Shown piece by piece: positions 1 to 64,000 of a stretch of 64,000 nt of DNA. Position 1 is the stretch's first letter; the number at the start of each line of letters is the position of its first letter. This DNA is from a bacterium (GTDB taxonomy: Bacteria; UBP15; UBA6099): contig JAKQPS010000018.1 in the NCBI GenBank assembly GCA_029564595.1, positions 1 through 64,000 on the forward strand. Direction: 5' to 3'. The notes under the pieces are model-generated. The model was not told the DNA's origin. It was given only the letters and a program-made list of their open reading frames with translations, and did no database searches. A program made the position numbers and the translations under genes.

Positions 1-180
1 GCGGCATCCGTGCCGTCCGCAGCTTCGCTTCCTGCTGCGCTCCGAAAAAGATTCCGCATACGCTCCTCGCGCAATCTTCTTTCTCCACTTGCCCCTTCGG
101 GTGACAGATCCTGCGCTCCGGTTTTGCTGCCGTCGCCAGCGGGCACAACGCCTGTGAGTACAAAACTATGGAGGCTCGAC

Positions 181-705
181 ATGAAACCGAAATGTCTCGA
201 TTGTTCCAACTTGTCCCGCTGGGAGCAGGCTTCAGGAGGCACAGTTCCCAGATGTGCCCGATTAGAAGCCGTCGAAGAAATGATTCGCTCTGAGATGCGA
301 TTTTGGAATATCAACGGCAACTGGTCTTCGACGTGGGAATCTGATGAGTCACCCTATTGCTCTTTGGAAGAAGAGCCACAGTATATTTGCGAGGAGGAGG
401 GCCGAGAGGTCGAAGTCGCTATTCAGGAATGGCTCGACAGCCGCTTAATCATTACTGAACGAACAGGCCCGGTTTATCGAAGCATTAAAAGCATAGAAAA
501 CGACATACTCTGGAAGTTCTCCTTCTGCACTCAATATTCGCCTAACAATGACGCTGAATCATGGGATGACCCGATCTTTCATTCACATTACGACTATCCT
601 GAAATCCCAGATTCCGACATTGATTCTGCTGAGCCGCTATTTTCATCCCCTCTTGTTAAAGAGATCGAACAGATGGTCGAGAAAATACCCATAGGTCCCC
701 ATTGA
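181..705 (+). CDS. Unknown small acidic protein
   Basis: I do not recognise this 174-residue protein. The frame is open further upstream, but the ATG at 181 is preceded by a GGAGG-type ribosome site at about 170-174, and the upstream residues look like low-complexity read-through, so 181 is the chosen start. The protein begins MKPKCLDCSNLSRW, and a CxxC near the N-terminus with two further Cys (in PRCARLE and SPYCSLEEE) could bind a metal. The rest is rich in Glu, Asp, Trp and Tyr, with no membrane segment or signal peptide. It lies at the head of a run of co-directional genes, each with its own strong ribosome site (805, 1345, 2335), which looks like a phage- or plasmid-derived cassette. No function can be assigned. 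Confidence 0.55.
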   Translation: MKPKCLDCSNLSRWEQASGGTVPRCARLEAVEEMIRSEMRFWNINGNWSSTWESDESPYCSLEEEPQYICEEEGREVEVAIQEWLDSRLIITERTGPVYRSIKSIENDILWKFSFCTQYSPNNDAESWDDPIFHSHYDYPEIPDSDIDSAEPLFSSPLVKEIEQMVEKIPIGPH

Positions 706-804
706 GAGTTTTTTACTTCTGATTGGCGATGCGCCTGTCGTCCTCAGTTTGTTTTTTTGAACTTTCGGGCCGACAGGCTCAATCACATTTATGGAGGTGT
801 CCCG

Positions 805-1257
805 ATGAGGATACTTGCAAACTTTACAAAGAAGGTCGCAACTGCGCAGTACGAAAACGAGACATACACCGTCACTGTCGAGGCGGAAAGCGAGTTTAAC
901 AATGTCGCCGAAGTCGCCGACTACCTTTTTAGTCAGGCACGCGCGGCTGTACAGCGACAGATCGATGGAGGCGCGGCGATGACCACGCCGGAGACAATAA
1001 TGCCGTCCACTACCAAACATGACGAGCCGGAACAGCCGAAAGCGCAAAAACAGGCTGGCAGAGGCAACGTTTATTCGATCACGCCCAAGCAAACCGGCTT
1101 GATACGTCGCCTGCTCACAGAGAACTTCGGCGGAATAGAAAAGGGAAACCGTTGGCTTGGAGAAGAAACCGGCGTTGCCGATGCGGCGCAACTATCTCGA
1201 AAACAGGCCAGCAGAATAATCGAAATACTGATGGACCGCTCGCGCAAGTCCGCTTAG
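805..1257 (+). CDS. Hypothetical protein with C-terminal QxxxIxxLL/LSxxxAS motif
   Basis: A 150-residue protein. The start at 805 follows a GGAGGT ribosome site at 794-799. The N-terminal 45 residues look like a small alpha/beta unit, then comes a polar linker (about 55-85). The C-terminal 65 residues carry a pattern of the form TPKQxxLIRRLL...DAAQLSRKQASRIIEIL. I have seen similar short helical modules at the ends of phage and plasmid single-strand annealing or replication-associated proteins; this is recollection, not a search result. There is no signal peptide or membrane segment. It precedes a DUF932 gene, which supports a mobile-element origin for this group. The function is unknown. Confidence 0.55.
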   Translation: MRILANFTKKVATAQYENETYTVTVEAESEFNNVAEVADYLFSQARAAVQRQIDGGAAMTTPETIMPSTTKHDEPEQPKAQKQAGRGNVYSITPKQTGLIRRLLTENFGGIEKGNRWLGEETGVADAAQLSRKQASRIIEILMDRSRKSA

Positions 1258-1344
1258 GTGTCATCGCGAAAAAAGAGGGTCGGAGCGCGATGTTCCGGCC
1301 CTCTTCTTGTTTTGTTTAAACCACAAATCAATGGAGAGATTGTT

Positions 1345-2256
1345 ATGAACGATAAAACTGAAAAACTTGTTAAGGTCATAACCGAACGACAGCAATCCAA
1401 GTACGACGCTATCGCCCCGGCGCGCTATGTCGTCTGTAGCCCGCACGGATTCCTTTTCGGTGGCAAACACATAAGGACGACCAACACAGCTGTAAAGCAG
1501 CTTTGCGCCACTTGTGGTATTCCCACCCAGTTCTTTATCGAACGAATGAACGAGCGTGAACGATGCGCGGTGTTCAACCGCCTGAATATCCAGCATGCGG
1601 AGGTCGAGAGACTTTACCGCTTTCAGAATGACTGCCTATATGGCGTTGTCAGTGAAAGATATAAAAAGATAGATAACATTCGAATCCTCGATATTCTTCA
1701 GGCTGCAAGCGATTCCGGCATAGGACTAAAACCTGTAAAATGGACGCTCAATCACGATCATACACGCGTAGTGCTTGTGCCTGAAAACGCAAATGTTGGG
1801 GAACTGACGCCCAGCATCACTGTCACCAATAGTGAAAACGGCCTTGCGTCTCTTTCGTTATGGGCGGGCGTTTATCGCTGGGTCTGCTCCAACGGAATGA
1901 TGGTTCCAGTATCTGACATCGCAAAGAGCCGCTGGATGCACATCGGAAAAAACGACATATCGTTACCTGACATCCGCATCGTGCTAAATAAGTCCTTTGA
2001 GTGGACGGAAAAACTCTACGATTCCAAGAGCAGGTATCTATCCACAAAGAACAAATCCGACATTGTGCTAGACATTACCCGAGCGCTAGGTCAGAAAGCA
2101 GCTGAAAAAATGATAGAGACGGCTAACAAAAGCTATCATGGCGGCAGGACAATGTTCGATGCGGTCGGCGCCATCACACAGGCAGCACACGCGTTCCGTC
2201 CAGCCGTCCAAACGGAGCTTGAACACTATGCCGCTACGCTTCTGAAGGTAGCGTGA
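1345..2256 (+). CDS. DUF932 (phage/plasmid-like) protein
   Basis: A 303-residue protein. The ATG at 1345 follows GGAGAG at 1333-1338. The central segment NSENGLASLSLWAGVYRWVCSNGM is cut here to its recognisable core: an SENG turn followed by a Gly-rich strand and a VCSNG motif, which is the hallmark of the DUF932 / phage-plasmid-like protein family. Members of that family are common on plasmids, phages and integrative elements, and their biochemical function is not established. The C-terminal third is helical. The neighbours are a small helical protein upstream and a RecB/Cas4-type nuclease downstream, both with independent ribosome sites and gaps of about 80 bp. This composition suggests a DNA-processing cassette taken from a mobile element. 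Family confidence is good; the role is inferred. Confidence 0.75.
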   Translation: MNDKTEKLVKVITERQQSKYDAIAPARYVVCSPHGFLFGGKHIRTTNTAVKQLCATCGIPTQFFIERMNERERCAVFNRLNIQHAEVERLYRFQNDCLYGVVSERYKKIDNIRILDILQAASDSGIGLKPVKWTLNHDHTRVVLVPENANVGELTPSITVTNSENGLASLSLWAGVYRWVCSNGMMVPVSDIAKSRWMHIGKNDISLPDIRIVLNKSFEWTEKLYDSKSRYLSTKNKSDIVLDITRALGQKAAEKMIETANKSYHGGRTMFDAVGAITQAAHAFRPAVQTELEHYAATLLKVA

Positions 2257-2334
2257 GGCGTGCAACGCAAGACAACAATACAGAGTGACGAGCATCGTTG
2301 CTTGCCATCTAAACCTTTTTCGGAGGAAATCAAA

Positions 2335-3093
2335 ATGGAACTCTCATCAACCAAGATTGACGCATATCTTCAATGTCCGCTTAAGTACCGTTTTCGGTAC
2401 ATTGATGGCATAGAGCCGGAGGAAACATCGGCTCCTTTAGTGTTCGGGTCAGCCGTGCATGGAACACTGAAACACTTTCACAAGAGGCGCATGGAGGGCA
2501 AGAAACTGTCATCCGAAGAGGTAGCTGCTGCGTTCGCTGAGGATTGGGAGGCAGCTTGCGCCGTGCCTGTCAAATGGAATGGCAGCACCCCGGAGCAGCT
2601 TCAGGAGCAAGGCATTCAACTTCTTAATGCCTATCTTGAGGCCGCGCCCATATCAGAGCCGCCGCTGGCAGTTGAACAGAAGCTACACGCGCCGGTCGTA
2701 CATTTAGGAACCGGCGAGATGCTTGATGGCGTAGGATTGGTCGGCATCATCGACCGCATAGACCCCGGCATCCGTCCAGTCGAGCTTAAAACATCAAGCC
2801 AGTCCTACAGCCAGCTTCGCGTTGATATCTCGCTACAGTTTACCATCTATTCGTATCTGTTGGCCTACTATCACGAGTGCGACGAGATTGACGGAGATTA
2901 CGAAATCATCGTTAAAACAAAGACGCCAAAGTTCCAACGTCTCTCTACTCACCGCTGCATCCATGACTTCGACCGCTTGTTCCGCATAATCAAAAGCGTC
3001 TCACGCGGTATTGAGTCTGGAATCTTTCACCCTTCGCCATCACATATGTTCTGCCCGGGGTGCGATTTTGTGACGGAATGCGCAAAATGGTAG
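2335..3093 (+). CDS. Cas4/RecB-like PD-(D/E)XK nuclease with Fe-S cysteines
   Basis: A 252-residue protein starting at 2335 after a GGAGG site. It starts with the MELSSTKIDAYLQCPLKYRF signature of PDDEXK_1 / RecB-family nucleases. The active site is visible as GIIDRID followed by VELKTS, supplying the Asp, Glu and Lys of the fold. Four cysteines (C14, C240, C243, C249) have the spacing of the 4Fe-4S cluster in Cas4 and AddB: one before the nuclease core and a CxxCx5C trio at the end. Proteins of this type are 5'-3' exonucleases acting on DNA ends. There is no cas1, cas2 or repeat array nearby, so it is a stand-alone Cas4-like protein, probably from a mobile element or a defence island. An inverted repeat overlaps its stop codon. 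Confidence 0.8.
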   Translation: MELSSTKIDAYLQCPLKYRFRYIDGIEPEETSAPLVFGSAVHGTLKHFHKRRMEGKKLSSEEVAAAFAEDWEAACAVPVKWNGSTPEQLQEQGIQLLNAYLEAAPISEPPLAVEQKLHAPVVHLGTGEMLDGVGLVGIIDRIDPGIRPVELKTSSQSYSQLRVDISLQFTIYSYLLAYYHECDEIDGDYEIIVKTKTPKFQRLSTHRCIHDFDRLFRIIKSVSRGIESGIFHPSPSHMFCPGCDFVTECAKW

Positions 3094-3108
3094 ACAGTTT
3101 TGTCTACC
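3089..3108. repeat. Short perfect inverted repeat at gene end
   Basis: GGTAGACA and TGTCTACC form a perfect 8-bp stem with a 4-nt loop, overlapping the TAG stop of the Cas4-like gene and lying 45 bp before the next gene's start. It has no following T-tract, so it is more likely a processing hairpin or an operator than an intrinsic terminator. Confidence 0.5.
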
Positions 3109-3153
3109 GACCATATGCTAATCTTCAGGGCTTATCACAAAAAGGAGGTCTTT

Positions 3154-3969
3154 ATGCTTGGAGCGATCGCGGGAGATATTATCGGCAGTCCCTATGAAAA
3201 AATAGGCATTAAAACAACCGTATTTCCTCTTTTTTGCGAGGATAGCAACTTCACCGACGACACTGTTCTTTCCGTTGCGATTGCTGATGCCATAATGAAC
3301 GACATTCCGTTTAAAGAAAGATTATTGTATTACTATCACAGAAATCCAAGTTTAGTCTATGGAGACCATTTTGTTCAATGGGCAAACTCAGACGATCATA
3401 AGCCTTATTTCTCGTTCGGAAACGGCTCTGCGATGCGGGTGTGCCCTGTGGGTTGGGCATACGACAGCATCGAAGAGACGTTAAGCAAAGCCAAAGAAAC
3501 CGCTGAATGCACGCACAATCATCCAGAAGGCATAAAAGGCGCGCAAGCCGTCGCTGCGGCTGTATTCATGGCTCGCAACGGAAAAACAAAAACACAAATA
3601 AAATATTTTATACACACTGAGTTCGGATATGACCTGAACAGAAAACTCGACGACATTCGACCTTTATATCATTTTGACGCAACATGCATGGGCACGGTTC
3701 CTGAAGCTATTATCTCTTTTTTCGAATCGTCTGACTTTGAAAGCGCTATCCGGAACGCTGTTTCCATTGGAGGAGACAGCGACACCATCGCCTGTATCGC
3801 GGGCGGTATAGCTGAGGCTTTTTACGGTGGAGTTCCCGAACCTATCCGGTCTATAGCGCTAGATAAAATCAATCTGCCATGGTTCGTGGTGGACGGCGAG
3901 CACGTCGTCGAAGAAAATCCTTTGTTTGATGTGACAACCGCTTTCTTTGAACGCTACGTCAACACTTAG
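3154..3969 (+). CDS. ADP-ribosylglycohydrolase (DraG/ARH family)
   Basis: A 271-residue protein; the ATG at 3154 follows AAAGGAGG at 3140-3148. The protein opens with MLGAIAGDIIGSPYE and has FTDDT (about residues 33-37), NGSAMRV, a HNHPEGIKGAQA segment and GGDSDTIACIAGGIAEA. These are the Mg-binding aspartates and glycine-rich motifs of the ADP-ribosyl hydrolase fold, and the length is normal for the family. Such enzymes remove ADP-ribose from protein side chains, nucleic acids or small molecules. The neighbouring ARPP-1 protein belongs to a family named for its association with ADP-ribosylglycohydrolases, so the two probably act together in NAD/ADP-ribose signalling or in reversing an ADP-ribosylation event. 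No matching transferase is visible in the window. The substrate is unknown. Confidence 0.88.
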   Translation: MLGAIAGDIIGSPYEKIGIKTTVFPLFCEDSNFTDDTVLSVAIADAIMNDIPFKERLLYYYHRNPSLVYGDHFVQWANSDDHKPYFSFGNGSAMRVCPVGWAYDSIEETLSKAKETAECTHNHPEGIKGAQAVAAAVFMARNGKTKTQIKYFIHTEFGYDLNRKLDDIRPLYHFDATCMGTVPEAIISFFESSDFESAIRNAVSIGGDSDTIACIAGGIAEAFYGGVPEPIRSIALDKINLPWFVVDGEHVVEENPLFDVTTAFFERYVNT

Positions 3970-4033
3970 TCATATTCGCAAGTCTATTTTGTCACACCCT
4001 ATCGTCATAATAACCGCAAAAGGAGGGGATATT

Positions 4034-4972
4034 ATGTCTATTAATAACGAAAATCATCGAAAGGTTGCAAAGACCGCTTTTGAAAGGATTGTCATCGGAA
4101 AGCCTATTTATTACGGAGGTTTGACTGTTTTTCCTTTGATGTTCCAGCAGACCGACATTCCAGAGCATATATCTCTTGAAAACGCTCTCGAAGACAAAAA
4201 GGTCGAAATAACAGAGATTTCCGAAGATGGAAGTGTCCCGGAACTGTTATTTACGAACAACGGGAAAGAACATGTTCTATTAGTGGACGGTGAGGAACTG
4301 ATAGGAGCTAAGCAAAACAGGATTATTAATCTCAGCATGCTTGTCGCGGCTGAATCAAAACTAAAAATCCCCGTTTCCTGTGTCGAAGCCGGACGATGGC
4401 ATTATAAGTCCCGGATATTCTCGGCAGGAGCTTTCGCGCCTACATCGATGCGCTCTCGCACTAAATCTGAAACCATGAATAACGCCAGAAGCCGCGGAGT
4501 GTATATGAGCAATCAACACCGGGTTTGGAACGATGTCGACAGAATGATGGGGGATCTCGGCACGCATTCTGAATCTTCGGCAATGCACGACGGATATGAG
4601 GCTATGTCGTCAAGACTGGCTGAGTATACGGAAATGATGAAACTGCCATCGGACGCGTCAGGATATATTGCTTGTATCGGTAAGCGTGTGTTAGGCGGGG
4701 ATGTATTTGCGACTTCTGAAACCCTGCAGAAGAAATGGCATAGAATCATCAGGAGCGTTGTTGTCGAGTCCATAAGAACCGGTGTAATGGCTGAGCCGTC
4801 AGAGACTGAAGTCGCAAGAGATTTCTTGTCGGCGGCATCCGATTCTATTGCAGAGCCATATTCACCGCCCGGCGAAGGCGTCAGTATACATATTGACGGC
4901 AACTCTGTTGTCGGAAATGTGCTCTTGTATCAAAATACGATGCTTCATGCGTCTCTGTTCTCAGTGACTTAA
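4034..4972 (+). CDS. ARPP-1 / DUF6569-type protein
   Basis: A 312-residue protein, start 4034 after AGGAGGGG at 4021-4028. The N-terminal half contains YYGGLTVFPL, ALEDKKVEITEI, a LLVDGEELIGAKQNRI core and CVEAGRWHY. I recognise this as the ARPP-1 (ARG and rhodanese-phosphatase-superfamily-associated) domain, known from conflict-system gene neighbourhoods; its activity is undetermined. The conserved GEEL.GAKQNR motif suggests ligand binding. The C-terminal half is helical, with a DxxRMMG and EYTEMMK region. It sits 64 bp after an ADP-ribosylglycohydrolase, the context that gives the family its name. The next gene is an FGE-fold protein. Recognition comes from memory of motifs, not from a search. 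Confidence 0.75.
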   Translation: MSINNENHRKVAKTAFERIVIGKPIYYGGLTVFPLMFQQTDIPEHISLENALEDKKVEITEISEDGSVPELLFTNNGKEHVLLVDGEELIGAKQNRIINLSMLVAAESKLKIPVSCVEAGRWHYKSRIFSAGAFAPTSMRSRTKSETMNNARSRGVYMSNQHRVWNDVDRMMGDLGTHSESSAMHDGYEAMSSRLAEYTEMMKLPSDASGYIACIGKRVLGGDVFATSETLQKKWHRIIRSVVVESIRTGVMAEPSETEVARDFLSAASDSIAEPYSPPGEGVSIHIDGNSVVGNVLLYQNTMLHASLFSVT

Positions 4973-5041
4973 GTGTTCTTGTTATTTGTTTTTCTTGTAA
5001 TCTTATCCCTTTTTAGCTATCATAAAACCTTGAGGGCATTC

Positions 5042-5872
5042 ATGGAAATAGTAATAACGGCAAATCCCAATAGCTATCCTGAGTCGAAATATGACATTTT
5101 TTGTTTGGTATTTGCAGGTGAGTTTACAATGGGCAATAGTTTCCAAGACGCGCCGGATAATGAGAAGCCACAAAGACGAATCCAGTTATCCTCTTTTTGT
5201 ATTTCAAAATATCCAGTCACAAATGACCAATATGCGTGTTTTTTGAGGGAATGCTTAGGAAGATCTCCTAGTTATTGGCGCGGGTATAGATATGACAACT
5301 ATCTTTCAAATCATCCAGTGGATGATGTCAGTTGGGAAGATGCTTGCAGATACTGTGATTGGCTAAGTAATAAAACAGAAAAGAAAGTTTTATTGCCAAC
5401 AGAAGCTCAGTGGGAAAAAGCAGCGAGAGGGGAAGATAAGCGCGAGTTCCCATGGGGAAATCAAAGGCCGGATTTCGGACGCGTGAACTTTGCTAACAAT
5501 GAAAACGGTTCTACGCCTGTGGATTTATATCCAAAAGGAGTTAGTCCATACGGATGTTGGGATATGGCAGGAAATGTAAACGAATGGACTAGGGATTATT
5601 ATGCAGATGACTGGCTGAGCAAGATGCCTTTAATGAATCCTGTAAACCTCACGCCAATCGACAATCCGATTGGCATGCTTCGCACAACTAGGGGCGGACA
5701 TTGGAGTTACGGCTCGCAAAATCTTACAACTACTACAAGATGGGGGATACAACCTTCGGCAGGAGCAGGTTTTAGGTGCGTTTATGAAATGACTGATAAC
5801 TATAAAATGGAATCGCCTTTAGAGAAACATAAAAAAGCTGTCCAAGATTATTTCACCCTGTGTGGTATATAG
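5042..5872 (+). CDS. FGE-fold (SUMF1/EgtB/PvdO-like) protein
   Basis: A 276-residue protein with the formylglycine-generating-enzyme fold: AGEFTMGN near the start, KYPVTNDQY, HPVDDVSWEDACRYCDWLS, LPTEAQWEKAARG, CWDMAGNVNEWTRDYY, RGGHWSY and GFRCV at the end. The two cysteines of true sulfatase-activating FGE are not evident, so this is probably a ligand-binding or partner domain of the C-type-lectin-like class. Such domains recur in bacterial conflict islands. The start at 5042 has GAGGG at 5032-5036. A GTG at 4973, directly after the upstream stop, would add a hydrophobic leader of 17 residues, but it lacks a ribosome site. The gene is more AT-rich than the restriction operon that follows, suggesting a different origin. 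Confidence 0.8.
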   Translation: MEIVITANPNSYPESKYDIFCLVFAGEFTMGNSFQDAPDNEKPQRRIQLSSFCISKYPVTNDQYACFLRECLGRSPSYWRGYRYDNYLSNHPVDDVSWEDACRYCDWLSNKTEKKVLLPTEAQWEKAARGEDKREFPWGNQRPDFGRVNFANNENGSTPVDLYPKGVSPYGCWDMAGNVNEWTRDYYADDWLSKMPLMNPVNLTPIDNPIGMLRTTRGGHWSYGSQNLTTTTRWGIQPSAGAGFRCVYEMTDNYKMESPLEKHKKAVQDYFTLCGI

Positions 5873-5965
5873 GCTTATGACATATAATGCTCACGAACAA
5901 GCGATTTATATGTCAAAGTTTGAGTTGATTTGAATGGCTGTCTTGCATCTTATTTGCAAATGTAT

Positions 5966-5994
5966 TTGTCATGTGTAAAAGCGGAGAATATAAT
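5966..5994 (+). promoter_or_regulatory. Sigma-70-type promoter of the restriction-modification operon
   Basis: TTGTCA at 5966-5971 and a consensus TATAAT at 5989-5994 are separated by 17 bp. Transcription would start near 6001, giving a leader of about 30 nt before the SNF2 gene, whose AGAGGTG ribosome site lies at 6024-6030. The FGE gene ends 94 bp upstream of the -35 box, so the restriction operon has its own promoter. Confidence 0.65.
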
Positions 5995-6032
5995 ACCGAG
6001 CGAAAGCTTTCATTAAGGCAATAAGAGGTGTA

Positions 6033-8903
6033 ATGAGCACACCGTATCACGCCAAGTATTTCGCCCACGAACTCACGCGACGCCGCCCAGCGGCAGGTAT
6101 AGACAGGCTTTCGATGTCGCTCTTCGATGCTTGCGTTGACCTCAACCCTCACCAGATCGACGCCGCGCTCTTCGCCCTGAAATCACCCATCAGCAAGGGC
6201 GTCATTCTCGCGGATGAAGTCGGACTCGGCAAAACCATCGAGGCCGGACTTGTGCTCTGCCAGTACTGGGCCGAGCGACGCCGCAAACTGCTCATCGTAT
6301 GTCCGGCGTCCATCCGCAAGCAGTGGAGCCTCGAACTTGAGGAAAAGTTCAACATCCCCACAACCATTCTCGACGCCACGGCCTGCCGTCAGGCACAGCG
6401 CGACGGCAATCCAGACCCATTCAACACCGATCGCGTCGTCATAACATCCATAAACTTCGCGAGCGCCATGCAGGCAGTCATCAAACCGATTGCATGGGAT
6501 CTCGTGGTCATAGACGAAGCCCACAAGCTCCGAAACGCCTACCGGCCCAGCAACCGCATGGGACAGCGCATCCGCTGGGCGCTCGAAGACCGGCGCAAGC
6601 TGCTTCTCACCGCCACGCCGTTGCAGAATACACTCCTCGAACTCTACGGCCTATCCACCGTGATAGACGAACGCATATTCGGCGACGTCCAATCATTCAG
6701 GGCTCAGTACACGAGGCAGGACAGCGACCTCGAAGAACTCCGCGAACGCCTCACCAACTTCTGCAAACGAACCCTTCGGAATCAGGTCATCGAGTATATC
6801 CGATACACCGAACGCCGCCCGCACACACAAACGTTCCATCCCAACGACGACGAACACAAACTTTACGAAGCCATTTCCGATTTCCTCATTCGCGAGGACA
6901 CATATTCCATCCCCAAGCGGCAGCGGGCGCTCACAACGCTCATTCTCCGCAAGCTGCTCGCGTCATCATCCCACGCCATCGCCGGTACGCTCGAAACAAT
7001 GAAGGAGCGCATCCAGCGCATTCGCGACGGCCTGCCGGTCGAAGATAATGTGCTCGAAGGCATCGTGAACCTCGAAGAAATGGAGAGCGACCTTCTCGAC
7101 GAGGCGGAGGAGTTGGAAGCGGAGAACGGCGAGCAGCCTGGAACCGATGAGCTTGCCGTTGACCGCGAGAAAATCGAAGAGGAGATCGCCGTACTCGACC
7201 GATTCATTGCCTGGGCGCGCGGCATCGGCGTGGACACTAAATCCCGCACTTTGTTGAACGCCCTCGAAATCGGATTCGAGAAGATGCAGGAAACAGGCGC
7301 GAATCGAAAGGCTCTCATCTTCACTGAATCCCGACGCACTCAGGACTACCTGAAATCATTCCTCGAAAGCAACGGCTATGCCGGGCGCGTCATTCTCTTT
7401 AACGGAACGAACGGCGGACCGGAAGCCCGCGCCATATATGACACATGGATAAAGAAAAACGAAGGCACCGGACGCGCCAGCGGTTCCCGCGTCATAGACA
7501 TACGCACCGCGCTCATAGAGCATTTTCGCGACACCGCCGACATCATGATCGCCACCGAAGCAGCCGCGGAGGGCGTCAACATTCAGTTCTGTTCTCTGGT
7601 CATTAACTATGACCTGCCGTGGAACCCGCAGCGCATCGAGCAGCGCATCGGACGCTGCCACCGCTACGGCCAGAAACACGATGTCGTTGTCGTCAACTTC
7701 CTCAACGAACGCAACGACGCCGACCGCCGCGTCCTCGAACTCCTCACCGAGAAGTTCAAGCTCTTCAACGGCATATTCGGCGCGTCGGACGAAGTGCTCG
7801 GAGCCATCGAGTCCGGCGTGGATTTCGAGAAACGCATCCTCGACATCTACCAGCAGTGCCGCACACCCGAGGAGATCGAAGCGGCTTTCAAGAAGCTGCA
7901 GGAGGAAATGGACGCGTCCATTCAGGCGCGGCTTGAAGACACCCGCCGCCTGCTGCTCGAACACTTCGATGAAGATGTTCACGCCCGCCTCAAGGTGCAG
8001 CTCGACAACGCCCGCGACCATCTCGACAACATAGGCCGGATGTTCTGGACGCTCACCGGCTACATGCTCCGCGACCATGCAACATTCGACGACAAAGCTC
8101 TCGCATTCGACTTGCATACTCCGCCGCGTCCCGACCTTTCACGTGGGCGATACCATCTCATATCGAAAACGCATCCTAATATCACGGGAGAATACCTGTA
8201 CCGCCTGTCGCATCCGCTCGGAGAACATGTCATTGACACCGGCAAGCAGTGTGTCGCCCCGCTTGCGGATGTAGCATTCGATGTCTCCGCGCATCCCGCG
8301 CGCATCGACGCCGTGGAGAAGCTGAAAGGTCGTTCCGGCTGGCTCATACTTCAGAAACTCGTGGTCGAGTCTTACGAACGCGAGGAGTACCTTCTGTTCT
8401 CCGCGTTCGACGACAAGGGAAAAACCATCGATCAGGAAACGAGCGAGAAACTATTCCGCTGCGCCGCCACAACCCAGCCCTGCGATGAAATGCCGGAGAC
8501 CCTCCGGGAGAAACTGGATAAGGAAGCCAAGCGTCACGAGGAAGCAGCCATTGCCGCGTCGCTGGAAGCCAACAACCGCTTTTTCGTACAGGAGCGCGAA
8601 CGTCTCGAACGCTGGGCCGACGATATGGTTCTCGCCGCCGAGAAAGAACTCAAGGACATCAAGGAGCAGATAAAGGCCACCACGCGGCAGTCGCGTCTTG
8701 CGCCCACGGTCGAGGAGCAGCACTCCTTGCAGATGAAAATCAGGGAACTCGAACGCGAGCAAAGGAAACGACGCCAGCGCATCTTCGATGTCGAAGATGA
8801 AATAAAGGAAAAAAGGGATACACTTATCGAGGCGCTCGAAAAACGCCTTAGCCAGAGCACTGCCACGGAGCCGCTGTTCATCATCCGCTGGTCCGTGGCG
8901 TGA
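6033..8903 (+). CDS. SNF2-family helicase of a restriction-modification operon
   Basis: A 956-residue superfamily 2 ATPase of the SNF2/RapA type. Visible motifs are Q-motif-like NPHQIDAALFAL, Walker A DEVGLGKT (61-68), DLVVIDEAHKLRN (motif II, about 160), LLLTATPLQN (motif III), LIFTESRRTQDYL (motif IV), ATEAAAEGVNIQ (motif V) and QRIGRCHRYGQ (motif VI, about 540). The C-terminal 300 residues are charged coiled coil. The first gene of the operon, it overlaps or abuts the methyltransferase gene (GTGA at 8900-8903). SNF2 proteins coupled to a methylase occur in DISARM class 1 and in enlarged type III-like systems; DrmA, DrmB and DrmC are absent here, so the latter fits better. It probably translocates on DNA for the nuclease subunit. 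Confidence 0.88.
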   Translation: MSTPYHAKYFAHELTRRRPAAGIDRLSMSLFDACVDLNPHQIDAALFALKSPISKGVILADEVGLGKTIEAGLVLCQYWAERRRKLLIVCPASIRKQWSLELEEKFNIPTTILDATACRQAQRDGNPDPFNTDRVVITSINFASAMQAVIKPIAWDLVVIDEAHKLRNAYRPSNRMGQRIRWALEDRRKLLLTATPLQNTLLELYGLSTVIDERIFGDVQSFRAQYTRQDSDLEELRERLTNFCKRTLRNQVIEYIRYTERRPHTQTFHPNDDEHKLYEAISDFLIREDTYSIPKRQRALTTLILRKLLASSSHAIAGTLETMKERIQRIRDGLPVEDNVLEGIVNLEEMESDLLDEAEELEAENGEQPGTDELAVDREKIEEEIAVLDRFIAWARGIGVDTKSRTLLNALEIGFEKMQETGANRKALIFTESRRTQDYLKSFLESNGYAGRVILFNGTNGGPEARAIYDTWIKKNEGTGRASGSRVIDIRTALIEHFRDTADIMIATEAAAEGVNIQFCSLVINYDLPWNPQRIEQRIGRCHRYGQKHDVVVVNFLNERNDADRRVLELLTEKFKLFNGIFGASDEVLGAIESGVDFEKRILDIYQQCRTPEEIEAAFKKLQEEMDASIQARLEDTRRLLLEHFDEDVHARLKVQLDNARDHLDNIGRMFWTLTGYMLRDHATFDDKALAFDLHTPPRPDLSRGRYHLISKTHPNITGEYLYRLSHPLGEHVIDTGKQCVAPLADVAFDVSAHPARIDAVEKLKGRSGWLILQKLVVESYEREEYLLFSAFDDKGKTIDQETSEKLFRCAATTQPCDEMPETLREKLDKEAKRHEEAAIAASLEANNRFFVQERERLERWADDMVLAAEKELKDIKEQIKATTRQSRLAPTVEEQHSLQMKIRELEREQRKRRQRIFDVEDEIKEKRDTLIEALEKRLSQSTATEPLFIIRWSVA

Positions 8904-8920
8904 CAGGGAGAAAGACAGCC

Positions 8921-11845
8921 ATGCCTGAATCAAACATAGACCGTTTCCGCAAACTCATTGCCGAACTTTTCATGCTGGACCAGGGCGACCTCGACTTCGG
9001 CATCTACCGCATCATGAACATGAAGCGCGGCGAGATTACGCGATTCCTCGATAACGACCTGATCCCGCAGGTGCGGCTCACACTCGGCGAACTCCAGTCC
9101 GGCAACCGAACTGAAATCCAGGCCGATCTCGATAACGCCATCGAGCAGGCGCGGCAACTCGGCGTGGACCCCGAAGCCTCGCCCAGGGTTAAGGAACTGA
9201 GGGAGAAACTGTCCGCAGAGCCGGACATTGCCGCCATCGAGAATGAAGTATTTTCTTCCCTTTTTAACTTCTTTCGCCGCTACTATCAGAGCGGCGACTT
9301 CCTGTCGCTCCGCCGCTACAAGGAAGGCGTGTACGCCATCCCCTACGAGGGCGAGGAAGTCAAGCTCCACTGGTCCAACGCCGACCAGTATTACATCAAG
9401 ACCGCCGAGAACTTCCGAGACTACACCTTCAAGCTGCCGTCCGGCCTGTTCGGCTCGGACAAGCGCGTGCACTTCAAGGTCGTGGAGGCTGACACCGAAC
9501 GGGACAACATCAAGGCCGCGGCCGGGCAGGAACGCCGGTTCATCCTCTGCGAGGAAAGCCCCATCGCGATTGAGGGCGATGAGCTTGTCATCCGTTTCGA
9601 GTACCGGCCCGACGCCGCGAAGCGCAAGCAGAAGGACATCAACACGGCAACGCTCGAAACCATCCTGAACACACAGGACAGCGCATGCCAGCCATGGATT
9701 ATCGCCATCGGCGAAAAAGCGCCCACGGAATCCAATCCCAGCCGCACGATCCTCGAAAAGCACCTCACCGACTACACCGCGCGCAATACATTCGACTATT
9801 TCATCCACAAGGATCTCGGCGGGTTTCTGTACCGTGAACTCGACTTTTTTATCAAGAACGAGATCATGCACCTCGACGACATCGAGAGCGAGACCGCCCC
9901 GCGCGTCGAGCAGTATCTTGCAAAGGTCAGGGCCATCCGCCGCATCGCCCACAAGATTATTGACATGCTGGCCCAGCTTGAAAACTTCCAGAAGAAGCTC
10001 TGGATCAAGAAGAAGTTTGTCGTGGAGACGAACTACTGCGTCACGCTCGACCATGTGCCCGAGGACCTGTACCAAGAGATTGTGAAGAACGCCGCGCAAA
10101 TCGAAGAGTGGACCCGCCTGTTCGCGATTGATGAGATCAAGGGCGACCTTGTAAACCCCGGCTATGCCAAGAAGTTGAAACCGGAGTTCCTCAAGGCGAA
10201 TCCACACCTCGTCATTGACACGAAGTTTTTTGATGAAGAGTTCAAAGACAAGATCCTGACAAGTATGGAGTCTATTGATTGTACCATGGATGGATTGTTA
10301 GTACATAGTGAAAACTTTCATGCATTAAACCTCATGATAAAAAAATACAAAGATAGCATAAGTTGCACATATATTGATCCTCCATTCAACCTTCAGCAGA
10401 ACGCCGATTTTCTTTACAAGACAGACTATAAGGATTCCACATGGGCTTCGTTTTTGTTTGATAGAATAATGATAGGTAAAATGTTATTAGCAGATGATGG
10501 GGTTTTTTATATAAGGTGCGATGACCATGGGAACTATTTGGTAAGAATGATTGGTGATATGATATTCGGAACCGATCAGTTCCAATATGAGTTGTCCGTT
10601 CAAAGGATAAGGAAAAATGTAACCAATCAAGGCAAGATTTCTATGCCATTGGCAAATGATTCACTCTTTCTATACTATAAGACCGAAAAAGGCACACTTA
10701 TTGACCCGTTTTTAAAACTCTCGTCGAAGCGCGAAAGCTACTGGCGTCGTATCGATGATTCTGCTGGTTATAGGAACCCACCCGAAAGAACTATATTTGG
10801 ACAGGTGTTTACTCCATACAAACATGACGCACATTTCAAGTTCTCGCAAACAACCATGGACAAGATGATTCTCGATAGAAGGATTAGATTGCGTTGCAAC
10901 TCATGTGGAAATGAACATTATGAAGGTACGTGGACTCATTGCTCAAAATGTAATAAGAAAGAAGCAACACCACAGTATCTCGTCGAAGAGACAGACCAGA
11001 AAGTATTAGATACAAACTGGATGGACATATCGGGTTACTCCAGTTCATGGGGGTTTTCCACTGAGAACTCAGAGACATTACTTGAGCGATCTCTTAAGGT
11101 TGGTTCACGAAGTGGTGAGATCGTGATGGACTTTTTCGCTGGGAGTGGAACAACTTTAGCTGTTGCTCAGAAAATGAGAAGAAAATGGATAGGGATAGAA
11201 ATGGGAGTTCATTTTGACACCATCACCATGAGACGATTGAAGACGGTTTTGCATGATGGGAAATCTGGAGCTTTCAAATACATCCGTCTGGAATCATACG
11301 AGGACGCGGTAAACAACCTCGAACTGAAACGGACGGAAGCGCAGACGAGCCTGCTCGACGGCAATGCGGCTCTGCGCGAGGACTATACGCTTCGCTACAT
11401 GCTGGATGTTGAAAGCGGCGGCAGCGCGTCGTTGCTGAACATCGGGAAGTTCGACGATCCCTTCAACTACACCATGAATATCTCCACGGGCACGGCGGGC
11501 GAGAGCAAGCCCGCGGCCGTGGACCTCGTGGAGACTTTCAACTATCTCATCGGCCTGCGCGTGGAGCACATTGACCACATCCGGGGCTTCCGCGTGATAC
11601 AGGGCCGGAATCCATCGGGAGAAAAGGTTCTGGCGATCTGGCGCAACACGCGGGAAAAGTCCAGCGAGGACCTCGACGCGTTCTTTCAGGCGCAGAACTA
11701 CAACACCCGCGATTACGAGTTCGACATCATCTATGTGAACGGCGACAACAACCTCGAAAACCTGCGGCGCGAGGACGAGACCTGGAAGGTCCGCCTCATC
11801 GAGGAAGAGTTCCACCGCCTGATGTTCGATGTAAAGGACGTGTGA
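8921..11845 (+). CDS. Type III Mod-like DNA methyltransferase with AT-rich core
   Basis: A 974-residue site-specific adenine or cytosine-N4 methyltransferase of the beta class. The catalytic motif YIDPPFN (D486) precedes the SAM motif FFAGSGTT (739-745), and a zinc ribbon CxxC...CxxC (about 659-684) lies between them, within the likely target-recognition region. The first 440 residues form a long accessory domain and the last 190 a C-terminal domain. A striking compositional break occurs: bases about 10,258-11,285 (residues about 446-788), which hold the whole catalytic and recognition core, are AT-rich with different codon use, while both flanks are GC-rich. The start at 8921 has GGGAG upstream; a GTG at 8900 overlapping the previous stop is the alternative. 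The partners are the SNF2 helicase and the nuclease-helicase downstream. Confidence 0.9.
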
Positions 11846-11855
11846 GGGCACAGCC

Positions 11856-14800
11856 ATGGCGAGAACAACTACCAGACGAGCAAGACGCGCGGAGCCGCGG
11901 CTGAAGTTCGACCAGAAGCTGGTGCTCAACCAGTGGATGCTGCGCCTGTTCGAGGTCGAGCGTTTCGACCAGATCGCAACAGACGCATTCAAGAACCCGG
12001 CTCTCGAAGGCTGGGACGAAGATAACGTGACCCGGTTTTACCACGAACTCACCGCCCAGCTTTTCGACCGGCCCCGCCTGCCAAAGGACGACCTGCTGCG
12101 CTATGACGGCAATATTGTGCGGCACTGGAAGGCTATCACCGATCGGCGAACCCACGACGGCCGCCGCCTTTACATGAAATATTTCCAGTACCTTGCCCTG
12201 CTGTTCACGGAAATATATCTGGACCGCTATTTCCGCGACGCCGAGGGGCTGCTGAACGAGTTGAACGCTTATGTGGAAATATTCAACGCGGACAAGCTCG
12301 AAGCCGACCGCGTGGAGCCGTTCCCGCCGGATTCATTGAACAAGCTGGCGTTCTGGATGGCCACGGGCAGCGGCAAGACGCTGATCATGCATGTAAATAT
12401 CAAACAGTATCTGCACTACATGGCGCAGGCAGGCATGGAGCGCGACCTGAACCGGGTCATACTGCTGACACCCAACGAGGGGCTGTCCAAACAGCACCTC
12501 GACGAGTTCCTGCTGTCCGGCGTGGAAGCGGAAATATTTTCCAAGGAGTCACGCGGCCTGTTCGCCGGGCGTTCCGTGGAGATCATCGAAGTCACGAAAC
12601 TGCGCGACGACATGGGCGAGAAAACCGTGGCCATTGACGCATTCGAGGGAAACAATCTCGTGCTAGTGGACGAGGGGCACCGGGGCGCCAGCGGCATCGA
12701 ATGGATGGACAAGCGCAACCGCCTGTGCGAAAACGGGTTCTCTTTCGAGTACTCCGCCACATTCGGCCAGGCCATGAAAGCGGCGAACAAATCGGCCCTG
12801 ACACAGGAGTACACCCGCTGCATCCTGTTCGATTACTCGTACAAGTTTTTCTACCGGGACGGCTACGGCAAGGACTATCACATCCTGAACCTTGAAGACG
12901 ACACGCAGGAGGATGTGCGGCAGTTGTACCTGACCGCATGCCTGCTGATGTTCTATCAGCAACTACGGCTGTATCACGACAGAAAAAATGAGTACCGGCG
13001 ATTTCTCATCGAGCATCCGCTGTGGGTTTTCGTGGGCGGCACGGTCAACGCCGTGCGCACCCAGGGCGGCAGGCAGGTGTCCGACGTGGTGGACATCCTG
13101 CTTTTTATCGCCGGGTTTGTGAAGGACCCGAGACAGGCCGTGGGCCGGATCGAAAGGCTCAAGACCGGCGTCGCCGGATTGCTCGACGGCCGGGGCCGCG
13201 AAGTTTTCGCCAATGCGTTTGCATATCTGATTCGCACCGGCCAGACGCCGGAGCAGATTTTCGAAGATGTGCTCAAGACCGTGTTCAACGCGCCCGCGCC
13301 CGCCATGCTGCATGTCGAGAATCTGAAAGGCGCGGACGGCGAGATCGCGCTGAAGATAGGCGACACGAACGAGCCATTCGGGCTGATAAACGTCGGAGAC
13401 GCGTCGAAGCTGTGCGGGCTTTGCGAAAATCACCCTTCGCAGATGGTGGTGACCGACAGGGAGTTCTCCGGTTCGCTTTTCCGGGAACTGGACAAGGCCG
13501 ACACGACCGTGAATCTGCTCATCGGCTCGAAAAAGTTCACCGAGGGCTGGAACAGTTGGCGCGTCAGTACCATGGGACTCATGAACGTGGGCCGGTCGGA
13601 AGGCTCGGAGATCATCCAGCTTTTCGGGCGCGGCGTCCGCCTCAAAGGGCAGAACTTCTGCTTGAAACGAAGCAGCTACCTGCTGGAGGAGCGCGCGCCG
13701 GAGTTCATACGCACCATCGAAACGCTGAACATTTTCGGCATCCGCGCCGATTACATGCGCCAGTTCAAGGAGTACCTCGAAGACGAGGGCCTGCCGTCGA
13801 ACGAGGACCGCATCGAGATTGTGCTGCCGGTTCTGAAGAATCTCGGGGAAGTGAAACTACGCACCGTGCGTTTGAAGGAAGGTCTCGACTTCAAGAAGAA
13901 CAGGCCATATCCGACACTCGACATGCCACCCGAACAGTTGGAGCGGTATCCCGTTGTGCTGGACTGGTATCCGAAGATTCAGTCCGAGCGCAGCCGGGGC
14001 ATCCGGGCGGAGGCAGATATTGCGGAGAAGTACCAGGCGACGCTTTCACGCGAGCATCTCGCGTTCATGGACTTTGACGCCATCTACTTCGCGCTACAGC
14101 AGTACAAGAACGAGCGGACGTGGTTCAACTTTAACCTCACGAGAGAAACTGTCGTGCGCCTGCTGGCGACGCCCGACTGGTACACGCTGCTCATACCCCC
14201 GGAGGAAATGCAGTTTACCCGGTTCGACCGTGTGCGCCTGTGGCAGGAGATCGCCGTGGCCCTGCTGCAGAAGTATTGCGACAAGTATTACAAATATCGC
14301 AAGGCGGAGTTTGAACTGCCGAACCTTGAATACACGGAGTTGACGCCGGACGATCCAAACTTTCTTGATGAGTACAGGATTCTCATAGACGAATCGCAGC
14401 AGTCCATCGTGGAGACGATAGGTCAGTTGAAGCAGGCCATTGAAGCCGGGAACCTGCGGGACGTTGCGCTGGACCGCTTCCGGGCGATCTTCTTTGGCCG
14501 TCACCTGTACGAACCGCTCATCTATTGCACGAGCGACCTCATTGATGTGAGGCCGGTTGCGCTGAATGAAGGTGAGCGGGATTTCGTGATGGATTTGCGG
14601 CAGTTATATGACCGGAACTCCGCGTTTTTTCAAGACAAGGAACTTTACCTGCTGAGAAACCGGAGCAAAGGACGCGGCATCGGTTTCTTTGAGGCCGGCA
14701 ACTTCCACCCGGATTTCATCCTGTGGTTGCTCGTCGGCGACCGGCAGTATGTTTCATTTATTGATCCGAAGGGTCTGCGAAACCTGCAGGGGCGCACCGA

Positions 14801-15032
14801 CCCTAAGATTCAGTTCTACCAGACGGTGAAGGACCTTGAGCGACGTCTCGGAGACCCGCGCGTCACCCTGAACTCGTTTATAGTAAGCGTGACGCCGTAC
14901 GGTCAGGTCCGATGGTGGGACGGAGGCATGTCCCCAGCCCAGTTCGACGCCTGCAACGTCCTGTTCCGCGAGCCGGACGGCTCCGGCGCATATCTCCAGC
15001 GGCTGCTGTCAAAGGCCATCGCGCCGGTTTAA
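11856..15032 (+). CDS. Res-like DEAD/DEAH helicase-nuclease (restriction subunit)
   Basis: A 1058-residue restriction subunit. The helicase motifs are ATGSGKT (169-175), VDEGH (271-275, a DEGH variant of motif II), EYSATFG (motif III) and [10 protein letters not shown] (motif VI region). The C-terminus carries a PD-(D/E)XK nuclease: HPDFILWL (D953) followed by VSFIDPKG (D970, K972). The layout resembles type III Res and what I recall as the BPTD_3080-type restriction endonuclease family. It starts 10 bp after the methyltransferase stop and is surely co-transcribed. Together the three proteins should methylate self DNA and cleave unmodified invading DNA. The last 47 bp before its terminal codons are duplicated at 16,443-16,489. 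Confidence 0.88.
14941..14987 (+). repeat. Direct repeat copy 1 (res 3' end)
   Basis: These 47 bp inside the res C-terminal codons reappear at 16,443-16,489 with a single mismatch (C to T) and the same orientation. The two copies bracket a 1.5-kb block that includes the DUF3800 gene. The arrangement suggests that the block was inserted into, or captured next to, the res 3' end. Confidence 0.85.
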
Positions 15033-15209
15033 TCTGTCAACCGCTCTATTTAGGGCATTAAAGAAGCATGTTATTTTTTGAATGACCGGGACTGATATAT
15101 CAATAAGATGCTCAGGATGATAATGGCGTGACTGTGGCCAAAGACAGACCTGTATAAGCTTCAATGAAATCGACACAACTCTTGCCGATCCGCTCCGGTG
15201 AATAGAGAC

Positions 15210-16148
15210 ATGACAGATATTCCTGAAACCATCCAAATCAATCCTTCCAAGAAACCAACGCATGTCGCCTTTGCCGACGAGTCACATCATAACGTCGGAC
15301 GATACCGCAGTATAGCGCTTGTGACGCTGCCGATGGGGCAACTCAGCTCATGCAACATCGCCGCCGCAGGCATCCTGTGCGACTGCAAGTTGAGTGAGTT
15401 CAAGTTCAGCAATATATATGGGGCCAGCGACAGAAATGCCGTCATTAGGTTGCTTGAGTGCATAGTAGAAAAAGCACATCGTGGCAACCTTCGGATCGAC
15501 ATCCTAGTCTGGGACATTCAGGATAGCCGTCACATGATAATCGGCCGCGACGATACCGAGAACCTGAACCGGATGTACTACCATCTCTTGCGAACCACGA
15601 TGAAGTACCGATGGCCGAACGATGCAATATGGAGAATATACCCAGACCATAACTCTGGAATCCGTTGGAATGATCTGACCGGGATACTTCAGCATGTAGG
15701 CCTTCAGCCGGAAAAAAGGCCGGACTTGTTTACACCCATTGTTTGGGGTCTCGATTTCATCAGGGAGTTTGATGTGGAGCGCATAGTTCCTTGTCATTCG
15801 CACGATACGCCTTTAATACAGGTCTCTGATATATTCGCCGGGCTGGCCGTGTTTTCTCGGGTGAACTACAACACATACAAGACATGGGAATCAAGTCAGG
15901 GATCGCAGACATCACTATTGTTCAACGAGGATGAATGTGAGATGAGCTTCAGCAGGGCGGAGAAGGAACGGTGCCGGATTATACGGGACTTCAATCGCAT
16001 GTGCAAAGACCGAAAGATGTACGTCAGTCTTGACACCCATTCTGGGTTGAAGACCATGAATCCCAGTTTCCCGATCAACTTCTGGTGGTACGAACCACAG
16101 CACCCGGATGATAAGGCGCCCGTGAAGCAACGGCAGATAGATTGGTAA
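15210..16148 (+). CDS. DUF3800-type protein
   Basis: A 312-residue protein beginning near HVAFADESHHNVGRYRSIALV. The early FADES motif (acidic pair after a beta strand), the conserved Asp in IDILVWDIQDSRH and the later DTPLIQVSDIFAGLAVF helix are typical of DUF3800, a family with an RNase H-like fold often found beside restriction and other defence genes. The nuclease activity of the family is predicted rather than established. The gene lies 177 bp after res and inside the direct-repeat-bounded block, so it may be a removable accessory of the restriction locus. The start at 15,210 is supported only by GGTG at 15,197-15,200; a GTG at 15,198 is an alternative. Confidence 0.7.
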   Translation: MTDIPETIQINPSKKPTHVAFADESHHNVGRYRSIALVTLPMGQLSSCNIAAAGILCDCKLSEFKFSNIYGASDRNAVIRLLECIVEKAHRGNLRIDILVWDIQDSRHMIIGRDDTENLNRMYYHLLRTTMKYRWPNDAIWRIYPDHNSGIRWNDLTGILQHVGLQPEKRPDLFTPIVWGLDFIREFDVERIVPCHSHDTPLIQVSDIFAGLAVFSRVNYNTYKTWESSQGSQTSLLFNEDECEMSFSRAEKERCRIIRDFNRMCKDRKMYVSLDTHSGLKTMNPSFPINFWWYEPQHPDDKAPVKQRQIDW

Positions 16149-16204
16149 TGGAAAAACATAGAACGATTACCCTCGTTGCGTTCAGCCGCTGATATGGGAA
16201 TCAT

Positions 16205-16440
16205 CTATAAGCTTCCGAAGCTCTGAATCGACCACGGAGGAGCACGCCTCGTGAGTTCGAACACTTGCTTCAGAAAAGCCGCCTCTTTCTTCTTCGGCGT
16301 ACCATGCCCCATCAGGATCGTTGTTGCCGCATCTCGCACCTTGTTTCGGAAAGACTTAACGGCTTCGATGATCTTTTCGTGGTGGACTGTGGTGTGATCT
16401 TCTGCCACAATGCTGATCTTCTTTGGCAGATATTCCCGGC
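16205..16440 (-). pseudogene. Minus-strand reading-frame remnant
   Basis: On the minus strand, a stop at 16,205-16,207 ends a frame that reads REYLPKKISIVAEDHTTVHH and continues with an alternating charged/hydrophobic, protein-like composition for about 78 residues. Upstream of about 16,440 the same frame simply runs antisense through the duplicated res fragment, so the natural N-terminus is missing. It may be the 3' end of a gene truncated when the res repeat was formed. I do not recognise a family, and a chance frame cannot be excluded. Confidence 0.3.
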
Positions 16441-16442
16441 CT

Positions 16443-16528
16443 AGTTCGACGCCTGCAATGTCCTGTTCCGCGAGCCGGACGGCTCCGGCTTCTATCATCA
16501 GCCAATGATTCGAAAGATACTAAAATAA
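16443..16528 (+). pseudogene. Remnant C-terminus of a Res-like gene
   Basis: The frame reads [15 protein letters not shown] exactly as the end of the intact Res protein, then diverges into a 12-residue tail and stops at 16,526-16,528. A TAG lies immediately upstream in frame, so nothing else of the gene is left. The first 47 bp match 14,941-14,987 with one mismatch. Either this is the displaced original 3' end of res, or it comes from a second Res paralogue that recombined here. Confidence 0.75.
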
Positions 16529-17604
16529 ACAATGATTACAGATATAACGTCGTCAAAATAAACTCAGAACTTAGGTTCATTTGTATAGCAAGAGCGTCTG
16601 GATTATCTTGCTTCATGATCGACATCAAATGATATATTTTTCAGCGAAAAATGTTTTTTTCGTCCTTCAAGGAGAGGGAGACACCATTTTCGGGTTGAAA
16701 AACGACCCCAAAATAACCACAATCTATGATGTATGATGATTACTATATCGATTATTAACAATATTTAAAGAAAAAGGCAGAATATGGTAGTAATACTAGA
16801 CATAATGTCTAATAAACATTGTTAGTGTGTCATGGACTTTTCATTTTATATGTCGAGGTTGGTCGAATAACGAGATTGTCGTCAAGAAGGTCTGTCGTGG
16901 TCATATTAGGCCCAGATGCCTCGAATATTCGGCGCCGGCGTCGGTGCGTAGCGTGCGCGTTGAGGTCAGATTTGGTTCTGCGAGGACTAAACATCCTTCT
17001 GCCGACTTTATCAAGCCTCACGCGCCGCTTCCGTGCCACCCTCTGTACACATGGCCCGGCTCGGCTAAATGCCCGGTCATATCGGGGTAATATTTATGAA
17101 GGTCGACAGGAAGATTGTGGGGCAACTTTTTATAAGTTGGCCACTCGACGGCTCAAAATCGAAAAAACATACTCCCTAAGCTTTTAGCAGCGCTGGGACA
17201 CCTCATTTCGCCATTTTACGCCGTTTTACAGGATTTCCGGGTCCAACGTAACAACAATCCTAGGAATCGCCTGTTTTTGATTGTTTTTCTTGTAAGGCAT
17301 GAAAGATATCTTGCGTTAGTGCTCGTAACAGCGAGCTAATCTGGTATAATAACTTGTTTTAATCTATGATACATGATTAACAGCCATATACAGCTTTGTG
17401 TTCGTCGCCTTAAGAGGTTTTTGGATACAAAATGCTTTGGCCGCATGACTGCATAATCGCAGAAATATTTTGGAACTGAAAAACCAGATAAAAAATACGA
17501 GAAAACAGGAGTTTTTCGAGTCATGAAGGCCGAAGACCCTAGGACATCGCTACAACTAGCTTTAATCGTTATGTGATATGTTCCAAAACCCCCAAAATCG
17601 GCGG
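16529..17604. other. AT-rich gene-free stretch before the RT locus
   Basis: I see no convincing gene in this 1.1 kb. Most is AT-rich, with a GC-richer patch at about 16,840-17,110 that has no frame with convincing protein character on either strand. A 15-bp palindrome lies at 16,797-16,811, and a related 19- to 22-bp phrase beginning AATCTATGAT occurs at about 16,722 and 17,363. The frames at 16,819-17,187 (plus) and 17,336-17,611 (minus) lack ribosome sites and look spurious. The patch may be the decayed remains of a mobile element. Confidence 0.4.
16797..16811. promoter_or_regulatory. Perfect palindrome, possible operator
   Basis: TAGACAT and ATGTCTA flank a single A, forming a perfect 7-bp dyad. 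An imperfect dyad (CTAATAAACATTGTTAG) begins at its end. No gene starts nearby, so its role is unclear; it may be left over from a lost regulator gene. Confidence 0.3.
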
Positions 17605-17632
17605 TTGACAAATCTCAGGATTTTATTATCAT
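17605..17632 (+). promoter_or_regulatory. Sigma-70-type promoter for the RT leader RNA
   Basis: A consensus TTGACA at 17,605-17,610 is followed after 16 bp by TATCAT at 17,627-17,632. Transcription would begin near 17,640, leaving about 320 nt of untranslated RNA before the RT start at 17,959. The leader is the structured region described in the next entry. Confidence 0.6.
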
Positions 17633-17639
17633 CAGAGCG

Positions 17640-17958
17640 AGGTGTTTTTTTTTAGAGGTGATCCTATCCGCACGGGCGCCAAAACCATCGCCCGACAGAA
17701 CCGGCCGAGACACAAACCCTCGGGCAGATGAACACTGATAAGATGTATTATCAGGGTTTCCGGGCGTGGTGAGGATTGCATCTGTATATAGAGTGTGCGA
17801 GATAGGATGAGTGAAGATGGTCGCTCGTGTGGCTCACCTCATTCGTGAAGGCCCAGCGGGACCCTGAAGCAGCTTAGAAGAAAAAGGCCTTTCACTCATT
17901 CGGACTCGCACACTCGCTCCCAAACCTACGGAACGATCTGCCTTCCGTTTATTTTTTT
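17640..17958 (+). ncRNA. Structured leader RNA upstream of reverse transcriptase
   Basis: This GC-rich leader folds strongly. GAGTGTGCGAG (17,791-17,801) is perfectly complementary to CTCGCACACTC (17,905-17,915). Inside it, ATGAGTGAA (17,807-17,815) pairs perfectly with TTCACTCAT (17,891-17,899), and AAGGCC (17,848-17,853) can pair with GGCCTT (17,886-17,891). A separate upstream hairpin has CTGATAA (17,735-17,741) against TTATCAG (17,748-17,754), closed by AAACCC (17,714-17,719) against GGGTTT (17,754-17,759); the last two helices share one base. The region is too short for a group II ribozyme. Its position directly before a reverse transcriptase, and its closed outer helix, recall the template RNAs of retrons and of ncRNA-using defence RTs. 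The function is inferred. Confidence 0.55.
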
Positions 17959-19173
17959 ATGATACAACAGATAGCTTCCTCAGAGAATATTCAAGAAGCC
18001 TTTGCTCATGTTAAGAATAGAGCGCGCGATGTCGATCAAGGAGCTGGTGTAGATAACATAACCGTCGCGATGTTCGCTAAGCGATACACACTTTACGCAA
18101 CGCAGATTCAGCGCGATCTTTTGTCCATGGCATATGAACCTAGTCCCGTTAGGCAGTTCCCAGTGGACAAGGCAACAGGCCTGCCTGTTCGGATTCCAAT
18201 AATCGAAGCAAGCGAGCGTGACGATTGCCGCATTTTGGGGATTCCAACAGTTTTTGATCGTGTAGTCAGTACAGCTATTCTATCGATAATCGAACCGATA
18301 TTCGAGGTATTGTTTGAGGACTCCGTCCACGGATTCCGACCAACTCGGGGCCAGATCACAGCACTTAATCGGATTTGCTCATTTTTAAAACAAGGAATCA
18401 TCAATATATTCGAGACAGATATTGAAAGTTGCTTCCCAAGAATTCAGCATAGACTTCTACTCGAAAAAGTCTCTGCGACGACCTCAGACCCGGACTTAAT
18501 CGAGCTGATCAGACGCATTATCAGAGCGCCTATTGATACTTGTCCAAACGAACCGAACATATGCGGTCTCCATCAAGGCGGGAACATATCGCCGTTCCTA
18601 TGCAATGTTTATCTGACCGATTATGACCGAACAATGGCTGCAGCCGGTTTGAAAAATATCAGATATGCCGATGACATCATTTGTTTTTGTCATACGAAAG
18701 AGGAAGCGAAACAGGCAGAAGCGTTGTCTGAAAAGACGCTAGCGCCATTGGGCATGAATCATAAAGCAAAAAAGACAAACCAAGTTTCAGCCTACGAAGG
18801 ATTCGTCTTTCTCGGCTATGACATCAAGCTCATTGACGATGTAACAATAATGATAAAAGCCTCTGAAAAAGCTATAGTTAAACTGAACTTCAAAATCGAC
18901 GAGGCACTCAAGGAATCCTCTTCTTCTAGCGCCCGAGATTGTGTCGAAGCTGTAAAAAATGTTGTCTCAGGTTGGTTAGGACATTACGGCGCAATCAATG
19001 ACTCCGGGCAGATTCGGGACATCAACGAGCAAATATCACTATCGATAAAACGCGGGATGAGTCGATACAATTACAGTGCAGTAGAACGCGGAGATGTAGC
19101 CGTGCCGAATATAGCTAGAATGATAGCGGCGATTAAATATCGCAGAAAGCTCAGTAGCTTCCACCAAGAGTAA
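17959..19173 (+). CDS. Stand-alone group II-like reverse transcriptase
   Basis: A 404-residue reverse transcriptase. Its motifs are GVDNITV (RT0/1 region), LGIPTVFDRVVSTAIL, SVHGFRPTRG, FETDIESCF (catalytic Asp of motif A), GLHQGGNISPFLCNVYL (QG...SP, group II-like motif B), RYADDII (D238, D239) and a FLGYD strand. A C-terminal GWLGHYG stretch resembles the maturase/thumb region. No HNH endonuclease and no domain V-type ribozyme sequence follows, so it is not a functional mobile intron. Retron-specific motifs (NAxxH, VTG) are absent. There is no Shine-Dalgarno sequence before the ATG, only an A/T run after the folded leader, which suggests that the leader is more than a simple 5' UTR. A domesticated RT, possibly antiviral, is the best guess. 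Confidence 0.82.
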   Translation: MIQQIASSENIQEAFAHVKNRARDVDQGAGVDNITVAMFAKRYTLYATQIQRDLLSMAYEPSPVRQFPVDKATGLPVRIPIIEASERDDCRILGIPTVFDRVVSTAILSIIEPIFEVLFEDSVHGFRPTRGQITALNRICSFLKQGIINIFETDIESCFPRIQHRLLLEKVSATTSDPDLIELIRRIIRAPIDTCPNEPNICGLHQGGNISPFLCNVYLTDYDRTMAAAGLKNIRYADDIICFCHTKEEAKQAEALSEKTLAPLGMNHKAKKTNQVSAYEGFVFLGYDIKLIDDVTIMIKASEKAIVKLNFKIDEALKESSSSSARDCVEAVKNVVSGWLGHYGAINDSGQIRDINEQISLSIKRGMSRYNYSAVERGDVAVPNIARMIAAIKYRRKLSSFHQE

Positions 19174-19916
19174 ATATTTTTTGCTGATTAGAAGCAAGGA
19201 GAGTAATCCTGTTGGCAATGTTCTACAGGAGCGTCGTGTTCAAGGAACTTGCCGTAAAAATGCCTAGCAAACGTACAAGTGCTACCCCATTATGCTACCC
19301 CATGATAATAATATATCCGTCATTAGTGATATATTTAGGTTTTACAAAGAGTCCCACTCTCTCCGTATAATAACTCTGAAGTGAATAAAGGCGATACGAT
19401 ATCATGTTTTGTTATGCGCCGCAGTTTGACGACGATGTTGCAGCGCGCGGTATTATCCCTGTTGTTTTATCCCGAATCCGTCGTTAGGATTCGGGAGCGA
19501 TAGTTCAGAGCGGATGAAATGCGGAACGCAAGACGCGTTTTTACAGTAGGAGCGGGGTTGCCCCGCCCCAAATTATCGTAGTTATTGGGCGCGGAAACCG
19601 CGCCCCTACTGAACAAAAAAGGCGGCGTCAACGAAGCAGTTCGCCGCTGTGAAAACCGCCCCTGTTCGTCGGCTCTATCGACGAATCCGGGTTTATCGTC
19701 TCACGATAGAGATACGCTTTGAGCTTTATGCTTTAATGAATCCGAACCGGCATTGATTGCCTAACTGAAAGCATCCCGGTTGAAATTTATTAAAATGCTT
19801 GATAATTCTTCGCCCGTTAGAGTAAAGTAGTCTAGCCGGAGCGACCCGGCAGGTTATTAATAGATTACTTTCAGAGATTTGGGCGCGCGTCGCGCCCGCA
19901 CATCCGGAGGTGAAAT
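19174..19916. other. Intergenic region with hairpins
   Basis: No gene is visible. It contains a 10-bp hairpin (TCCCGAATCC 19,470-19,479 with GGATTCGGGA 19,487-19,496), the compound inverted repeat at 19,544-19,611, and a possible promoter for the thiolase operon (TTGAAA 19,780-19,785, GATAAT 19,801-19,806, 15-bp spacer). The AT-rich character of the RT locus ends at about 19,400, marking the likely right edge of the accessory region. Confidence 0.5.
19544..19611. repeat. Compound GC-rich inverted repeat (REP-like)
   Basis: Outer arms CAGTAGG and CCTACTG enclose two GC-rich hairpins: GCGGGG/CCCCGC, and GGGCGCGG/CCGCGCCC with an AA loop. Its design resembles the GTAGGGGC-type repeat at 46,047-46,128, so both probably belong to one dispersed family of non-coding palindromic units. 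Confidence 0.6.
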
Positions 19917-21062
19917 ATGGCAAGAAGAGTTGCCGTTTGCGCTGTGGCGCAGACAGGGTTCGTTTCCAACATGTGGCAAAAGCGTTTCCAGCAGATGTGC
20001 TTCGAGACTGTCGAAAGCATTGTCAAACAGACTGGCGTCGACTGGAACGAGGAAACGGGCATCAGAAACATCGTGACATGTTCCGACGACGTTTTCGACG
20101 CGCGCACCATATCGGACAACGGAATAACAGACGCCGTCGGCGCGCATTTCAGAGGCGAGGAGAAAACGGCTCAGGACGGCATCAACGCCATCGCTTACGC
20201 CATGGCGTGCATCATGTCCGGCCATGACGATGTCGTGCTCGTTGTGGGACACACGAAGGAATCCCAAACCGAAAGCCGGAACATGTGCTCTAACCTCGCG
20301 TTCGACCCGTTCTACTGCCGGGATCTGGGGCTAGACTTCGAAAAAGGCGCGGCGCTCCAAGCCAGAGCCTACGCGCTGAAATCTGGAATATCCGAAACGC
20401 AACTTGCAAAAGCTGTTGTCAACGCGCGGCGCAATGCCGCCAAGAATCCGCTCGCGAACGCGCGGGAACTGGTCACCGTCGAACAAGTTGTCAATTCTCC
20501 AATGTTGTGCGACCCGATTCGCGCTCTCCACGCGTACCCTGTTTCCGACGGGGCCGTCGCTATGCTGCTGGCGGCAGAGGACAAATATAAGGAATACACG
20601 GACAAGCCGGTATGGCTCACAGGCTGGTCGAACTGCATGGACAGCTATTTCTTCGGAGATAGGGACCTTGCCTCGAATTTCTCTCTTAAGAAGGCGTCCG
20701 CCGCCGCGCTCAAGATGGCCGGGGTGTCCGACGCAAAGGGCGCGTTCGACGTTGTCGAGATAAACGACGCTTACGCGTATCAACTTGCAATGTGGGCCGA
20801 GGGCCTCGGCCTTTGCGACGAGAACAAAGGCGGCGAATGGATAGAGAGCGGCATTCTTGAAACGGGAAAAATCAATCCGTCGGGAGGGATGCTGGCGGGC
20901 AATCCTATAATGCTGGGCGGGTTGGCGAGAGCGGCTGAAGCAGTTATTCAACTGCGTGGCGAAGCGGGCGAAAGGCAAGTCGCCGGAGCCAAGCGCGCTG
21001 TCGCTCAAGGCACGACCGGCCCTGCCGGACAACATCAGGCAGTCATGATTCTCGAAAACTGA
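19917..21062 (+). CDS. Thiolase-fold protein lacking canonical Cys/His (subunit 1)
   Basis: A 381-residue thiolase-superfamily protein; the start at 19,917 has GGAGGTG at 19,905-19,911. Recognisable parts are AISGHDDVV-type (here CIMSGHDDVVLVVGHTKES), the EINDAYAYQ strand (the family's NEAFA loop) and NPSGGMLAGNP near the C-terminus. The nucleophilic Cys normally found as C-x-S-G is replaced in KTAQDGINAI, and the C-terminal GHP motif, which supplies the catalytic His, reads GNP. It resembles the SCP-x/Ltp2-like group, some members of which act with DUF35 partners as retro-aldolases or thiolase-like subunits. It heads a four-gene operon with a second thiolase and two DUF35 proteins. The substrate is unknown, probably a branched or side-chain acyl-CoA. 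Confidence 0.8.
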   Translation: MARRVAVCAVAQTGFVSNMWQKRFQQMCFETVESIVKQTGVDWNEETGIRNIVTCSDDVFDARTISDNGITDAVGAHFRGEEKTAQDGINAIAYAMACIMSGHDDVVLVVGHTKESQTESRNMCSNLAFDPFYCRDLGLDFEKGAALQARAYALKSGISETQLAKAVVNARRNAAKNPLANARELVTVEQVVNSPMLCDPIRALHAYPVSDGAVAMLLAAEDKYKEYTDKPVWLTGWSNCMDSYFFGDRDLASNFSLKKASAAALKMAGVSDAKGAFDVVEINDAYAYQLAMWAEGLGLCDENKGGEWIESGILETGKINPSGGMLAGNPIMLGGLARAAEAVIQLRGEAGERQVAGAKRAVAQGTTGPAGQHQAVMILEN

Positions 21063-21078
21063 GCGGGAGGTGAAACCC

Positions 21079-22284
21079 ATGAAGAAACATAAAAAGAACA
21101 GAAACGTGGCGATAATCGGAATCGGGCAGACTCACCACTCGAGCCACCGAGAAGACGTCAATCAGCCGGAAATGATTCATGAAGCGGTGGAACGGGCTCT
21201 GAAGGACGCCGGGATCGGCATCGAAGACGTGGACGCTCTGGTTCACGGCAACATGGAATTGTTCGAGATGGTGCATCAGCCCGACCTCTGGCACGTCATC
21301 GGCACAGGCGGCTACGGCAAAGCCTGTTACCGCGTCACCACAGGAGGAACGACCGGAGCCACCATCGTCGGCGTCGGAGACAATATCGTGGCTTCCGGTC
21401 TCCATGACATAGTGATGATCATCGGGTTTGAGAAGCAGCAGGAAGGGCACACCACGGGCGGCATAACGAATATGGCTGACCCGCTCTGGGCGCGCAACCT
21501 GCAGACCGGAGCGCTGACAGGAGCCACAGCGGAAAAAACAATCAACGAGTTCGGCGCGGACAGAGCGAAGCGCGCCGCTATGAGGCTCCGCGTTACTCTG
21601 GACAAACACGCATCGCTCAACCCGCACGCGCACCGCAACTTCGGACTTGACTACGACCAGATTGACGACCTCATGGTCAACTCCCCGCAGCTTGTCGGCG
21701 AATTGCGACTTATCCACATGTGTTCTCAGAGCGATGGCGCGGTCGCCATCATCCTCGCCTGCGAAGAAAAAGCGAAAAAGATATCCAAGAAACCCGTATG
21801 GATACGCGACCATGTCACCGTCCATAGAGAAGAAACTTTCAACATGTTCGGCATCAACGAGAATCAGGAAGTCACCCACCACAACGCGGCGCGCAAGCTC
21901 TTCGGCCGCAACGGCATAACTAATCCGAGGGAATATTTCGACGTGTTCGAGATGTACGACCCGTCCTCGTGGTGGGGCTTGGACTGGCTGAGGGAGTTCC
22001 TCCAACTCGAAGGAGACGAACACCTTAAGATGGTGGAAAACGACGAGGTGTCAATAAACGGCTCGTTCCCGCTGAACCCGTCGGGGGGAGTCATATCGAC
22101 GAATCCAATCGGGGCGACGGCGGCGCTGAGAGTGGCCGAAGCGGCCCTTCAGGTGAGAGGCGACGCCGGCGCGCATCAGATCCCGCGCGAGGTGAAACAC
22201 GCCCTCGCATCCGGTTTCGGAGGCACTTTCTGGACCGTTCTGTTCATGCTTGAAAAAGACCTTGACTGGCAGGAGGCTGAGTGA
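21079..22284 (+). CDS. Thiolase-fold protein lacking canonical Cys/His (subunit 2)
   Basis: A 401-residue partner of the preceding gene. The ATG at 21,079 follows GGGAGGT at 21,065-21,071; a GTG at 21,070 is a weaker choice. Visible landmarks are NVAIIGIGQTHHSSH at the start, an ALVHGNMELFE segment, YRVTTGGTTGATI where thiolases normally have the Cys-x-Ser-Gly nucleophile, IMIIGFEKQ-like (here VMIIGFEKQQEG) and NPSGGVISTNPIGATA, where the usual GHP is TNP. Both catalytic positions therefore differ from biosynthetic and degradative thiolases. The gap to the first thiolase is 16 bp and to the SCP2 fusion 1 bp, so the proteins are made together and probably form a heteromer. Confidence 0.8.
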   Translation: MKKHKKNRNVAIIGIGQTHHSSHREDVNQPEMIHEAVERALKDAGIGIEDVDALVHGNMELFEMVHQPDLWHVIGTGGYGKACYRVTTGGTTGATIVGVGDNIVASGLHDIVMIIGFEKQQEGHTTGGITNMADPLWARNLQTGALTGATAEKTINEFGADRAKRAAMRLRVTLDKHASLNPHAHRNFGLDYDQIDDLMVNSPQLVGELRLIHMCSQSDGAVAIILACEEKAKKISKKPVWIRDHVTVHREETFNMFGINENQEVTHHNAARKLFGRNGITNPREYFDVFEMYDPSSWWGLDWLREFLQLEGDEHLKMVENDEVSINGSFPLNPSGGVISTNPIGATAALRVAEAALQVRGDAGAHQIPREVKHALASGFGGTFWTVLFMLEKDLDWQEAE

Positions 22285-22285
22285 C

Positions 22286-23446
22286 ATGGCCAAATACTTT
22301 GATGTAAGCGTGGAAGATATTTTCAACACAATGGAAGCCCGGTTTCGCGTCGAAGGCGCGAAGGGCGTCAACGCCGTCCTCGCGTACGATATCTCAGGCG
22401 ACGGCGGCGGCAAATGGCTGGTGGAAGTCCGCGACGACTCCGTTAAAGTCGCCAAGACGGACGACCTCTCCGGCTTCTCCGTCAAAACGTCAGCCGACGC
22501 GGAGACCTTCGTCGGCGTGAACATCGGCAAGATCGACGGCACGCAGGCTTTTATGTCCGGCAAGATAAAGATCGAGGGCGACATGGCGCTGGTCGCCGCG
22601 TCCGCCAAAATGTTCACCAGATATTCCCTGCCCAAGAAAAGCGCCGTCACCGTTCAGGGAATATTCGACACTCTGGTGGCGCGTTTCCAGCCGCAAAACG
22701 CCGCCGGACTGGATATCTCAGTGGGATACGACATCACAGGCGAAGACGGCGGACAGTGGACCGCCGTCATAAAAGACGGCAAATGCGCGCTCGAAACCGG
22801 TCTGCGCGACAACTGCGCCGTCGTCAACATCGTCAAAGCCAAAGACTACATCGATTTGATCCTCGGCAAGCTGGACCCGATGGTGGCAATGGGCGCGGGA
22901 AGGCTGAAACTTAAAGGCGATATGAACGTGGCGATGCAACTGCCGAAAATATTCGCCAAGTTCGAGCCGCCCAAGGAAGAGGAAGAGCAGGAACTGATTG
23001 TCATAAAGAGAAATATATCGGTTGACATGAAGTATTCCACCGGGCCGGTGATGGGCAAGTTCTTCGAGGGGCTTATCGAAAAGAAGATACTCGCGAACAA
23101 GTGTCCGAAGTGCGGCCGCATGCAGGTTCCGCCGCGCGAGGTGTGCGCGGAATGCCGCTGCTGGGCGGGCGACATGATAGAGGTCGGGCCGTCGGGCACG
23201 ATAACTCTCATCGAGATCATTTACTACTCCAGCCCCGACCCGCTCACGGGCGAAACCCGCGAGACTCCTTACGCTCAGGTTCACATATTGCTGGACGGCA
23301 TCGGCACAGAAGAAACATTCTGGCATCTGCTGAAAAACGAGGACCTCGCGGACACCAAAAAAGGCGACCGCGTGCGCCCCGTGTGGAGCGACAAACGCGT
23401 CGGCTCCGTTCACGATATTATTCACTTTGAAAGAATCAGAGACTGA
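22286..23446 (+). CDS. Double SCP2 - DUF35 (Zn-ribbon/OB) fusion protein
   Basis: A 386-residue protein starting at 22,286 after AGGAGG (22,271-22,276). Residues about 1-115 and 118-230 are two SCP2 sterol-carrier domains in tandem, each with DIFNTM/GIFDTL-type starts, a GxWxVxxxD strand and the closing G(K/R)(I/L)K(I/L)xGDM motif. Residues about 245-386 form a DUF35 domain: a rubredoxin-like zinc ribbon with CPKC (C273) and CAEC, then an OB fold (SGTITLIEIIYY). SCP2 domains bind acyl chains or acyl-CoA, and DUF35 proteins are obligate partners of thiolase-fold enzymes in archaeal and bacterial acyl-CoA complexes. The fusion would deliver substrate to the Cys-less thiolases. Two SCP2 domains joined to DUF35 is an unusual arrangement to me. 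Confidence 0.85.
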   Translation: MAKYFDVSVEDIFNTMEARFRVEGAKGVNAVLAYDISGDGGGKWLVEVRDDSVKVAKTDDLSGFSVKTSADAETFVGVNIGKIDGTQAFMSGKIKIEGDMALVAASAKMFTRYSLPKKSAVTVQGIFDTLVARFQPQNAAGLDISVGYDITGEDGGQWTAVIKDGKCALETGLRDNCAVVNIVKAKDYIDLILGKLDPMVAMGAGRLKLKGDMNVAMQLPKIFAKFEPPKEEEEQELIVIKRNISVDMKYSTGPVMGKFFEGLIEKKILANKCPKCGRMQVPPREVCAECRCWAGDMIEVGPSGTITLIEIIYYSSPDPLTGETRETPYAQVHILLDGIGTEETFWHLLKNEDLADTKKGDRVRPVWSDKRVGSVHDIIHFERIRD

Positions 23447-23472
23447 CGAGCATTCCGAAAGGAGCAACGGCC

Positions 23473-23931
23473 ATGACTGAAGAAAACAAGCATTGCTACA
23501 TAAAAGAGGGCAAGCTCGCCCTGCCCTACCAGTATTTCGCAGGGCGCGTCGGCAGCAAGTTCCTTGTCTCGCTTCGCGACAAAAAGAAAATCCTCGGCGT
23601 GAAATGCGAAAAGTGCGGCAAAGTGTTTATACCCCCGCGCAAGACTTGCGAACGCTGCTTCGAGGATATATCCGAAAAATGGGTCGAGCTTTCCAACGAA
23701 GGCGAAGTGACCAACTTCACCGTTGTGAGAACCGACGATAAGCACCATCCGAGAAAAGCGCCTTATGTTCTTGCCATGATAAAACTCGGCGGCGCGGACA
23801 CGCCCATCGCGCACATCCTCGGCGGCGTAGACCCCGACTCGGTGAAAACAGGAATGAAAGTCAAAGCGGTGTTCGCCGACAAAGCCGTCAACACGATGTT
23901 GCAGATTGACAGGTTCGAGCCGGTCAACTGA
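23473..23931 (+). CDS. DUF35 Zn-ribbon OB-fold protein
   Basis: A 152-residue protein with ribosome site GGAGC at 23,460-23,464. The zinc ribbon is CEKCGKVFIPPRKTC..C, followed by an OB fold (WVELSNEGEVTNFTVVRT) and a beta-rich end. It is the free counterpart of the C-terminal domain of the preceding fusion. Two DUF35 domains in one operon match the two thiolase subunits, suggesting a pair of thiolase/DUF35 complexes or a mixed complex. The last gene of the operon, it is followed within 20 bp by the convergent FAH-family gene. Confidence 0.85.
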   Translation: MTEENKHCYIKEGKLALPYQYFAGRVGSKFLVSLRDKKKILGVKCEKCGKVFIPPRKTCERCFEDISEKWVELSNEGEVTNFTVVRTDDKHHPRKAPYVLAMIKLGGADTPIAHILGGVDPDSVKTGMKVKAVFADKAVNTMLQIDRFEPVN

Positions 23932-23947
23932 TAACTAAATAGCGATT

Positions 23948-24577
23948 TTACCGTTCGGCGACGACTCTATTGACGAGCCGCCCAATGCCGTCTATCTCGA
24001 CTGCCGCCTCGTCTCCCGGCGACATCGGACCGACTCCCGACGGAGTGCCAGTCGCTATAACATCGCCCTTCTCAAGCGTCATCACGCCGCTGACGAACTC
24101 GATTATTTTTTCCACTGTGAATATCAGATTGCCCGTGTGCGATTTCTGTTTTAGTTCCCCGTTCAGATAGCATCTCACGCCAACCGCTCCGGGGTCAATC
24201 TCGTCCGTAACCAACGGCCCGATGGGGCAAAAAGTGTCGAAACTTTTCGCCCGCGTCCACTGCCCGTCTCTTCCCTGCATGTGCCTCTCCGTCACGTCGT
24301 TGACGCAGGTAAAACCCTCAATGAAGTCCATAGCGTCTTCGGCGCGGACTCTCTTGCAATCGCGTCCAATCACAACGCCCAACTCGGCCTCGTAGTCCAC
24401 CCGCGTCGCTCCCTTTGGATAGACGATTAATCCGCCGTCGTGGATGACCGCCGTGGAGGGCTTTATAAATAGTATCGGCTCCTGCGGCAACGGCATGTTA
24501 AACTCCGTGGCGTGGTCTCTGTAGTTCAATCCAACCGCCACAACTTTCCCCGGCTTGTCTTTGTATTCTCTAATCAA
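23948..24577 (-). CDS. Fumarylacetoacetate hydrolase-family protein
   Basis: A 209-residue protein of the FAH family (YcgM/HpcE type). It has GKVVAVGLNYRDHATEF, LFIKPSTAVI, VDYEAELGVVIG (the metal-binding Glu pair), NDVTERHMQ, KSFDTFCPIGP and ATGTPSGVGPM. Such enzymes hydrolyse or isomerise C-C bonds of beta-diketo or oxo-acids, or decarboxylate them, with Mg or Mn. I chose the TTG at 24,577 because a strong GGGAGGG ribosome site lies just upstream on the minus strand; a GTG at 24,601 would place that site inside the gene. It converges on the thiolase operon and may act in the same catabolic route, though that is inferred only from position. Confidence 0.85.
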   Translation of the reverse strand: MIREYKDKPGKVVAVGLNYRDHATEFNMPLPQEPILFIKPSTAVIHDGGLIVYPKGATRVDYEAELGVVIGRDCKRVRAEDAMDFIEGFTCVNDVTERHMQGRDGQWTRAKSFDTFCPIGPLVTDEIDPGAVGVRCYLNGELKQKSHTGNLIFTVEKIIEFVSGVMTLEKGDVIATGTPSGVGPMSPGDEAAVEIDGIGRLVNRVVAER

Positions 24578-24680
24578 GTTGCCCTCCCGCGCGCAGCGCA
24601 CATCTTATATACCACACATCCCTGCGCCGCACAACACCGGCGGCGCATCCGTATTTCGGCTGCGTATTGATTATCCCTCC

Positions 24681-24692
24681 TTATCATGATAA
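24681..24692. promoter_or_regulatory. 12-bp palindrome between divergent genes
   Basis: TTATCATGATAA is a perfect palindrome in the 163-bp gap between the FAH-family gene (minus) and the Na/Pi symporter gene (plus). It is well placed to be an operator for either promoter. No regulator gene is adjacent. Confidence 0.35.
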
Positions 24693-24740
24693 AAATAGTG
24701 GCGATAAATCGTTAAGGATGAGATTCATCCGAAAGTCAGT

Positions 24741-26414
24741 ATGAACCAGATAGATTGGTCCCACATCGTTTTCAACCTGCTCGGCGGACTTGGCATTTTC
24801 CTTTTCGGCATCAAAACCATGTCGTCGGGGATGCAGCAACTCGCCGGGAATCGAATAAAGCGGACATTCGACAAACTGACAAACAACCGGTTTGTCGGCC
24901 TGTTGGTCGGACTTTCCGTCACCGCGATTATACAGTCAAGCTCGGCTACGACCGTGATGATAGTCGGATTCATAAACGCCGGGCTGATGGAACTGTCCAG
25001 CGCTGTGGGCATCATCCTCGGCGCCAACATCGGAACAACTATAACTTCATGGATAATAGTGATAAAGATAACGCGCTATGCGATGCCTATAGTCGGCATA
25101 GGCGCTTTGCTGGCTCTTTTCTCAAAGAATAAACGAGTCAAGACATGGGGCGAGTCCCTGCTCGGCTTCGGACTTCTTTTCATGGGTCTTAAACTCATGG
25201 AGACGGCGTTCATGCCGTTGAGAGAGAACGAGCAGTTCATAACATTCTTCGCGCAATTCGGAGCGGCTAGCTTCCCGCAGATTCTCAAAAGCGTCCTCGC
25301 CGGCCTGCTGCTTACAATGATCGTTCAGTCCAGTTCTGCGACAATCGGCATAACCATCGCCTTGGCGAATCAGGGGCTGCTGACCTACGAAGCCGCCGCC
25401 GCTCTCGTGCTCGGCGAAAACATCGGAACCACCATCACCATGGAACTTGCTTCCATAGGCGCCAACATTTCAGCAAAAAGAGCCGCTCGCATTCATACGC
25501 TCTTCAACGTCATCGGCGTCACTTATATGGTTTTTGTCTTTCCATACTATATAAAACTCATCGACCACATCGTGCCGGGGGGAATGAACCATGTTGCTGC
25601 TGACGGCACGCGACCGTATATCGCCGCGCACATCGCCGCCGGACATTCCGTATTCAATATTTTCAACTCTCTGGTTTTTCTCTTTGCCGCCGGGCTTCTC
25701 ATCAAGCTGGTGACTTTGCTTATCCCCGGCGACAAGGATAAATCCGATCACAAACTCGAATACATTGATTACAGTTTCATCTCCGCGCCGGCGATAGCTC
25801 TCGGCCAGTCGAAAAAAGAAATCATCAAGATGTCCGGCATGGTCATAGACATGTTCAAGTGGAACTCGGACATGCTGGTCACCCAGTCGCTCGACCAAGA
25901 CAAAGTCGAGCGATTGTTCAAATACGAGAATATCACAGACTCTCTTCAGGCTGAAATCTCGAAGTTCCTCGCGCAACTTCTTCAGAGCGGCCCCGGCCCC
26001 GATCACGCGGAAGAAGCTCGCAGATATCTCAGAGTTACCGACGAGTTGGAATCTATCGGCGACTACTGCGAACAGTTGGCAAAATACTGCGTCCGCAAAG
26101 AACAGCAGAATGTGGTTTTCACTGAAAGCGCCTCTCAAGGACTGCTGGATTCGCATAGAGAACTGCTCGAATACCTTGAGATGTGCATGCTTTGTTTCAT
26201 AGAAGAAAAAGCGCGCAACCGACACGAGGCCGACTCAAGAAGCAAATCCCTTCAGAAAACAATAAAAAGGTTGAAGGACGACCATGTCGAAAGGCTTAAC
26301 AGAGGCGAATGCGACGTCGTCCCCGGACTCCTGTACAACGACATTCTCACAGCATTCCAGAAAATTCGATCCCACTCCCACAACATAGCCGAAGCCATAA
26401 TCGGATTGAAATGA
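24741..26414 (+). CDS. Na/phosphate symporter with PhoU-like domain
   Basis: A 557-residue inner-membrane transporter. Two inverted Na_Pi_cotrans repeats are marked by IIQSSSATTVM (about residue 56) and IVQSSSATIGI (about residue 195), the paired QSSS motifs that bind Na and phosphate, each followed by a GANIGTT or GENIGTT loop. There are about eight to nine hydrophobic segments up to residue 335. The C-terminal 200 residues are a helical PhoU-like domain. The architecture is the bacterial NptA/YjbB type. It imports or exports phosphate with sodium. The next gene is a convergent sensor kinase whose coding end lies 25 bp away. Confidence 0.88.
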   Translation: MNQIDWSHIVFNLLGGLGIFLFGIKTMSSGMQQLAGNRIKRTFDKLTNNRFVGLLVGLSVTAIIQSSSATTVMIVGFINAGLMELSSAVGIILGANIGTTITSWIIVIKITRYAMPIVGIGALLALFSKNKRVKTWGESLLGFGLLFMGLKLMETAFMPLRENEQFITFFAQFGAASFPQILKSVLAGLLLTMIVQSSSATIGITIALANQGLLTYEAAAALVLGENIGTTITMELASIGANISAKRAARIHTLFNVIGVTYMVFVFPYYIKLIDHIVPGGMNHVAADGTRPYIAAHIAAGHSVFNIFNSLVFLFAAGLLIKLVTLLIPGDKDKSDHKLEYIDYSFISAPAIALGQSKKEIIKMSGMVIDMFKWNSDMLVTQSLDQDKVERLFKYENITDSLQAEISKFLAQLLQSGPGPDHAEEARRYLRVTDELESIGDYCEQLAKYCVRKEQQNVVFTESASQGLLDSHRELLEYLEMCMLCFIEEKARNRHEADSRSKSLQKTIKRLKDDHVERLNRGECDVVPGLLYNDILTAFQKIRSHSHNIAEAIIGLK

Positions 26415-26439
26415 CAGGCGATTGTATTTTTTCAGAAAT

Positions 26440-28317
26440 TCAGGCTCTTGGAAGAACAATTATTATCCGTGATCCGCGACCCGGTTCGGACTCAGCGGTT
26501 ATCTTGCCTCCGTGCGCGGCCACGATATTGTAGCTTATCGCAAGCCCCATCCCTGTTCCCACGGCGGACTGTTTGGTTGTGAAAAAAGGATTGAAGATTT
26601 TTGAGAGGTCTTCCTGATTAATGCCGCAGCCAGTGTCTTCGATTACGATTTCAACACTATTTTCGTTCTGAGCAAGCCGGGTCGACGCTTTCAAGACCTT
26701 CCGTTCGGAATCCAGCATAGCGTGAGAGGCGTTCAGCATGACATTCAGAAATACCTGACGAAGCTTATTGTCGTCCGCGCTGACAATCAACGGCCCGCCC
26801 TCCCAGTAGTCCGGTTCGAACGATATTCCCGCGTTCTTAAACTGATGCCTGAGCAGCGCGGCGGTTTTCGACACAATCTCGCCCGCGTCTACTTGCTCGA
26901 AAACATAGTCTCTTTCTTTAGCGAACGACATCAGGTCGTTCACCTTTTCCGCAATCCTGTCCAACTCCTCGAGAATAATTTCAGCTTCGGCCCTCAACTC
27001 CGGGTCCAGCCCCTCGCGCCGCAAAATCAACTGCACATACGTTGAAATAATAGCGAGAGGATTGTTTATCTCGTGAGCTATGCCTGCTGACAACTGTCCC
27101 ATCGCTTGGAACCTGTCCGCCACAGCCATCCTCTGATACATAGATTTAATCTCATTGAGCCGCATCTCCAGCCTTGTCGTCATGTTCAGAAAGGATTCCG
27201 ACAAATCCCCAATTTCGTCTCCGCGACGCGCGAACTTGTTCCGCAGATTTTCGAAAGAAGAGCGAAGCTTGCTCATGTCCTCGCTCGCCTCTTCGATGCT
27301 CGAATACTCGCCCGAAGCTTTCATCTCCCACACGCTTGAAGCAGTCTGCGCTATCAGCGCGAGCGGTCTTGTCATGTTGCGCGCCGTCAGAACCCCCGCC
27401 GCCGCCGCCGCTGCCGTGAACCCCAGAATAATAAGCCCGAACAGATTCCGCGTGCGTTCCGCCGATTTCGTTATCGATTTCATCGAATATCCTATGCGGA
27501 CCGCGCCCAGCGCCGTGTTCCCGTCTCTGCACAGCGCGGAGACTTCCACCATCCTGCCGCGTTCCTGAGTCTCTCCTATCTCCTGAACGATGAACGGCCT
27601 CAATAGGCTGACTTCCGCCGCGCCCGCAGCCAGCTCATCAGTGATGTATTCCTTAAATTCATCCGTCCTGTATTCGTAATAGACCTCGCCGGAAGGCCCT
27701 GTGACGATTGCGTAAAGCGCGTCTGAAGCCTCTTCAATCATCTTCCTGACCATCAGTTCGATCTGGAAAAAATCCTCCTCGGCAAGATGATGCGCGGCGA
27801 GCGCCGCTACCGCATATCCGAGAACGAGCAACTGTTCCGTTTCCTCGCTCTCAAGCGCGGGCCGGGGATCGAAATATACCTCGACTTCGCCTGTAATTAC
27901 TCCTTCCGATTCTATTTTTGCCGCGACGCTTTTCAAATTTTTTCCATCGTCGCCGGGACTCTTCCTAAAGGAGTAAACCGTCGCGCCGTCCGCATTCCTG
28001 ATATCGCAGCCTGAAAGAGCCGCGCCCGACTCGACCGCCCCCCGCAACAAGCCCTCCGCCACAAGCGCCGCCCTCTCTTCCTGCCCGGCGGACACCATCA
28101 CGTTCGTCATCCCGTGCGAGATGGACGCCGCGAGTATTCTTGCGCTCCCCTCTCTCTGTTCCAGCCATATCCTCCTCGTCCTCATGTCTACGCCCTTATA
28201 CACAATCGCAGCGGCTAGAAACACAACCACTCCGAATAGAGCGGACAACCGCGTCGCCGTGGCGAGCCTTATTCTTTTCACTCTCGTATCGTTCACGCGC
28301 GAACCGCCGTCTCTCAT
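26440..28317 (-). CDS. Membrane sensor histidine kinase
   Basis: A 625-residue kinase. Transmembrane helix 1 spans about 22-43, a periplasmic sensor follows to about 285, and transmembrane helix 2 (LFGLIILGFTAAAAAAGVL) is followed by a HAMP linker. The dimerisation/phosphorylation helix contains AGIAHEINNPLAI (H about 415), and the ATPase domain has N-box LNVMLNASHAML, G1 EDTGCGI, F-box FNPFFTTK and G2 GTGMGLAI. The A-H-E-I-N-N-P H-box places it near NtrB-like kinases, which often pair with sigma-54 activators. No response regulator is adjacent. It is divergent from a PhnD-like binding protein, 149 bp apart, which may present its ligand. Confidence 0.9.
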   Translation of the reverse strand: MRDGGSRVNDTRVKRIRLATATRLSALFGVVVFLAAAIVYKGVDMRTRRIWLEQREGSARILAASISHGMTNVMVSAGQEERAALVAEGLLRGAVESGAALSGCDIRNADGATVYSFRKSPGDDGKNLKSVAAKIESEGVITGEVEVYFDPRPALESEETEQLLVLGYAVAALAAHHLAEEDFFQIELMVRKMIEEASDALYAIVTGPSGEVYYEYRTDEFKEYITDELAAGAAEVSLLRPFIVQEIGETQERGRMVEVSALCRDGNTALGAVRIGYSMKSITKSAERTRNLFGLIILGFTAAAAAAGVLTARNMTRPLALIAQTASSVWEMKASGEYSSIEEASEDMSKLRSSFENLRNKFARRGDEIGDLSESFLNMTTRLEMRLNEIKSMYQRMAVADRFQAMGQLSAGIAHEINNPLAIISTYVQLILRREGLDPELRAEAEIILEELDRIAEKVNDLMSFAKERDYVFEQVDAGEIVSKTAALLRHQFKNAGISFEPDYWEGGPLIVSADDNKLRQVFLNVMLNASHAMLDSERKVLKASTRLAQNENSVEIVIEDTGCGINQEDLSKIFNPFFTTKQSAVGTGMGLAISYNIVAAHGGKITAESEPGRGSRIIIVLPRA

Positions 28318-28466
28318 TTCGACGCCTCAAACATCCCGGCGCTCATTGCCGCATGTCAACCACGCGGACGTTTTTAAGCGTAATATTAGTTTACACGGCG
28401 TCCCGCTAATTGTAAAATATTAGAGAATACGAGAACGCAAATCATCTCTTGCGCGGCGGAGACGGA

Positions 28467-29432
28467 ATGTTCGGAATCTGCGCGGCATCCATAAGGGTAG
28501 GAACCATAAGGCGAGCGCTGGCCGCCGCGGCGGCGGTTTTGCTTTTCGCGGCGTCTTCAGCCGCCGCGGACACGGATAAAATTTCTTTCGACTTTCCCCT
28601 TCCGCCGTCCCTTCTCGGCGAAGGCTCTTCTCTTATCAACAAGCATCTTAGAGCGTTTCAATCCGCGTTGAAATCGGAAGCCGAGATAGAAATCAAGTTC
28701 GTCACGGACACTGATTCATGGGACAAGGTTATAGCGCGGCTTGAAACCGAACACACGGATTTCGCGTGGATGCCGCCTTATTACTACGCGCGCGCGCGAT
28801 ATTTCAACCCGAAATCTTCCATCCGGCCTCTTGTCATTTACAAATCAGGCTCATCAATCAGGTCGCCTTCCTGCATTTACGTCAGGAAGGACAGCGGACA
28901 CAAGAACATGCAGGACATTATGGCCGGCCGCGTCCATCTCCCTGATGAATCCGCTTGGGCCGTTCTGAACGGCATTTTCGCGGACGACCCCGAACTTTCG
29001 AAATACAAAATCGATCCGACAATCTTTTTCACCGGGTTCAAAGTTTTAAACCGGGAATCATCCGCCCGCGCTCTCATGTTCAAAACCACGGACGCCATCG
29101 TTCTCGAGCCGGAGTATCTTAAACACATCGTCTACGGAAACAAGCCTCTTGCGGACGGCATCGTTCCGCTCGTCTGCTCAAAACCGTTGCCGAATGTCAT
29201 TATAGTCTATCGAAAAGACATGGATGAAAGGCTGGTGGAATCTCTAAGGCTGGTTCTGACCAACATGCACACTTACGAATCTTTCAAGAGCCTCCGCCAT
29301 TACTTTAGAATTTCGAAAGGGATGTGGACGGACGCGGCGCACGAAGACCTGAAGCCGTGGATCGACCTTCACAAGGAAGCCGTCGCCGGCGATTGGGAAA
29401 ATTCATACAGGAAAACTGTTCTCGGAAAATAA
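28467..29432 (+). CDS. PhnD-like periplasmic substrate-binding protein
   Basis: A 321-residue exported protein. The signal peptide is about 1-34 (RRALAAAAAVLLFAASSAAA). The mature part fits the PhnD/phosphonate-binding-like family, with FPLPPSLLG, FAWMPPYYYARA, a ligand-loop SIRSPSCIYVRKDSG, and LPDESAWAVLNGIF. The start at 28,467 has GGAG at 28,458-28,461. No ABC permease or ATPase genes accompany it, and it sits divergent to a sensor kinase. Orphan PhnD-like proteins frequently serve as sensory partners of kinases, so a signalling role is more likely than transport. The ligand is unknown; phosphonate, phosphite or a small anion are possibilities. Confidence 0.8.
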   Translation: MFGICAASIRVGTIRRALAAAAAVLLFAASSAAADTDKISFDFPLPPSLLGEGSSLINKHLRAFQSALKSEAEIEIKFVTDTDSWDKVIARLETEHTDFAWMPPYYYARARYFNPKSSIRPLVIYKSGSSIRSPSCIYVRKDSGHKNMQDIMAGRVHLPDESAWAVLNGIFADDPELSKYKIDPTIFFTGFKVLNRESSARALMFKTTDAIVLEPEYLKHIVYGNKPLADGIVPLVCSKPLPNVIIVYRKDMDERLVESLRLVLTNMHTYESFKSLRHYFRISKGMWTDAAHEDLKPWIDLHKEAVAGDWENSYRKTVLGK

Positions 29433-29554
29433 CCAGAAGACCGCGGCATAATCAAACACGTTCGGCATACAAACGTCGACACATTTCAACCCGCGTTCAA
29501 ATTCAACCGCGAAGAAACACGCCTATTCCGGATTTCTCATTCGAGAAACACGAA

Positions 29555-30718
29555 CTATTTCTTTTGTTTCGGATTTTTGAAGGCTTTCTTGCCGTACAGT
29601 TTTTTCAACTCCGGATTAGCCAGAGCGTTCCGCTTCAACTCCGCGGCAAGCGCCTCCCTCTTGTCCAACAGCCTTTTAAGCGGCTTCTCCCCGACGCTTT
29701 CCATCACGTATCTGCTCAACAGAGGGAAAGTAATCGAGGCGCAGGAGTAAACCACTGTCTGATTGACGGTTTGCCCCTTCACCTTGCCCCAAGATTTCGC
29801 CTCCTGAGGCGTGGCTCCCGATAGGCCGCCCCACTGCGGCGTGTCGGTTGTTAGTTGGATAAAATAGTCGTGCCCGCCGATGTCGTCTTTCAGTATCTGC
29901 CACAGCGTGGGCTGCGTCTGAAGATAGAAATTCTTCGGCGAGCCTCCGCCCACTATCACAACTCCGTTCTTCTTTCCCTGCCTCACTATCGCCGTCGTCT
30001 CAACAACATCCATCACGGGGTCCACCACAATCCTTTTTCCCATGAAATACGGCAGTATCATGTTCATCGCTATGGAGGAATCTCCGGGGGACGAAGTGTA
30101 GATGGGCACGCCGTATGTGACCGCTTGGGCGACCAGAGATTTTTCCGGGAACGGCGCGTCTTTCAGAACTTTTTCTCCCAACAGTTTGTGCAGGGAAGCG
30201 GATGAAACAGGGCCTTTGAATTTGTGCTCGAACGACGCGTCCAAAACCATCGCGTCGGTTGGCAGCAGCGTGTCGTCGTCCATTATGTAAGTGTCGTATA
30301 TCCTAGCGATGCCGCGCTTGTTCAGGAGCGCGTCGTCCACATGCGGAGATCCCTGAATGACCGGAAAATTAAACGCCCTGTGAAAATCGTGATAAAGATT
30401 CGCGCCGGTGGAAATTATCACATCCACGAGGCCGCGCTTCATCAGTTCTATTATCGGGCCGCTCATTCCTATGGGAGTCATCGCTCCGGCCAGCGTCAGG
30501 GCGATGGTCGCCCCGCTCTCCGCCATCCGCCTGTATATGTCGCAAGCCTCGCCGAGCCTTCTGGCGTTGTATCCCGAAGCTCCAAACACATCGTCTATGA
30601 ACTTTTTTACAGAGCCTTCCGCCATCACGTCCAACGGCTCTATCATTCGCCCGTGGTAGTTCCGGCATTTCTTTCTCTCTTTGTATTTCTTTCCATCCTT
30701 GCTCTTTGTGTCAGCCAT
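29555..30718 (-). CDS. Deoxyhypusine synthase-like protein
   Basis: A 387-residue protein of the deoxyhypusine synthase family. It has the NAD-binding segments TLAGAMTPIGM, ISTGANLYHD and YTSSPGDSSI, and GGGSPKNFYLQ, where the Lys corresponds to the catalytic lysine of the GGGxPK loop, plus the closing TDTPQWGGLSGA. Bacteria have no eIF5A, so true deoxyhypusine formation is unlikely; some bacterial members make homospermidine or related polyamines by the same aminobutyl transfer. The start at 30,718 has GAGGA upstream; a TTG at 30,784 overlapping the preceding gene is the alternative. It follows the TIM-barrel epimerase gene and is probably co-transcribed. Confidence 0.85.
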   Translation of the reverse strand: MADTKSKDGKKYKERKKCRNYHGRMIEPLDVMAEGSVKKFIDDVFGASGYNARRLGEACDIYRRMAESGATIALTLAGAMTPIGMSGPIIELMKRGLVDVIISTGANLYHDFHRAFNFPVIQGSPHVDDALLNKRGIARIYDTYIMDDDTLLPTDAMVLDASFEHKFKGPVSSASLHKLLGEKVLKDAPFPEKSLVAQAVTYGVPIYTSSPGDSSIAMNMILPYFMGKRIVVDPVMDVVETTAIVRQGKKNGVVIVGGGSPKNFYLQTQPTLWQILKDDIGGHDYFIQLTTDTPQWGGLSGATPQEAKSWGKVKGQTVNQTVVYSCASITFPLLSRYVMESVGEKPLKRLLDKREALAAELKRNALANPELKKLYGKKAFKNPKQKK

Positions 30719-30780
30719 TATGCATGCGTCCTCTGATGATTTTGAAACTGCCGCGCCTCGCTTCCATTCGACCGCTTCGG

Positions 30781-31710
30781 TCAACCCTCATCTTCCTTAG
30801 CCGATCCTTCCAATCCTCTTAAAAACGCCACGCTTTCACAGACAGCCGATTCCTCCCGCTCGACCTGCCACGGCGGCAGGTTGCACTCTATGGAGAACAG
30901 GCCGTCGTACATTCTGTCCCTGAGTATCTCGACTATCTTGGGTATGTCTATTTCGCCCTGTCCGAGAGGCGATCCCAGCAGCATCGGCCCTGTGTGTTTC
31001 AAGTCCTTAATATGCGTGTATGCCGCGTAAGGAGCCAGCCTCTCGGCGGTCAGCACGGGGTCCTCGCCGAGGAACAGCGCGTTCCCTGTGTCCAGCGTCA
31101 CCATGAAGCTCTCGCTGTCCACTGCGTGAACTATCTGAAGCATTTCTCTCATCGTGTAATCAGAGTGGTTCTCCAAAGCGACGGTAAGCCCTTCGAGCGA
31201 CGCGTCCCTCGTGAACAACTTCAACCTTCGCGATACCTCTTTGATTTCCGCCTCTCGGTCCGTCACCAGATGAAACGGCTTGTGAAACATGTTAGGGATG
31301 ATAAGCCCGCCGTAAACCCTCACTATGTCCGCTCCGAACTCGTGCGCGAGGTCGAACATCTCGTTTTTCATCTTTTCCATCGCCTGAAATATCACTTCAG
31401 GCAGCGAGAACGGCAAGCCGAATCCGAAAACCAACTCAAGACCGGATTCTCTCAGTTTGTCCCTAATCTCCTCGGGATTCTTGCGCATTTCCCGTTTCAT
31501 CATGAAATAATCGAAACCCACGCCGTCCAGCTTCAGTTCGGCTGCCTTGTCGACAACATCCATCAAAGTCATTTTGCCAAGCAGCATCGAGTTATGAAAA
31601 CACCACTCGTCCAGCCCGATTTTCATCGCGGGAAGCGCGTATTCTTCTTCCTCGACTTCTAGCGATTCATCAAGAGCGGTCTCCTGCCGTTCGATTTCTT
31701 CAAGCGTCAT
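30781..31710 (-). CDS. Sugar phosphate isomerase/epimerase-like TIM-barrel protein
   Basis: A 309-residue protein of the xylose-isomerase-like TIM-barrel (AP endonuclease 2) family. The recognisable strands are KIGLDEWCFHNSM, LDGVGFDYF, ADIVRVYGG, LTVALENHSDYT (metal-binding Glu), FMVTLDTGNAL (Asp), YTHIKDLKHTG (His) and DGLFSIECNLPP (Glu), giving a complete metal site. An acidic N-terminal extension of about 28 residues precedes the barrel. The start at 31,710 follows GAGAGG. The family covers isomerases, epimerases and dehydratases of sugars and inositols, and the substrate cannot be told. It overlaps or abuts the deoxyhypusine synthase-like gene. Confidence 0.82.
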   Translation of the reverse strand: MTLEEIERQETALDESLEVEEEEYALPAMKIGLDEWCFHNSMLLGKMTLMDVVDKAAELKLDGVGFDYFMMKREMRKNPEEIRDKLRESGLELVFGFGLPFSLPEVIFQAMEKMKNEMFDLAHEFGADIVRVYGGLIIPNMFHKPFHLVTDREAEIKEVSRRLKLFTRDASLEGLTVALENHSDYTMREMLQIVHAVDSESFMVTLDTGNALFLGEDPVLTAERLAPYAAYTHIKDLKHTGPMLLGSPLGQGEIDIPKIVEILRDRMYDGLFSIECNLPPWQVEREESAVCESVAFLRGLEGSAKEDEG

Positions 31711-31871
31711 TGCGCCTCTCCATGTTCGCGCGCCGGGATTTGTCCGGCAAAATTATTTGCTCATGTTAACACATAGGCATCAACCAGTCAAACCGGCGGT
31801 CTATTGATATTCATCCTTGTTCATTGCGGACAAGCGATATTTTTGCCAATTCAGGTTCGCCAAAATAAAGA

Positions 31872-31905
31872 AAACCGCGGCGTCCATGTCGGTCCGCCGC
31901 GGTTT
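31872..31905 (-). terminator. Intrinsic terminator of the FN3/dockerin gene
   Basis: AAACCGCGGCG (31,872-31,882) and CGCCGCGGTTT (31,895-31,905) form a perfect 11-bp GC-rich stem with a 12-nt loop. On the minus strand it is followed by TTTTCTTTATTTTG, a clear U-tract. It lies 43 bp after the stop of the gene ending at 31,948. Confidence 0.85.
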
Positions 31906-31947
31906 GAAATTCGAATCTGACTTAATTACGCGCTCCCGCTGCCGGCG

Positions 31948-34900
31948 TCACGGAGTTCTTCTGTCGAACTCGGGGTCGCACAACATTGTGCTTGCCGACA
32001 CCGGAACGGATTTTCCGAAGTTCTTCTTAAGAACGGCGAGGTCGGGCATGCCGATTTTTCCATTCATATCGAAGTCGACCGCGGGGTGGTACTTAGCGTC
32101 GCCGACTTGAGTGCCGAACCTGTATTTGAGAGGATTCATGTTGGGCATACCCACCGTCGGGCTGCAAGTCGGGTTGCCGACATCGCCTCCGCCCGCCGTG
32201 GCGGCGTCGGGCGCGGTTACGCCAGTTACGGCTGTCGCTGCCGTGGCGCTCAGAGTTCCCGCCGCAACAAGAGTCACAACGCATTCTCCCGCAGGCGCGC
32301 CCGCCGCGCATCCCATCAAGCCTGACGCGCTTTGATCCCACGTTCCTTCAGTGAATCTTACCTGCACGACATACTGCTTCGTCGGGTCCACGCAATCGGC
32401 GCATGTTCCGCTCCTCAATCTGAATGTCGGTATCTCTCCGTCATTGTCCGTTGTCGCTGTTTTGACAATCGCTTTTGTCGTATTATCCACCACTTCAATA
32501 GTAACGCCGGGAACTCCAACGGACGCCTTCTTGAAACCTGTCGCCTGCCCCGTCGCTACCAAGCATCCGGCGTCCCCGCTGTTGCATGTCTGTATCTCAT
32601 AAGCGGTAATCGGAGTGTTAAGCGCTATCTCCACCGGACAAGCCTCGGGGTCTATCATGCAAGCGTCCTGCGTGTCCAATCTTACGGCATTTCCCGACAT
32701 CGCTATCTGTGATTCTCCGCATGAGACTCCGGTGTAGCTGACGCCGAAATAGTAGTTGCCTGAGGATGTGACGGGAATGTTCGCGAAAGTTCTCGGCTCC
32801 TGCCCCAATTGCCTGTCATATTCGCCCGCAATCGGCGTAGATGACGTCAGCCTTCCGTAAGGGGTCAAGCAGGACGCCGGGTCCGAGCTGGTGCAAAGAT
32901 ACACATGGTATCCGGCTCCCATCCCGTCGTCGGCTGAGGAATTGGTCCATCCGGCCCTAGCCCCGAAATACGACGGCGCTATCTCGAATCCTTCTACCGC
33001 AGTCGGCACCGCACACTTGTCTGACGGATAACAATGGCCGCAGTTCGAAAGATCGGATGCCGAGTAAATGGAACTCGTGTTTGCGCTAGGATCCTTTGCG
33101 GTCGCGCAATAAATGTAATCCGTATCTGACGTTACGTTTTCATCCATGTAGTTCAGCGTTGACAAAGAAGAGGTCGTAATCTTGGTGAAACTTCCTGCGG
33201 AGGCGCATGTTGCGAATTTTCCTTGGCATCTGTAAACATCGTAAGTGACGGGATTTTTATCAGTCACGGCGGTCCAAGTCGGAGTGCATGAGAACGAGTC
33301 GAACGGAATAGGCTCAATCATTTCCGGCTTACCGGGAGGAGTGGTGTCAAGCGGGGTGCAAATTACGGCTACGGATGTCGGCGGCACCGTGCTGGCGCGG
33401 GAGAATTTGTCAAACATATTGTAAGCGTACGCTCTGTAGCAGTATGGCGTGCCATTGACAAGAGCAGAGCTTGAATGATTGAATTCCGTGTCGCCGCCGG
33501 CCATGACTGTTCTGATAGGAGTGCCGCCGCCGGGTGTGGGCAACGTTGTGCATCCGCCTGACACTGACTCGGTGTGCATTATCTTATAACCCACAAGTTC
33601 GTCGGGTGTCGGATAATCGCAGTTTGCGAAAGGCCCGCCGCCGTCGCCCTCGTCGGCGCATACCTGACTCCAAGTCAGCACACATGTCTGTCCTGTCGGG
33701 TCAGCCGTCACAACCTGATTCTCGGGCCACAACGGGGCGACGTCTGGAACGACCGATGTTATCGTGATACATTTCCGATATTGATAGATAGTGGCGAATG
33801 CGCTGCAGTTGGCCCCCGTATTGGACGGGCATGTGCTTGCCGTCTTGCAATTGTCGCAAGCCTCAACCCAGAAACACCACTCTTGGTCCGTGCTTCCGAA
33901 CGCGGTGTCGTTTGATAGAGACATCGGATTGAGCACAGCCGGATGCGCGATGAGACTTCCGTTCAACTTTGAGTAACCCACAGGCAGTCCGCCGCTATCC
34001 TCTCCGCATGAGGATGGGGTCGCTTTCTGACAGTAATAGACGTTGTAACCGCCGCCGAGCATGTCGTCATCGGCGCTGGGTTCCCAGTTGACAACCACGC
34101 CGTATTTTCCCATTTGAAGAACGACCGAAGGCTCTATCTTGCTGGGCGGCTTCAAGTCTTCGGGGATGCAGCTCGTGGGCGTCCAACTCGATTTATTGTC
34201 GCCGACATCTATAGCCCTGACTTCATAACTGTACGTAGTCGCGTTTATGAGATCCGGATCGTCAAATGAGTTGGGAAGAATTGCGGTGGTGTTCAACTGA
34301 ACTCCGCCTCTTCTAATGTCGAAACCGTAAAGAGACGGGTCGGACGCCTTGTCCGCAACCCAAGTGCAGTAACATTTTTCTTCCTGCCCGGAAGGCGTGC
34401 CGCAGTCGAAACTTGTGGGAGCCGCCGGGGCCACCCAGTCTTCCGGCGTGCATATTGCGGATGTCCATTGCGCTTGAACAGTTTCCTGATTGCCGGGTTC
34501 CGCCGTTGAGTTGAACGAAGAGAAGTAAAAGTATCTCGGATTACCGTTCAACTGATTGCCGGAACTGGGAATGTTATAAGTTTTGTTGTACAGGGCCGAG
34601 CTGTTTTCCGGGAAATTGCTTGCTCCGGACAGCGCGCCGACAAGAGTAGCGGTCGCCTTGTCGTCAACAGTGTTGTAGTAAACGTTATAGTAACTCGTGA
34701 ACGATTTGTCCGGGGACGGAAGTATCTCGAAATTGCAGTTGTTTCCGCCCGGGGGAATAGTCGTTCCCTGTTTGATACAGGTGGAGGTGGTTCCCACGCC
34801 GCCCGTCTGGCATGTGGACGATTTTAGAATCGGAGGAGCCGGTTTTCCCGGAGGAGCTACGGTAACGGACCTGTTTTCCTTAAGCATATCCAGACCGGGC

Positions 34901-36156
34901 GTGAGGTCGACCGCGAAGAACGGCGTGCCGCCGGACAACTGAATCTTTCCGGTCAGGAACACCATCGTCGTGCTTTTGCTTGTCGAGCCGATAATTGATT
35001 TCCCGTTGGGAAGCGAATTCTTGGCGATAAACCTAAGCTCGCTGTTGGTGTATCCTATCTTCAGTTTTGTTTCAGTGTCTGTTCCCACGACGAGTTTGCA
35101 TGCCAACGGGTCCGGAGTGTTCGGGTTGGTGACGCAGTCGCCGTTCCAGAGAACTTTTGCGAGGTTCGGGTCTATAGCTTCCGCTTTCGGAGCGAAAGAT
35201 ACCGCAAATGCGTTCGGGAAATAAACGTCTGCCGGGTTCGGGTCCGCTATATCCGGGTTGAAGAAAATCATTAGATAGCCTTCGATTGCTCCCGAACCGG
35301 ATTGAGGCGGCTGTCCGCCCAGCTTTATTTTCGTGCAAACCACATCGTCCGTCGGCAGTTCTCCGTATCCTTTTCCGGAGCTGGCAGAGTAGCCTCCGAT
35401 ATCAAGTATCTGCCACCCAGAGACTACGGACTGGTCTCCGTTCGCGTCCGGCTCGCCGCAAGTGTCTCCAGTGGGGTCGTTGACGGAATAAGTCGTTCCG
35501 CAAGAAGGAGAACCGGTCTGGTTGTTCGAGCAACGCTCATAGCTGGACATCATGGTGCAGTTGTTCGTCGCCGCTGTTTCATAGTAGTTGTTCCATGATG
35601 TTATGCTTGTGCATGACGCGTTATCGGGGCTTGGAAGCTGGGAAGTGACGTTTCCTCTGCCGTCCACCGCCACGATGTAGTACGTGACAATATCCCCGAC
35701 AACCGCCGTGCTAAGATCGACTTGGCCTTCGAATTTTCCAGTGTCGGAGTTATAGGACATCGTCACCGGCGGTCTTGTGGCGGAAACCTCGTTAATATAG
35801 TAATACAGTTTAGGGTTTCCCTGCTTCAGACAGTTTCCCGTTCCGTTCGGGTTGGGAATGCAAGGTGGATTGGGCACAACGGTTGGGTCGGCCCTTCCCC
35901 ACCATTCCGCCATTGCGCAGTCTTTCTGGTCGCAGTCCTCGCCGCAACAGGCCTGCATCTGTTCCTGTCCTTCGATGGTCGCGTACACCGTCATTACGGC
36001 GCCCTGCACAGCCGAAGAGTTTACTATCGCCGAAATCTTTGGCGTCTTCGGAATGGTTGGGATGTCAAACTCGAATTTGACATCATCCGCTATTGCTCCG
36101 CAGCTCAACAGAACCGCAAGCGCCAGCGCCGCTCCTGCTATTCGTATTCTTTTCAT
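31948..36156 (-). CDS. Giant secreted FN3-repeat protein with dockerin-like end
   Basis: A 1402-residue exported protein. The signal peptide is about 1-24 (IAGAALALAVLLSCGAIA). The body contains several fibronectin type III-like modules, seen as repeated VDLAWE/TWTAV-type strands, with WxP loops and RAYAYN or EVRAIDVG edge strands, and is unusually rich in cysteine, including CCGEDCDQKDC. The C-terminus has a single dockerin/EF-hand-like unit: VDFDMNGKIGMPDLAVLKKNFG. Such units bind calcium and can dock to cohesins, but no cohesin is seen in the window. GGGGGAG precedes the ATG. It is a monocistronic gene with a sigma-54-like promoter and its own terminator. It is probably a surface or extracellular adhesin. 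Confidence 0.82.
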   Translation of the reverse strand: MKRIRIAGAALALAVLLSCGAIADDVKFEFDIPTIPKTPKISAIVNSSAVQGAVMTVYATIEGQEQMQACCGEDCDQKDCAMAEWWGRADPTVVPNPPCIPNPNGTGNCLKQGNPKLYYYINEVSATRPPVTMSYNSDTGKFEGQVDLSTAVVGDIVTYYIVAVDGRGNVTSQLPSPDNASCTSITSWNNYYETAATNNCTMMSSYERCSNNQTGSPSCGTTYSVNDPTGDTCGEPDANGDQSVVSGWQILDIGGYSASSGKGYGELPTDDVVCTKIKLGGQPPQSGSGAIEGYLMIFFNPDIADPNPADVYFPNAFAVSFAPKAEAIDPNLAKVLWNGDCVTNPNTPDPLACKLVVGTDTETKLKIGYTNSELRFIAKNSLPNGKSIIGSTSKSTTMVFLTGKIQLSGGTPFFAVDLTPGLDMLKENRSVTVAPPGKPAPPILKSSTCQTGGVGTTSTCIKQGTTIPPGGNNCNFEILPSPDKSFTSYYNVYYNTVDDKATATLVGALSGASNFPENSSALYNKTYNIPSSGNQLNGNPRYFYFSSFNSTAEPGNQETVQAQWTSAICTPEDWVAPAAPTSFDCGTPSGQEEKCYCTWVADKASDPSLYGFDIRRGGVQLNTTAILPNSFDDPDLINATTYSYEVRAIDVGDNKSSWTPTSCIPEDLKPPSKIEPSVVLQMGKYGVVVNWEPSADDDMLGGGYNVYYCQKATPSSCGEDSGGLPVGYSKLNGSLIAHPAVLNPMSLSNDTAFGSTDQEWCFWVEACDNCKTASTCPSNTGANCSAFATIYQYRKCITITSVVPDVAPLWPENQVVTADPTGQTCVLTWSQVCADEGDGGGPFANCDYPTPDELVGYKIMHTESVSGGCTTLPTPGGGTPIRTVMAGGDTEFNHSSSALVNGTPYCYRAYAYNMFDKFSRASTVPPTSVAVICTPLDTTPPGKPEMIEPIPFDSFSCTPTWTAVTDKNPVTYDVYRCQGKFATCASAGSFTKITTSSLSTLNYMDENVTSDTDYIYCATAKDPSANTSSIYSASDLSNCGHCYPSDKCAVPTAVEGFEIAPSYFGARAGWTNSSADDGMGAGYHVYLCTSSDPASCLTPYGRLTSSTPIAGEYDRQLGQEPRTFANIPVTSSGNYYFGVSYTGVSCGESQIAMSGNAVRLDTQDACMIDPEACPVEIALNTPITAYEIQTCNSGDAGCLVATGQATGFKKASVGVPGVTIEVVDNTTKAIVKTATTDNDGEIPTFRLRSGTCADCVDPTKQYVVQVRFTEGTWDQSASGLMGCAAGAPAGECVVTLVAAGTLSATAATAVTGVTAPDAATAGGGDVGNPTCSPTVGMPNMNPLKYRFGTQVGDAKYHPAVDFDMNGKIGMPDLAVLKKNFGKSVPVSASTMLCDPEFDRRTP

Positions 36157-36203
36157 TTTCGTCTCCCCCGTTTCGTCTAAAAAAACGACTCCGCCTTATT
36201 CTA

Positions 36204-36221
36204 TAGCAAAATTCTTGCCAA
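36204..36221 (-). promoter_or_regulatory. Sigma-54 (-24/-12) promoter of the FN3 gene
   Basis: On the minus strand this reads TTGGCAAGAATTTTGCTA: the -24 GG and -12 GC are 10 nt apart, matching TGGCAC-N5-TTGCW. It lies 47 nt before the start codon at 36,156. The same layout precedes the lipoprotein gene at 60,031. Confidence 0.7.
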
Positions 36222-36308
36222 AAACAAAGGATTTTCCATGTTTTAAAAGCGCTCTATTGTGCCTCATTGCTCCTAATCGTGCTGTTTGAAAATGCCTTTT
36301 TTTCTCCC

Positions 36309-36352
36309 ACCTGTGACTTTTTTGCGAATCGCCTGTGACTTTTTTGTCACTA
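36309..36352 (-). promoter_or_regulatory. Upstream activator site of the FN3 gene
   Basis: On the minus strand this 44-bp segment holds GTGACAAAAAAGTCACAG and then TCGCAAAAAAGTCACAGG: two tandem copies of an A-tract flanked by GTCACAG. It aligns without gaps to 59,815-59,858 (33 of 44 identical). It ends 87 nt before the sigma-54 element, a typical distance for an enhancer-binding protein site. Confidence 0.65.
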
Positions 36353-37267
36353 TATCTGGTTTATCAACAACGGTTTGTTCTCAATATATTCCTGATTGAA
36401 GTACATAAAAATCAGCACTTCCGTCCTTTTATCCTTCTCGATGTTCACTATTAATTTGTCGCATAGATAGCGTGTCAGATAGATGCCCCTGCCGCCCGAA
36501 GCTATGAGGTCTTCCGGGCTTGGATTGACGCCTTTGTTTATCTGGCTCAATACCTTTTCTTTTGAAAGCGAGCCGCTGGAATCGTTTATTACCACTATGA
36601 GTTTTTTATCGTCCGCCCCGTATTGAATCACCACTTCCTCGGTGTCTTTGAGGGCGACGACTGAGCCTTTTTCATATCCGTAGGCGTGATAGATTGCGTT
36701 CGTGCCCATCTCAATGAGGCCGGTTTTCAGCCCGTAGAGTTTTTCCTCGTCTAGGTTGGGGCGCGCGAATTCGATTATGTCGTTGACGGCCGTCTTCAAC
36801 ATGGAAGTCTCTGTTATTTTAACTTTAACGATATTCGGAGAGCCTTCGAGGTAGTTGTCTATGCCGAAGATATTATTGCCGGTGATGAGGTTGTCCACCG
36901 TTCTGATAATCTCATCCGGGGGGTCCATCTTGCATATAATGTTGAAGACGCCTTTTTCGAGGGCCATCTTCATATAGTCGTCGATGTTGAATCCGGTAAT
37001 CATCCCGGTGTTGATGCCGGGGTCGATTTTTTTGATGGCCTCAATCGTCTCGAAGCCGTCCATTCCGGGCATGTTGATATCTGTGAGCACGAACTGGAAC
37101 AGGGGGTTGGGGTCTTCGCGGTCGGCTTCAAAAATTTTGACCGCCTCTTCCCCGGAAGCGGCAAAAACCGCGCTAAAATCTTCTTTTTTTGAAAAGATAT
37201 CCTCAAAGAAGGCGCGGACCGACCTTGAGTCGTCCACAACTAAAATGTGTTTCTTTTCTAAGGTCAT
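36350..37267 (-). CDS. Response regulator fused to anti-sigma-type ATPase
   Basis: A 305-residue protein. Residues about 5-125 form a receiver domain: VVDDSR (acidic pocket), VLTDINMPGMDG (phospho-Asp) and the K of FNIICKMDPP. Residues about 150-290 form a GHKL ATPase of the RsbW/SpoIIAB type: LIEMGTNAIYHAYGY (N-box), VINDSSGSL (G1) and ASGGRGIYLTRYLCD (G2). The combination is a phosphorylation-controlled switch kinase or anti-sigma factor. A STAS-domain gene lies 91 bp upstream on the same strand and is the natural partner. The start ATG at 37,267 is preferred over a TTG one codon earlier. No sigma factor or PP2C phosphatase is in the window. Confidence 0.88.
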   Translation of the reverse strand: MTLEKKHILVVDDSRSVRAFFEDIFSKKEDFSAVFAASGEEAVKIFEADREDPNPLFQFVLTDINMPGMDGFETIEAIKKIDPGINTGMITGFNIDDYMKMALEKGVFNIICKMDPPDEIIRTVDNLITGNNIFGIDNYLEGSPNIVKVKITETSMLKTAVNDIIEFARPNLDEEKLYGLKTGLIEMGTNAIYHAYGYEKGSVVALKDTEEVVIQYGADDKKLIVVINDSSGSLSKEKVLSQINKGVNPSPEDLIASGGRGIYLTRYLCDKLIVNIEKDKRTEVLIFMYFNQEYIENKPLLINQI

Positions 37268-37358
37268 CAATATGAGATAATTCCGGGAGAAAAACCGGAT
37301 GTCCCGTCAGGGAGCCGGAGCGGCGGAGCCGATTCCGGGAATCCCGGCGCTGTGATTG

Positions 37359-37661
37359 TCATCGCACAGTAATAATCTTGTCGAGCCTAGTGGCTTTCAT
37401 CACCTTGCGGATGTCGCTGTTGATATTGGTGAGAACGAACTTTCCTCCCTTTTCGGAAATGGCGGCGGCGATCTTGTTGAACATGCCGAGCGTCATGCTG
37501 TAGAGAGTCGTCACGTTGGACAGGTCGAGGGAAACCTCGGTCGCGCCCGCTTCGATCTCTTTGACTATCGCCGCTTCCACCTCTTTATAGTTGTCGAAGT
37601 GGATTTCCTCTTCCGGCTTGATGTTTACCCTTGCGCCGTCCCTTTCTATCATCAGTTCCAT
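37359..37661 (-). CDS. STAS-domain anti-sigma factor antagonist
   Basis: A 100-residue single STAS domain: VNIKPEEEIHFDNYKEVEAAI, then SLDLSNVTTLYSMTLGMF and GGKFVLTNINSDIRKVM. The conserved phospho-acceptor region, normally D-S-S-G, reads YSMTLG; it retains a Ser and a Thr, and either may be phosphorylated by the adjacent ATPase. It has an AAGGAA ribosome site. It and the receiver-ATPase downstream form a partner-switching module. The usual acidic residue before the Ser is replaced by Tyr, so regulation may differ from SpoIIAA. Confidence 0.88.
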   Translation of the reverse strand: MELMIERDGARVNIKPEEEIHFDNYKEVEAAIVKEIEAGATEVSLDLSNVTTLYSMTLGMFNKIAAAISEKGGKFVLTNINSDIRKVMKATRLDKIITVR

Positions 37662-37732
37662 TTTTCATTTCCTTTCTATATCGTTCCCGCGACTTTCATA
37701 TCCTAAACAAAACCGGCGAAAAAAACAATCCG

Positions 37733-38713
37733 TCAGGGCAACGGCCTCTCGCGTTCTTCCTTGTTGAGTTTTCTCCAGTTTTCGGCTTCGGCCTTGCCGG
37801 CGGTGTTTTCCGGCAGGATGAGGGTTAACGCTTTGTGATGCACCTCGACTTCTATCGGCGTCATTCCCAATACTTCTCCGTCCACGTGGTAGTACGCGTT
37901 CGGGACTGTTTCGATGCGCATTTTCTTGGCTCTCAGGTGGCCGGCGCTGAACTTGTCTACGAACCTGTAGTAGTCCCGCCTTCCGCGCGCGAAGTTGATA
38001 ATCAGTTGTAGAATGCCGATCGGCGACTTGTGCTGCAGAACGCAGACGTCCAAAAACCCGCTCTTGATCGAAAACTTCGATTTGATTCCGAGAAAACCGT
38101 CGAAGCTGGCCGCGTTGCCGACGATGGTGTTGAAGGTGGAGAACGTCACTTCCTTGTCCTCGTCGATAATAATCTTCATCACCTGACGGCCCTTGTCGAA
38201 AGTCTGCCTGAGCGCGGATATCACGTAAGCCAGAACGCCGACATACTTTTTGATTTTGGGATTGACCTGATAGGCGATCTTCGCCTCGATGCCGATGCCG
38301 AGCATCCAGATGTAATATCTTTCGCCCACCCTGCCGACGTCCACGCGGACGGGGATTCCTTCGAGCACGTTCTTGGTGGCTATCTGGATGTCGGAAGAGA
38401 TTTTCATCTCTGAGCAGAACACGTTGGTGCTGCCGTTGGGGATGATGCCCATGCGCGCGCCCGAATGAGCCAGCCCGTTGGTGACTTCGTTTACCGTGCC
38501 GTCGCCGCCGGCCGCGACCACCGCATAGTATTCCCCGGTCTTCGCCGCCGCCGCCGCCAGTTCCGCCGCGTGCATCGCCCGCTCGGTTATCCCGAATACG
38601 ACTTCTATCCCCGGTTCATGCGTCTTGAACCACTTTTCGATCTCCTGTTTGGAAAAATCCAAACCTCTGCGTCCGGCCTTGCCGTTTAACACCACATAGA
38701 CTTTTCTTCCCAT
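37733..38713 (-). CDS. Diacylglycerol kinase-family lipid kinase
   Basis: A 326-residue enzyme of the DgkB/YegS/sphingosine kinase family. It has VVLNGKAGRRG at the start, VVAAGGDGTVNEV (ATP-binding loop, about 66-78), GIIPNGSTNVF where most members have PxGTxND, and a C-terminal DGE motif in YHVDGEVLGMTP. It phosphorylates lipid hydroxyls using ATP at the membrane surface. The gene begins the STAS/receiver group on the same strand with a 71-bp gap, so co-transcription is possible. The PNGST variation sits in the substrate-side loop and may indicate a different lipid. Confidence 0.88.
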   Translation of the reverse strand: MGRKVYVVLNGKAGRRGLDFSKQEIEKWFKTHEPGIEVVFGITERAMHAAELAAAAAKTGEYYAVVAAGGDGTVNEVTNGLAHSGARMGIIPNGSTNVFCSEMKISSDIQIATKNVLEGIPVRVDVGRVGERYYIWMLGIGIEAKIAYQVNPKIKKYVGVLAYVISALRQTFDKGRQVMKIIIDEDKEVTFSTFNTIVGNAASFDGFLGIKSKFSIKSGFLDVCVLQHKSPIGILQLIINFARGRRDYYRFVDKFSAGHLRAKKMRIETVPNAYYHVDGEVLGMTPIEVEVHHKALTLILPENTAGKAEAENWRKLNKEERERPLP

Positions 38714-38851
38714 GACTCACCTTTCGCTCTGTTTTTTTCGTCGCGAATAGACGATGAAACATTCATATAAATACTGTCCTATGGCATTTCAAATTTAAAT
38801 ATACTAATGAAATGGGGATTAAATCAAGTGAAAAATAAATTTTCCGCCGCT

Positions 38852-39811
38852 TCAAAGCTTGGCGGAGAGCATTCTCAGGGCTTCCATGCTTTCAATCAGG
38901 CGTCTGTCGATGATGTAGATTTCGTTTCTGTCCGGATTTTTCAGGCAGTAGCGGTCTCCGCCCGGAGCGCCAATCGTGAATGTCTTATTTTCGCCGTTCG
39001 AGTATCCGAATTCGAGAGAATAGGCAGGGTTGTCCAGACCGCACGAGGCGGCGTCCGAAGGCCCGGCAAACCCTGCGGCCTCTGAAAATTCCAGCGCCGA
39101 CATCAGGTCGAGAGCCTCGTTCGCGCACTCTTTTTCCTTCGAGCCGGATATTCTCCAATCAAGGCCAGTGACCGACTGTTCTTTCTCCCCGCCGCCGTGT
39201 TTTCCTCTTTCGCACGACACCGCAGCCGCGCCGAGCGCGGCCGTGACGCGCCGTATTTTGTCCCTTTCGAGCGGCTCTGTGAGGCTTTTGTCGCGCAGTC
39301 CATCGGCGGTGACTTCCAGACTCTTTATCGTGTAGGATGAAACGAGGTAAACGGAGTCGCCGCCGGAGCGCGCCGCGTAGAAGTTGCCGCCCACGGGCGC
39401 GGCGTCGCCGACAACTATTTTTACGGTTTGACCGCTGTCCAGAGTAATTGCCGCTTCGAGCCGGGGACTGTCTAGCCCGAACTCTGCGGCGTCTTCCATT
39501 TTCCCGGCCACACCCTCGGATTTTATCTCGCGCAGAGCGTCGAGCAACGTTTCGACGGCGAGTTTGTTAGTCCGCGCGTCCACCGGGCTGGCCAGCCGCC
39601 ATGAGCCTTTTTTCTTTTCGATTTTCAAAGTCTCGCCGCCGAAAACTATTTCCAATGAAACTGCTTTTGCGGCGTCAATTTCCGCCACGACCGGTTTTTT
39701 CGCTTCGTCCGCGCGCTCTTTCCGAGATGGCCCTCTCTCTATGAAATATACATAAGCCGCAAGGGCCAGAAAAAGCGCGGCGGCGACTGCTGTCGCGGTG
39801 AAGCTCTTCAT
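38852..39811 (-). CDS. DUF4340 membrane-anchored protein
   Basis: A 319-residue protein: an N-terminal transmembrane anchor (about 4-24) followed by an exported beta-rich region with repeated DUF4340-type units (KKKGSWRLASPVDARTNKLAVETLLDAL, here shortened to its RTNKLAVE helix, and FGLDSPRLEAAI and CGLDNPAYSLEF). DUF4340 genes commonly end GldA/F/G-type ABC operons. The start at 39,811 has GGAGG upstream and overlaps the GldG stop by ATGA, implying tight coupling. It probably forms part of an envelope complex with the ABC system. The role is unknown. Confidence 0.82.
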   Translation of the reverse strand: MKSFTATAVAAALFLALAAYVYFIERGPSRKERADEAKKPVVAEIDAAKAVSLEIVFGGETLKIEKKKGSWRLASPVDARTNKLAVETLLDALREIKSEGVAGKMEDAAEFGLDSPRLEAAITLDSGQTVKIVVGDAAPVGGNFYAARSGGDSVYLVSSYTIKSLEVTADGLRDKSLTEPLERDKIRRVTAALGAAAVSCERGKHGGGEKEQSVTGLDWRISGSKEKECANEALDLMSALEFSEAAGFAGPSDAASCGLDNPAYSLEFGYSNGENKTFTIGAPGGDRYCLKNPDRNEIYIIDRRLIESMEALRMLSAKL

Positions 39812-41295
39812 TTTGACCGCCTCCTGAACCATATCCAAGCGCCCGTCGCGGCGAGAGCCAGCGGAATAAGGGCGACGCAGATGATAAACAGACTGCCCCG
39901 CTGTTGAGCCGTCATTTCAAGCGGCCTGAAGTCCACCGGGCGCGGCCTTATCACAATCATATCTTCCTCGCCCGCCAGCCATGCCGTCGCGTTCATGAAA
40001 AGGTCCGCGTTGCCCGTGCCGCCCATAAGCTGCTTGATAATCCCGTCCATAGAAACGAGAGAATTCGACGGGAAATCCGCGTCGCCGAAAACAACAATTC
40101 GAGTCGAGGATTCCATCGCGGGGTCGGAGCCGTCTTCCCCGATTTCATCCTCAGGCGCGTCTTTTTCGGCAGGTTTCGGCTCTGAGAGTTTTTCCGCCGC
40201 CGCGCCGATGGACACCGGCCCTTCCAAGTCTGCCGCCGCGTCGAACGCGGGACGCGCCGTCTTCAGGTCGGTTTCTCCCCAACCCTTCGAGGTGGTTTTC
40301 AACAAAGAAAGCGTCTCTACGCCGTCCCGCGTGGAACCGATGGGCGAAACGCTTCTTGCCCCTTGAAGAGTGACTGTCAATTTAGATTCGAGCAGTTTCG
40401 AGGTTATTTCGTGCGGCGCGAGTTCCGGAATAGGCGCGAGCGGGTCTTCTCCGAAGAACCTGCCGGGGTCGATTACCACGTCGTTGCCGACGGAGATGCC
40501 CCACTCGGCGAGCAGCGGCTCAAGTCCGGTTTCGACCGCTGGTTCTAGAAGAAAAAGCGCGCGCCCGCCGTTTGTGAGATATTCCTTTATCGCTTCAATT
40601 TCCAGATGCGGGAACATCTTCCGTGGCCCTAGAACGCCTATCGCCGCGCATTCGCCGGGAACCTTCTTGTCCACCGCCATATTTATCGTCTTGACTATGA
40701 AATTTTCGCCTTCCAGCATCCCCCCGACCGCGCCGTAGTCCCCGCCCCCGGAGCCGTCTATGCCACCTTCTCCGTGCCCTTCGACGAAACAAATCGTCTT
40801 CTGCTCATTTGATGTCAGCGCTATGACCGCGTTCGTGAACGCCTGTTCGCCGGAAAACTCCGGCGGCGTCTCGCCTCCGTAAGGGTCGTAGCTGAACTTA
40901 AAAATATCCGACATGCCGACGTTCTTTTTTTTGTCGCCCGCGATGAACACCACGCCGTAGTCCGACACATTCAGTTTTCTGGCTTCCGCAGGCCGCGCGG
41001 CTGGGTCTATCATCTCGAACGTAAACTTTGGCGACACCCTCGAATACTCCTTCAAAATGTCTTCTATCATCGACGCGGGTATCGAACCTGTCTCAAAAAA
41101 CGCCTTCGCCTCGACATCCGATTCGAGCGTGCGAAGAACCGCCGTCGTCTTGTCCGAAAGCGTGTTCAGCCCCATCTCGGAGAAATCTTTCCTGACGGGA
41201 TTGCGGGCCGCCACGTAATAAGCCATAAAAGCGATGCCCACCGCCAGAAAAGTCAGAACCGCGGAATTTATTCTATTCAGAGACCTTTTTTTCAC
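39808..41295 (-). CDS. GldG-like ABC-associated exported protein
   Basis: A 495-residue protein with an N-terminal membrane helix (about 8-28), an exported ABC_transp_aux/GldG-type domain (KDFSEMGLNTLSDKTTAVL, KAFFETGSIP, RPAEARKLN, GEQAFTNAVIALTS, CFVEGHGEGG, LFLLEPAVETGL) and a C-terminal helix (FIICVALIPLALAATGAWIWF). The frame extends far upstream, but the GTG at 41,295 has AGGAGGG before it and starts the real protein; the residues before it are antisense-like Arg/Ser. It partners with the permease and ATPase encoded just before. Gld proteins serve gliding in Bacteroidota but are widespread elsewhere in unknown export roles. Confidence 0.85.
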   Translation of the reverse strand: MKKRSLNRINSAVLTFLAVGIAFMAYYVAARNPVRKDFSEMGLNTLSDKTTAVLRTLESDVEAKAFFETGSIPASMIEDILKEYSRVSPKFTFEMIDPAARPAEARKLNVSDYGVVFIAGDKKKNVGMSDIFKFSYDPYGGETPPEFSGEQAFTNAVIALTSNEQKTICFVEGHGEGGIDGSGGGDYGAVGGMLEGENFIVKTINMAVDKKVPGECAAIGVLGPRKMFPHLEIEAIKEYLTNGGRALFLLEPAVETGLEPLLAEWGISVGNDVVIDPGRFFGEDPLAPIPELAPHEITSKLLESKLTVTLQGARSVSPIGSTRDGVETLSLLKTTSKGWGETDLKTARPAFDAAADLEGPVSIGAAAEKLSEPKPAEKDAPEDEIGEDGSDPAMESSTRIVVFGDADFPSNSLVSMDGIIKQLMGGTGNADLFMNATAWLAGEEDMIVIRPRPVDFRPLEMTAQQRGSLFIICVALIPLALAATGAWIWFRRRSK

Positions 41296-41308
41296 TGTAT
41301 CGGCCCTC

Positions 41309-42055
41309 CTAAAATCTCTTCGAATCAAGCCTTCTCGCCGTGAAGAAAAGGAAGAGAAGGATGAACGCGACGTAATAGACGACGTGGGTAGAGTCGATGA
41401 CGCCCTTTTCGAAATCGAAATAATGGTCGAGAACGCCCGCCGCTTCGAGCACGGAAGAGAGAGCCTTGGCGACCGCCTCCGCCGCCGCCGAGCCTGTGAA
41501 GCTGGCGGCCAGCGCGTCCACCGCGCTCTGCGCGGCCCTAATGACAATCAGCAACAGAGCCAACCCGAAGGCCGACACCGCCGCCGCCGGCTGGCTTCGC
41601 GTCAGCGACGAGCAGTAAACCCCAAGCGACGCCAGCGCCCCGGACAGCAGTAAAAGCCCGGCATACCCCGTCAGCGCGGGTCCCCAGTCCGGGTCGCCGT
41701 ATATCCCGATTATCAGCGCGTACTGGCCGGACAGCGCGATTATCGCCCCCGCCAGAGCCATGACCGCCATGAACTTCCCCGCCACCAACTGCCCGGACGT
41801 CACCGGCGACGTCATCAGAAGCTCGTCCGTGCCGGACGCGAATTCCTCCGCGAACGACCTCATAGTCAGAAACGGCATGATGAAGATAAGCATTGTGGCT
41901 ATCAGCCCGAACGCGCCTCTCATGCTCGCCTCTTCCATGCCTGCCACGAGCAGGAATGACGACACGCAGAAAAACACAGCCATGACGACGTACGCGAGCG
42001 GCGACATGAAAAGCGATTTGACATCTTTTTTGAATATATAGTAAGCGTTACTCAT
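41309..42055 (-). CDS. ABC-2 type permease (GldF-like)
   Basis: A 248-residue membrane protein with six hydrophobic segments and the MRSFAEEFASGTDELLMTSPVTSGQLVAGKF loop (core: EEFASGTDELL and SPVT) typical of GldF/ABC-2 permeases. It overlaps the ATPase stop by 8 bp and is followed 13 bp later by the GldG-like gene, forming one operon of four genes. It presumably moves an unknown substrate or transmits force across the inner membrane. Confidence 0.88.
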   Translation of the reverse strand: MSNAYYIFKKDVKSLFMSPLAYVVMAVFFCVSSFLLVAGMEEASMRGAFGLIATMLIFIMPFLTMRSFAEEFASGTDELLMTSPVTSGQLVAGKFMAVMALAGAIIALSGQYALIIGIYGDPDWGPALTGYAGLLLLSGALASLGVYCSSLTRSQPAAAVSAFGLALLLIVIRAAQSAVDALAASFTGSAAAEAVAKALSSVLEAAGVLDHYFDFEKGVIDSTHVVYYVAFILLFLFFTARRLDSKRF

Positions 42056-43004
42056 CGCTTGATGCCTCCTCGTCGGCGGTCAGTTTGATGAAGACGTCTT
42101 CCAAAGAAATGGAGTCGCGGGACAGTTCGAGCAGAGTCCATCCGGAAGCTGCGGTCTTGTGAAAAATAGAGCCGCGAGCGTCGAACCCCGCGCGGCAGGA
42201 GACGGTGAAACGCTCCGAACCCGGAGCGACCTCCGACGCCGGCTCAACACCATCTACCCCGTCGATGGACATGAACGCTTGCGCGGCCTCGCCGGGCTTT
42301 GCCCCGGCGACCTCCACTGTCAGCGCGTCGCCGCCCCTGAGACGCCGCGCGAGGCCCTCCTGCGTGTCCACCGCCGCCACCCTGCCCTCGTTCAATATCA
42401 CCACCCTGTCGCACGTCGCGCTAACTTCGGTCAATATGTGCGAGCTTAACAGTATCGTGTTCGTCTCGCTCAGTTCCTTAATCAGGTTTCGTATCTCGAT
42501 TATCTGGTTTGGGTCCAGCCCGACCGTCGGCTCGTCCAATATGAGAACATCCGGGTTGTGAATCATCGCCTGAGCCAGCCCGACCCTCTGCCGGTAGCCC
42601 TTTGAAATGTTCCTTATCAGCCTCCCGGCCACATCCGCGACGCCTGTGCGCTCCATAACTTCGTCCGCTCGGGATGCGCGCGACTGTTTCGGAACTCCTT
42701 TTATCTCCGAAGCGAACAAAAGGTAGGACTTGACTGTCATATCGTTGTAGAGGGGAGGGATTTCGGGCAGATAACCGAGACGGCGTTTCACAGCGACGGG
42801 AGATTCGGCGATATCCATGCCGTCCAGCAGGACGCTCCCGCCGTCGGCGGGCAGATAGCCCGCCATGATCCGCATCAGAGTGGTCTTTCCGGCGGCATTG
42901 GGGCCGAGCAAGCCGAGCGCTTCGCCCTTTTCGAGCCGGAACGACACCCCGTCAACCGCCCGCAGGCCGCCGTAGTTCTTTGTGACGTTCTTTACTTCCA
43001 GCAT
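42048..43004 (-). CDS. ABC transporter ATPase (GldA-like)
   Basis: A 318-residue ATP-binding subunit. Walker A is GPNAAGKTT (an Ala replaces the usual Gly), the Q-loop lies in LGYLPEIPPLYNDM, the signature is NISKGYRQRVGLAQA, Walker B is VLILDEPTVGLDP and the switch His is in SSHIL. The C-terminal 90 residues are the extra domain seen in GldA and NatA-like proteins. It is the first gene of the minus-strand operon, with GGAGGAAGG before the ATG. Confidence 0.92.
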   Translation of the reverse strand: MLEVKNVTKNYGGLRAVDGVSFRLEKGEALGLLGPNAAGKTTLMRIMAGYLPADGGSVLLDGMDIAESPVAVKRRLGYLPEIPPLYNDMTVKSYLLFASEIKGVPKQSRASRADEVMERTGVADVAGRLIRNISKGYRQRVGLAQAMIHNPDVLILDEPTVGLDPNQIIEIRNLIKELSETNTILLSSHILTEVSATCDRVVILNEGRVAAVDTQEGLARRLRGGDALTVEVAGAKPGEAAQAFMSIDGVDGVEPASEVAPGSERFTVSCRAGFDARGSIFHKTAASGWTLLELSRDSISLEDVFIKLTADEEASSDE

Positions 43005-43264
43005 GGCCTTCCTCCGTCAAATCTATGAAAAACACATCGAAAATAATTTGCGCCAAACACTCCGTCAAAAAACCGACGGATGGAATTATAGCCGAACGCG
43101 CCGGAAATATTCCCTGCCCTTCATCATTTTTTGCTCCTTCGCTCCCGCCTGCGCGCCGCTTTTTCAATTCTCTTTCGACAGTTTTCGCTGTCAACTTGTT
43201 CCGAACGCTTAAAATTTTGCGGCTTTTTCACTATAATATTTTGCGATAAGCAAGGAGAATGATT

Positions 43265-43957
43265 ATGAAAAAACGTCTGATTTGTCTGGGCCTCGTTGTG
43301 ATTTTCTCCGTAGTCGGACTTTATTCAGCCATTCATCTGGCGGAAATACACTATAAAAAACCGCATCATCAGTTGATGCTCATAGACACGCTGCCGTTCA
43401 TGGAAAAGTGGTATCCGAGGGATCAGGTGGAGTCGGCGGTGAAAAGTCTGGAAGTTCTTGCGGACGTTAACACGATAAACCCGTTCGACAACCCGGATTT
43501 TGACCCATACGCCGCCGCTATGAACGCGCCTGCGGCGACAGAGAAGTTCGTCCCGCAGGAATCCTGCGACATTTCGGAAGCGATAAGCTGCACAAAAGTG
43601 GACGACAGCGATTATTCAAAAATCGCGGGGCTGGCTGTGAGCGCGTATGGAATAATCGGTTACATCCTTCTCATCGGCCTTGTCATAATCCACGCCGCGC
43701 GCCGCATATCAAGGTCGGACGTTTTTGTCTTCATGCTTTGGGTGGGCGCATGGCTCGGCATTTTGTTCTCGATATATCTGACCGTCGTCGAAGCCTTCTT
43801 CATCAAGAGTTTCTGCCCGTACTGCTTGGTGTCCGCAGCGGTCATGCTCGGCATTTTCATCTGCATGATAGCGGGATTCGGCTTTGAGCCTTTGAGGATG
43901 TTCCTTCGCGGAGAAATATTCCCGACATCCCTGTTCATCAAGAAAAAACAAAGCTGA
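43265..43957 (+). CDS. Vitamin K epoxide reductase-family membrane protein
   Basis: A 230-residue protein. It has a hydrophobic N-terminal helix, a periplasmic loop with CDISEAISC, and three or four further membrane helices. The last but one is preceded by FCPYCLV, the redox CxxC of VKOR-type DsbB analogues; the loop cysteines are the shuttle pair. Bacterial VKOR reoxidises DsbA-like thioredoxins with quinone to build disulfides, which fits the many Cys-rich exported proteins here. I chose 43,265 because AAGGAG (43,252-43,257) is only 1 bp from the ATG at 43,259. A TATAAT lies at 43,232-43,237. Confidence 0.85.
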   Translation: MKKRLICLGLVVIFSVVGLYSAIHLAEIHYKKPHHQLMLIDTLPFMEKWYPRDQVESAVKSLEVLADVNTINPFDNPDFDPYAAAMNAPAATEKFVPQESCDISEAISCTKVDDSDYSKIAGLAVSAYGIIGYILLIGLVIIHAARRISRSDVFVFMLWVGAWLGILFSIYLTVVEAFFIKSFCPYCLVSAAVMLGIFICMIAGFGFEPLRMFLRGEIFPTSLFIKKKQS

Positions 43958-44073
43958 AAACGCGCCCGGCAATTCATCGCTTGTGTCAGCAATAAATCAA
44001 TACAACAGAAGCCGATTTTGCGAGAACGAAGTTCCGAAAATCGGCGACCAAACGTTTTTTGGGAAGGGGCGCA

Positions 44074-44107
44074 GGGAAACCAATTTTTTGCAAAAAAATG
44101 GTTTCCC
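44074..44107. repeat. Long A/T-looped hairpin in the VKOR-GH57 gap
   Basis: GGGAAACCA (44,074-44,082) and TGGTTTCCC (44,099-44,107) pair perfectly and are extended by a T run against an A run around a GC turn. An independent hairpin, GCCGATTTT against AAAATCGGC, lies at about 44,012-44,045. They may serve as a terminator for the VKOR gene. Confidence 0.55.
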
Positions 44108-44227
44108 CGCACAAATATTTAAAAAATCTTTAAGCTCCCGCATCAACAATAATGACCGGGCGATTGATTTTTTCCTTCCATGACTTCAAAATGAGACTGC
44201 CATAAAGAATCGGAGCGGGCGGCCCTT

Positions 44228-45895
44228 ATGTCAAATTTCCACGGCAGTTTCATCCTCGTGCTGCACACCCACCTTCCGTGGGTTATGTACCATGAAGATT
44301 TGCAGGAAGGCTGGCTCATGGAAGCCGTCGCCGAAACGTACATCCCTCAGTTGCTGTCTCTTCGGCGGCTGGTGGCCGAAGGCATTTCTCCAAAAATCAC
44401 CTATACAATGTCTCCCGTCCTCGTTGAGCAGTTAAAGCTCGACCATTTCAAAGAGAGGTTCAAAACATACTGCCAATCCAAGATAGATGCCGCCAGAAAC
44501 GACCGCGAGAACTTCAAGTCCAATTCCGAGCCGCATCTGGCATATCTTGCCTCCCGGTGGGAAGAATACTACTCGGCGACGCTTGAGACATTCACGAAAG
44601 AGTTTGCCGAAGACATCCCCGGAGCGTTCAAAGCGCTGAAGGACGCCGGGCATATCGAACTGATGACGTGCGGAGCGACGCACATGTATTTTCCCGCCGC
44701 CTCCGAGGACACTTCTATTCAGGCTCAGGTGCGCACGGCGGTAGAGTCTCACGTGGTGAGCTTCGGTTCCCAGCCGAAAGGCATGTGGCTGCCCGAATGC
44801 GGCTATCGGCCCGCCTGCAAGTGGGGGCCGCCCGTCGGCTCCAGATTCGGCGAAATTCCCTACTCACGCAAGGGCGTCGAAGAGTTCCTCAGCGAGGCCG
44901 ACCTGAACTACTTCATCATCGACAACCACCAGTTGATGAAGGCGCACCCGTCAGATTACGTCAAAGACCCCTTCTTTGCGTACAGAGCCGCCGGCGCTCA
45001 GACACCCAAACAGCCCGTCTCCGTTTTCGCGCGCGACATACAGCTTTCACTTCAGGTATGGCGGCACGAAGTCGGTTACCCCGGCGACGGCTCATACCTC
45101 GATTTCCACAAAAAACACTCCGACGGCCGCCTTCGCTACTGGAAAATCACCCACACCAAAGCGGACATGGCGTACAAAGACTACTATTACCCCGACGACG
45201 CCCTCGACCAGAAAGTAATCGAACACGCCGGACACTACAAAAAACTCATCGCCGACAGCCTCAAGACTCATTACGACCACACCGGAACCGCCTCTATGGT
45301 CCTCACCGCTTTCGACACCGAACTGTTCGGCCACTGGTGGTTTGAGGGGCCTCAGTTCCTCTATAACGTCATTAAGTGGATTAACAGCGACCCGGAAATC
45401 CGGACGGAGACCTGCTCTGAATACCTCGCCAGAATGGAATCGAAGGCGGACGTCTATCTGCCCGAATCCTCTTGGGGAGCCGGATACGACTCGTCAACTT
45501 GGATAAACGAGAAAATCGCTTGGATAATCGACCGCGAATGCGACGCCGAACGGGATATGCAGAATCTTGCCCGCGAGTTTTTCCACACCACCGACGAGGA
45601 ACTTATCAAAATCCTAAAACAGTGCGCGCGCGAGATGATGCTGCTTTCTTCCTCCGACTGGAAGTTCATGATAACCAATAGCAGCGCGGCAGACCACGCC
45701 GAACGCCGCGTCGGCCAACACCATTCGGATTTCAAACGTCTTGCGGCTATGGCGCGCGGCTACGGGCGCGGAGACACGCTCTCTCAGGAAGACTGGTATT
45801 TCCTCGGAGACTGCATGGCGCGCAACCGGCTGTTCCCCGGCGTGGATTTCAAATGGTTCGCGAACCCGGCTTTCCCGGCGGTCGACTGCGGTTAA
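44228..45895 (+). CDS. Glycoside hydrolase family 57 (glucan branching type)
   Basis: A 555-residue GH57 enzyme. The conserved blocks are FILVLHTHLPWV at the start, GHIELMTCGATH, MWLPECGYRPA (catalytic nucleophile Glu, about residue 190) and LTAFDTELFGHWWFEG (acid/base Asp, about residue 362), followed by a helical C-terminal domain containing WxxSSDWKFMI. These match the 1,4-alpha-glucan branching enzyme subgroup of GH57 rather than amylopullulanase. It would act in cytoplasmic glycogen synthesis. No other glycogen gene is adjacent. The frame starts at an ATG with GGAGCG about 11 bp upstream. Confidence 0.87.
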   Translation: MSNFHGSFILVLHTHLPWVMYHEDLQEGWLMEAVAETYIPQLLSLRRLVAEGISPKITYTMSPVLVEQLKLDHFKERFKTYCQSKIDAARNDRENFKSNSEPHLAYLASRWEEYYSATLETFTKEFAEDIPGAFKALKDAGHIELMTCGATHMYFPAASEDTSIQAQVRTAVESHVVSFGSQPKGMWLPECGYRPACKWGPPVGSRFGEIPYSRKGVEEFLSEADLNYFIIDNHQLMKAHPSDYVKDPFFAYRAAGAQTPKQPVSVFARDIQLSLQVWRHEVGYPGDGSYLDFHKKHSDGRLRYWKITHTKADMAYKDYYYPDDALDQKVIEHAGHYKKLIADSLKTHYDHTGTASMVLTAFDTELFGHWWFEGPQFLYNVIKWINSDPEIRTETCSEYLARMESKADVYLPESSWGAGYDSSTWINEKIAWIIDRECDAERDMQNLAREFFHTTDEELIKILKQCAREMMLLSSSDWKFMITNSSAADHAERRVGQHHSDFKRLAAMARGYGRGDTLSQEDWYFLGDCMARNRLFPGVDFKWFANPAFPAVDCG

Positions 45896-46046
45896 TTCCG
45901 CTTCGCCCGCCCCATCGGCAAGCTTTCTTGCTCGCCTAAATTATAAAATTTCTTATCGTCGTTGTTATTCATGCGCTGTTAAAAAATTGACGCTCATTCC
46001 CCGAACGGCGAAAAACGTGCACAGTCACAATGCGTTTCTGTCGTTA

Positions 46047-46128
46047 ATTCGTAGGGGCGACCCGCTGGGTCGCCCGGATAGGATGGCAATTTCTGAAGAG
46101 GGCGCCCCATCGGGTCGCCCCTACGAAT
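46047..46128. repeat. GTAGGGGC-type inverted repeat in a 475-bp gene gap
   Basis: Eighteen-base arms (46,047-46,064 and 46,111-46,128), with core GTAGGGGCGACCCG against CGGGTCGCCCCTAC, are perfectly complementary around about 46 bp that contain further GGGCGCCC-type stems. The rest of the gap (45,896-46,370) holds no gene that I can support. The unit resembles the repeat at 19,544-19,611 and is probably a dispersed palindromic element. Confidence 0.7.
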
Positions 46129-46370
46129 AATGTTTTTGTTATCATTTATCCCGGTCCTAGGAAAATTGGGACATTCAGCGCGGCTTCTTCTCGATGAGTG
46201 GCCCCATTTTCCTCTCCCCCGCTTTTTTTTACTCGTTCATTCTTCCCAATACTAAGAAAAAACAGGCTTGTCCAGTGGTTTTTCAGCCCGAAATGGCGTT
46301 TTTTTATGTTTTAGGTTATATTCATCCGATGAAAAAAGGATATTATATATAAAATATTGAATGGACGGTT

Positions 46371-47549
46371 ATGCCTGTAAGAGTCATTCACACTGCTGAT
46401 ATACATTTGGGACGCCGGTTCCCCAGCCTCGACAGCGAGGCGGAAAAACTCCGCGCGGCGGATGTTGTTAATGTTTTCAATGAGCTGGCCGACTACGTAA
46501 TCAAGAACAAAATCAACATCCTCATGATAGCCGGCAGCCTGTTCGACAAGATGCATCCCAACCGGGAGACGGTTTCCACCGCCCTTTCTGCGTTCGGGCG
46601 CATCCACGAAGCGATGCCTTCTACCCGCATCGTTCTCACCCCCGGACAGGAGGAACTAGTGGCGGAGAAAGACGGCAGCTCGGACTGCGCCCTGTCGATA
46701 TTCGACCACCTTTCATACGTGAAAGTGATGGGGACGACCGAAGACCCGGAAAAAGTTGTGTTCGAGTTCGAAGGTCAGAAAGTCATGATAGCGTCCAGCC
46801 AAGCGGCGTTCTTCTTCAGCGAGGCGTTCAGCCGCAGGCGCATCCCTCTTCCGAGGGACGCGGCGGGCATCTTCCTCATGTGCGCCTACTCCCGCAGACA
46901 GGGCCTCATCAACATCGAAGACGACCTCCTCAGGGAACGGGTACTAGACCCGCTTCGCGACCGGGGCTATCAATACGCCGCCCTCGGACACAAAAATAAA
47001 TTCCAGACCCTTACCGCCGGAGACTTCACCGCCATTTACCCCGGCAGCCTCGAACGCTTCAATTACGAGCTTGACAGGGAACGGAAGTTCTTCGTGCAGT
47101 TCGAGGTGTCCGGCGGAAAGATTCAGCCGCCGACGCCCGTGCGCTCGTCCGCGCGCCCTCTCGAATATGTCAGCCTCACCTTCAGCGCGGGCGATGCCGA
47201 TATCGCTAAATCCCTCGAAGACACTCTCCGCCGCGCTAAAAAAGAGAAGGCTCTTCACATCATCCTCAACGGACAGATAAGCCTCGCCGAATTTAACTCA
47301 TTCATGAAGGGCGAGACGTTGAAGAAACTACGGGAGCAGTTCGCGTTCGTACACGTGGAAAACCGGCTGGCGCTGGTGGACGCGGGAGAGGAATACCGTT
47401 TCGACGCTCTCCGCGTGAACTCTCCGGCGCAGGAGTTTGAAAGATACGTCGAACGGGAAATCGCCGCCGCTCAGGACAGGGGCGACGAGGTCAGACTGCT
47501 TAAAGAACTGCTCGAAATGGGAGTCAAGGAGATCGAGGAAGGCCTGTGA
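46371..47549 (+). CDS. Mre11/SbcD-like protein with degenerate metal site
   Basis: A 392-residue protein of the SbcD/Mre11/YhaO metallophosphoesterase fold. Motif I is intact, HTADIHLG (D10, H12). The other metal ligands are lost: motif II AGSLFD has Ser56 for Asp, motif III PGQEE (91-95) replaces GNHD, motif IV MCAYS (170-174) has no His, and motif V GHKNK (206-210) lacks the second His of GHxH. A nuclease with two metals is therefore unlikely, and the protein may be a structural or DNA-end-binding partner. The C-terminal 130 residues resemble the SbcD capping and coiled region. It overlaps the following ATPase gene by GTGA (4 bp), so the two are made in equal amounts. Confidence 0.85.
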   Translation: MPVRVIHTADIHLGRRFPSLDSEAEKLRAADVVNVFNELADYVIKNKINILMIAGSLFDKMHPNRETVSTALSAFGRIHEAMPSTRIVLTPGQEELVAEKDGSSDCALSIFDHLSYVKVMGTTEDPEKVVFEFEGQKVMIASSQAAFFFSEAFSRRRIPLPRDAAGIFLMCAYSRRQGLINIEDDLLRERVLDPLRDRGYQYAALGHKNKFQTLTAGDFTAIYPGSLERFNYELDRERKFFVQFEVSGGKIQPPTPVRSSARPLEYVSLTFSAGDADIAKSLEDTLRRAKKEKALHIILNGQISLAEFNSFMKGETLKKLREQFAFVHVENRLALVDAGEEYRFDALRVNSPAQEFERYVEREIAAAQDRGDEVRLLKELLEMGVKEIEEGL

Positions 47550-50485
47550 TCTTAAAAGAAATTAAAGCTTCGAATTTCATGAGGTTCGAGAACTTCGCTC
47601 TCGGCGGCATGCCGGACACCGGAGTGGTGGGAATATTCGGCGACAACGAGTGCGGCAAGTCTTCCATCGGCGAACTGATATGCTTCTGCCTGTTCGGACG
47701 CACCCCCAAGGCCCCGGAGGGCGACCCCAAAAAAATCATCAGGTGGGGACAGGACACCTGCTCGACCGAAATCACAGTGACCATCAACGGAACCACCGTC
47801 AAGGCGTCCCGACGGCTCTCCGCCGACGGCTCCACCGACGGCCGCATGATCGACACCTCGGACAACTCCCCTATCGCCACTTCATTCGACGAAATCGAAC
47901 CGAAAGTCAACGAACTGCTCGGTTTCACTTTCCGCGAATTCAGATACTCGATGTTCATCGCGCAGAAAGAACTGGACATCATGCTCCACAGCGCTGACGA
48001 CAGGCGGCTGGTGCTGAACAACATGCTCGGCGTCGGTTTTATGGAGAAGATGGCTAAGAAGGTGGCCGCGAAACGCTCCGACAGAGAGCTTGAAATCAAA
48101 TATATACGCGAACGATTCGAAGAGAAGAACGAAGTCCTCGATGTGTACCGCGCGCGCGAGATGGACATGGAGCGGCTGACTGAGAAAAGGGACAAAGCCG
48201 CCGCCTCCCTCACCGACATCCTCAAAGAAAGAGACCGCGCGGTCTCCACTCTTTCCATGCTGGAAGACATCCGCAGGAAGGCCGAGCAGACGGAAGTGCT
48301 CGACATGCGGATAAAGAGCCGCCGGGAGCAACTCAAGAGGATAGAGCTTGAATGCGCCGCGCTTATGCGGGAAGCCGACCGCGTCCCCGCTATGCAGAAA
48401 GAATCGTTGGAAAAAGAGGCTCTCATCGCCGAATTTAAAGATGTCCGGCTGGTCGAAATAGAAGAACTTTTCAAAAAGATAGACGACTGGCGCGACATGG
48501 CGGCAAAGCGCGATCAGGTAAGCTCACAACTCGAACTTAAAGAGGCCGCCCTCTCGGACATCTCCCGCAAACTCGCTGAAATCAAAGCCGCCGAACAGGA
48601 AGGCCGCGAGTCCGAGGCCGAGCTTCTCGGCGTCGAAAATTTCCTCCGCGCCTACTCCGATCCCGACAGTCTCAGCCGCATGCGCTCTCAGCTTATGAAA
48701 GACATCGAGTTCCTCGAAAACGAGTTGGAGCGCGTCAAAACCTCGTCCGTCCACGACGCCGACAAATCCGCCCAGTTGATAGACACTCTTGAAAAACAGC
48801 GCGACAGGATGAACAGGCAGATGTCAGCGGCTAACGTCGAAGAGATTGACCCGCTGAGCGTGGACAGGATGCGCAACGCCGAACTGAAACAGACTAGGTC
48901 GAGAGACATTTCCCTCGGAGCCGCGGGAGCTTCTCTCGCCGCCGGCGTGGCTTTGACTCTTGCAATGTCCAATACCACCATGCTCGTCGTCATGCTTGGA
49001 ATGATTCCAGCGGCCGCAGCCGCAGCTTCTTTTCAGTCAAAACTTGCCCTCACGCGCCAAACTCTTCAGGACTTGCAGAGAAAGACCTACGCGTATGAAA
49101 TAACTCGTCGCGGCGTCTCCGAAATGAGCGAAACACTCGACGACATCGAAACCCGTCTCTCCAAGATGAAATCGGACAGCGCATCGGCGGAAAAGATATC
49201 AAATGTGTTCTCTCTATTGCGGACGGACAGCTTCGAGTCGTTGAAAAAATCCATCGAAGTTCTGGACGAACACGGGCTGCGGGAGTTCGAGCGCGCTCGC
49301 GGCCTTATGAAAGACATCATCGAGAAGTTTTCCCCTCTCCGCGCTATGGCGGGAGAAGGAAAGACATTCGTTCAGATAGCGAATATCGAGTCTTCGGATT
49401 TGCTGTCCGACAAACAACGCAGAGAATCCGACCTTAAAGCGAGACTCTCCGAGTTGAAAGATATTGTGGAACCGAAGATGCGCTTCATTGAGCAGTCCGA
49501 GGGGCTGCTGAACACTATCGGCGACATACGCGCCCAGATAGCCAGAATCGAATCGGGCATGATCGGTCTCGGAGTCACAGCCGACGACGAGCCGGAAGCG
49601 CGCCGCAGGAAACGCGAGACGGAAATCCAACTCGAACAACTTGCACGCGAAATTGAAAACAACAACGTCGAAATCCAACGCATTGAGGCTCAGAAATTCG
49701 AGTCAGTCAGATTGGATAAAAAACGCCGCGAGATTATCGACCATATAGACGAAGATCTGATAAAGTTCTACGAACTGCGCGAGAACACGCACAAGATAGA
49801 CTGCTCAGACAGGCGTTTCGCCGAACTGACATCTGAGCGCGAGGAAGCGGAAAGACAATCGCTGGAAGCGCGCGCGCAGATAAAGGAAATCGAGGCGGAA
49901 ATGGGCGTCGTAAAAACCGACCTCGACCGCGTTTCCCCTCTCGTCGATGAAATCAACGCCATTGCCGCCGAACTGAACTCGAAGGAAACTGTCATTCTGA
50001 AACTCAGGGAGCTTGAGAGCCTGTTCATTCAGACCGGACTCGACATAAGAAAGAGGATGATACCCCAGATAGAATCATATTTCGGGTGGGCGTTGCCCAA
50101 GATGACGCGCGGAAGATACTGCAAAGTGCGCATCGCCGAAGACTTCAACATAAGCGTGTTCTCGGACGAAAGCGGCGGCTACGTGGAACTGGACTCTCTC
50201 AGCGGCGGGACGGTAGACCAGTTGCTTATTTCGCTCAGGCTCGCCTTCGCCCGAGCCGCCATCGCTCATTCCGGAGACTCCAGCCAGTTCCTTTTCCTCG
50301 ACGAACCTTTCAGTTCCTTCGACGAACCCAGACGCGAGCTGTTCCTTAAACTTCTTGAAACCCTTAAAGGAACTTTCCAGCAGATTTTCCTTATCTCCCA
50401 CCTGCCCGACTTGGAGGACTTCGTAGACCATTACATCCGGGTGGACCTCTCATCCTCGCAGCCGGTCATCGTCAGTTGGGCGTGA
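47546..50485 (+). CDS. Rad50/SbcC-like ATPase with membrane hairpin (YhaN-like)
   Basis: A 979-residue SMC-like ATPase. Walker A is GDNECGKSS (about 33-41), with long coiled coils, then signature LSGGTVDQLL and Walker B FLFLDEPFSSFD near the end. Where Rad50 and SbcC carry a CxxC zinc hook, this protein has two hydrophobic stretches (about residues 453-498: LGAAGASLAAGVALTLAM and TTMLVVMLGMIPAAAAAA), predicted to form a membrane hairpin. I recall a similar layout in Bacillus YhaN, partner of YhaO. The start is the GTG at 47,546 with GAGGAAGG upstream. It would bind DNA ends as a dimer with the SbcD-like protein, perhaps tethered to the inner membrane. The ATPase motifs are intact, unlike its partner's. 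Confidence 0.87.
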   Translation: MILKEIKASNFMRFENFALGGMPDTGVVGIFGDNECGKSSIGELICFCLFGRTPKAPEGDPKKIIRWGQDTCSTEITVTINGTTVKASRRLSADGSTDGRMIDTSDNSPIATSFDEIEPKVNELLGFTFREFRYSMFIAQKELDIMLHSADDRRLVLNNMLGVGFMEKMAKKVAAKRSDRELEIKYIRERFEEKNEVLDVYRAREMDMERLTEKRDKAAASLTDILKERDRAVSTLSMLEDIRRKAEQTEVLDMRIKSRREQLKRIELECAALMREADRVPAMQKESLEKEALIAEFKDVRLVEIEELFKKIDDWRDMAAKRDQVSSQLELKEAALSDISRKLAEIKAAEQEGRESEAELLGVENFLRAYSDPDSLSRMRSQLMKDIEFLENELERVKTSSVHDADKSAQLIDTLEKQRDRMNRQMSAANVEEIDPLSVDRMRNAELKQTRSRDISLGAAGASLAAGVALTLAMSNTTMLVVMLGMIPAAAAAASFQSKLALTRQTLQDLQRKTYAYEITRRGVSEMSETLDDIETRLSKMKSDSASAEKISNVFSLLRTDSFESLKKSIEVLDEHGLREFERARGLMKDIIEKFSPLRAMAGEGKTFVQIANIESSDLLSDKQRRESDLKARLSELKDIVEPKMRFIEQSEGLLNTIGDIRAQIARIESGMIGLGVTADDEPEARRRKRETEIQLEQLAREIENNNVEIQRIEAQKFESVRLDKKRREIIDHIDEDLIKFYELRENTHKIDCSDRRFAELTSEREEAERQSLEARAQIKEIEAEMGVVKTDLDRVSPLVDEINAIAAELNSKETVILKLRELESLFIQTGLDIRKRMIPQIESYFGWALPKMTRGRYCKVRIAEDFNISVFSDESGGYVELDSLSGGTVDQLLISLRLAFARAAIAHSGDSSQFLFLDEPFSSFDEPRRELFLKLLETLKGTFQQIFLISHLPDLEDFVDHYIRVDLSSSQPVIVSWA

Positions 50486-50556
50486 AACAACCTCTTCAGA
50501 GACGTTTTATGAATATTTGCCGCGCGCGATACGATTACTGAAAGCGTTTCATAAAT

Positions 50557-52029
50557 ATGAGCGATTCCAAAGCTGAAAAAATAATCAGAATAACATCAAT
50601 CATATTCGCGGCCCTGTTGCTCGCAGGAGCCGCTCTTTACCTTTTCGTTTTCGTCAACTTTTTCAAGAACGACGCGGTCTTAAGCGGCGGAGAGGACATA
50701 GTTCTCTACTGCTCCCGGCTGCTCGCCGGCGGCTATCAGATATATCATTCCAGTCCGGCCATCGATGCGCCTTTCTGTTACCCTATGTACCCTCCCGTTC
50801 ACTATTACATCCTTGTTTTCGCTCACAAGCTGTTCGGCGATTCGCTTATAGTCGGTCGGCTGGTTTGTTTTTCGTTTGTCTTCGTTACCGCCGCTATGAT
50901 TGGAATGATAGCGAATATCAGAAGCGGCAACAGGCTCGCGGGGCTTGCCGCTGCCGGCATCTTTCTTTTCTTCCATCCGATTTTGGTATGGTCGGGACAG
51001 AACCGGGTGGATATCACCGCTCTCATGTTCGCGGTTGCGGGCGCGCTATGGTATTTCAAATTTGAAAAATCAAGATTCGCTTATCTGTTCAGCGCCGTGT
51101 TCTTCGCGCTGGCCGTTTACTCGAAACAGACTATGCTAGCGTGTTTCGCCGCGCTTGTTCTTTCCCTTTTGTTCTCGAACGCGAAAAGAGCCGTCGCTCT
51201 CGCCGCGACGTGGTCCGCTCTATCTCTTGCCGCCTTCTTATTGCTGAACTCGATTACCGACGGCGGATTCTATTTCCAGATGTTCGGGATGCATCAAGCC
51301 CCGATGTTGCCGGACCGCGCCTATGCTCTGCTTAAAATGATACTGTCGGACGGCATGTTTTTGGTTTTTACCGCATTGGCGCTGCTGACGTCTGCGACGC
51401 GCGGCAAACTCAAGTTTGAAACCGCCTTCGCTCTGGTTTCGTGGATATCCGCCTCGGCCGCCCTCTCTTACTACGGGTCTTCCGTGAACTATATGTTCGA
51501 AACATGCGCCGCATTATCCTTAGGCGCAGGCTGCGCAGTCGCCGGTTTCCGCGAAAACAAAGTGGCCAAAGCGATTGTTCTCGTCCTCGCCGTCGCGGCC
51601 CTTTCCCAGAGCGTTTTCGTCAACTTGCGGGAAATAAAAAATATCGCGATCGTCAATCCGAGACGGATTGAGCATGTCCGAGACTTGAAAACGGCTGCTG
51701 ACAAGTTGAAATCCAGATACTCTTCTGAGAACATGTTGCTTTACGACACAATGGAGCCGGCTCTCGAACTCAACTGGGATGTGAGGATGAACTACGTTGA
51801 ATATTCAAAGATCGGCGGGGTAGACGATGACATCCTGATGCGTATGATAAGAAATAAACAGTGGGATGCGGTGGTCATGTCGTACGACATTGAGAAAGCC
51901 GTCGACACCTATCCGGTGGCCTTCCCTAAGTTTGCCAGAGAGCAACTGGAAGCCATCGACGACAATTACGTCGTCGACCCGGATTTCAAAAGCAACCAGA
52001 AGTCTTTCACTTTGTTTGTCCCAAGATAA
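50557..52029 (+). CDS. GT-C-like polytopic membrane protein
   Basis: A 490-residue membrane protein with about ten hydrophobic helices. After the first helix, a loop carries GGEDIVLYCSRLL and YPMYPPVHYYIL, the arrangement of acidic and aromatic residues seen in PMT/ArnT-like glycosyltransferases that use lipid-linked sugars, and AVYSKQTML resembles the family's K-containing loop. The C-terminal 140 residues are soluble and periplasmic-like. It may glycosylate exported proteins or lipids. No glycan operon is nearby, so this is family-level inference only. Confidence 0.65.
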   Translation: MSDSKAEKIIRITSIIFAALLLAGAALYLFVFVNFFKNDAVLSGGEDIVLYCSRLLAGGYQIYHSSPAIDAPFCYPMYPPVHYYILVFAHKLFGDSLIVGRLVCFSFVFVTAAMIGMIANIRSGNRLAGLAAAGIFLFFHPILVWSGQNRVDITALMFAVAGALWYFKFEKSRFAYLFSAVFFALAVYSKQTMLACFAALVLSLLFSNAKRAVALAATWSALSLAAFLLLNSITDGGFYFQMFGMHQAPMLPDRAYALLKMILSDGMFLVFTALALLTSATRGKLKFETAFALVSWISASAALSYYGSSVNYMFETCAALSLGAGCAVAGFRENKVAKAIVLVLAVAALSQSVFVNLREIKNIAIVNPRRIEHVRDLKTAADKLKSRYSSENMLLYDTMEPALELNWDVRMNYVEYSKIGGVDDDILMRMIRNKQWDAVVMSYDIEKAVDTYPVAFPKFAREQLEAIDDNYVVDPDFKSNQKSFTLFVPR

Positions 52030-52121
52030 CGATATCCGCGAAAACATAATCCGGATTACGCGGGAAACAAAATTAGGTTATAATTGCGCGCGGACGATTA
52101 TTCGGCCGGAGAGCGTTTTCT

Positions 52122-52907
52122 ATGACGATGCTTCATGACATAACGACGGAGGGAACGTCTTTTCAGAGGCGGGCTCTTTTCGTGTTCGCAAAATTCGTCG
52201 AACTGCCTCTTCTGAGATGCTCGTATCAGTTGTTGCGCGGCAGATGGAAATGGCTCGGTTCAAAACCGCTGTTCAAAAGAATCATGGGAGTCGTTTTGGC
52301 GAGGCCGCTGGCGCTGTACGGCGATTCGGCTAGACCCGTCCCTTATAAAGAAATCGTCGAACATATAAACAGGCTCGACGGCGCCATCGCCGTCGGCGCT
52401 TGCCGATGCAGAATCTCCCACCACTCTTGCCCTCATCCCTTAGACACGGATATCGTGATACGGACCGGGACGGAGGCGTGGCTAAAGGCGTTTCCGCGCG
52501 AGTACAGAGTGATTGATAAACAGGAAGCCTTGAACATTGTGGGCAGATGCCATGAGCTTGGGATGTTCCACATGTTGTTTTTTCATTTCCCTTCGCATGG
52601 AAAAGCCGAATACGTCATCTGCAACTGTTGCGAATGCGGGTGCGTGCCGTACATAATCAACCGGGAATTGGGACAGGATTATTTTCCGCTTCTGCGCGGG
52701 CACAGCGTCGCGGTCACAATCGACGATAAATGCGACGGCAGCGGAGAATGCGTGGCCGCCTGCCCCTTCGGACAAAGAGAAATCATCAACGGAAAAGGCG
52801 CAACGCTGGACTGTTTCGGCTGCGGGCTGTGCGCGGCGGCTTGCCCCGCCAACGCAATACGAATGAACCATACGGAGCATGACTGCCATGAACATCCTCA
52901 TCAATGA
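52122..52907 (+). CDS. Fe-S protein with ferredoxin domain
   Basis: A 261-residue protein. It has a first Cys cluster GACRCRISHHSC, a second CNCCECGCVPY, and a C-terminal 2x[4Fe-4S] ferredoxin domain (DKCDGSGECVAACPFGQ and DCFGCGLCAAACPANAI). The upstream clusters match those in ferredoxin-like proteins that act with reductases in anaerobes. GGAGAG precedes the ATG at 52,122. The stop codon overlaps the start of the next gene, which belongs to the DUF169 family, so the two are translationally linked. It is probably an electron carrier or a maturation factor. Confidence 0.82.
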   Translation: MTMLHDITTEGTSFQRRALFVFAKFVELPLLRCSYQLLRGRWKWLGSKPLFKRIMGVVLARPLALYGDSARPVPYKEIVEHINRLDGAIAVGACRCRISHHSCPHPLDTDIVIRTGTEAWLKAFPREYRVIDKQEALNIVGRCHELGMFHMLFFHFPSHGKAEYVICNCCECGCVPYIINRELGQDYFPLLRGHSVAVTIDDKCDGSGECVAACPFGQREIINGKGATLDCFGCGLCAAACPANAIRMNHTEHDCHEHPHQ

Positions 52908-53676
52908 AAAAAAATCCGAACCTGTCGCGGCGGGCATTAAGACGAACCCCGGCGCGGACTGCCGTTGGCCGGACTCTGAAAGATATTCCGGCATCTCTTT
53001 TTGCGACGCTGTCAGAGCGGCTACCGAAGGCGATGGCAAGGCGTTTACCCTAGACTCCGAATCGATAACCGTTTGCAGGTGGTCAAAGGTGGTTCTCGGA
53101 TTCAAGGAGCCTGACCCGGCGCTCGACCTTAAAGTGCAGCATAACCTTCCTTTCGGAACTGAATCTATACTTATCGCTCCGATATCCATGTTCGACGCGG
53201 AATGCCCTCCGGACACGGTTCTGATAAGAACGACGCCCGCCAAAATTAAAAAAATCATAAAGCTGGCCGGGGAATCCTCTCTGGCGGACGAACACGCGGA
53301 CGATCTCAGCAAGTCCGCGCTCGCGGTGCTGTCGAAAAGCGGAAACTCCATCGAAAAAACCCGCGTCGAACTCGTCAACGGCGCTCTGGCGCGCCTCAAC
53401 TCCCTCGAACAATGGCGCGACTTCACTAAATGGATTTTTAAACATCAGTTGACCACTTATGTTTTCGATCTTCTTCTCGATAAATATCTCGCCAATATGT
53501 CCATGTGCAGGAATTCGACCGTCATGCCTTTTCTGTCAGGAAAACTGAATGTCTCTTACTTCTGCACCGGGGGCATAGCTTGGGGCATGAACAGCCCCGA
53601 CCACATGACATGCGGAATGCCTTATGAGATTTACGCGAGAATTGCGCCCCTTATTGCGGACGGCCCGCGAAGTTGA
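52888..53676 (+). CDS. DUF169-type protein
   Basis: A 262-residue protein resembling DUF169 (ArCR family): a conserved FCDAVRAATEGDGKAFTLD beginning, CRWSKVVLGF, ILIAPISMF, DTVLIRTTPAKI, and a Cys-containing CTGGIAWGMNSPDHMTCGMPYEIY region near the end (its C and MTCGMP residues are the recognisable part). The family is uncharacterised but common in anaerobes, often beside Fe-S or corrinoid genes. I prefer the ATG at 52,888, 10 bp after GGAG; the ATG at 52,879 is only 1-2 bp away from it. The N-terminal 20 residues are encoded within the end of the Fe-S gene. Confidence 0.72.
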   Translation: MNILINEKKSEPVAAGIKTNPGADCRWPDSERYSGISFCDAVRAATEGDGKAFTLDSESITVCRWSKVVLGFKEPDPALDLKVQHNLPFGTESILIAPISMFDAECPPDTVLIRTTPAKIKKIIKLAGESSLADEHADDLSKSALAVLSKSGNSIEKTRVELVNGALARLNSLEQWRDFTKWIFKHQLTTYVFDLLLDKYLANMSMCRNSTVMPFLSGKLNVSYFCTGGIAWGMNSPDHMTCGMPYEIYARIAPLIADGPRS

Positions 53677-53843
53677 ATTGAAGTTTTCACCAAAGGTTTT
53701 GAATTGCCTTTAACCGGCATCCTTGCCATTAGGGGTTTATTGATATGTCAATTTGTGTATAATTATAACTTGTTTTATATATATATTTGAATGGAAACAA
53801 TTGAATTGCGCAGAGAAAAACTGACCGGGAGTTTTTTACGCGG

Positions 53844-56800
53844 ATGACATTTGAAAGATCACGCATCCGTGCCGCGCGCATATTTGCGATAGTGACTGCG
53901 CTTTTTTTCGCGACTGTTATGTCCGTAGCAAGCTCAGCGTCAGCGGCTACGTCTGCTGACACCCCTCAGATAAAACCACAGATATTCCACGACGCCGCGC
54001 CGCAAAACCCTCAGTCCGATGAACTATTAAAAATCATCGACGACATACTTAAAAAAGAAGAAGAAAAAGGCAAGGTGAAGCCTCCGGAATTCGACGACGT
54101 GATAGACAGCCTGATATATCAATTGGAAAACGCCATCCCTGAAAGAGCGGAGGATTCGGCGGCTGTTAAGACAGCAGAAGAAAAACCGACTCCGCCGCCC
54201 GCCCCGCCGGCTCCGGCGATGCCTAAAATTCAGGAACTATTGGATAAGCTGGACAAGGTGGGTGGCATCGAAACCGATCAATCCCCTACTGAAGAAGCCG
54301 AACCTGAAAAAGAAAAAGAAGCGGTCGCGCCGGAGATTATGGCCGAAAAGAGCGCGCCCCGCATCGAGCCTGAAAAACCAGTTCCCGCCGCAGCCCCTGC
54401 GGAATTGCCTGTGGCGGAAAAAGAGGAAAAGAAAGCGGCGACGCCCAAACCCGCGCCGGTTAAGCCAACCGAAGCCCCAAAAGCTTCCGAACAGTCGAAA
54501 CCTTCACAACAGCCTGCAACAGCGGCTCCTGCCCCAGTGAAATCTGCCGAAAAAAAGGATCAGACAATCTCTCCGCGCAGAGAACAGGCGGCAAAACGAG
54601 CTAAGACAGCAAAGCCCCCTGCCCCTGCCGCTCCTGCATCGAAAACGGAAACGCCTCAAAAAGAGAAAACCAAACCTGTCGAGAAGAAACCTGAAGAAAA
54701 GACGCCGCCGCCTGCTGAACAAGTCCCAAAACAGAAACCGCAGACCGCTTCCGGTACAACTGAAAAAACCGAGGCTTCGCAAACGACATCAAGCGCAGCC
54801 GCCCCGCCCGCTTCAGAACAGAGCGAAATAGACCGGCTTCTTCTTCGTCTGGAAAACTCCGCCGATGGAACAACGAAGGAAGAAATCAAAAAAGAAGAAA
54901 CTGCTCCCCGCGCGCCGGAGAGAAAAAAACGCTCTCTCACAGTTCCTTCGACCATAATGTCATTCCCGGAAAGAGAGACGGTTGCGCCCGCCGCAGAGCC
55001 TGAGAAAACGGATAAAAAAAAAGAAAAATTGAAACGAAGCTCTGAGACGAAAAAGGCTGAACCGCCCGCCGCAACCGCCTCGCCGCCCGCCGTTTCTCCG
55101 CCCGCCGCGCCTGCCCCAAGGCCGTCGTCTCTGGTTTATCCCTCTGAACAGCCTGCCGCGCCCGCCACCGAACAAAAAAAAGATCAACCTGAAAAAGCAG
55201 CCGACAAGAAGACGAAAGTAGAACTTTCCGGATATAGGTATCTGAAATACAGAGCTTACGAGTCTTCGGGAGCCTCTCAGGAATTCATGTCTAGAGAAGG
55301 TTTGCGCAACGCCGGAGAGCGCATCGAACAGGGAACAGACATGACGGTGACAGCCTCTGTCGGAGACGACCTGAAAGTGACAGGGAAATTTTATGAGATG
55401 CCGCGCGAAGACAGGGACATGACATTCGACATTCTGCGAGGGCATTATGGGTTGACATACGGCAATGTCTCGGTGTCGCTGGACGGTGGCGAGTTCGCTG
55501 GCGTTTCAAAGAGCGCGGACGGCATCGGCCTTACATATGAAGACAGCAGAACAGACGTTACCGCTCTGATGTCAAAATCGAAAAGCCAGTCGGGCGTCGT
55601 AAGTTTCATGGGGCGCAACATCAAGGGGCCTTACGACCTGAACGCGCGAGACATAGTCGGCGGCTCGGTGAGCGTGACCGTCAACGACGAGGCCGCCCCC
55701 GCGTCGGATTACGTTCTGGACGTCTTTCAGGGAACGATAACATTCAACAGGATTCTTAGCCCTGTGGACAAAGTGACTATTTCGTACGAAAAGAAGCTGA
55801 CCGGAGGATTCAACGCGGGAGGACTTACCGGAATCGCCGCGAACAGAAAATCGGCAAACGGCAAATTCGCATACGGACTGACCCACGTGGTTCAACAGGC
55901 CAATCGTCAGGCGCGAAAACTCACCGAGAGCGTTTCACTGGAAACGCCCGTTCTGATAATCGACGGCGGCAACTATTTCCTTCAGGTCCAGAACAGGTTT
56001 GTCGTCCGCAGCGACGCGACCAACGGAACGGAAACAATCATAAAGAACAACAACGTCACGCTCCAGCCTAACATCGATTACAACTGGCTGGCGCAGCCGG
56101 GCATCGGCGCGCACGATATCGAAAGGTTTTACGCGCAGGGAAGATTTCTGCTGCGGACGCCTCCCGACCCGGCGGACACTTTCGCCGTCAGCTATTCCTA
56201 TTACACAGAAAACACTTCGATACAGGAAACTATCAGAGAGCCGCTTGCGCTTGATGAAACCGGTTCGAGAGGATTTCCCGAAAAATTCACTATCTACTCC
56301 GGCTCCGAAAACATTTACGTCTGCTCGGACATCGACCTCAACATCTGCCCTATCCTGCTTTCGCCCGGAGCAGACTATGTGGTTCAAGAGAGGCTGAACA
56401 GGATAGATTTTCTGATACCGAGGAACGCCGCCGACGAATACATCAGGGCGGACTACTGGAGCTATCCCGACATCGGCTCTCTGGAGACCGACTACGACCA
56501 CGTAGTGAACGACATCCGGCTGAAGTATCAGCCCAACAGCGACATAACCATAGAGTATGAGATGGCGACCAGCCTTGCCGACGTTTCCAGCAGGCCGATA
56601 TCAGTGACCAGCCAAACTGTGAAAGTCATCGAGGCGGACCTCGATTGCCGCCTGCCGTCGAACGCGAAGGACTGCGTCTTCCCGCTCGGAAAGCCCGACA
56701 TCGTCGCGAACACGGTTGTGCTGTACCTGAACGACACGGTGTCGCAGGAGTCCGTGCTGAAGCGAGGCTCTGACTACACCGTGGACAGCGTCAGAGGAGA

Positions 56801-58283
56801 GATCGCCCCTGCGATATTCCTTCCCGCGGGCACGACCATAATCGCCGACTACCAGTTCAACCCGGAAAGCCCGGACGAGCTTTCGAGGGGATACAAGCAG
56901 CGGATAGCCGGAGCATGGAAACGGGCCGGCACGGATTTCAAGTTCAGCCTCAACTCAGGCGACACCTACTACACTCCCATAGGCGGCGCGTCCGATTTCG
57001 AGGTCGGCAAACTCTCCATGTCGCTGTCGCATAAAATCGGCGATACGTTGACGTTCAGCGCCGACCGGCTGAACGTTGACACCGCGCTCGACCTCGCCGA
57101 CTCCAACAGGCGCTCAAGCGTCCAGACGCGGTTCTCTCTGGCAGGCTCGCTGGGATTCGTCTCCAACTTCAATCTCGGCTACCAAACGCGGGAGACTACA
57201 GACGACCTTTCCCCGGCCCAGACTGACGACAGCGACGACAAGCTCAACCTCACTATGGCGATGCCCCTGCCGTGGCTCAAAAACGCGGACATGACTCTCG
57301 GATACCAGACCGGCGAATACAGCAACAACGTTACCGGAGCCGGAAACACGAACCAAAGCAACACAATCGGCATTAACTACAAGCCAACGTCCAAACTGGC
57401 CCTGACCACCATGTTCGTCGTCAACAAGCTGGATTCGGAGAGCGAGACCCTGACATTTTCCTCTATGAACCGCTCGCGGAAAATCGGAGTCAAATGGACG
57501 CCGTCCACTATGCTGACGCTGACGGCGGACTTGGACACGCAGCAGACGAGCGATTCGCGGCCCACTGTGGCTGACAGGGAAATAAACAGCTCGCGGCTCA
57601 TGCTTTCCACCGCTCCGTTCGGAAACGTCAAATCGGTTGTGATATCTTATTCGCAACAGGACACGCCGAGCGCGACAGGCCCTTCGACGGGGAGCAAAAC
57701 GACCACTTTCACCACCGGATACCTTATCAACAAAGCCCTGACTTTCACTCCCGCTTTCGCTTTCACGGACTCCTACTCAGGAGACACATCCTCCACGAGC
57801 AGCCAGACACAGAACTACAAGCTCGACTTCAGACCTCCCGGAAAAACATATCACGCGGCGATCATGCGCAACCAGACGACTTCGGATGTGACCTCTGCGA
57901 GCGGAACCAACTCCTCCGAAAACTCCGGATGGAATCTGGCTCTGGGCTACGACCCCAGCAAATTTTGGAATTATTCCGTGAATCTTAAAATGGATTCCAC
58001 AAGCTCCGGTTCGGCGTCCGATTTTGAGACATTCTCTTTTTCGGGCCGGGCGATGAACAAGCCCAAGGAAGGCCGCGCCAGATGGCTCAACCTTCAACAC
58101 ACCTCAAGGTCAGGCTCAATTGGCGACACCGCTAGAATCCTCGAACTCGGCTCGGAAAGCAAGCTGTCTGAACTGATATCAATGAACTTCTCATACAAAA
58201 TGTCGCAGCATTCAAGTTCAAGCAGAGAAGACAGCAATTACACCGGCCACATCATTGAAACAACTCTAAAAGCAAACTTCTAA
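53844..58283 (+). CDS. Pro/Glu/Lys-rich exported protein with predicted outer-membrane barrel
   Basis: A 1479-residue exported protein. The signal peptide is about 1-34 (ending VASSASA). Residues about 35-455 are a low-complexity Pro, Ala, Glu and Lys linker like that of TonB or PspC, with short coiled segments such as ELLKIIDDILKKEEEK. From about 460 to the end the protein is beta-rich: DYVLDVFQGTITFNR and DYTVDSVRGEIAPAI units (a strand-turn pattern seen in SprA-like barrels), then a long array of amphipathic strands ending in ETTLKANF. A terminal Phe is the usual outer-membrane barrel signal. The linker would span the periplasm. It may be a porin-like or secretion-related protein; the family is uncertain. 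Confidence 0.7.
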   Translation: MTFERSRIRAARIFAIVTALFFATVMSVASSASAATSADTPQIKPQIFHDAAPQNPQSDELLKIIDDILKKEEEKGKVKPPEFDDVIDSLIYQLENAIPERAEDSAAVKTAEEKPTPPPAPPAPAMPKIQELLDKLDKVGGIETDQSPTEEAEPEKEKEAVAPEIMAEKSAPRIEPEKPVPAAAPAELPVAEKEEKKAATPKPAPVKPTEAPKASEQSKPSQQPATAAPAPVKSAEKKDQTISPRREQAAKRAKTAKPPAPAAPASKTETPQKEKTKPVEKKPEEKTPPPAEQVPKQKPQTASGTTEKTEASQTTSSAAAPPASEQSEIDRLLLRLENSADGTTKEEIKKEETAPRAPERKKRSLTVPSTIMSFPERETVAPAAEPEKTDKKKEKLKRSSETKKAEPPAATASPPAVSPPAAPAPRPSSLVYPSEQPAAPATEQKKDQPEKAADKKTKVELSGYRYLKYRAYESSGASQEFMSREGLRNAGERIEQGTDMTVTASVGDDLKVTGKFYEMPREDRDMTFDILRGHYGLTYGNVSVSLDGGEFAGVSKSADGIGLTYEDSRTDVTALMSKSKSQSGVVSFMGRNIKGPYDLNARDIVGGSVSVTVNDEAAPASDYVLDVFQGTITFNRILSPVDKVTISYEKKLTGGFNAGGLTGIAANRKSANGKFAYGLTHVVQQANRQARKLTESVSLETPVLIIDGGNYFLQVQNRFVVRSDATNGTETIIKNNNVTLQPNIDYNWLAQPGIGAHDIERFYAQGRFLLRTPPDPADTFAVSYSYYTENTSIQETIREPLALDETGSRGFPEKFTIYSGSENIYVCSDIDLNICPILLSPGADYVVQERLNRIDFLIPRNAADEYIRADYWSYPDIGSLETDYDHVVNDIRLKYQPNSDITIEYEMATSLADVSSRPISVTSQTVKVIEADLDCRLPSNAKDCVFPLGKPDIVANTVVLYLNDTVSQESVLKRGSDYTVDSVRGEIAPAIFLPAGTTIIADYQFNPESPDELSRGYKQRIAGAWKRAGTDFKFSLNSGDTYYTPIGGASDFEVGKLSMSLSHKIGDTLTFSADRLNVDTALDLADSNRRSSVQTRFSLAGSLGFVSNFNLGYQTRETTDDLSPAQTDDSDDKLNLTMAMPLPWLKNADMTLGYQTGEYSNNVTGAGNTNQSNTIGINYKPTSKLALTTMFVVNKLDSESETLTFSSMNRSRKIGVKWTPSTMLTLTADLDTQQTSDSRPTVADREINSSRLMLSTAPFGNVKSVVISYSQQDTPSATGPSTGSKTTTFTTGYLINKALTFTPAFAFTDSYSGDTSSTSSQTQNYKLDFRPPGKTYHAAIMRNQTTSDVTSASGTNSSENSGWNLALGYDPSKFWNYSVNLKMDSTSSGSASDFETFSFSGRAMNKPKEGRARWLNLQHTSRSGSIGDTARILELGSESKLSELISMNFSYKMSQHSSSSREDSNYTGHIIETTLKANF

Positions 58284-58321
58284 ACCAAATTTTTAACGAG
58301 AATAATCCGGAAAATAGGATT

Positions 58322-58448
58322 TATTCCATCGTTACCAAGGTCTCCTTGGTAACGGATTGACCGAAAGCTCCGCTTTCTCGTTTTCCTTTATATCTGCGTT
58401 GCCAAGGAGACCTTGGCAACGATGAGCGAGAGACCCTAGCAACGATGA
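58322..58448. repeat. 127-bp twin-hairpin repeat, copy 1
   Basis: It contains two perfect 10-bp hairpins with 3-nt loops: GTTACCAAGG/CCTTGGTAAC (loop TCT) and GTTGCCAAGG/CCTTGGCAAC (loop AGA). The loops are complementary to each other. The copy starting at 58,567 is the same sequence, 245 bp downstream, apparently without change. Confidence 0.85.
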
Positions 58449-58475
58449 GTGATGTTTGATCGTTGTTTGAGAGAA

Positions 58476-58564
58476 TCGGCCACATACGGTCTTGAAGAAC
58501 AGCATAAGCGAAAAACGGGGACTGGCAGCGCGCATCTCAGCGATGCCTGTACCCGCTTTTCGCG
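58476..58564. repeat. 89-bp dispersed hairpin element, copy A
   Basis: The arms GCGAAAAACGGG and CCCGCTTTTCGC pair except for one mismatch and enclose a GGCA/TGCC inner stem. A diverged copy lies at 59,700-59,789, just after the next gene. It may be a REP- or MITE-like non-coding unit, or a transcription terminator without T-tract. Confidence 0.75.
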
Positions 58565-58566
58565 CC

Positions 58567-58693
58567 TATTCCATCGTTACCAAGGTCTCCTTGGTAACGG
58601 ATTGACCGAAAGCTCCGCTTTCTCGTTTTCCTTTATATCTGCGTTGCCAAGGAGACCTTGGCAACGATGAGCGAGAGACCCTAGCAACGATGA
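58567..58693. repeat. 127-bp twin-hairpin repeat, copy 2
   Basis: This is the second copy of the twin-hairpin unit, in the same orientation and adjacent to the dispersed element at 58,476-58,564. The perfect identity over the hairpins implies a recent duplication. Confidence 0.85.
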
Positions 58694-58755
58694 TTAATCC
58701 TAATGATGGCAACGCGATTCAATGAATATCTTTCATGGTTTCGCAACTTTGCTTA

Positions 58756-58784
58756 TTGACACAATGGTTTAAAATGAATAACAT
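58756..58784 (+). promoter_or_regulatory. Sigma-70-type promoter
   Basis: TTGACA at 58,756-58,761 and TAACAT at 58,779-58,784 are separated by 17 bp. The start codon at 58,826 follows 41 bp later. This exported-protein gene thus has an ordinary promoter, unlike its right-hand neighbour. Confidence 0.55.
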
Positions 58785-58825
58785 ACACATTAAGAAGCTC
58801 TGAAAATCATTTTATAAAGAAAGCG

Positions 58826-59683
58826 ATGGTAATAGCGTTGGAAAAAGCGTTCATCCCCTTGTTTGCCGTTATGGTTTTGCTATTCGGAGTTCCGCGCGCG
58901 GTTTTCGCCTCCAGCCCTCAATCCGACCGGAGCTATTCCACGCCTCTTTTTGTTCCCGAAGCTCTGACGCTGGAGCATAATCAGCCGGACCCCGAAAAGC
59001 GAATCGGCGTCTCAATCGGAACAAGCTACGCGCAATTCGGACGGATAGCCAACGTGCCGTCGGCGGACGTTCACATAAGGGCCGAGGGCGCGAACTACCA
59101 CGCTCTCGCGAGCGTAGCCGGGTTCGACGTCTCGTATGTCAAGCAGGACTACAGGCTGACGAGAGTTTCCGGCAAGACAAAGAACGTGGCGAAACACGAG
59201 GCGGATATAATCGGGGTCGGATGGGAGTCAAGCCCCGGACTTTTTCGGCTTCCTTTGAATGGAGGAATCGCTCTCGGCTCCGTTATGTATTTCGACGACA
59301 ATGGAGCCGGGAGCCAGAACTTCGCGCAACACCGGGCGGCATACACGTTCAGGCATGGCAACCGCGTTTCCGGGCGCGTCGGCGCCAACTGGACCACCGG
59401 AGACGTTGAGAACCTTTCCGGCGCTCTGGCTTCGGTTTATTATTCCGTCGGCGACGAATTGACTCTTTACGCCGACTACAACTCGAAGGATATCCACAAG
59501 CTCGTGTTCAACCGGGTTATCCTCCCTTCGGAGGGAATCGACTGCTCGACATGCGGCGACGACGCTCTGTCTGTGGGGATGTCGTTCAAGATACGCGGAT
59601 ACGCGAGAGCCGTAATAGGTTTTTACGATGTGGATGACCTTATGGCTCCGATGGCCGGAATTTCCACTTTCAAGGAATATTGA
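58826..59683 (+). CDS. Exported beta-rich protein, possibly outer membrane
   Basis: A 285-residue protein with an N-terminal signal peptide (about 1-29, hydrophobic IPLFAVMVLLFGV, ending at VFASS). The mature part alternates polar and hydrophobic residues (RIGVSIGTSYAQFGRI, YTFRHGNRVSGRVGANW, GDELTLYADYNSKD), consistent with an 8- to 12-strand barrel, but the C-terminal end (STFKEY) is a less typical barrel signal. A CSTC pair lies near residue 240. I do not recognise the family. It sits between repeat elements and has its own sigma-70 promoter. Confidence 0.6.
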   Translation: MVIALEKAFIPLFAVMVLLFGVPRAVFASSPQSDRSYSTPLFVPEALTLEHNQPDPEKRIGVSIGTSYAQFGRIANVPSADVHIRAEGANYHALASVAGFDVSYVKQDYRLTRVSGKTKNVAKHEADIIGVGWESSPGLFRLPLNGGIALGSVMYFDDNGAGSQNFAQHRAAYTFRHGNRVSGRVGANWTTGDVENLSGALASVYYSVGDELTLYADYNSKDIHKLVFNRVILPSEGIDCSTCGDDALSVGMSFKIRGYARAVIGFYDVDDLMAPMAGISTFKEY

Positions 59684-59699
59684 ACGTATGATAAGAAAA

Positions 59700-59789
59700 T
59701 CGGTCACATTAGGTCATGATGAACAGCAAAAGCGAAAAACGGGGACCGGCAGCGCGCGTTTCAGCGGCTGCCTGTACCCGCTTTTCGCG
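59700..59789. repeat. 89-bp dispersed hairpin element, copy B
   Basis: It matches 58,476-58,564 over about 90 bp with scattered changes that mostly keep the stems (for example GGACCGGCAGC for GGACTGGCAGC). Copy B begins 16 bp after the preceding stop codon. Compensated hairpin differences suggest that the folded form is maintained. Confidence 0.75.
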
Positions 59790-59814
59790 GTTCCTGCGGG
59801 ATTGGCGCTATCAA

Positions 59815-59858
59815 TTGTGACAAAAATGCCGCATGTTAGTCGCAAAAATGTCACAGTC
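59815..59858 (+). promoter_or_regulatory. Upstream activator site of the RCC1 lipoprotein gene
   Basis: The segment contains TTGTGACAAAAATG and TCGCAAAAATGTCACAG. It aligns without gaps to the minus-strand site at 36,309-36,352 (33 of 44 identical) and, like it, ends 87 nt before a sigma-54 element. TGTGACA and TGTCACA at its two ends are inverted. Confidence 0.65.
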
Positions 59859-59945
59859 TGGTGAAAATGAGCCGAATTCGAACAAAACTATTGTCAACTT
59901 TTACATGCTTTTGCCCGCTTTTGCAACGCGGTTTTCTCCGCGCGG

Positions 59946-59963
59946 TTGGCATGGTTCTTGCCC
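59946..59963 (+). promoter_or_regulatory. Sigma-54 (-24/-12) promoter
   Basis: TTGGCATGGTTCTTGCCC matches the TGGCAC-N5-TTGC consensus, with GG and GC 10 nt apart. It lies 67 nt before the start codon at 60,031 and 87 nt after the upstream site. Confidence 0.75.
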
Positions 59964-60030
59964 TACATTTGCAAAAGCGCCAAAAAGCTATTCGCTGTTA
60001 AGTCAAATATTAACTAAGCCGAGGTGTCTG

Positions 60031-63000
60031 ATGAATAAATCGAGGATGATTTGCGCGGGACTGTTGTGTCTGATTCTAGCGGCGGCAGGTTGCGGGGGCG
60101 GCGGAGGCAGGGGAACGCTGCTGCCGAGTCAGCCGGGCGCTCCGGCGGCGAATAAGTTGTCCCGCGTCATCGGCTATGTGTATGACGGCGACGGTCGGCC
60201 TGTGTCCGGCGTTCGAGCGCAATCGGTCACTACGGCGCGGGGCGTGCGCGTCGCGGCTGCGGGCGGTGGCGCTTCCGCCGTTTCGGACGCCAACGGCATG
60301 TTCTATTTCTCCGTTTCCTCTTCTCCGGCTGAAAACGAGCGCATCGTCCTCAAACTCTCCAAAGGCGGCTATGTTGACAACCATGTTGTTTACCGGGTTC
60401 GATACTCCGCCGTTGAGAACGAGGATTTGCTGATGCCCGTCAGGATGTTGCGCGCGCCGGGAAGCGAGTCGCCTGAGACCGCCACAGTGGCGGAAGTCAG
60501 GCGCGCGAACGGCACGACCGCGATTTTCACGCCGACGATAGTGACCGACCCCGACAGCGGGCTGCCTGTGGCAAGAACAGTCGTCACCATCGAAGACGAC
60601 ATCCAAGAAGTGTCATTCAAGCTGCCGTCGCCGGCAAACACGAATGTGTCGTCCGTGACGTTCACCATCGGGGGCGCGGTGTCTGCTGGCAGGTCCGCCG
60701 GACGGGTTCTGGGCAGCGAGGGCGGCTCGATTCAGGTCACAGGTTCGCTGTTCTATGGCGACCCGACGGACCCCAAGGCTCTTGAGGTGTTTCCGGGCGA
60801 GTTCCTGACGAAGGACAATGTCCCCAGCAGCGCGGCGCGCAGAACAGCGGGCAGCGGGGGCGGCGGCGAAGGGGTTCTAGTCACAGCCGGGTTTACCCAG
60901 ATAAAGCTAACGGATTCTTCGGGAGACGAGATAACTTCATTCGCGGACGGCGCGGAGGTCGGCGTTGTGATGCGGGTTCCCGACGGCGTCTTCAATCCCG
61001 ACACCGGGGCGACTGTGGCCGAAGGCGACAACGTGCCGATTTTTACTTATGACGAAGCAGCCGGAGAATGGAAAGTCGAGTATAACAGCAACGGGACGAT
61101 CAAGCGCGGAACAGTGATGCGGGACACCGACGGCCTCTACGTGCCCTTCACCACCGACCACCTTTCTTGGTTCAACCTCGATTGGAAGGGCCTTCGATGC
61201 CCCGACGGCCATCCCGCCATCAAAGCGGTTGATGATACGGGAGCTTATTTGACGAGTTTTTCTGTTTCAACTTTACATAGTGATTCCGCATTTTGGACAT
61301 ACCCCATGCAGACCAATGACGGCATAGCAGAGTTCATGAGCGCTCCGGCTGACATCCCGTGGAGCATTCGGGTTTGGGCGGAAGGTTTCTATAGCGACAC
61401 TGTTAGTATGATTGGATGCAATGACGTTACCATTCCTATGCATCGACTAAATGGCACAAGAGTTTACGCGAATGCCACATGCGGAGGCCGCGCTTACTCT
61501 GATGTCAATATTTATGCGTACAAGGAAAATATTCGAGTAGGCTCCCAAAAAGCCTTACACGGCACAGCATCTCTATTGCTCCCTCCCAATACTGAAGTAA
61601 CGATATACGGCATATCAACTGACAGTTGCAAGGACATTAAGAGCGATTTATTGACGACCACTAACGCATACACTGCGCAATCAGTGCAATTGTTATTTGA
61701 CAATGCTTGCTGTCCAACAAACAGCTACGATGAGCCTCTGCGTGTTTCAGGCCTAACGCCTGCCAAAGCGATAGGTGTTAATCCAGAAGCGTCAGTAAAT
61801 GGAACCATAGTTTTCTCCAAACCCGTGATGTATCCAATTTTCTTTGATATGCCTCTCACAATCACGCTCAAACAGGGAGCAGACACTATTCTTGATAATG
61901 TTGCGGCTTCGACTCTCGGAACCGTTTCATGGCCTGACGCATCTGTAGGAACCGCTCAGACACTTTCATTCACTGTCGCCCGCGCAGACGATATTCAAGC
62001 GGGAAAAACTTACTCCTTCACCGTCGGCCTTGCCCCATCATACATTATCGCAGATGACGGCGCGGAGCTCGAACTCTCTTCCTATCTTTCCTCAACATCG
62101 GGCGTCGTCTCATACACTGCCGCAAGCGTCACTGGCTCATTCTCCACAGTGTCTGACGGAACCAACAGGCTGCCCGAACCTGTCCCCGGGCCGGACAAAG
62201 ACGCCGGAATCGGAGCGCTCGTCACACTTGACGGCTCCGAAAGTTCAGACCTCGACGGAGACCCGCTCACGTTCGACTGGGAACAGGTTTCAGGGCCGTC
62301 TGTCGTCATTTCAAACTCTACCTCCGCCGTTGCGACGTTCACCCCGTCCACCGCCGGCGTTTATGTCTTCAAACTAACTGTCAACGACGGCAATGGCGGA
62401 ATAGTAAGCGCTCAGACAACAGCCACCGTCTGCAATATCTTCTGCGGAACTAACGCGGACTGCGACGACAGCGACCCGCTCACGTCCGATGTGTGCGAGA
62501 ATCCAAACACATGCAGCGCGGAATGCTCGAACACAACATGCTCGGCTGAATGTTCGTCAGACTCCGATTGCGACGACAGCGACCCGAACACAGTTGACGA
62601 ATGTTCCGCCCCCGGAACTTGCGAAGCCGCCTGCGTCAACTGCATACCCGCGTGCGAGAACAACTCTCAATGCAATGATTCCGACCCGCTCACATTTGAC
62701 ACATGCGAGAACACGAACACATGCGCCGCCTCTTGCGTCAACACGCCCATAGAATGCAATACGGACACGGACTGTTACGGGGGAACCCCAGCCTGTATTA
62801 ATGGCGGACTACTTTCTTCTGATTGCGTTGTTTGTGTAAATAATTCACACTGCGATGATTCAGCCCCGTTAACATGGGATGTGTGTGAGAATCAAGGACA
62901 AATCAACGCCTATTGTTCAAACACGCCTTGCGAAGCCGCCTGCTATTCCGCTTCCGATTGCAATGACGGAAACCCGGACACGAATGATATGTGCTTCGCT

Positions 63001-64000
63001 CCAGCCTCATGCGAAGCGGAATGTTTATCCTTTTCAAATTTAAACGTAATCTCGGCAGGATACTCACATTCATGTGCAATCCACACGAACGGAACCGTCA
63101 AATGCTGGGGAGATAATAGCTATGGTCAACTTGGCGACGGCTCGACGACGAATTCATTGGTGCCTGTAACAGTAACAGGCATTTCTAACGCCGTATCCGT
63201 TGATGTAGGTTTTTATAATCACACCTGCGCGGTTCTTTCAGACGGACAGGTCAAATGCTGGGGATATAATGGACATGGTATACTTGGCGACGGCACGACA
63301 ACAAGTTCATACATGCCCGTGACCGTAACAGGCATTTCTAACGCCTCATCCGTTTCAGCAGGCGGAAATCACACCTGTGCGGTTCTTTCAGACGGACAGA
63401 TCAAATGCTGGGGAAATAATTCAAATGGTCAATTTGGAGACGGCACGACGACGGCTTCATCCGTGCCCATAGCTGTAACTGGCATTTCTAACGCTTCATC
63501 CGTTTCAGCAGGTGATCTTTACACCTGCGCGGTTCTTTCAGACGGACAGATCAAATGCTGGGGATGGAATGATTTCGGTCAACTTGGCGACGGCACTACG
63601 ACGGATTCACTCGTGCCTATATCCGTAACAGGCATTTCTAACGCCGTATCCGTTGCGGTAGGAAACGGTTATTTACCACATTATACTCACACCTGCGCGG
63701 TTCTTTCAGACGGACAGGTCAGATGCTGGGGGAATGGTGGCTATGGTCAACTTGGGAACGGCACGACAACCGATTCATCCGTGCCTGTAGCCGCAACAGG
63801 TGTTTCAACCGCAGTATCCGTTGATGTAGGTTTTTATCACACCTGCGCGGTTCTTTCAGACGGACAGGTCAAATGCTGGGGATATAATATGTATGGTCTG
63901 CTTGGGAACGGCACGACGATAAGTTCAAAAGTGCCTTTATATGGAACAGGCATTTATAATGCCATATCCATTTCGGTAGGAGGCGATCACACCTGCTCTG
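60031..64000 (+). CDS. RCC1-repeat lipoprotein, runs off the right edge
   Basis: Open from 60,031 to the window end (1323 codons, no stop). A GAGGTG site precedes the ATG. The N-terminus ends in lipobox LAAAGC, so it is a lipoprotein. Domains in order: a carboxypeptidase-regulatory-like beta module (VIGYVYDGDGRPVSGVRAQ, about 45-115); an all-beta region to about 700; a PKD-like domain (ALVTLDGSESSDLDGDPLTF, about 730-790); five or more Cys-rich repeats of the form CDDSDPLTxDxCENxNTCxAxC (about 810-1000); and RCC1-type blades (CAVLSDGQVKCWG...GQLGDGTTT), each about 50 residues, continuing past the edge. The blade DNA is near-identical at a period of about 150 bp. It is probably a surface adhesin or carbohydrate-binding protein controlled by sigma-54. 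Confidence 0.88.
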   Translation, partial: MNKSRMICAGLLCLILAAAGCGGGGGRGTLLPSQPGAPAANKLSRVIGYVYDGDGRPVSGVRAQSVTTARGVRVAAAGGGASAVSDANGMFYFSVSSSPAENERIVLKLSKGGYVDNHVVYRVRYSAVENEDLLMPVRMLRAPGSESPETATVAEVRRANGTTAIFTPTIVTDPDSGLPVARTVVTIEDDIQEVSFKLPSPANTNVSSVTFTIGGAVSAGRSAGRVLGSEGGSIQVTGSLFYGDPTDPKALEVFPGEFLTKDNVPSSAARRTAGSGGGGEGVLVTAGFTQIKLTDSSGDEITSFADGAEVGVVMRVPDGVFNPDTGATVAEGDNVPIFTYDEAAGEWKVEYNSNGTIKRGTVMRDTDGLYVPFTTDHLSWFNLDWKGLRCPDGHPAIKAVDDTGAYLTSFSVSTLHSDSAFWTYPMQTNDGIAEFMSAPADIPWSIRVWAEGFYSDTVSMIGCNDVTIPMHRLNGTRVYANATCGGRAYSDVNIYAYKENIRVGSQKALHGTASLLLPPNTEVTIYGISTDSCKDIKSDLLTTTNAYTAQSVQLLFDNACCPTNSYDEPLRVSGLTPAKAIGVNPEASVNGTIVFSKPVMYPIFFDMPLTITLKQGADTILDNVAASTLGTVSWPDASVGTAQTLSFTVARADDIQAGKTYSFTVGLAPSYIIADDGAELELSSYLSSTSGVVSYTAASVTGSFSTVSDGTNRLPEPVPGPDKDAGIGALVTLDGSESSDLDGDPLTFDWEQVSGPSVVISNSTSAVATFTPSTAGVYVFKLTVNDGNGGIVSAQTTATVCNIFCGTNADCDDSDPLTSDVCENPNTCSAECSNTTCSAECSSDSDCDDSDPNTVDECSAPGTCEAACVNCIPACENNSQCNDSDPLTFDTCENTNTCAASCVNTPIECNTDTDCYGGTPACINGGLLSSDCVVCVNNSHCDDSAPLTWDVCENQGQINAYCSNTPCEAACYSASDCNDGNPDTNDMCFAPASCEAECLSFSNLNVISAGYSHSCAIHTNGTVKCWGDNSYGQLGDGSTTNSLVPVTVTGISNAVSVDVGFYNHTCAVLSDGQVKCWGYNGHGILGDGTTTSSYMPVTVTGISNASSVSAGGNHTCAVLSDGQIKCWGNNSNGQFGDGTTTASSVPIAVTGISNASSVSAGDLYTCAVLSDGQIKCWGWNDFGQLGDGTTTDSLVPISVTGISNAVSVAVGNGYLPHYTHTCAVLSDGQVRCWGNGGYGQLGNGTTTDSSVPVAATGVSTAVSVDVGFYHTCAVLSDGQVKCWGYNMYGLLGNGTTISSKVPLYGTGIYNAISISVGGDHTCS

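Follow-up and report, generated by a model that had tools for sequence, protein, structure and literature searches.

The stretch of UBP15 DNA that was analysed, referred to as the window, comprises 64,000 nt and carries two genes for very large exported proteins. One codes for an RCC1 lipoprotein and the other for a giant Cys-rich protein, and each is preceded by a 44 bp site (A and B, respectively) and by a sigma-54-type promoter element (Table 1). Immediately upstream of site B, a gene (36350-37270) codes for a fusion of a receiver domain and an HATPase_c_2 domain (anti-sigma-type kinase). A gene of the deoxyhypusine synthase family (PF01916), here in a bacterial host, is found near the giant gene (29555-30784 in the window).

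Table 1. Features associated with sites A and B (positions refer to the window unless indicated otherwise).
Feature	Position	Strand	Remark
Site A, 44 bp	59,815-59,858	+	Upstream of the RCC1 lipoprotein gene
Site A, distal box, TGTGAC-AAAAAT-GCCGCA	59816..59833	+	Register shared with the palindromic distal boxes of other promoters
Site A, proximal box, AGTCGC-AAAAAT-GTCACA, then G	59838..59855	+	22 bp downstream of the distal box
Sigma-54-type -24/-12 element TTGGCATGGTTCTTGC (GG-N10-GC) of the RCC1 lipoprotein gene	59946..59961	+	
Gene under site A: 1,358 aa lipoprotein, lipobox LAAAGC, RCC1 and PKD repeats, 55 Cys	60031..64000	+	Runs on to contig position 64,107
6.9 kb segment with site A and its gene	Contig 58,282-65,214 (window part about 58,283..64000)	.	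From comparison with UBA6099
Site B, 44 bp	36,309-36,352	-	Upstream of the giant Cys-rich gene
Site B, distal box, AGTGAC-AAAAAA-GTCACA	36334..36351	-	The stop codon of the preceding gene overlaps this box
Site B, proximal box, ATTCGC-AAAAAA-GTCACA, then G	36312..36329	-	
Sigma-54-type element TTGGCAAGAATTTTGC of the giant Cys-rich gene	36206..36221	-	
Gene under site B: 1,402 aa exported protein, 57 Cys, C-terminal X-dockerin-like region	31948..36156	-	

Sites A and B agree at 33 of 44 positions; on both strands of the 64 kb window, no other sequence matches site A at more than 24/44. Both sites are separated by 87 nt (from their 3' end) from an element of the form TTGGCA-N6-TTGC, which occurs in the window at these two places only. 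An earlier note on this DNA had described the pair of sites, and its coordinates, its identity value, and its gap length all proved to be exact upon recheck.

A search of the 4.4 Mb source genome with the core AAAAAWGTCACAG returned 10 matches at six loci, while the reversed control returned none. These loci are the end of contig C92, the start of contig C93, contigs C123 and C139, and sites A and B in the window. When up to three mismatches to a 19-mer were allowed across the whole genome, no locus beyond the six was found. At all five loci with readable downstream DNA, a -24/-12-like element is found 88-89 nt away, and a composite pattern (half-site, 78-105 nt, TTGGCAN6TTG) retrieved these five loci together with two unrelated matches. 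The palindromic pattern TGYGACN6GTCRCA is confined to the six site loci in the source genome; across seven genomes it occurs at 10 places, nine of which are sites of this kind while the remaining one (in G004) differs in its centre. A weight-matrix scan of ~450 kb around the activator genes of the source genome revealed no additional box, with real boxes scoring at least 21.7 bits and the next best sequence 17.3 bits. The genome search proposed in the earlier note has in substance been run here: the readable genes behind the sites are large exported-protein genes only, and the sites did not turn up equally often away from GG-N10-GC elements, which that note had named as the result that would speak against it.

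The 44 bp site had previously been treated as a single unit. Its sequence stands, but its make-up of two boxes, the better of which is an 18 bp palindrome, had been overlooked. Every 44 bp site consists of two boxes with A5-6 centres which are 22-23 bp apart. The exception is one promoter of the family (G002 C17, L084), which has one palindromic box rather than two, as if a repeat unit had been lost through recombination between the boxes. The best box is the palindrome TGTGAC-A6-GTCACA, found near-perfect at the distal position, and its arms covary (TGTGAC/GTCACA in some promoters, TGCGAC/GTCGCA in others). The proximal box retains GTCACAG, its left arm being usually degenerate. The distal box of site A has the lowest weight-matrix score and, with its GCCGCA arm, deviates most. 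Counted upstream from TTGGCA, the palindrome ends at 112 nt and the second box at 89-90 nt, which fits the dyad activator site ~100 nt upstream that is typical of sigma-54 promoters. GTCACAG and TTGGCA are separated by 88 nt in C92, C123, and C139 and by 89 nt in A and B.

The gene under site B belongs to a family with paralogs in the genus, and the genes behind the sites B, C139, and C123 code for paralogs of one ~1,400 aa exported Cys-rich protein. The C92 and C93 sites are located at contig ends, with the genes behind them outside the readable DNA. Because C-terminal fragments of the giant family are found at further contig ends (C86, C117), it is suggested that these two sites precede more family copies. 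The RCC1 lipoprotein of site A is unrelated to the giant family. The predicted regulon would thus comprise at least three, and probably five, paralogous giant exported proteins and one RCC1 lipoprotein. The giant Cys-rich protein has no significant match in Pfam or NCBIfam, but ~120 residues near its C-terminus show a profile match to the X-dockerin of cellulosomal scaffoldins (4wi0_B, E 5.3e-6, profile positions 1259-1379). Of its former designation as an "FN3/dockerin" gene product, the dockerin part agrees with this profile match, while FN3 was not detected by Pfam. The protein under site B ends in ...LAVLKKNFGKSVPVSASTMLCDPEFDRRTP, which is not a PEP-CTERM (no NCBIfam match). When the structure of the giant protein was predicted as two halves, the mean pLDDT values (46 and 45) were too low to support a search for similar folds. 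A riboswitch or other RNA element in the leaders was considered and rejected, Rfam detecting none there.

Site A and the gene under it are part of a 6.9 kb segment (Table 1) which is lacking in UBA6099. At the syntenic place, which is otherwise ~90% identical, ~28 bp stand in this genome. The segment codes for an unassigned 285 aa protein, the RCC1 lipoprotein, and a lipoprotein with an FGE-sulfatase domain. Among the four species searched, the RCC1 lipoprotein under the site is restricted to the source species. Orthologs of the RCC1 gene which carry the site in relatives were sought and had to be dismissed, as the congeners have no full ortholog; the DNA upstream of distant N-domain homologs of the RCC1 protein carries no such site.

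Three congeners (G003, ADurb.Bin236; G002, UBA6099; G001, USCA_metabat.19_sub; names inferred) have the module in front of the giant Cys-rich family wherever the gene is readable. The TTGGCAAGAATTTTGC element is retained in the orthologous promoters of G003 C87 (with GC) and G002 C11 (with GA). Searches of relatives outside the genus, from the same family and order, yielded neither core matches nor composite matches of this kind.

The promoters fall into three classes (C92/C123/C139; B; A). C92, C93, C123, and C139 carry duplicate copies with common flanks or flanking repeats. A transposase gene of the IS110 family (RNA-guided) is located ~430 bp upstream of one site copy (L026 4092-5180, C123). 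The spacers of A and B are identical at 43 of 89 positions in an ungapped comparison, a value reached by 0 of 5,000 shuffles. As judged from the sequences, the A and B cassettes share descent. Their equal gap is thus inherited: the equality of the two 87 nt gaps, on which the earlier note had built an argument, is real, but it is no independent coincidence because the spacers are related. Since A and B are related by descent and the other copies are duplicated, the number of independent origins is small.

More independent evidence is provided by the third promoter background (C139/C123/C92), in which the spacer is at background level while the site and the gap (1 nt shorter) are kept. When compared to C139, the spacer is identical at 27/88 positions for A and at 26/88 for B, which is background (24.7 expected for the 26/88 comparison). 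With 67% identity, the gene behind B and that behind C139 are homologs. The fact that the spacer between these homologous genes has decayed, while the boxes, the -24/-12 element, and the gap are kept, is the best evidence for selection acting on the arrangement. Three species share site B as an ortholog, their 44 bp being 100% identical and the spacers ~80%.

The hallmark of a sigma-54 promoter is GG at -24 and GC at -12 with 10 nt between them. GG-N10-GC is found in A, in B, and in the G003 ortholog of B; 10 of the 13 promoters, among them one B ortholog, read GA at -12. RpoN is encoded once per genome, and the source genome codes for 13 full sigma-54 activators. Four activators (C131a, which is of the GAF type, C138a, C138b, and C181) are common to all four congeners, and several others are absent from incomplete genomes only, so that the phyletic profile singles out none. 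No activator gene of the source genome adjoins a site, and there is no box near any of them. Activator genes which share a contig with a site in G003 C13 were rejected as candidates because the source genome is devoid of orthologs despite its six site loci. The C92 activator, which shares its contig with a site, was discarded as a candidate because it is only ~55-57% identical to its congener matches. Seven of the 13 activators were compared to the PrsR model TIGR02915 (cut-off 502.6 bits), the best of them scoring 436 bits; among the matches listed, none of the seven is above an NCBIfam cut-off.

We consider it likely, with a probability of roughly 80%, that one sigma-54 activator controls a small regulon from the 44 bp sites, which would serve it as tandem upstream activating sites. 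A small regulon under one activator had been proposed in the earlier note, and the genome search and the conservation in three related species argue for it at the sequence level. The palindromic box TGTGAC-A6-GTCACA would be occupied by one dimer of the activator (an enhancer-binding protein), and the weaker box, which is two helical turns (22-23 bp) closer to the promoter, by another. The AAA+ oligomer assembled at the boxes would loop the ~90 bp of DNA, contact the RpoN-polymerase at the -24/-12 element, and open the promoter by ATP hydrolysis. The predicted outcome of such sigma-54-dependent activation is the co-induction of the giant Cys-rich exported proteins with their dockerin-like ends and of the RCC1-repeat lipoprotein from the accessory segment. 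The GA at -12, the shared descent of cassettes, and the lack of an activator gene adjoining a site are points against the tandem-site model.

The shared site might merely be a by-product of the duplication of promoter plus gene, its likeness reflecting descent and not maintained regulation. The common flanking repeats of C92, C93, C123, and C139 and the related spacers of A and B fit this explanation. We nevertheless consider it unlikely, because boxes and gap are intact between C139-type and B-type promoters although their spacers are at background, because the orthologs of B hold the 44 bp site more strictly than the spacer, and because the arms of the palindrome change in pairs. It is quite improbable that the boxes serve a CRP/FNR-type or other dimeric regulator on a sigma-70-type promoter with TTGGCA as the -35 box. 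The arms TGTGA...TCACA do resemble CRP half-sites, and the -12 GC is absent from most copies. However, a CRP site is TGTGA-N6-TCACA, while the arms found here are spaced as TGTGA-N8-TCACA, and by eye no -10 hexamer is common to all three classes at a distance of 16-18 nt from TTGGCA. The fixed position ~90-112 nt upstream and the GG-N10-G(C/A) pattern fit sigma-54, and the genome codes for RpoN and many activators.

That A-type and B/C139-type sites are recognized by two distinct activators, so that there is no single regulon, would accommodate the deviating distal box of site A (GCCGCA arm, lowest score). With register and spacing being equal, and with A and B cassettes of common descent, we regard this as very improbable.

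By analogy, this system would work like the known sigma-54 regulons of CbrB and PrsR, while the site itself is apparently undescribed, its sequence not being found in a limited search of the literature. In the PEP-CTERM / PrsK-PrsR regulon of Proteobacteria (Haft et al. 2006, PMC1569441), a sigma-54 motif and an upstream, sometimes repeated, activator motif likewise precede many exported surface-protein genes, with a mean spacer of 62.8 nt (range 32-92). However, PrsR motif 1 ends in TTTACA (PMC1569441), PrsR targets end in PEP-CTERM whereas the giant proteins from UBP15 end in an X-dockerin-like region, and none of the seven activators tested from the source genome reaches the PrsR model cut-off. 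The CbrB sites of Pseudomonas putida (TGTTAC, GTAACA, GTAACA) are positioned on one helix face before sigma-54 promoters (PMC6296734). The UBP15 version (TGTGAC, GTCACA, GTCACA) also has one forward and two reverse half-sites, but it differs in half-site sequence and in spacing: contiguous CbrB subsites are 20-25 bp apart (PMC6296734), whereas in UBP15 it is 12 bp from the forward to the first reverse half-site and 22-23 bp between the reverse ones. For Desulfovibrio vulgaris, the main text of PMC4641369 describes sigma-54 activator sites with TGT/ACA half-site classes 9, 11, or 12 bp apart, most regulons having one to four operons and the largest share of promoters being <100 nt from the site. 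The UBP15 site would fall into the TGT-N12-ACA class of that text, which itself has no TGTGAC/GTCACA string; phylum and targets differ from the UBP15 case.

Somewhat short of even odds, and thus tentatively, we suggest that a dedicated sigma-54 regulon with an undescribed site runs a lineage-specific system of giant dockerin-ended surface proteins in UBP15, and that its ready-made cassette was placed before an unrelated accessory gene, which may thereby have been recruited. The analysis predicts a regulon in the uncultured phylum UBP15, ties together giant surface proteins which are without family assignment, and gives the activator-site geometry exactly. A long activator-site/promoter cassette that is common to unrelated genes lets one ask how sigma-54 regulons recruit genes.
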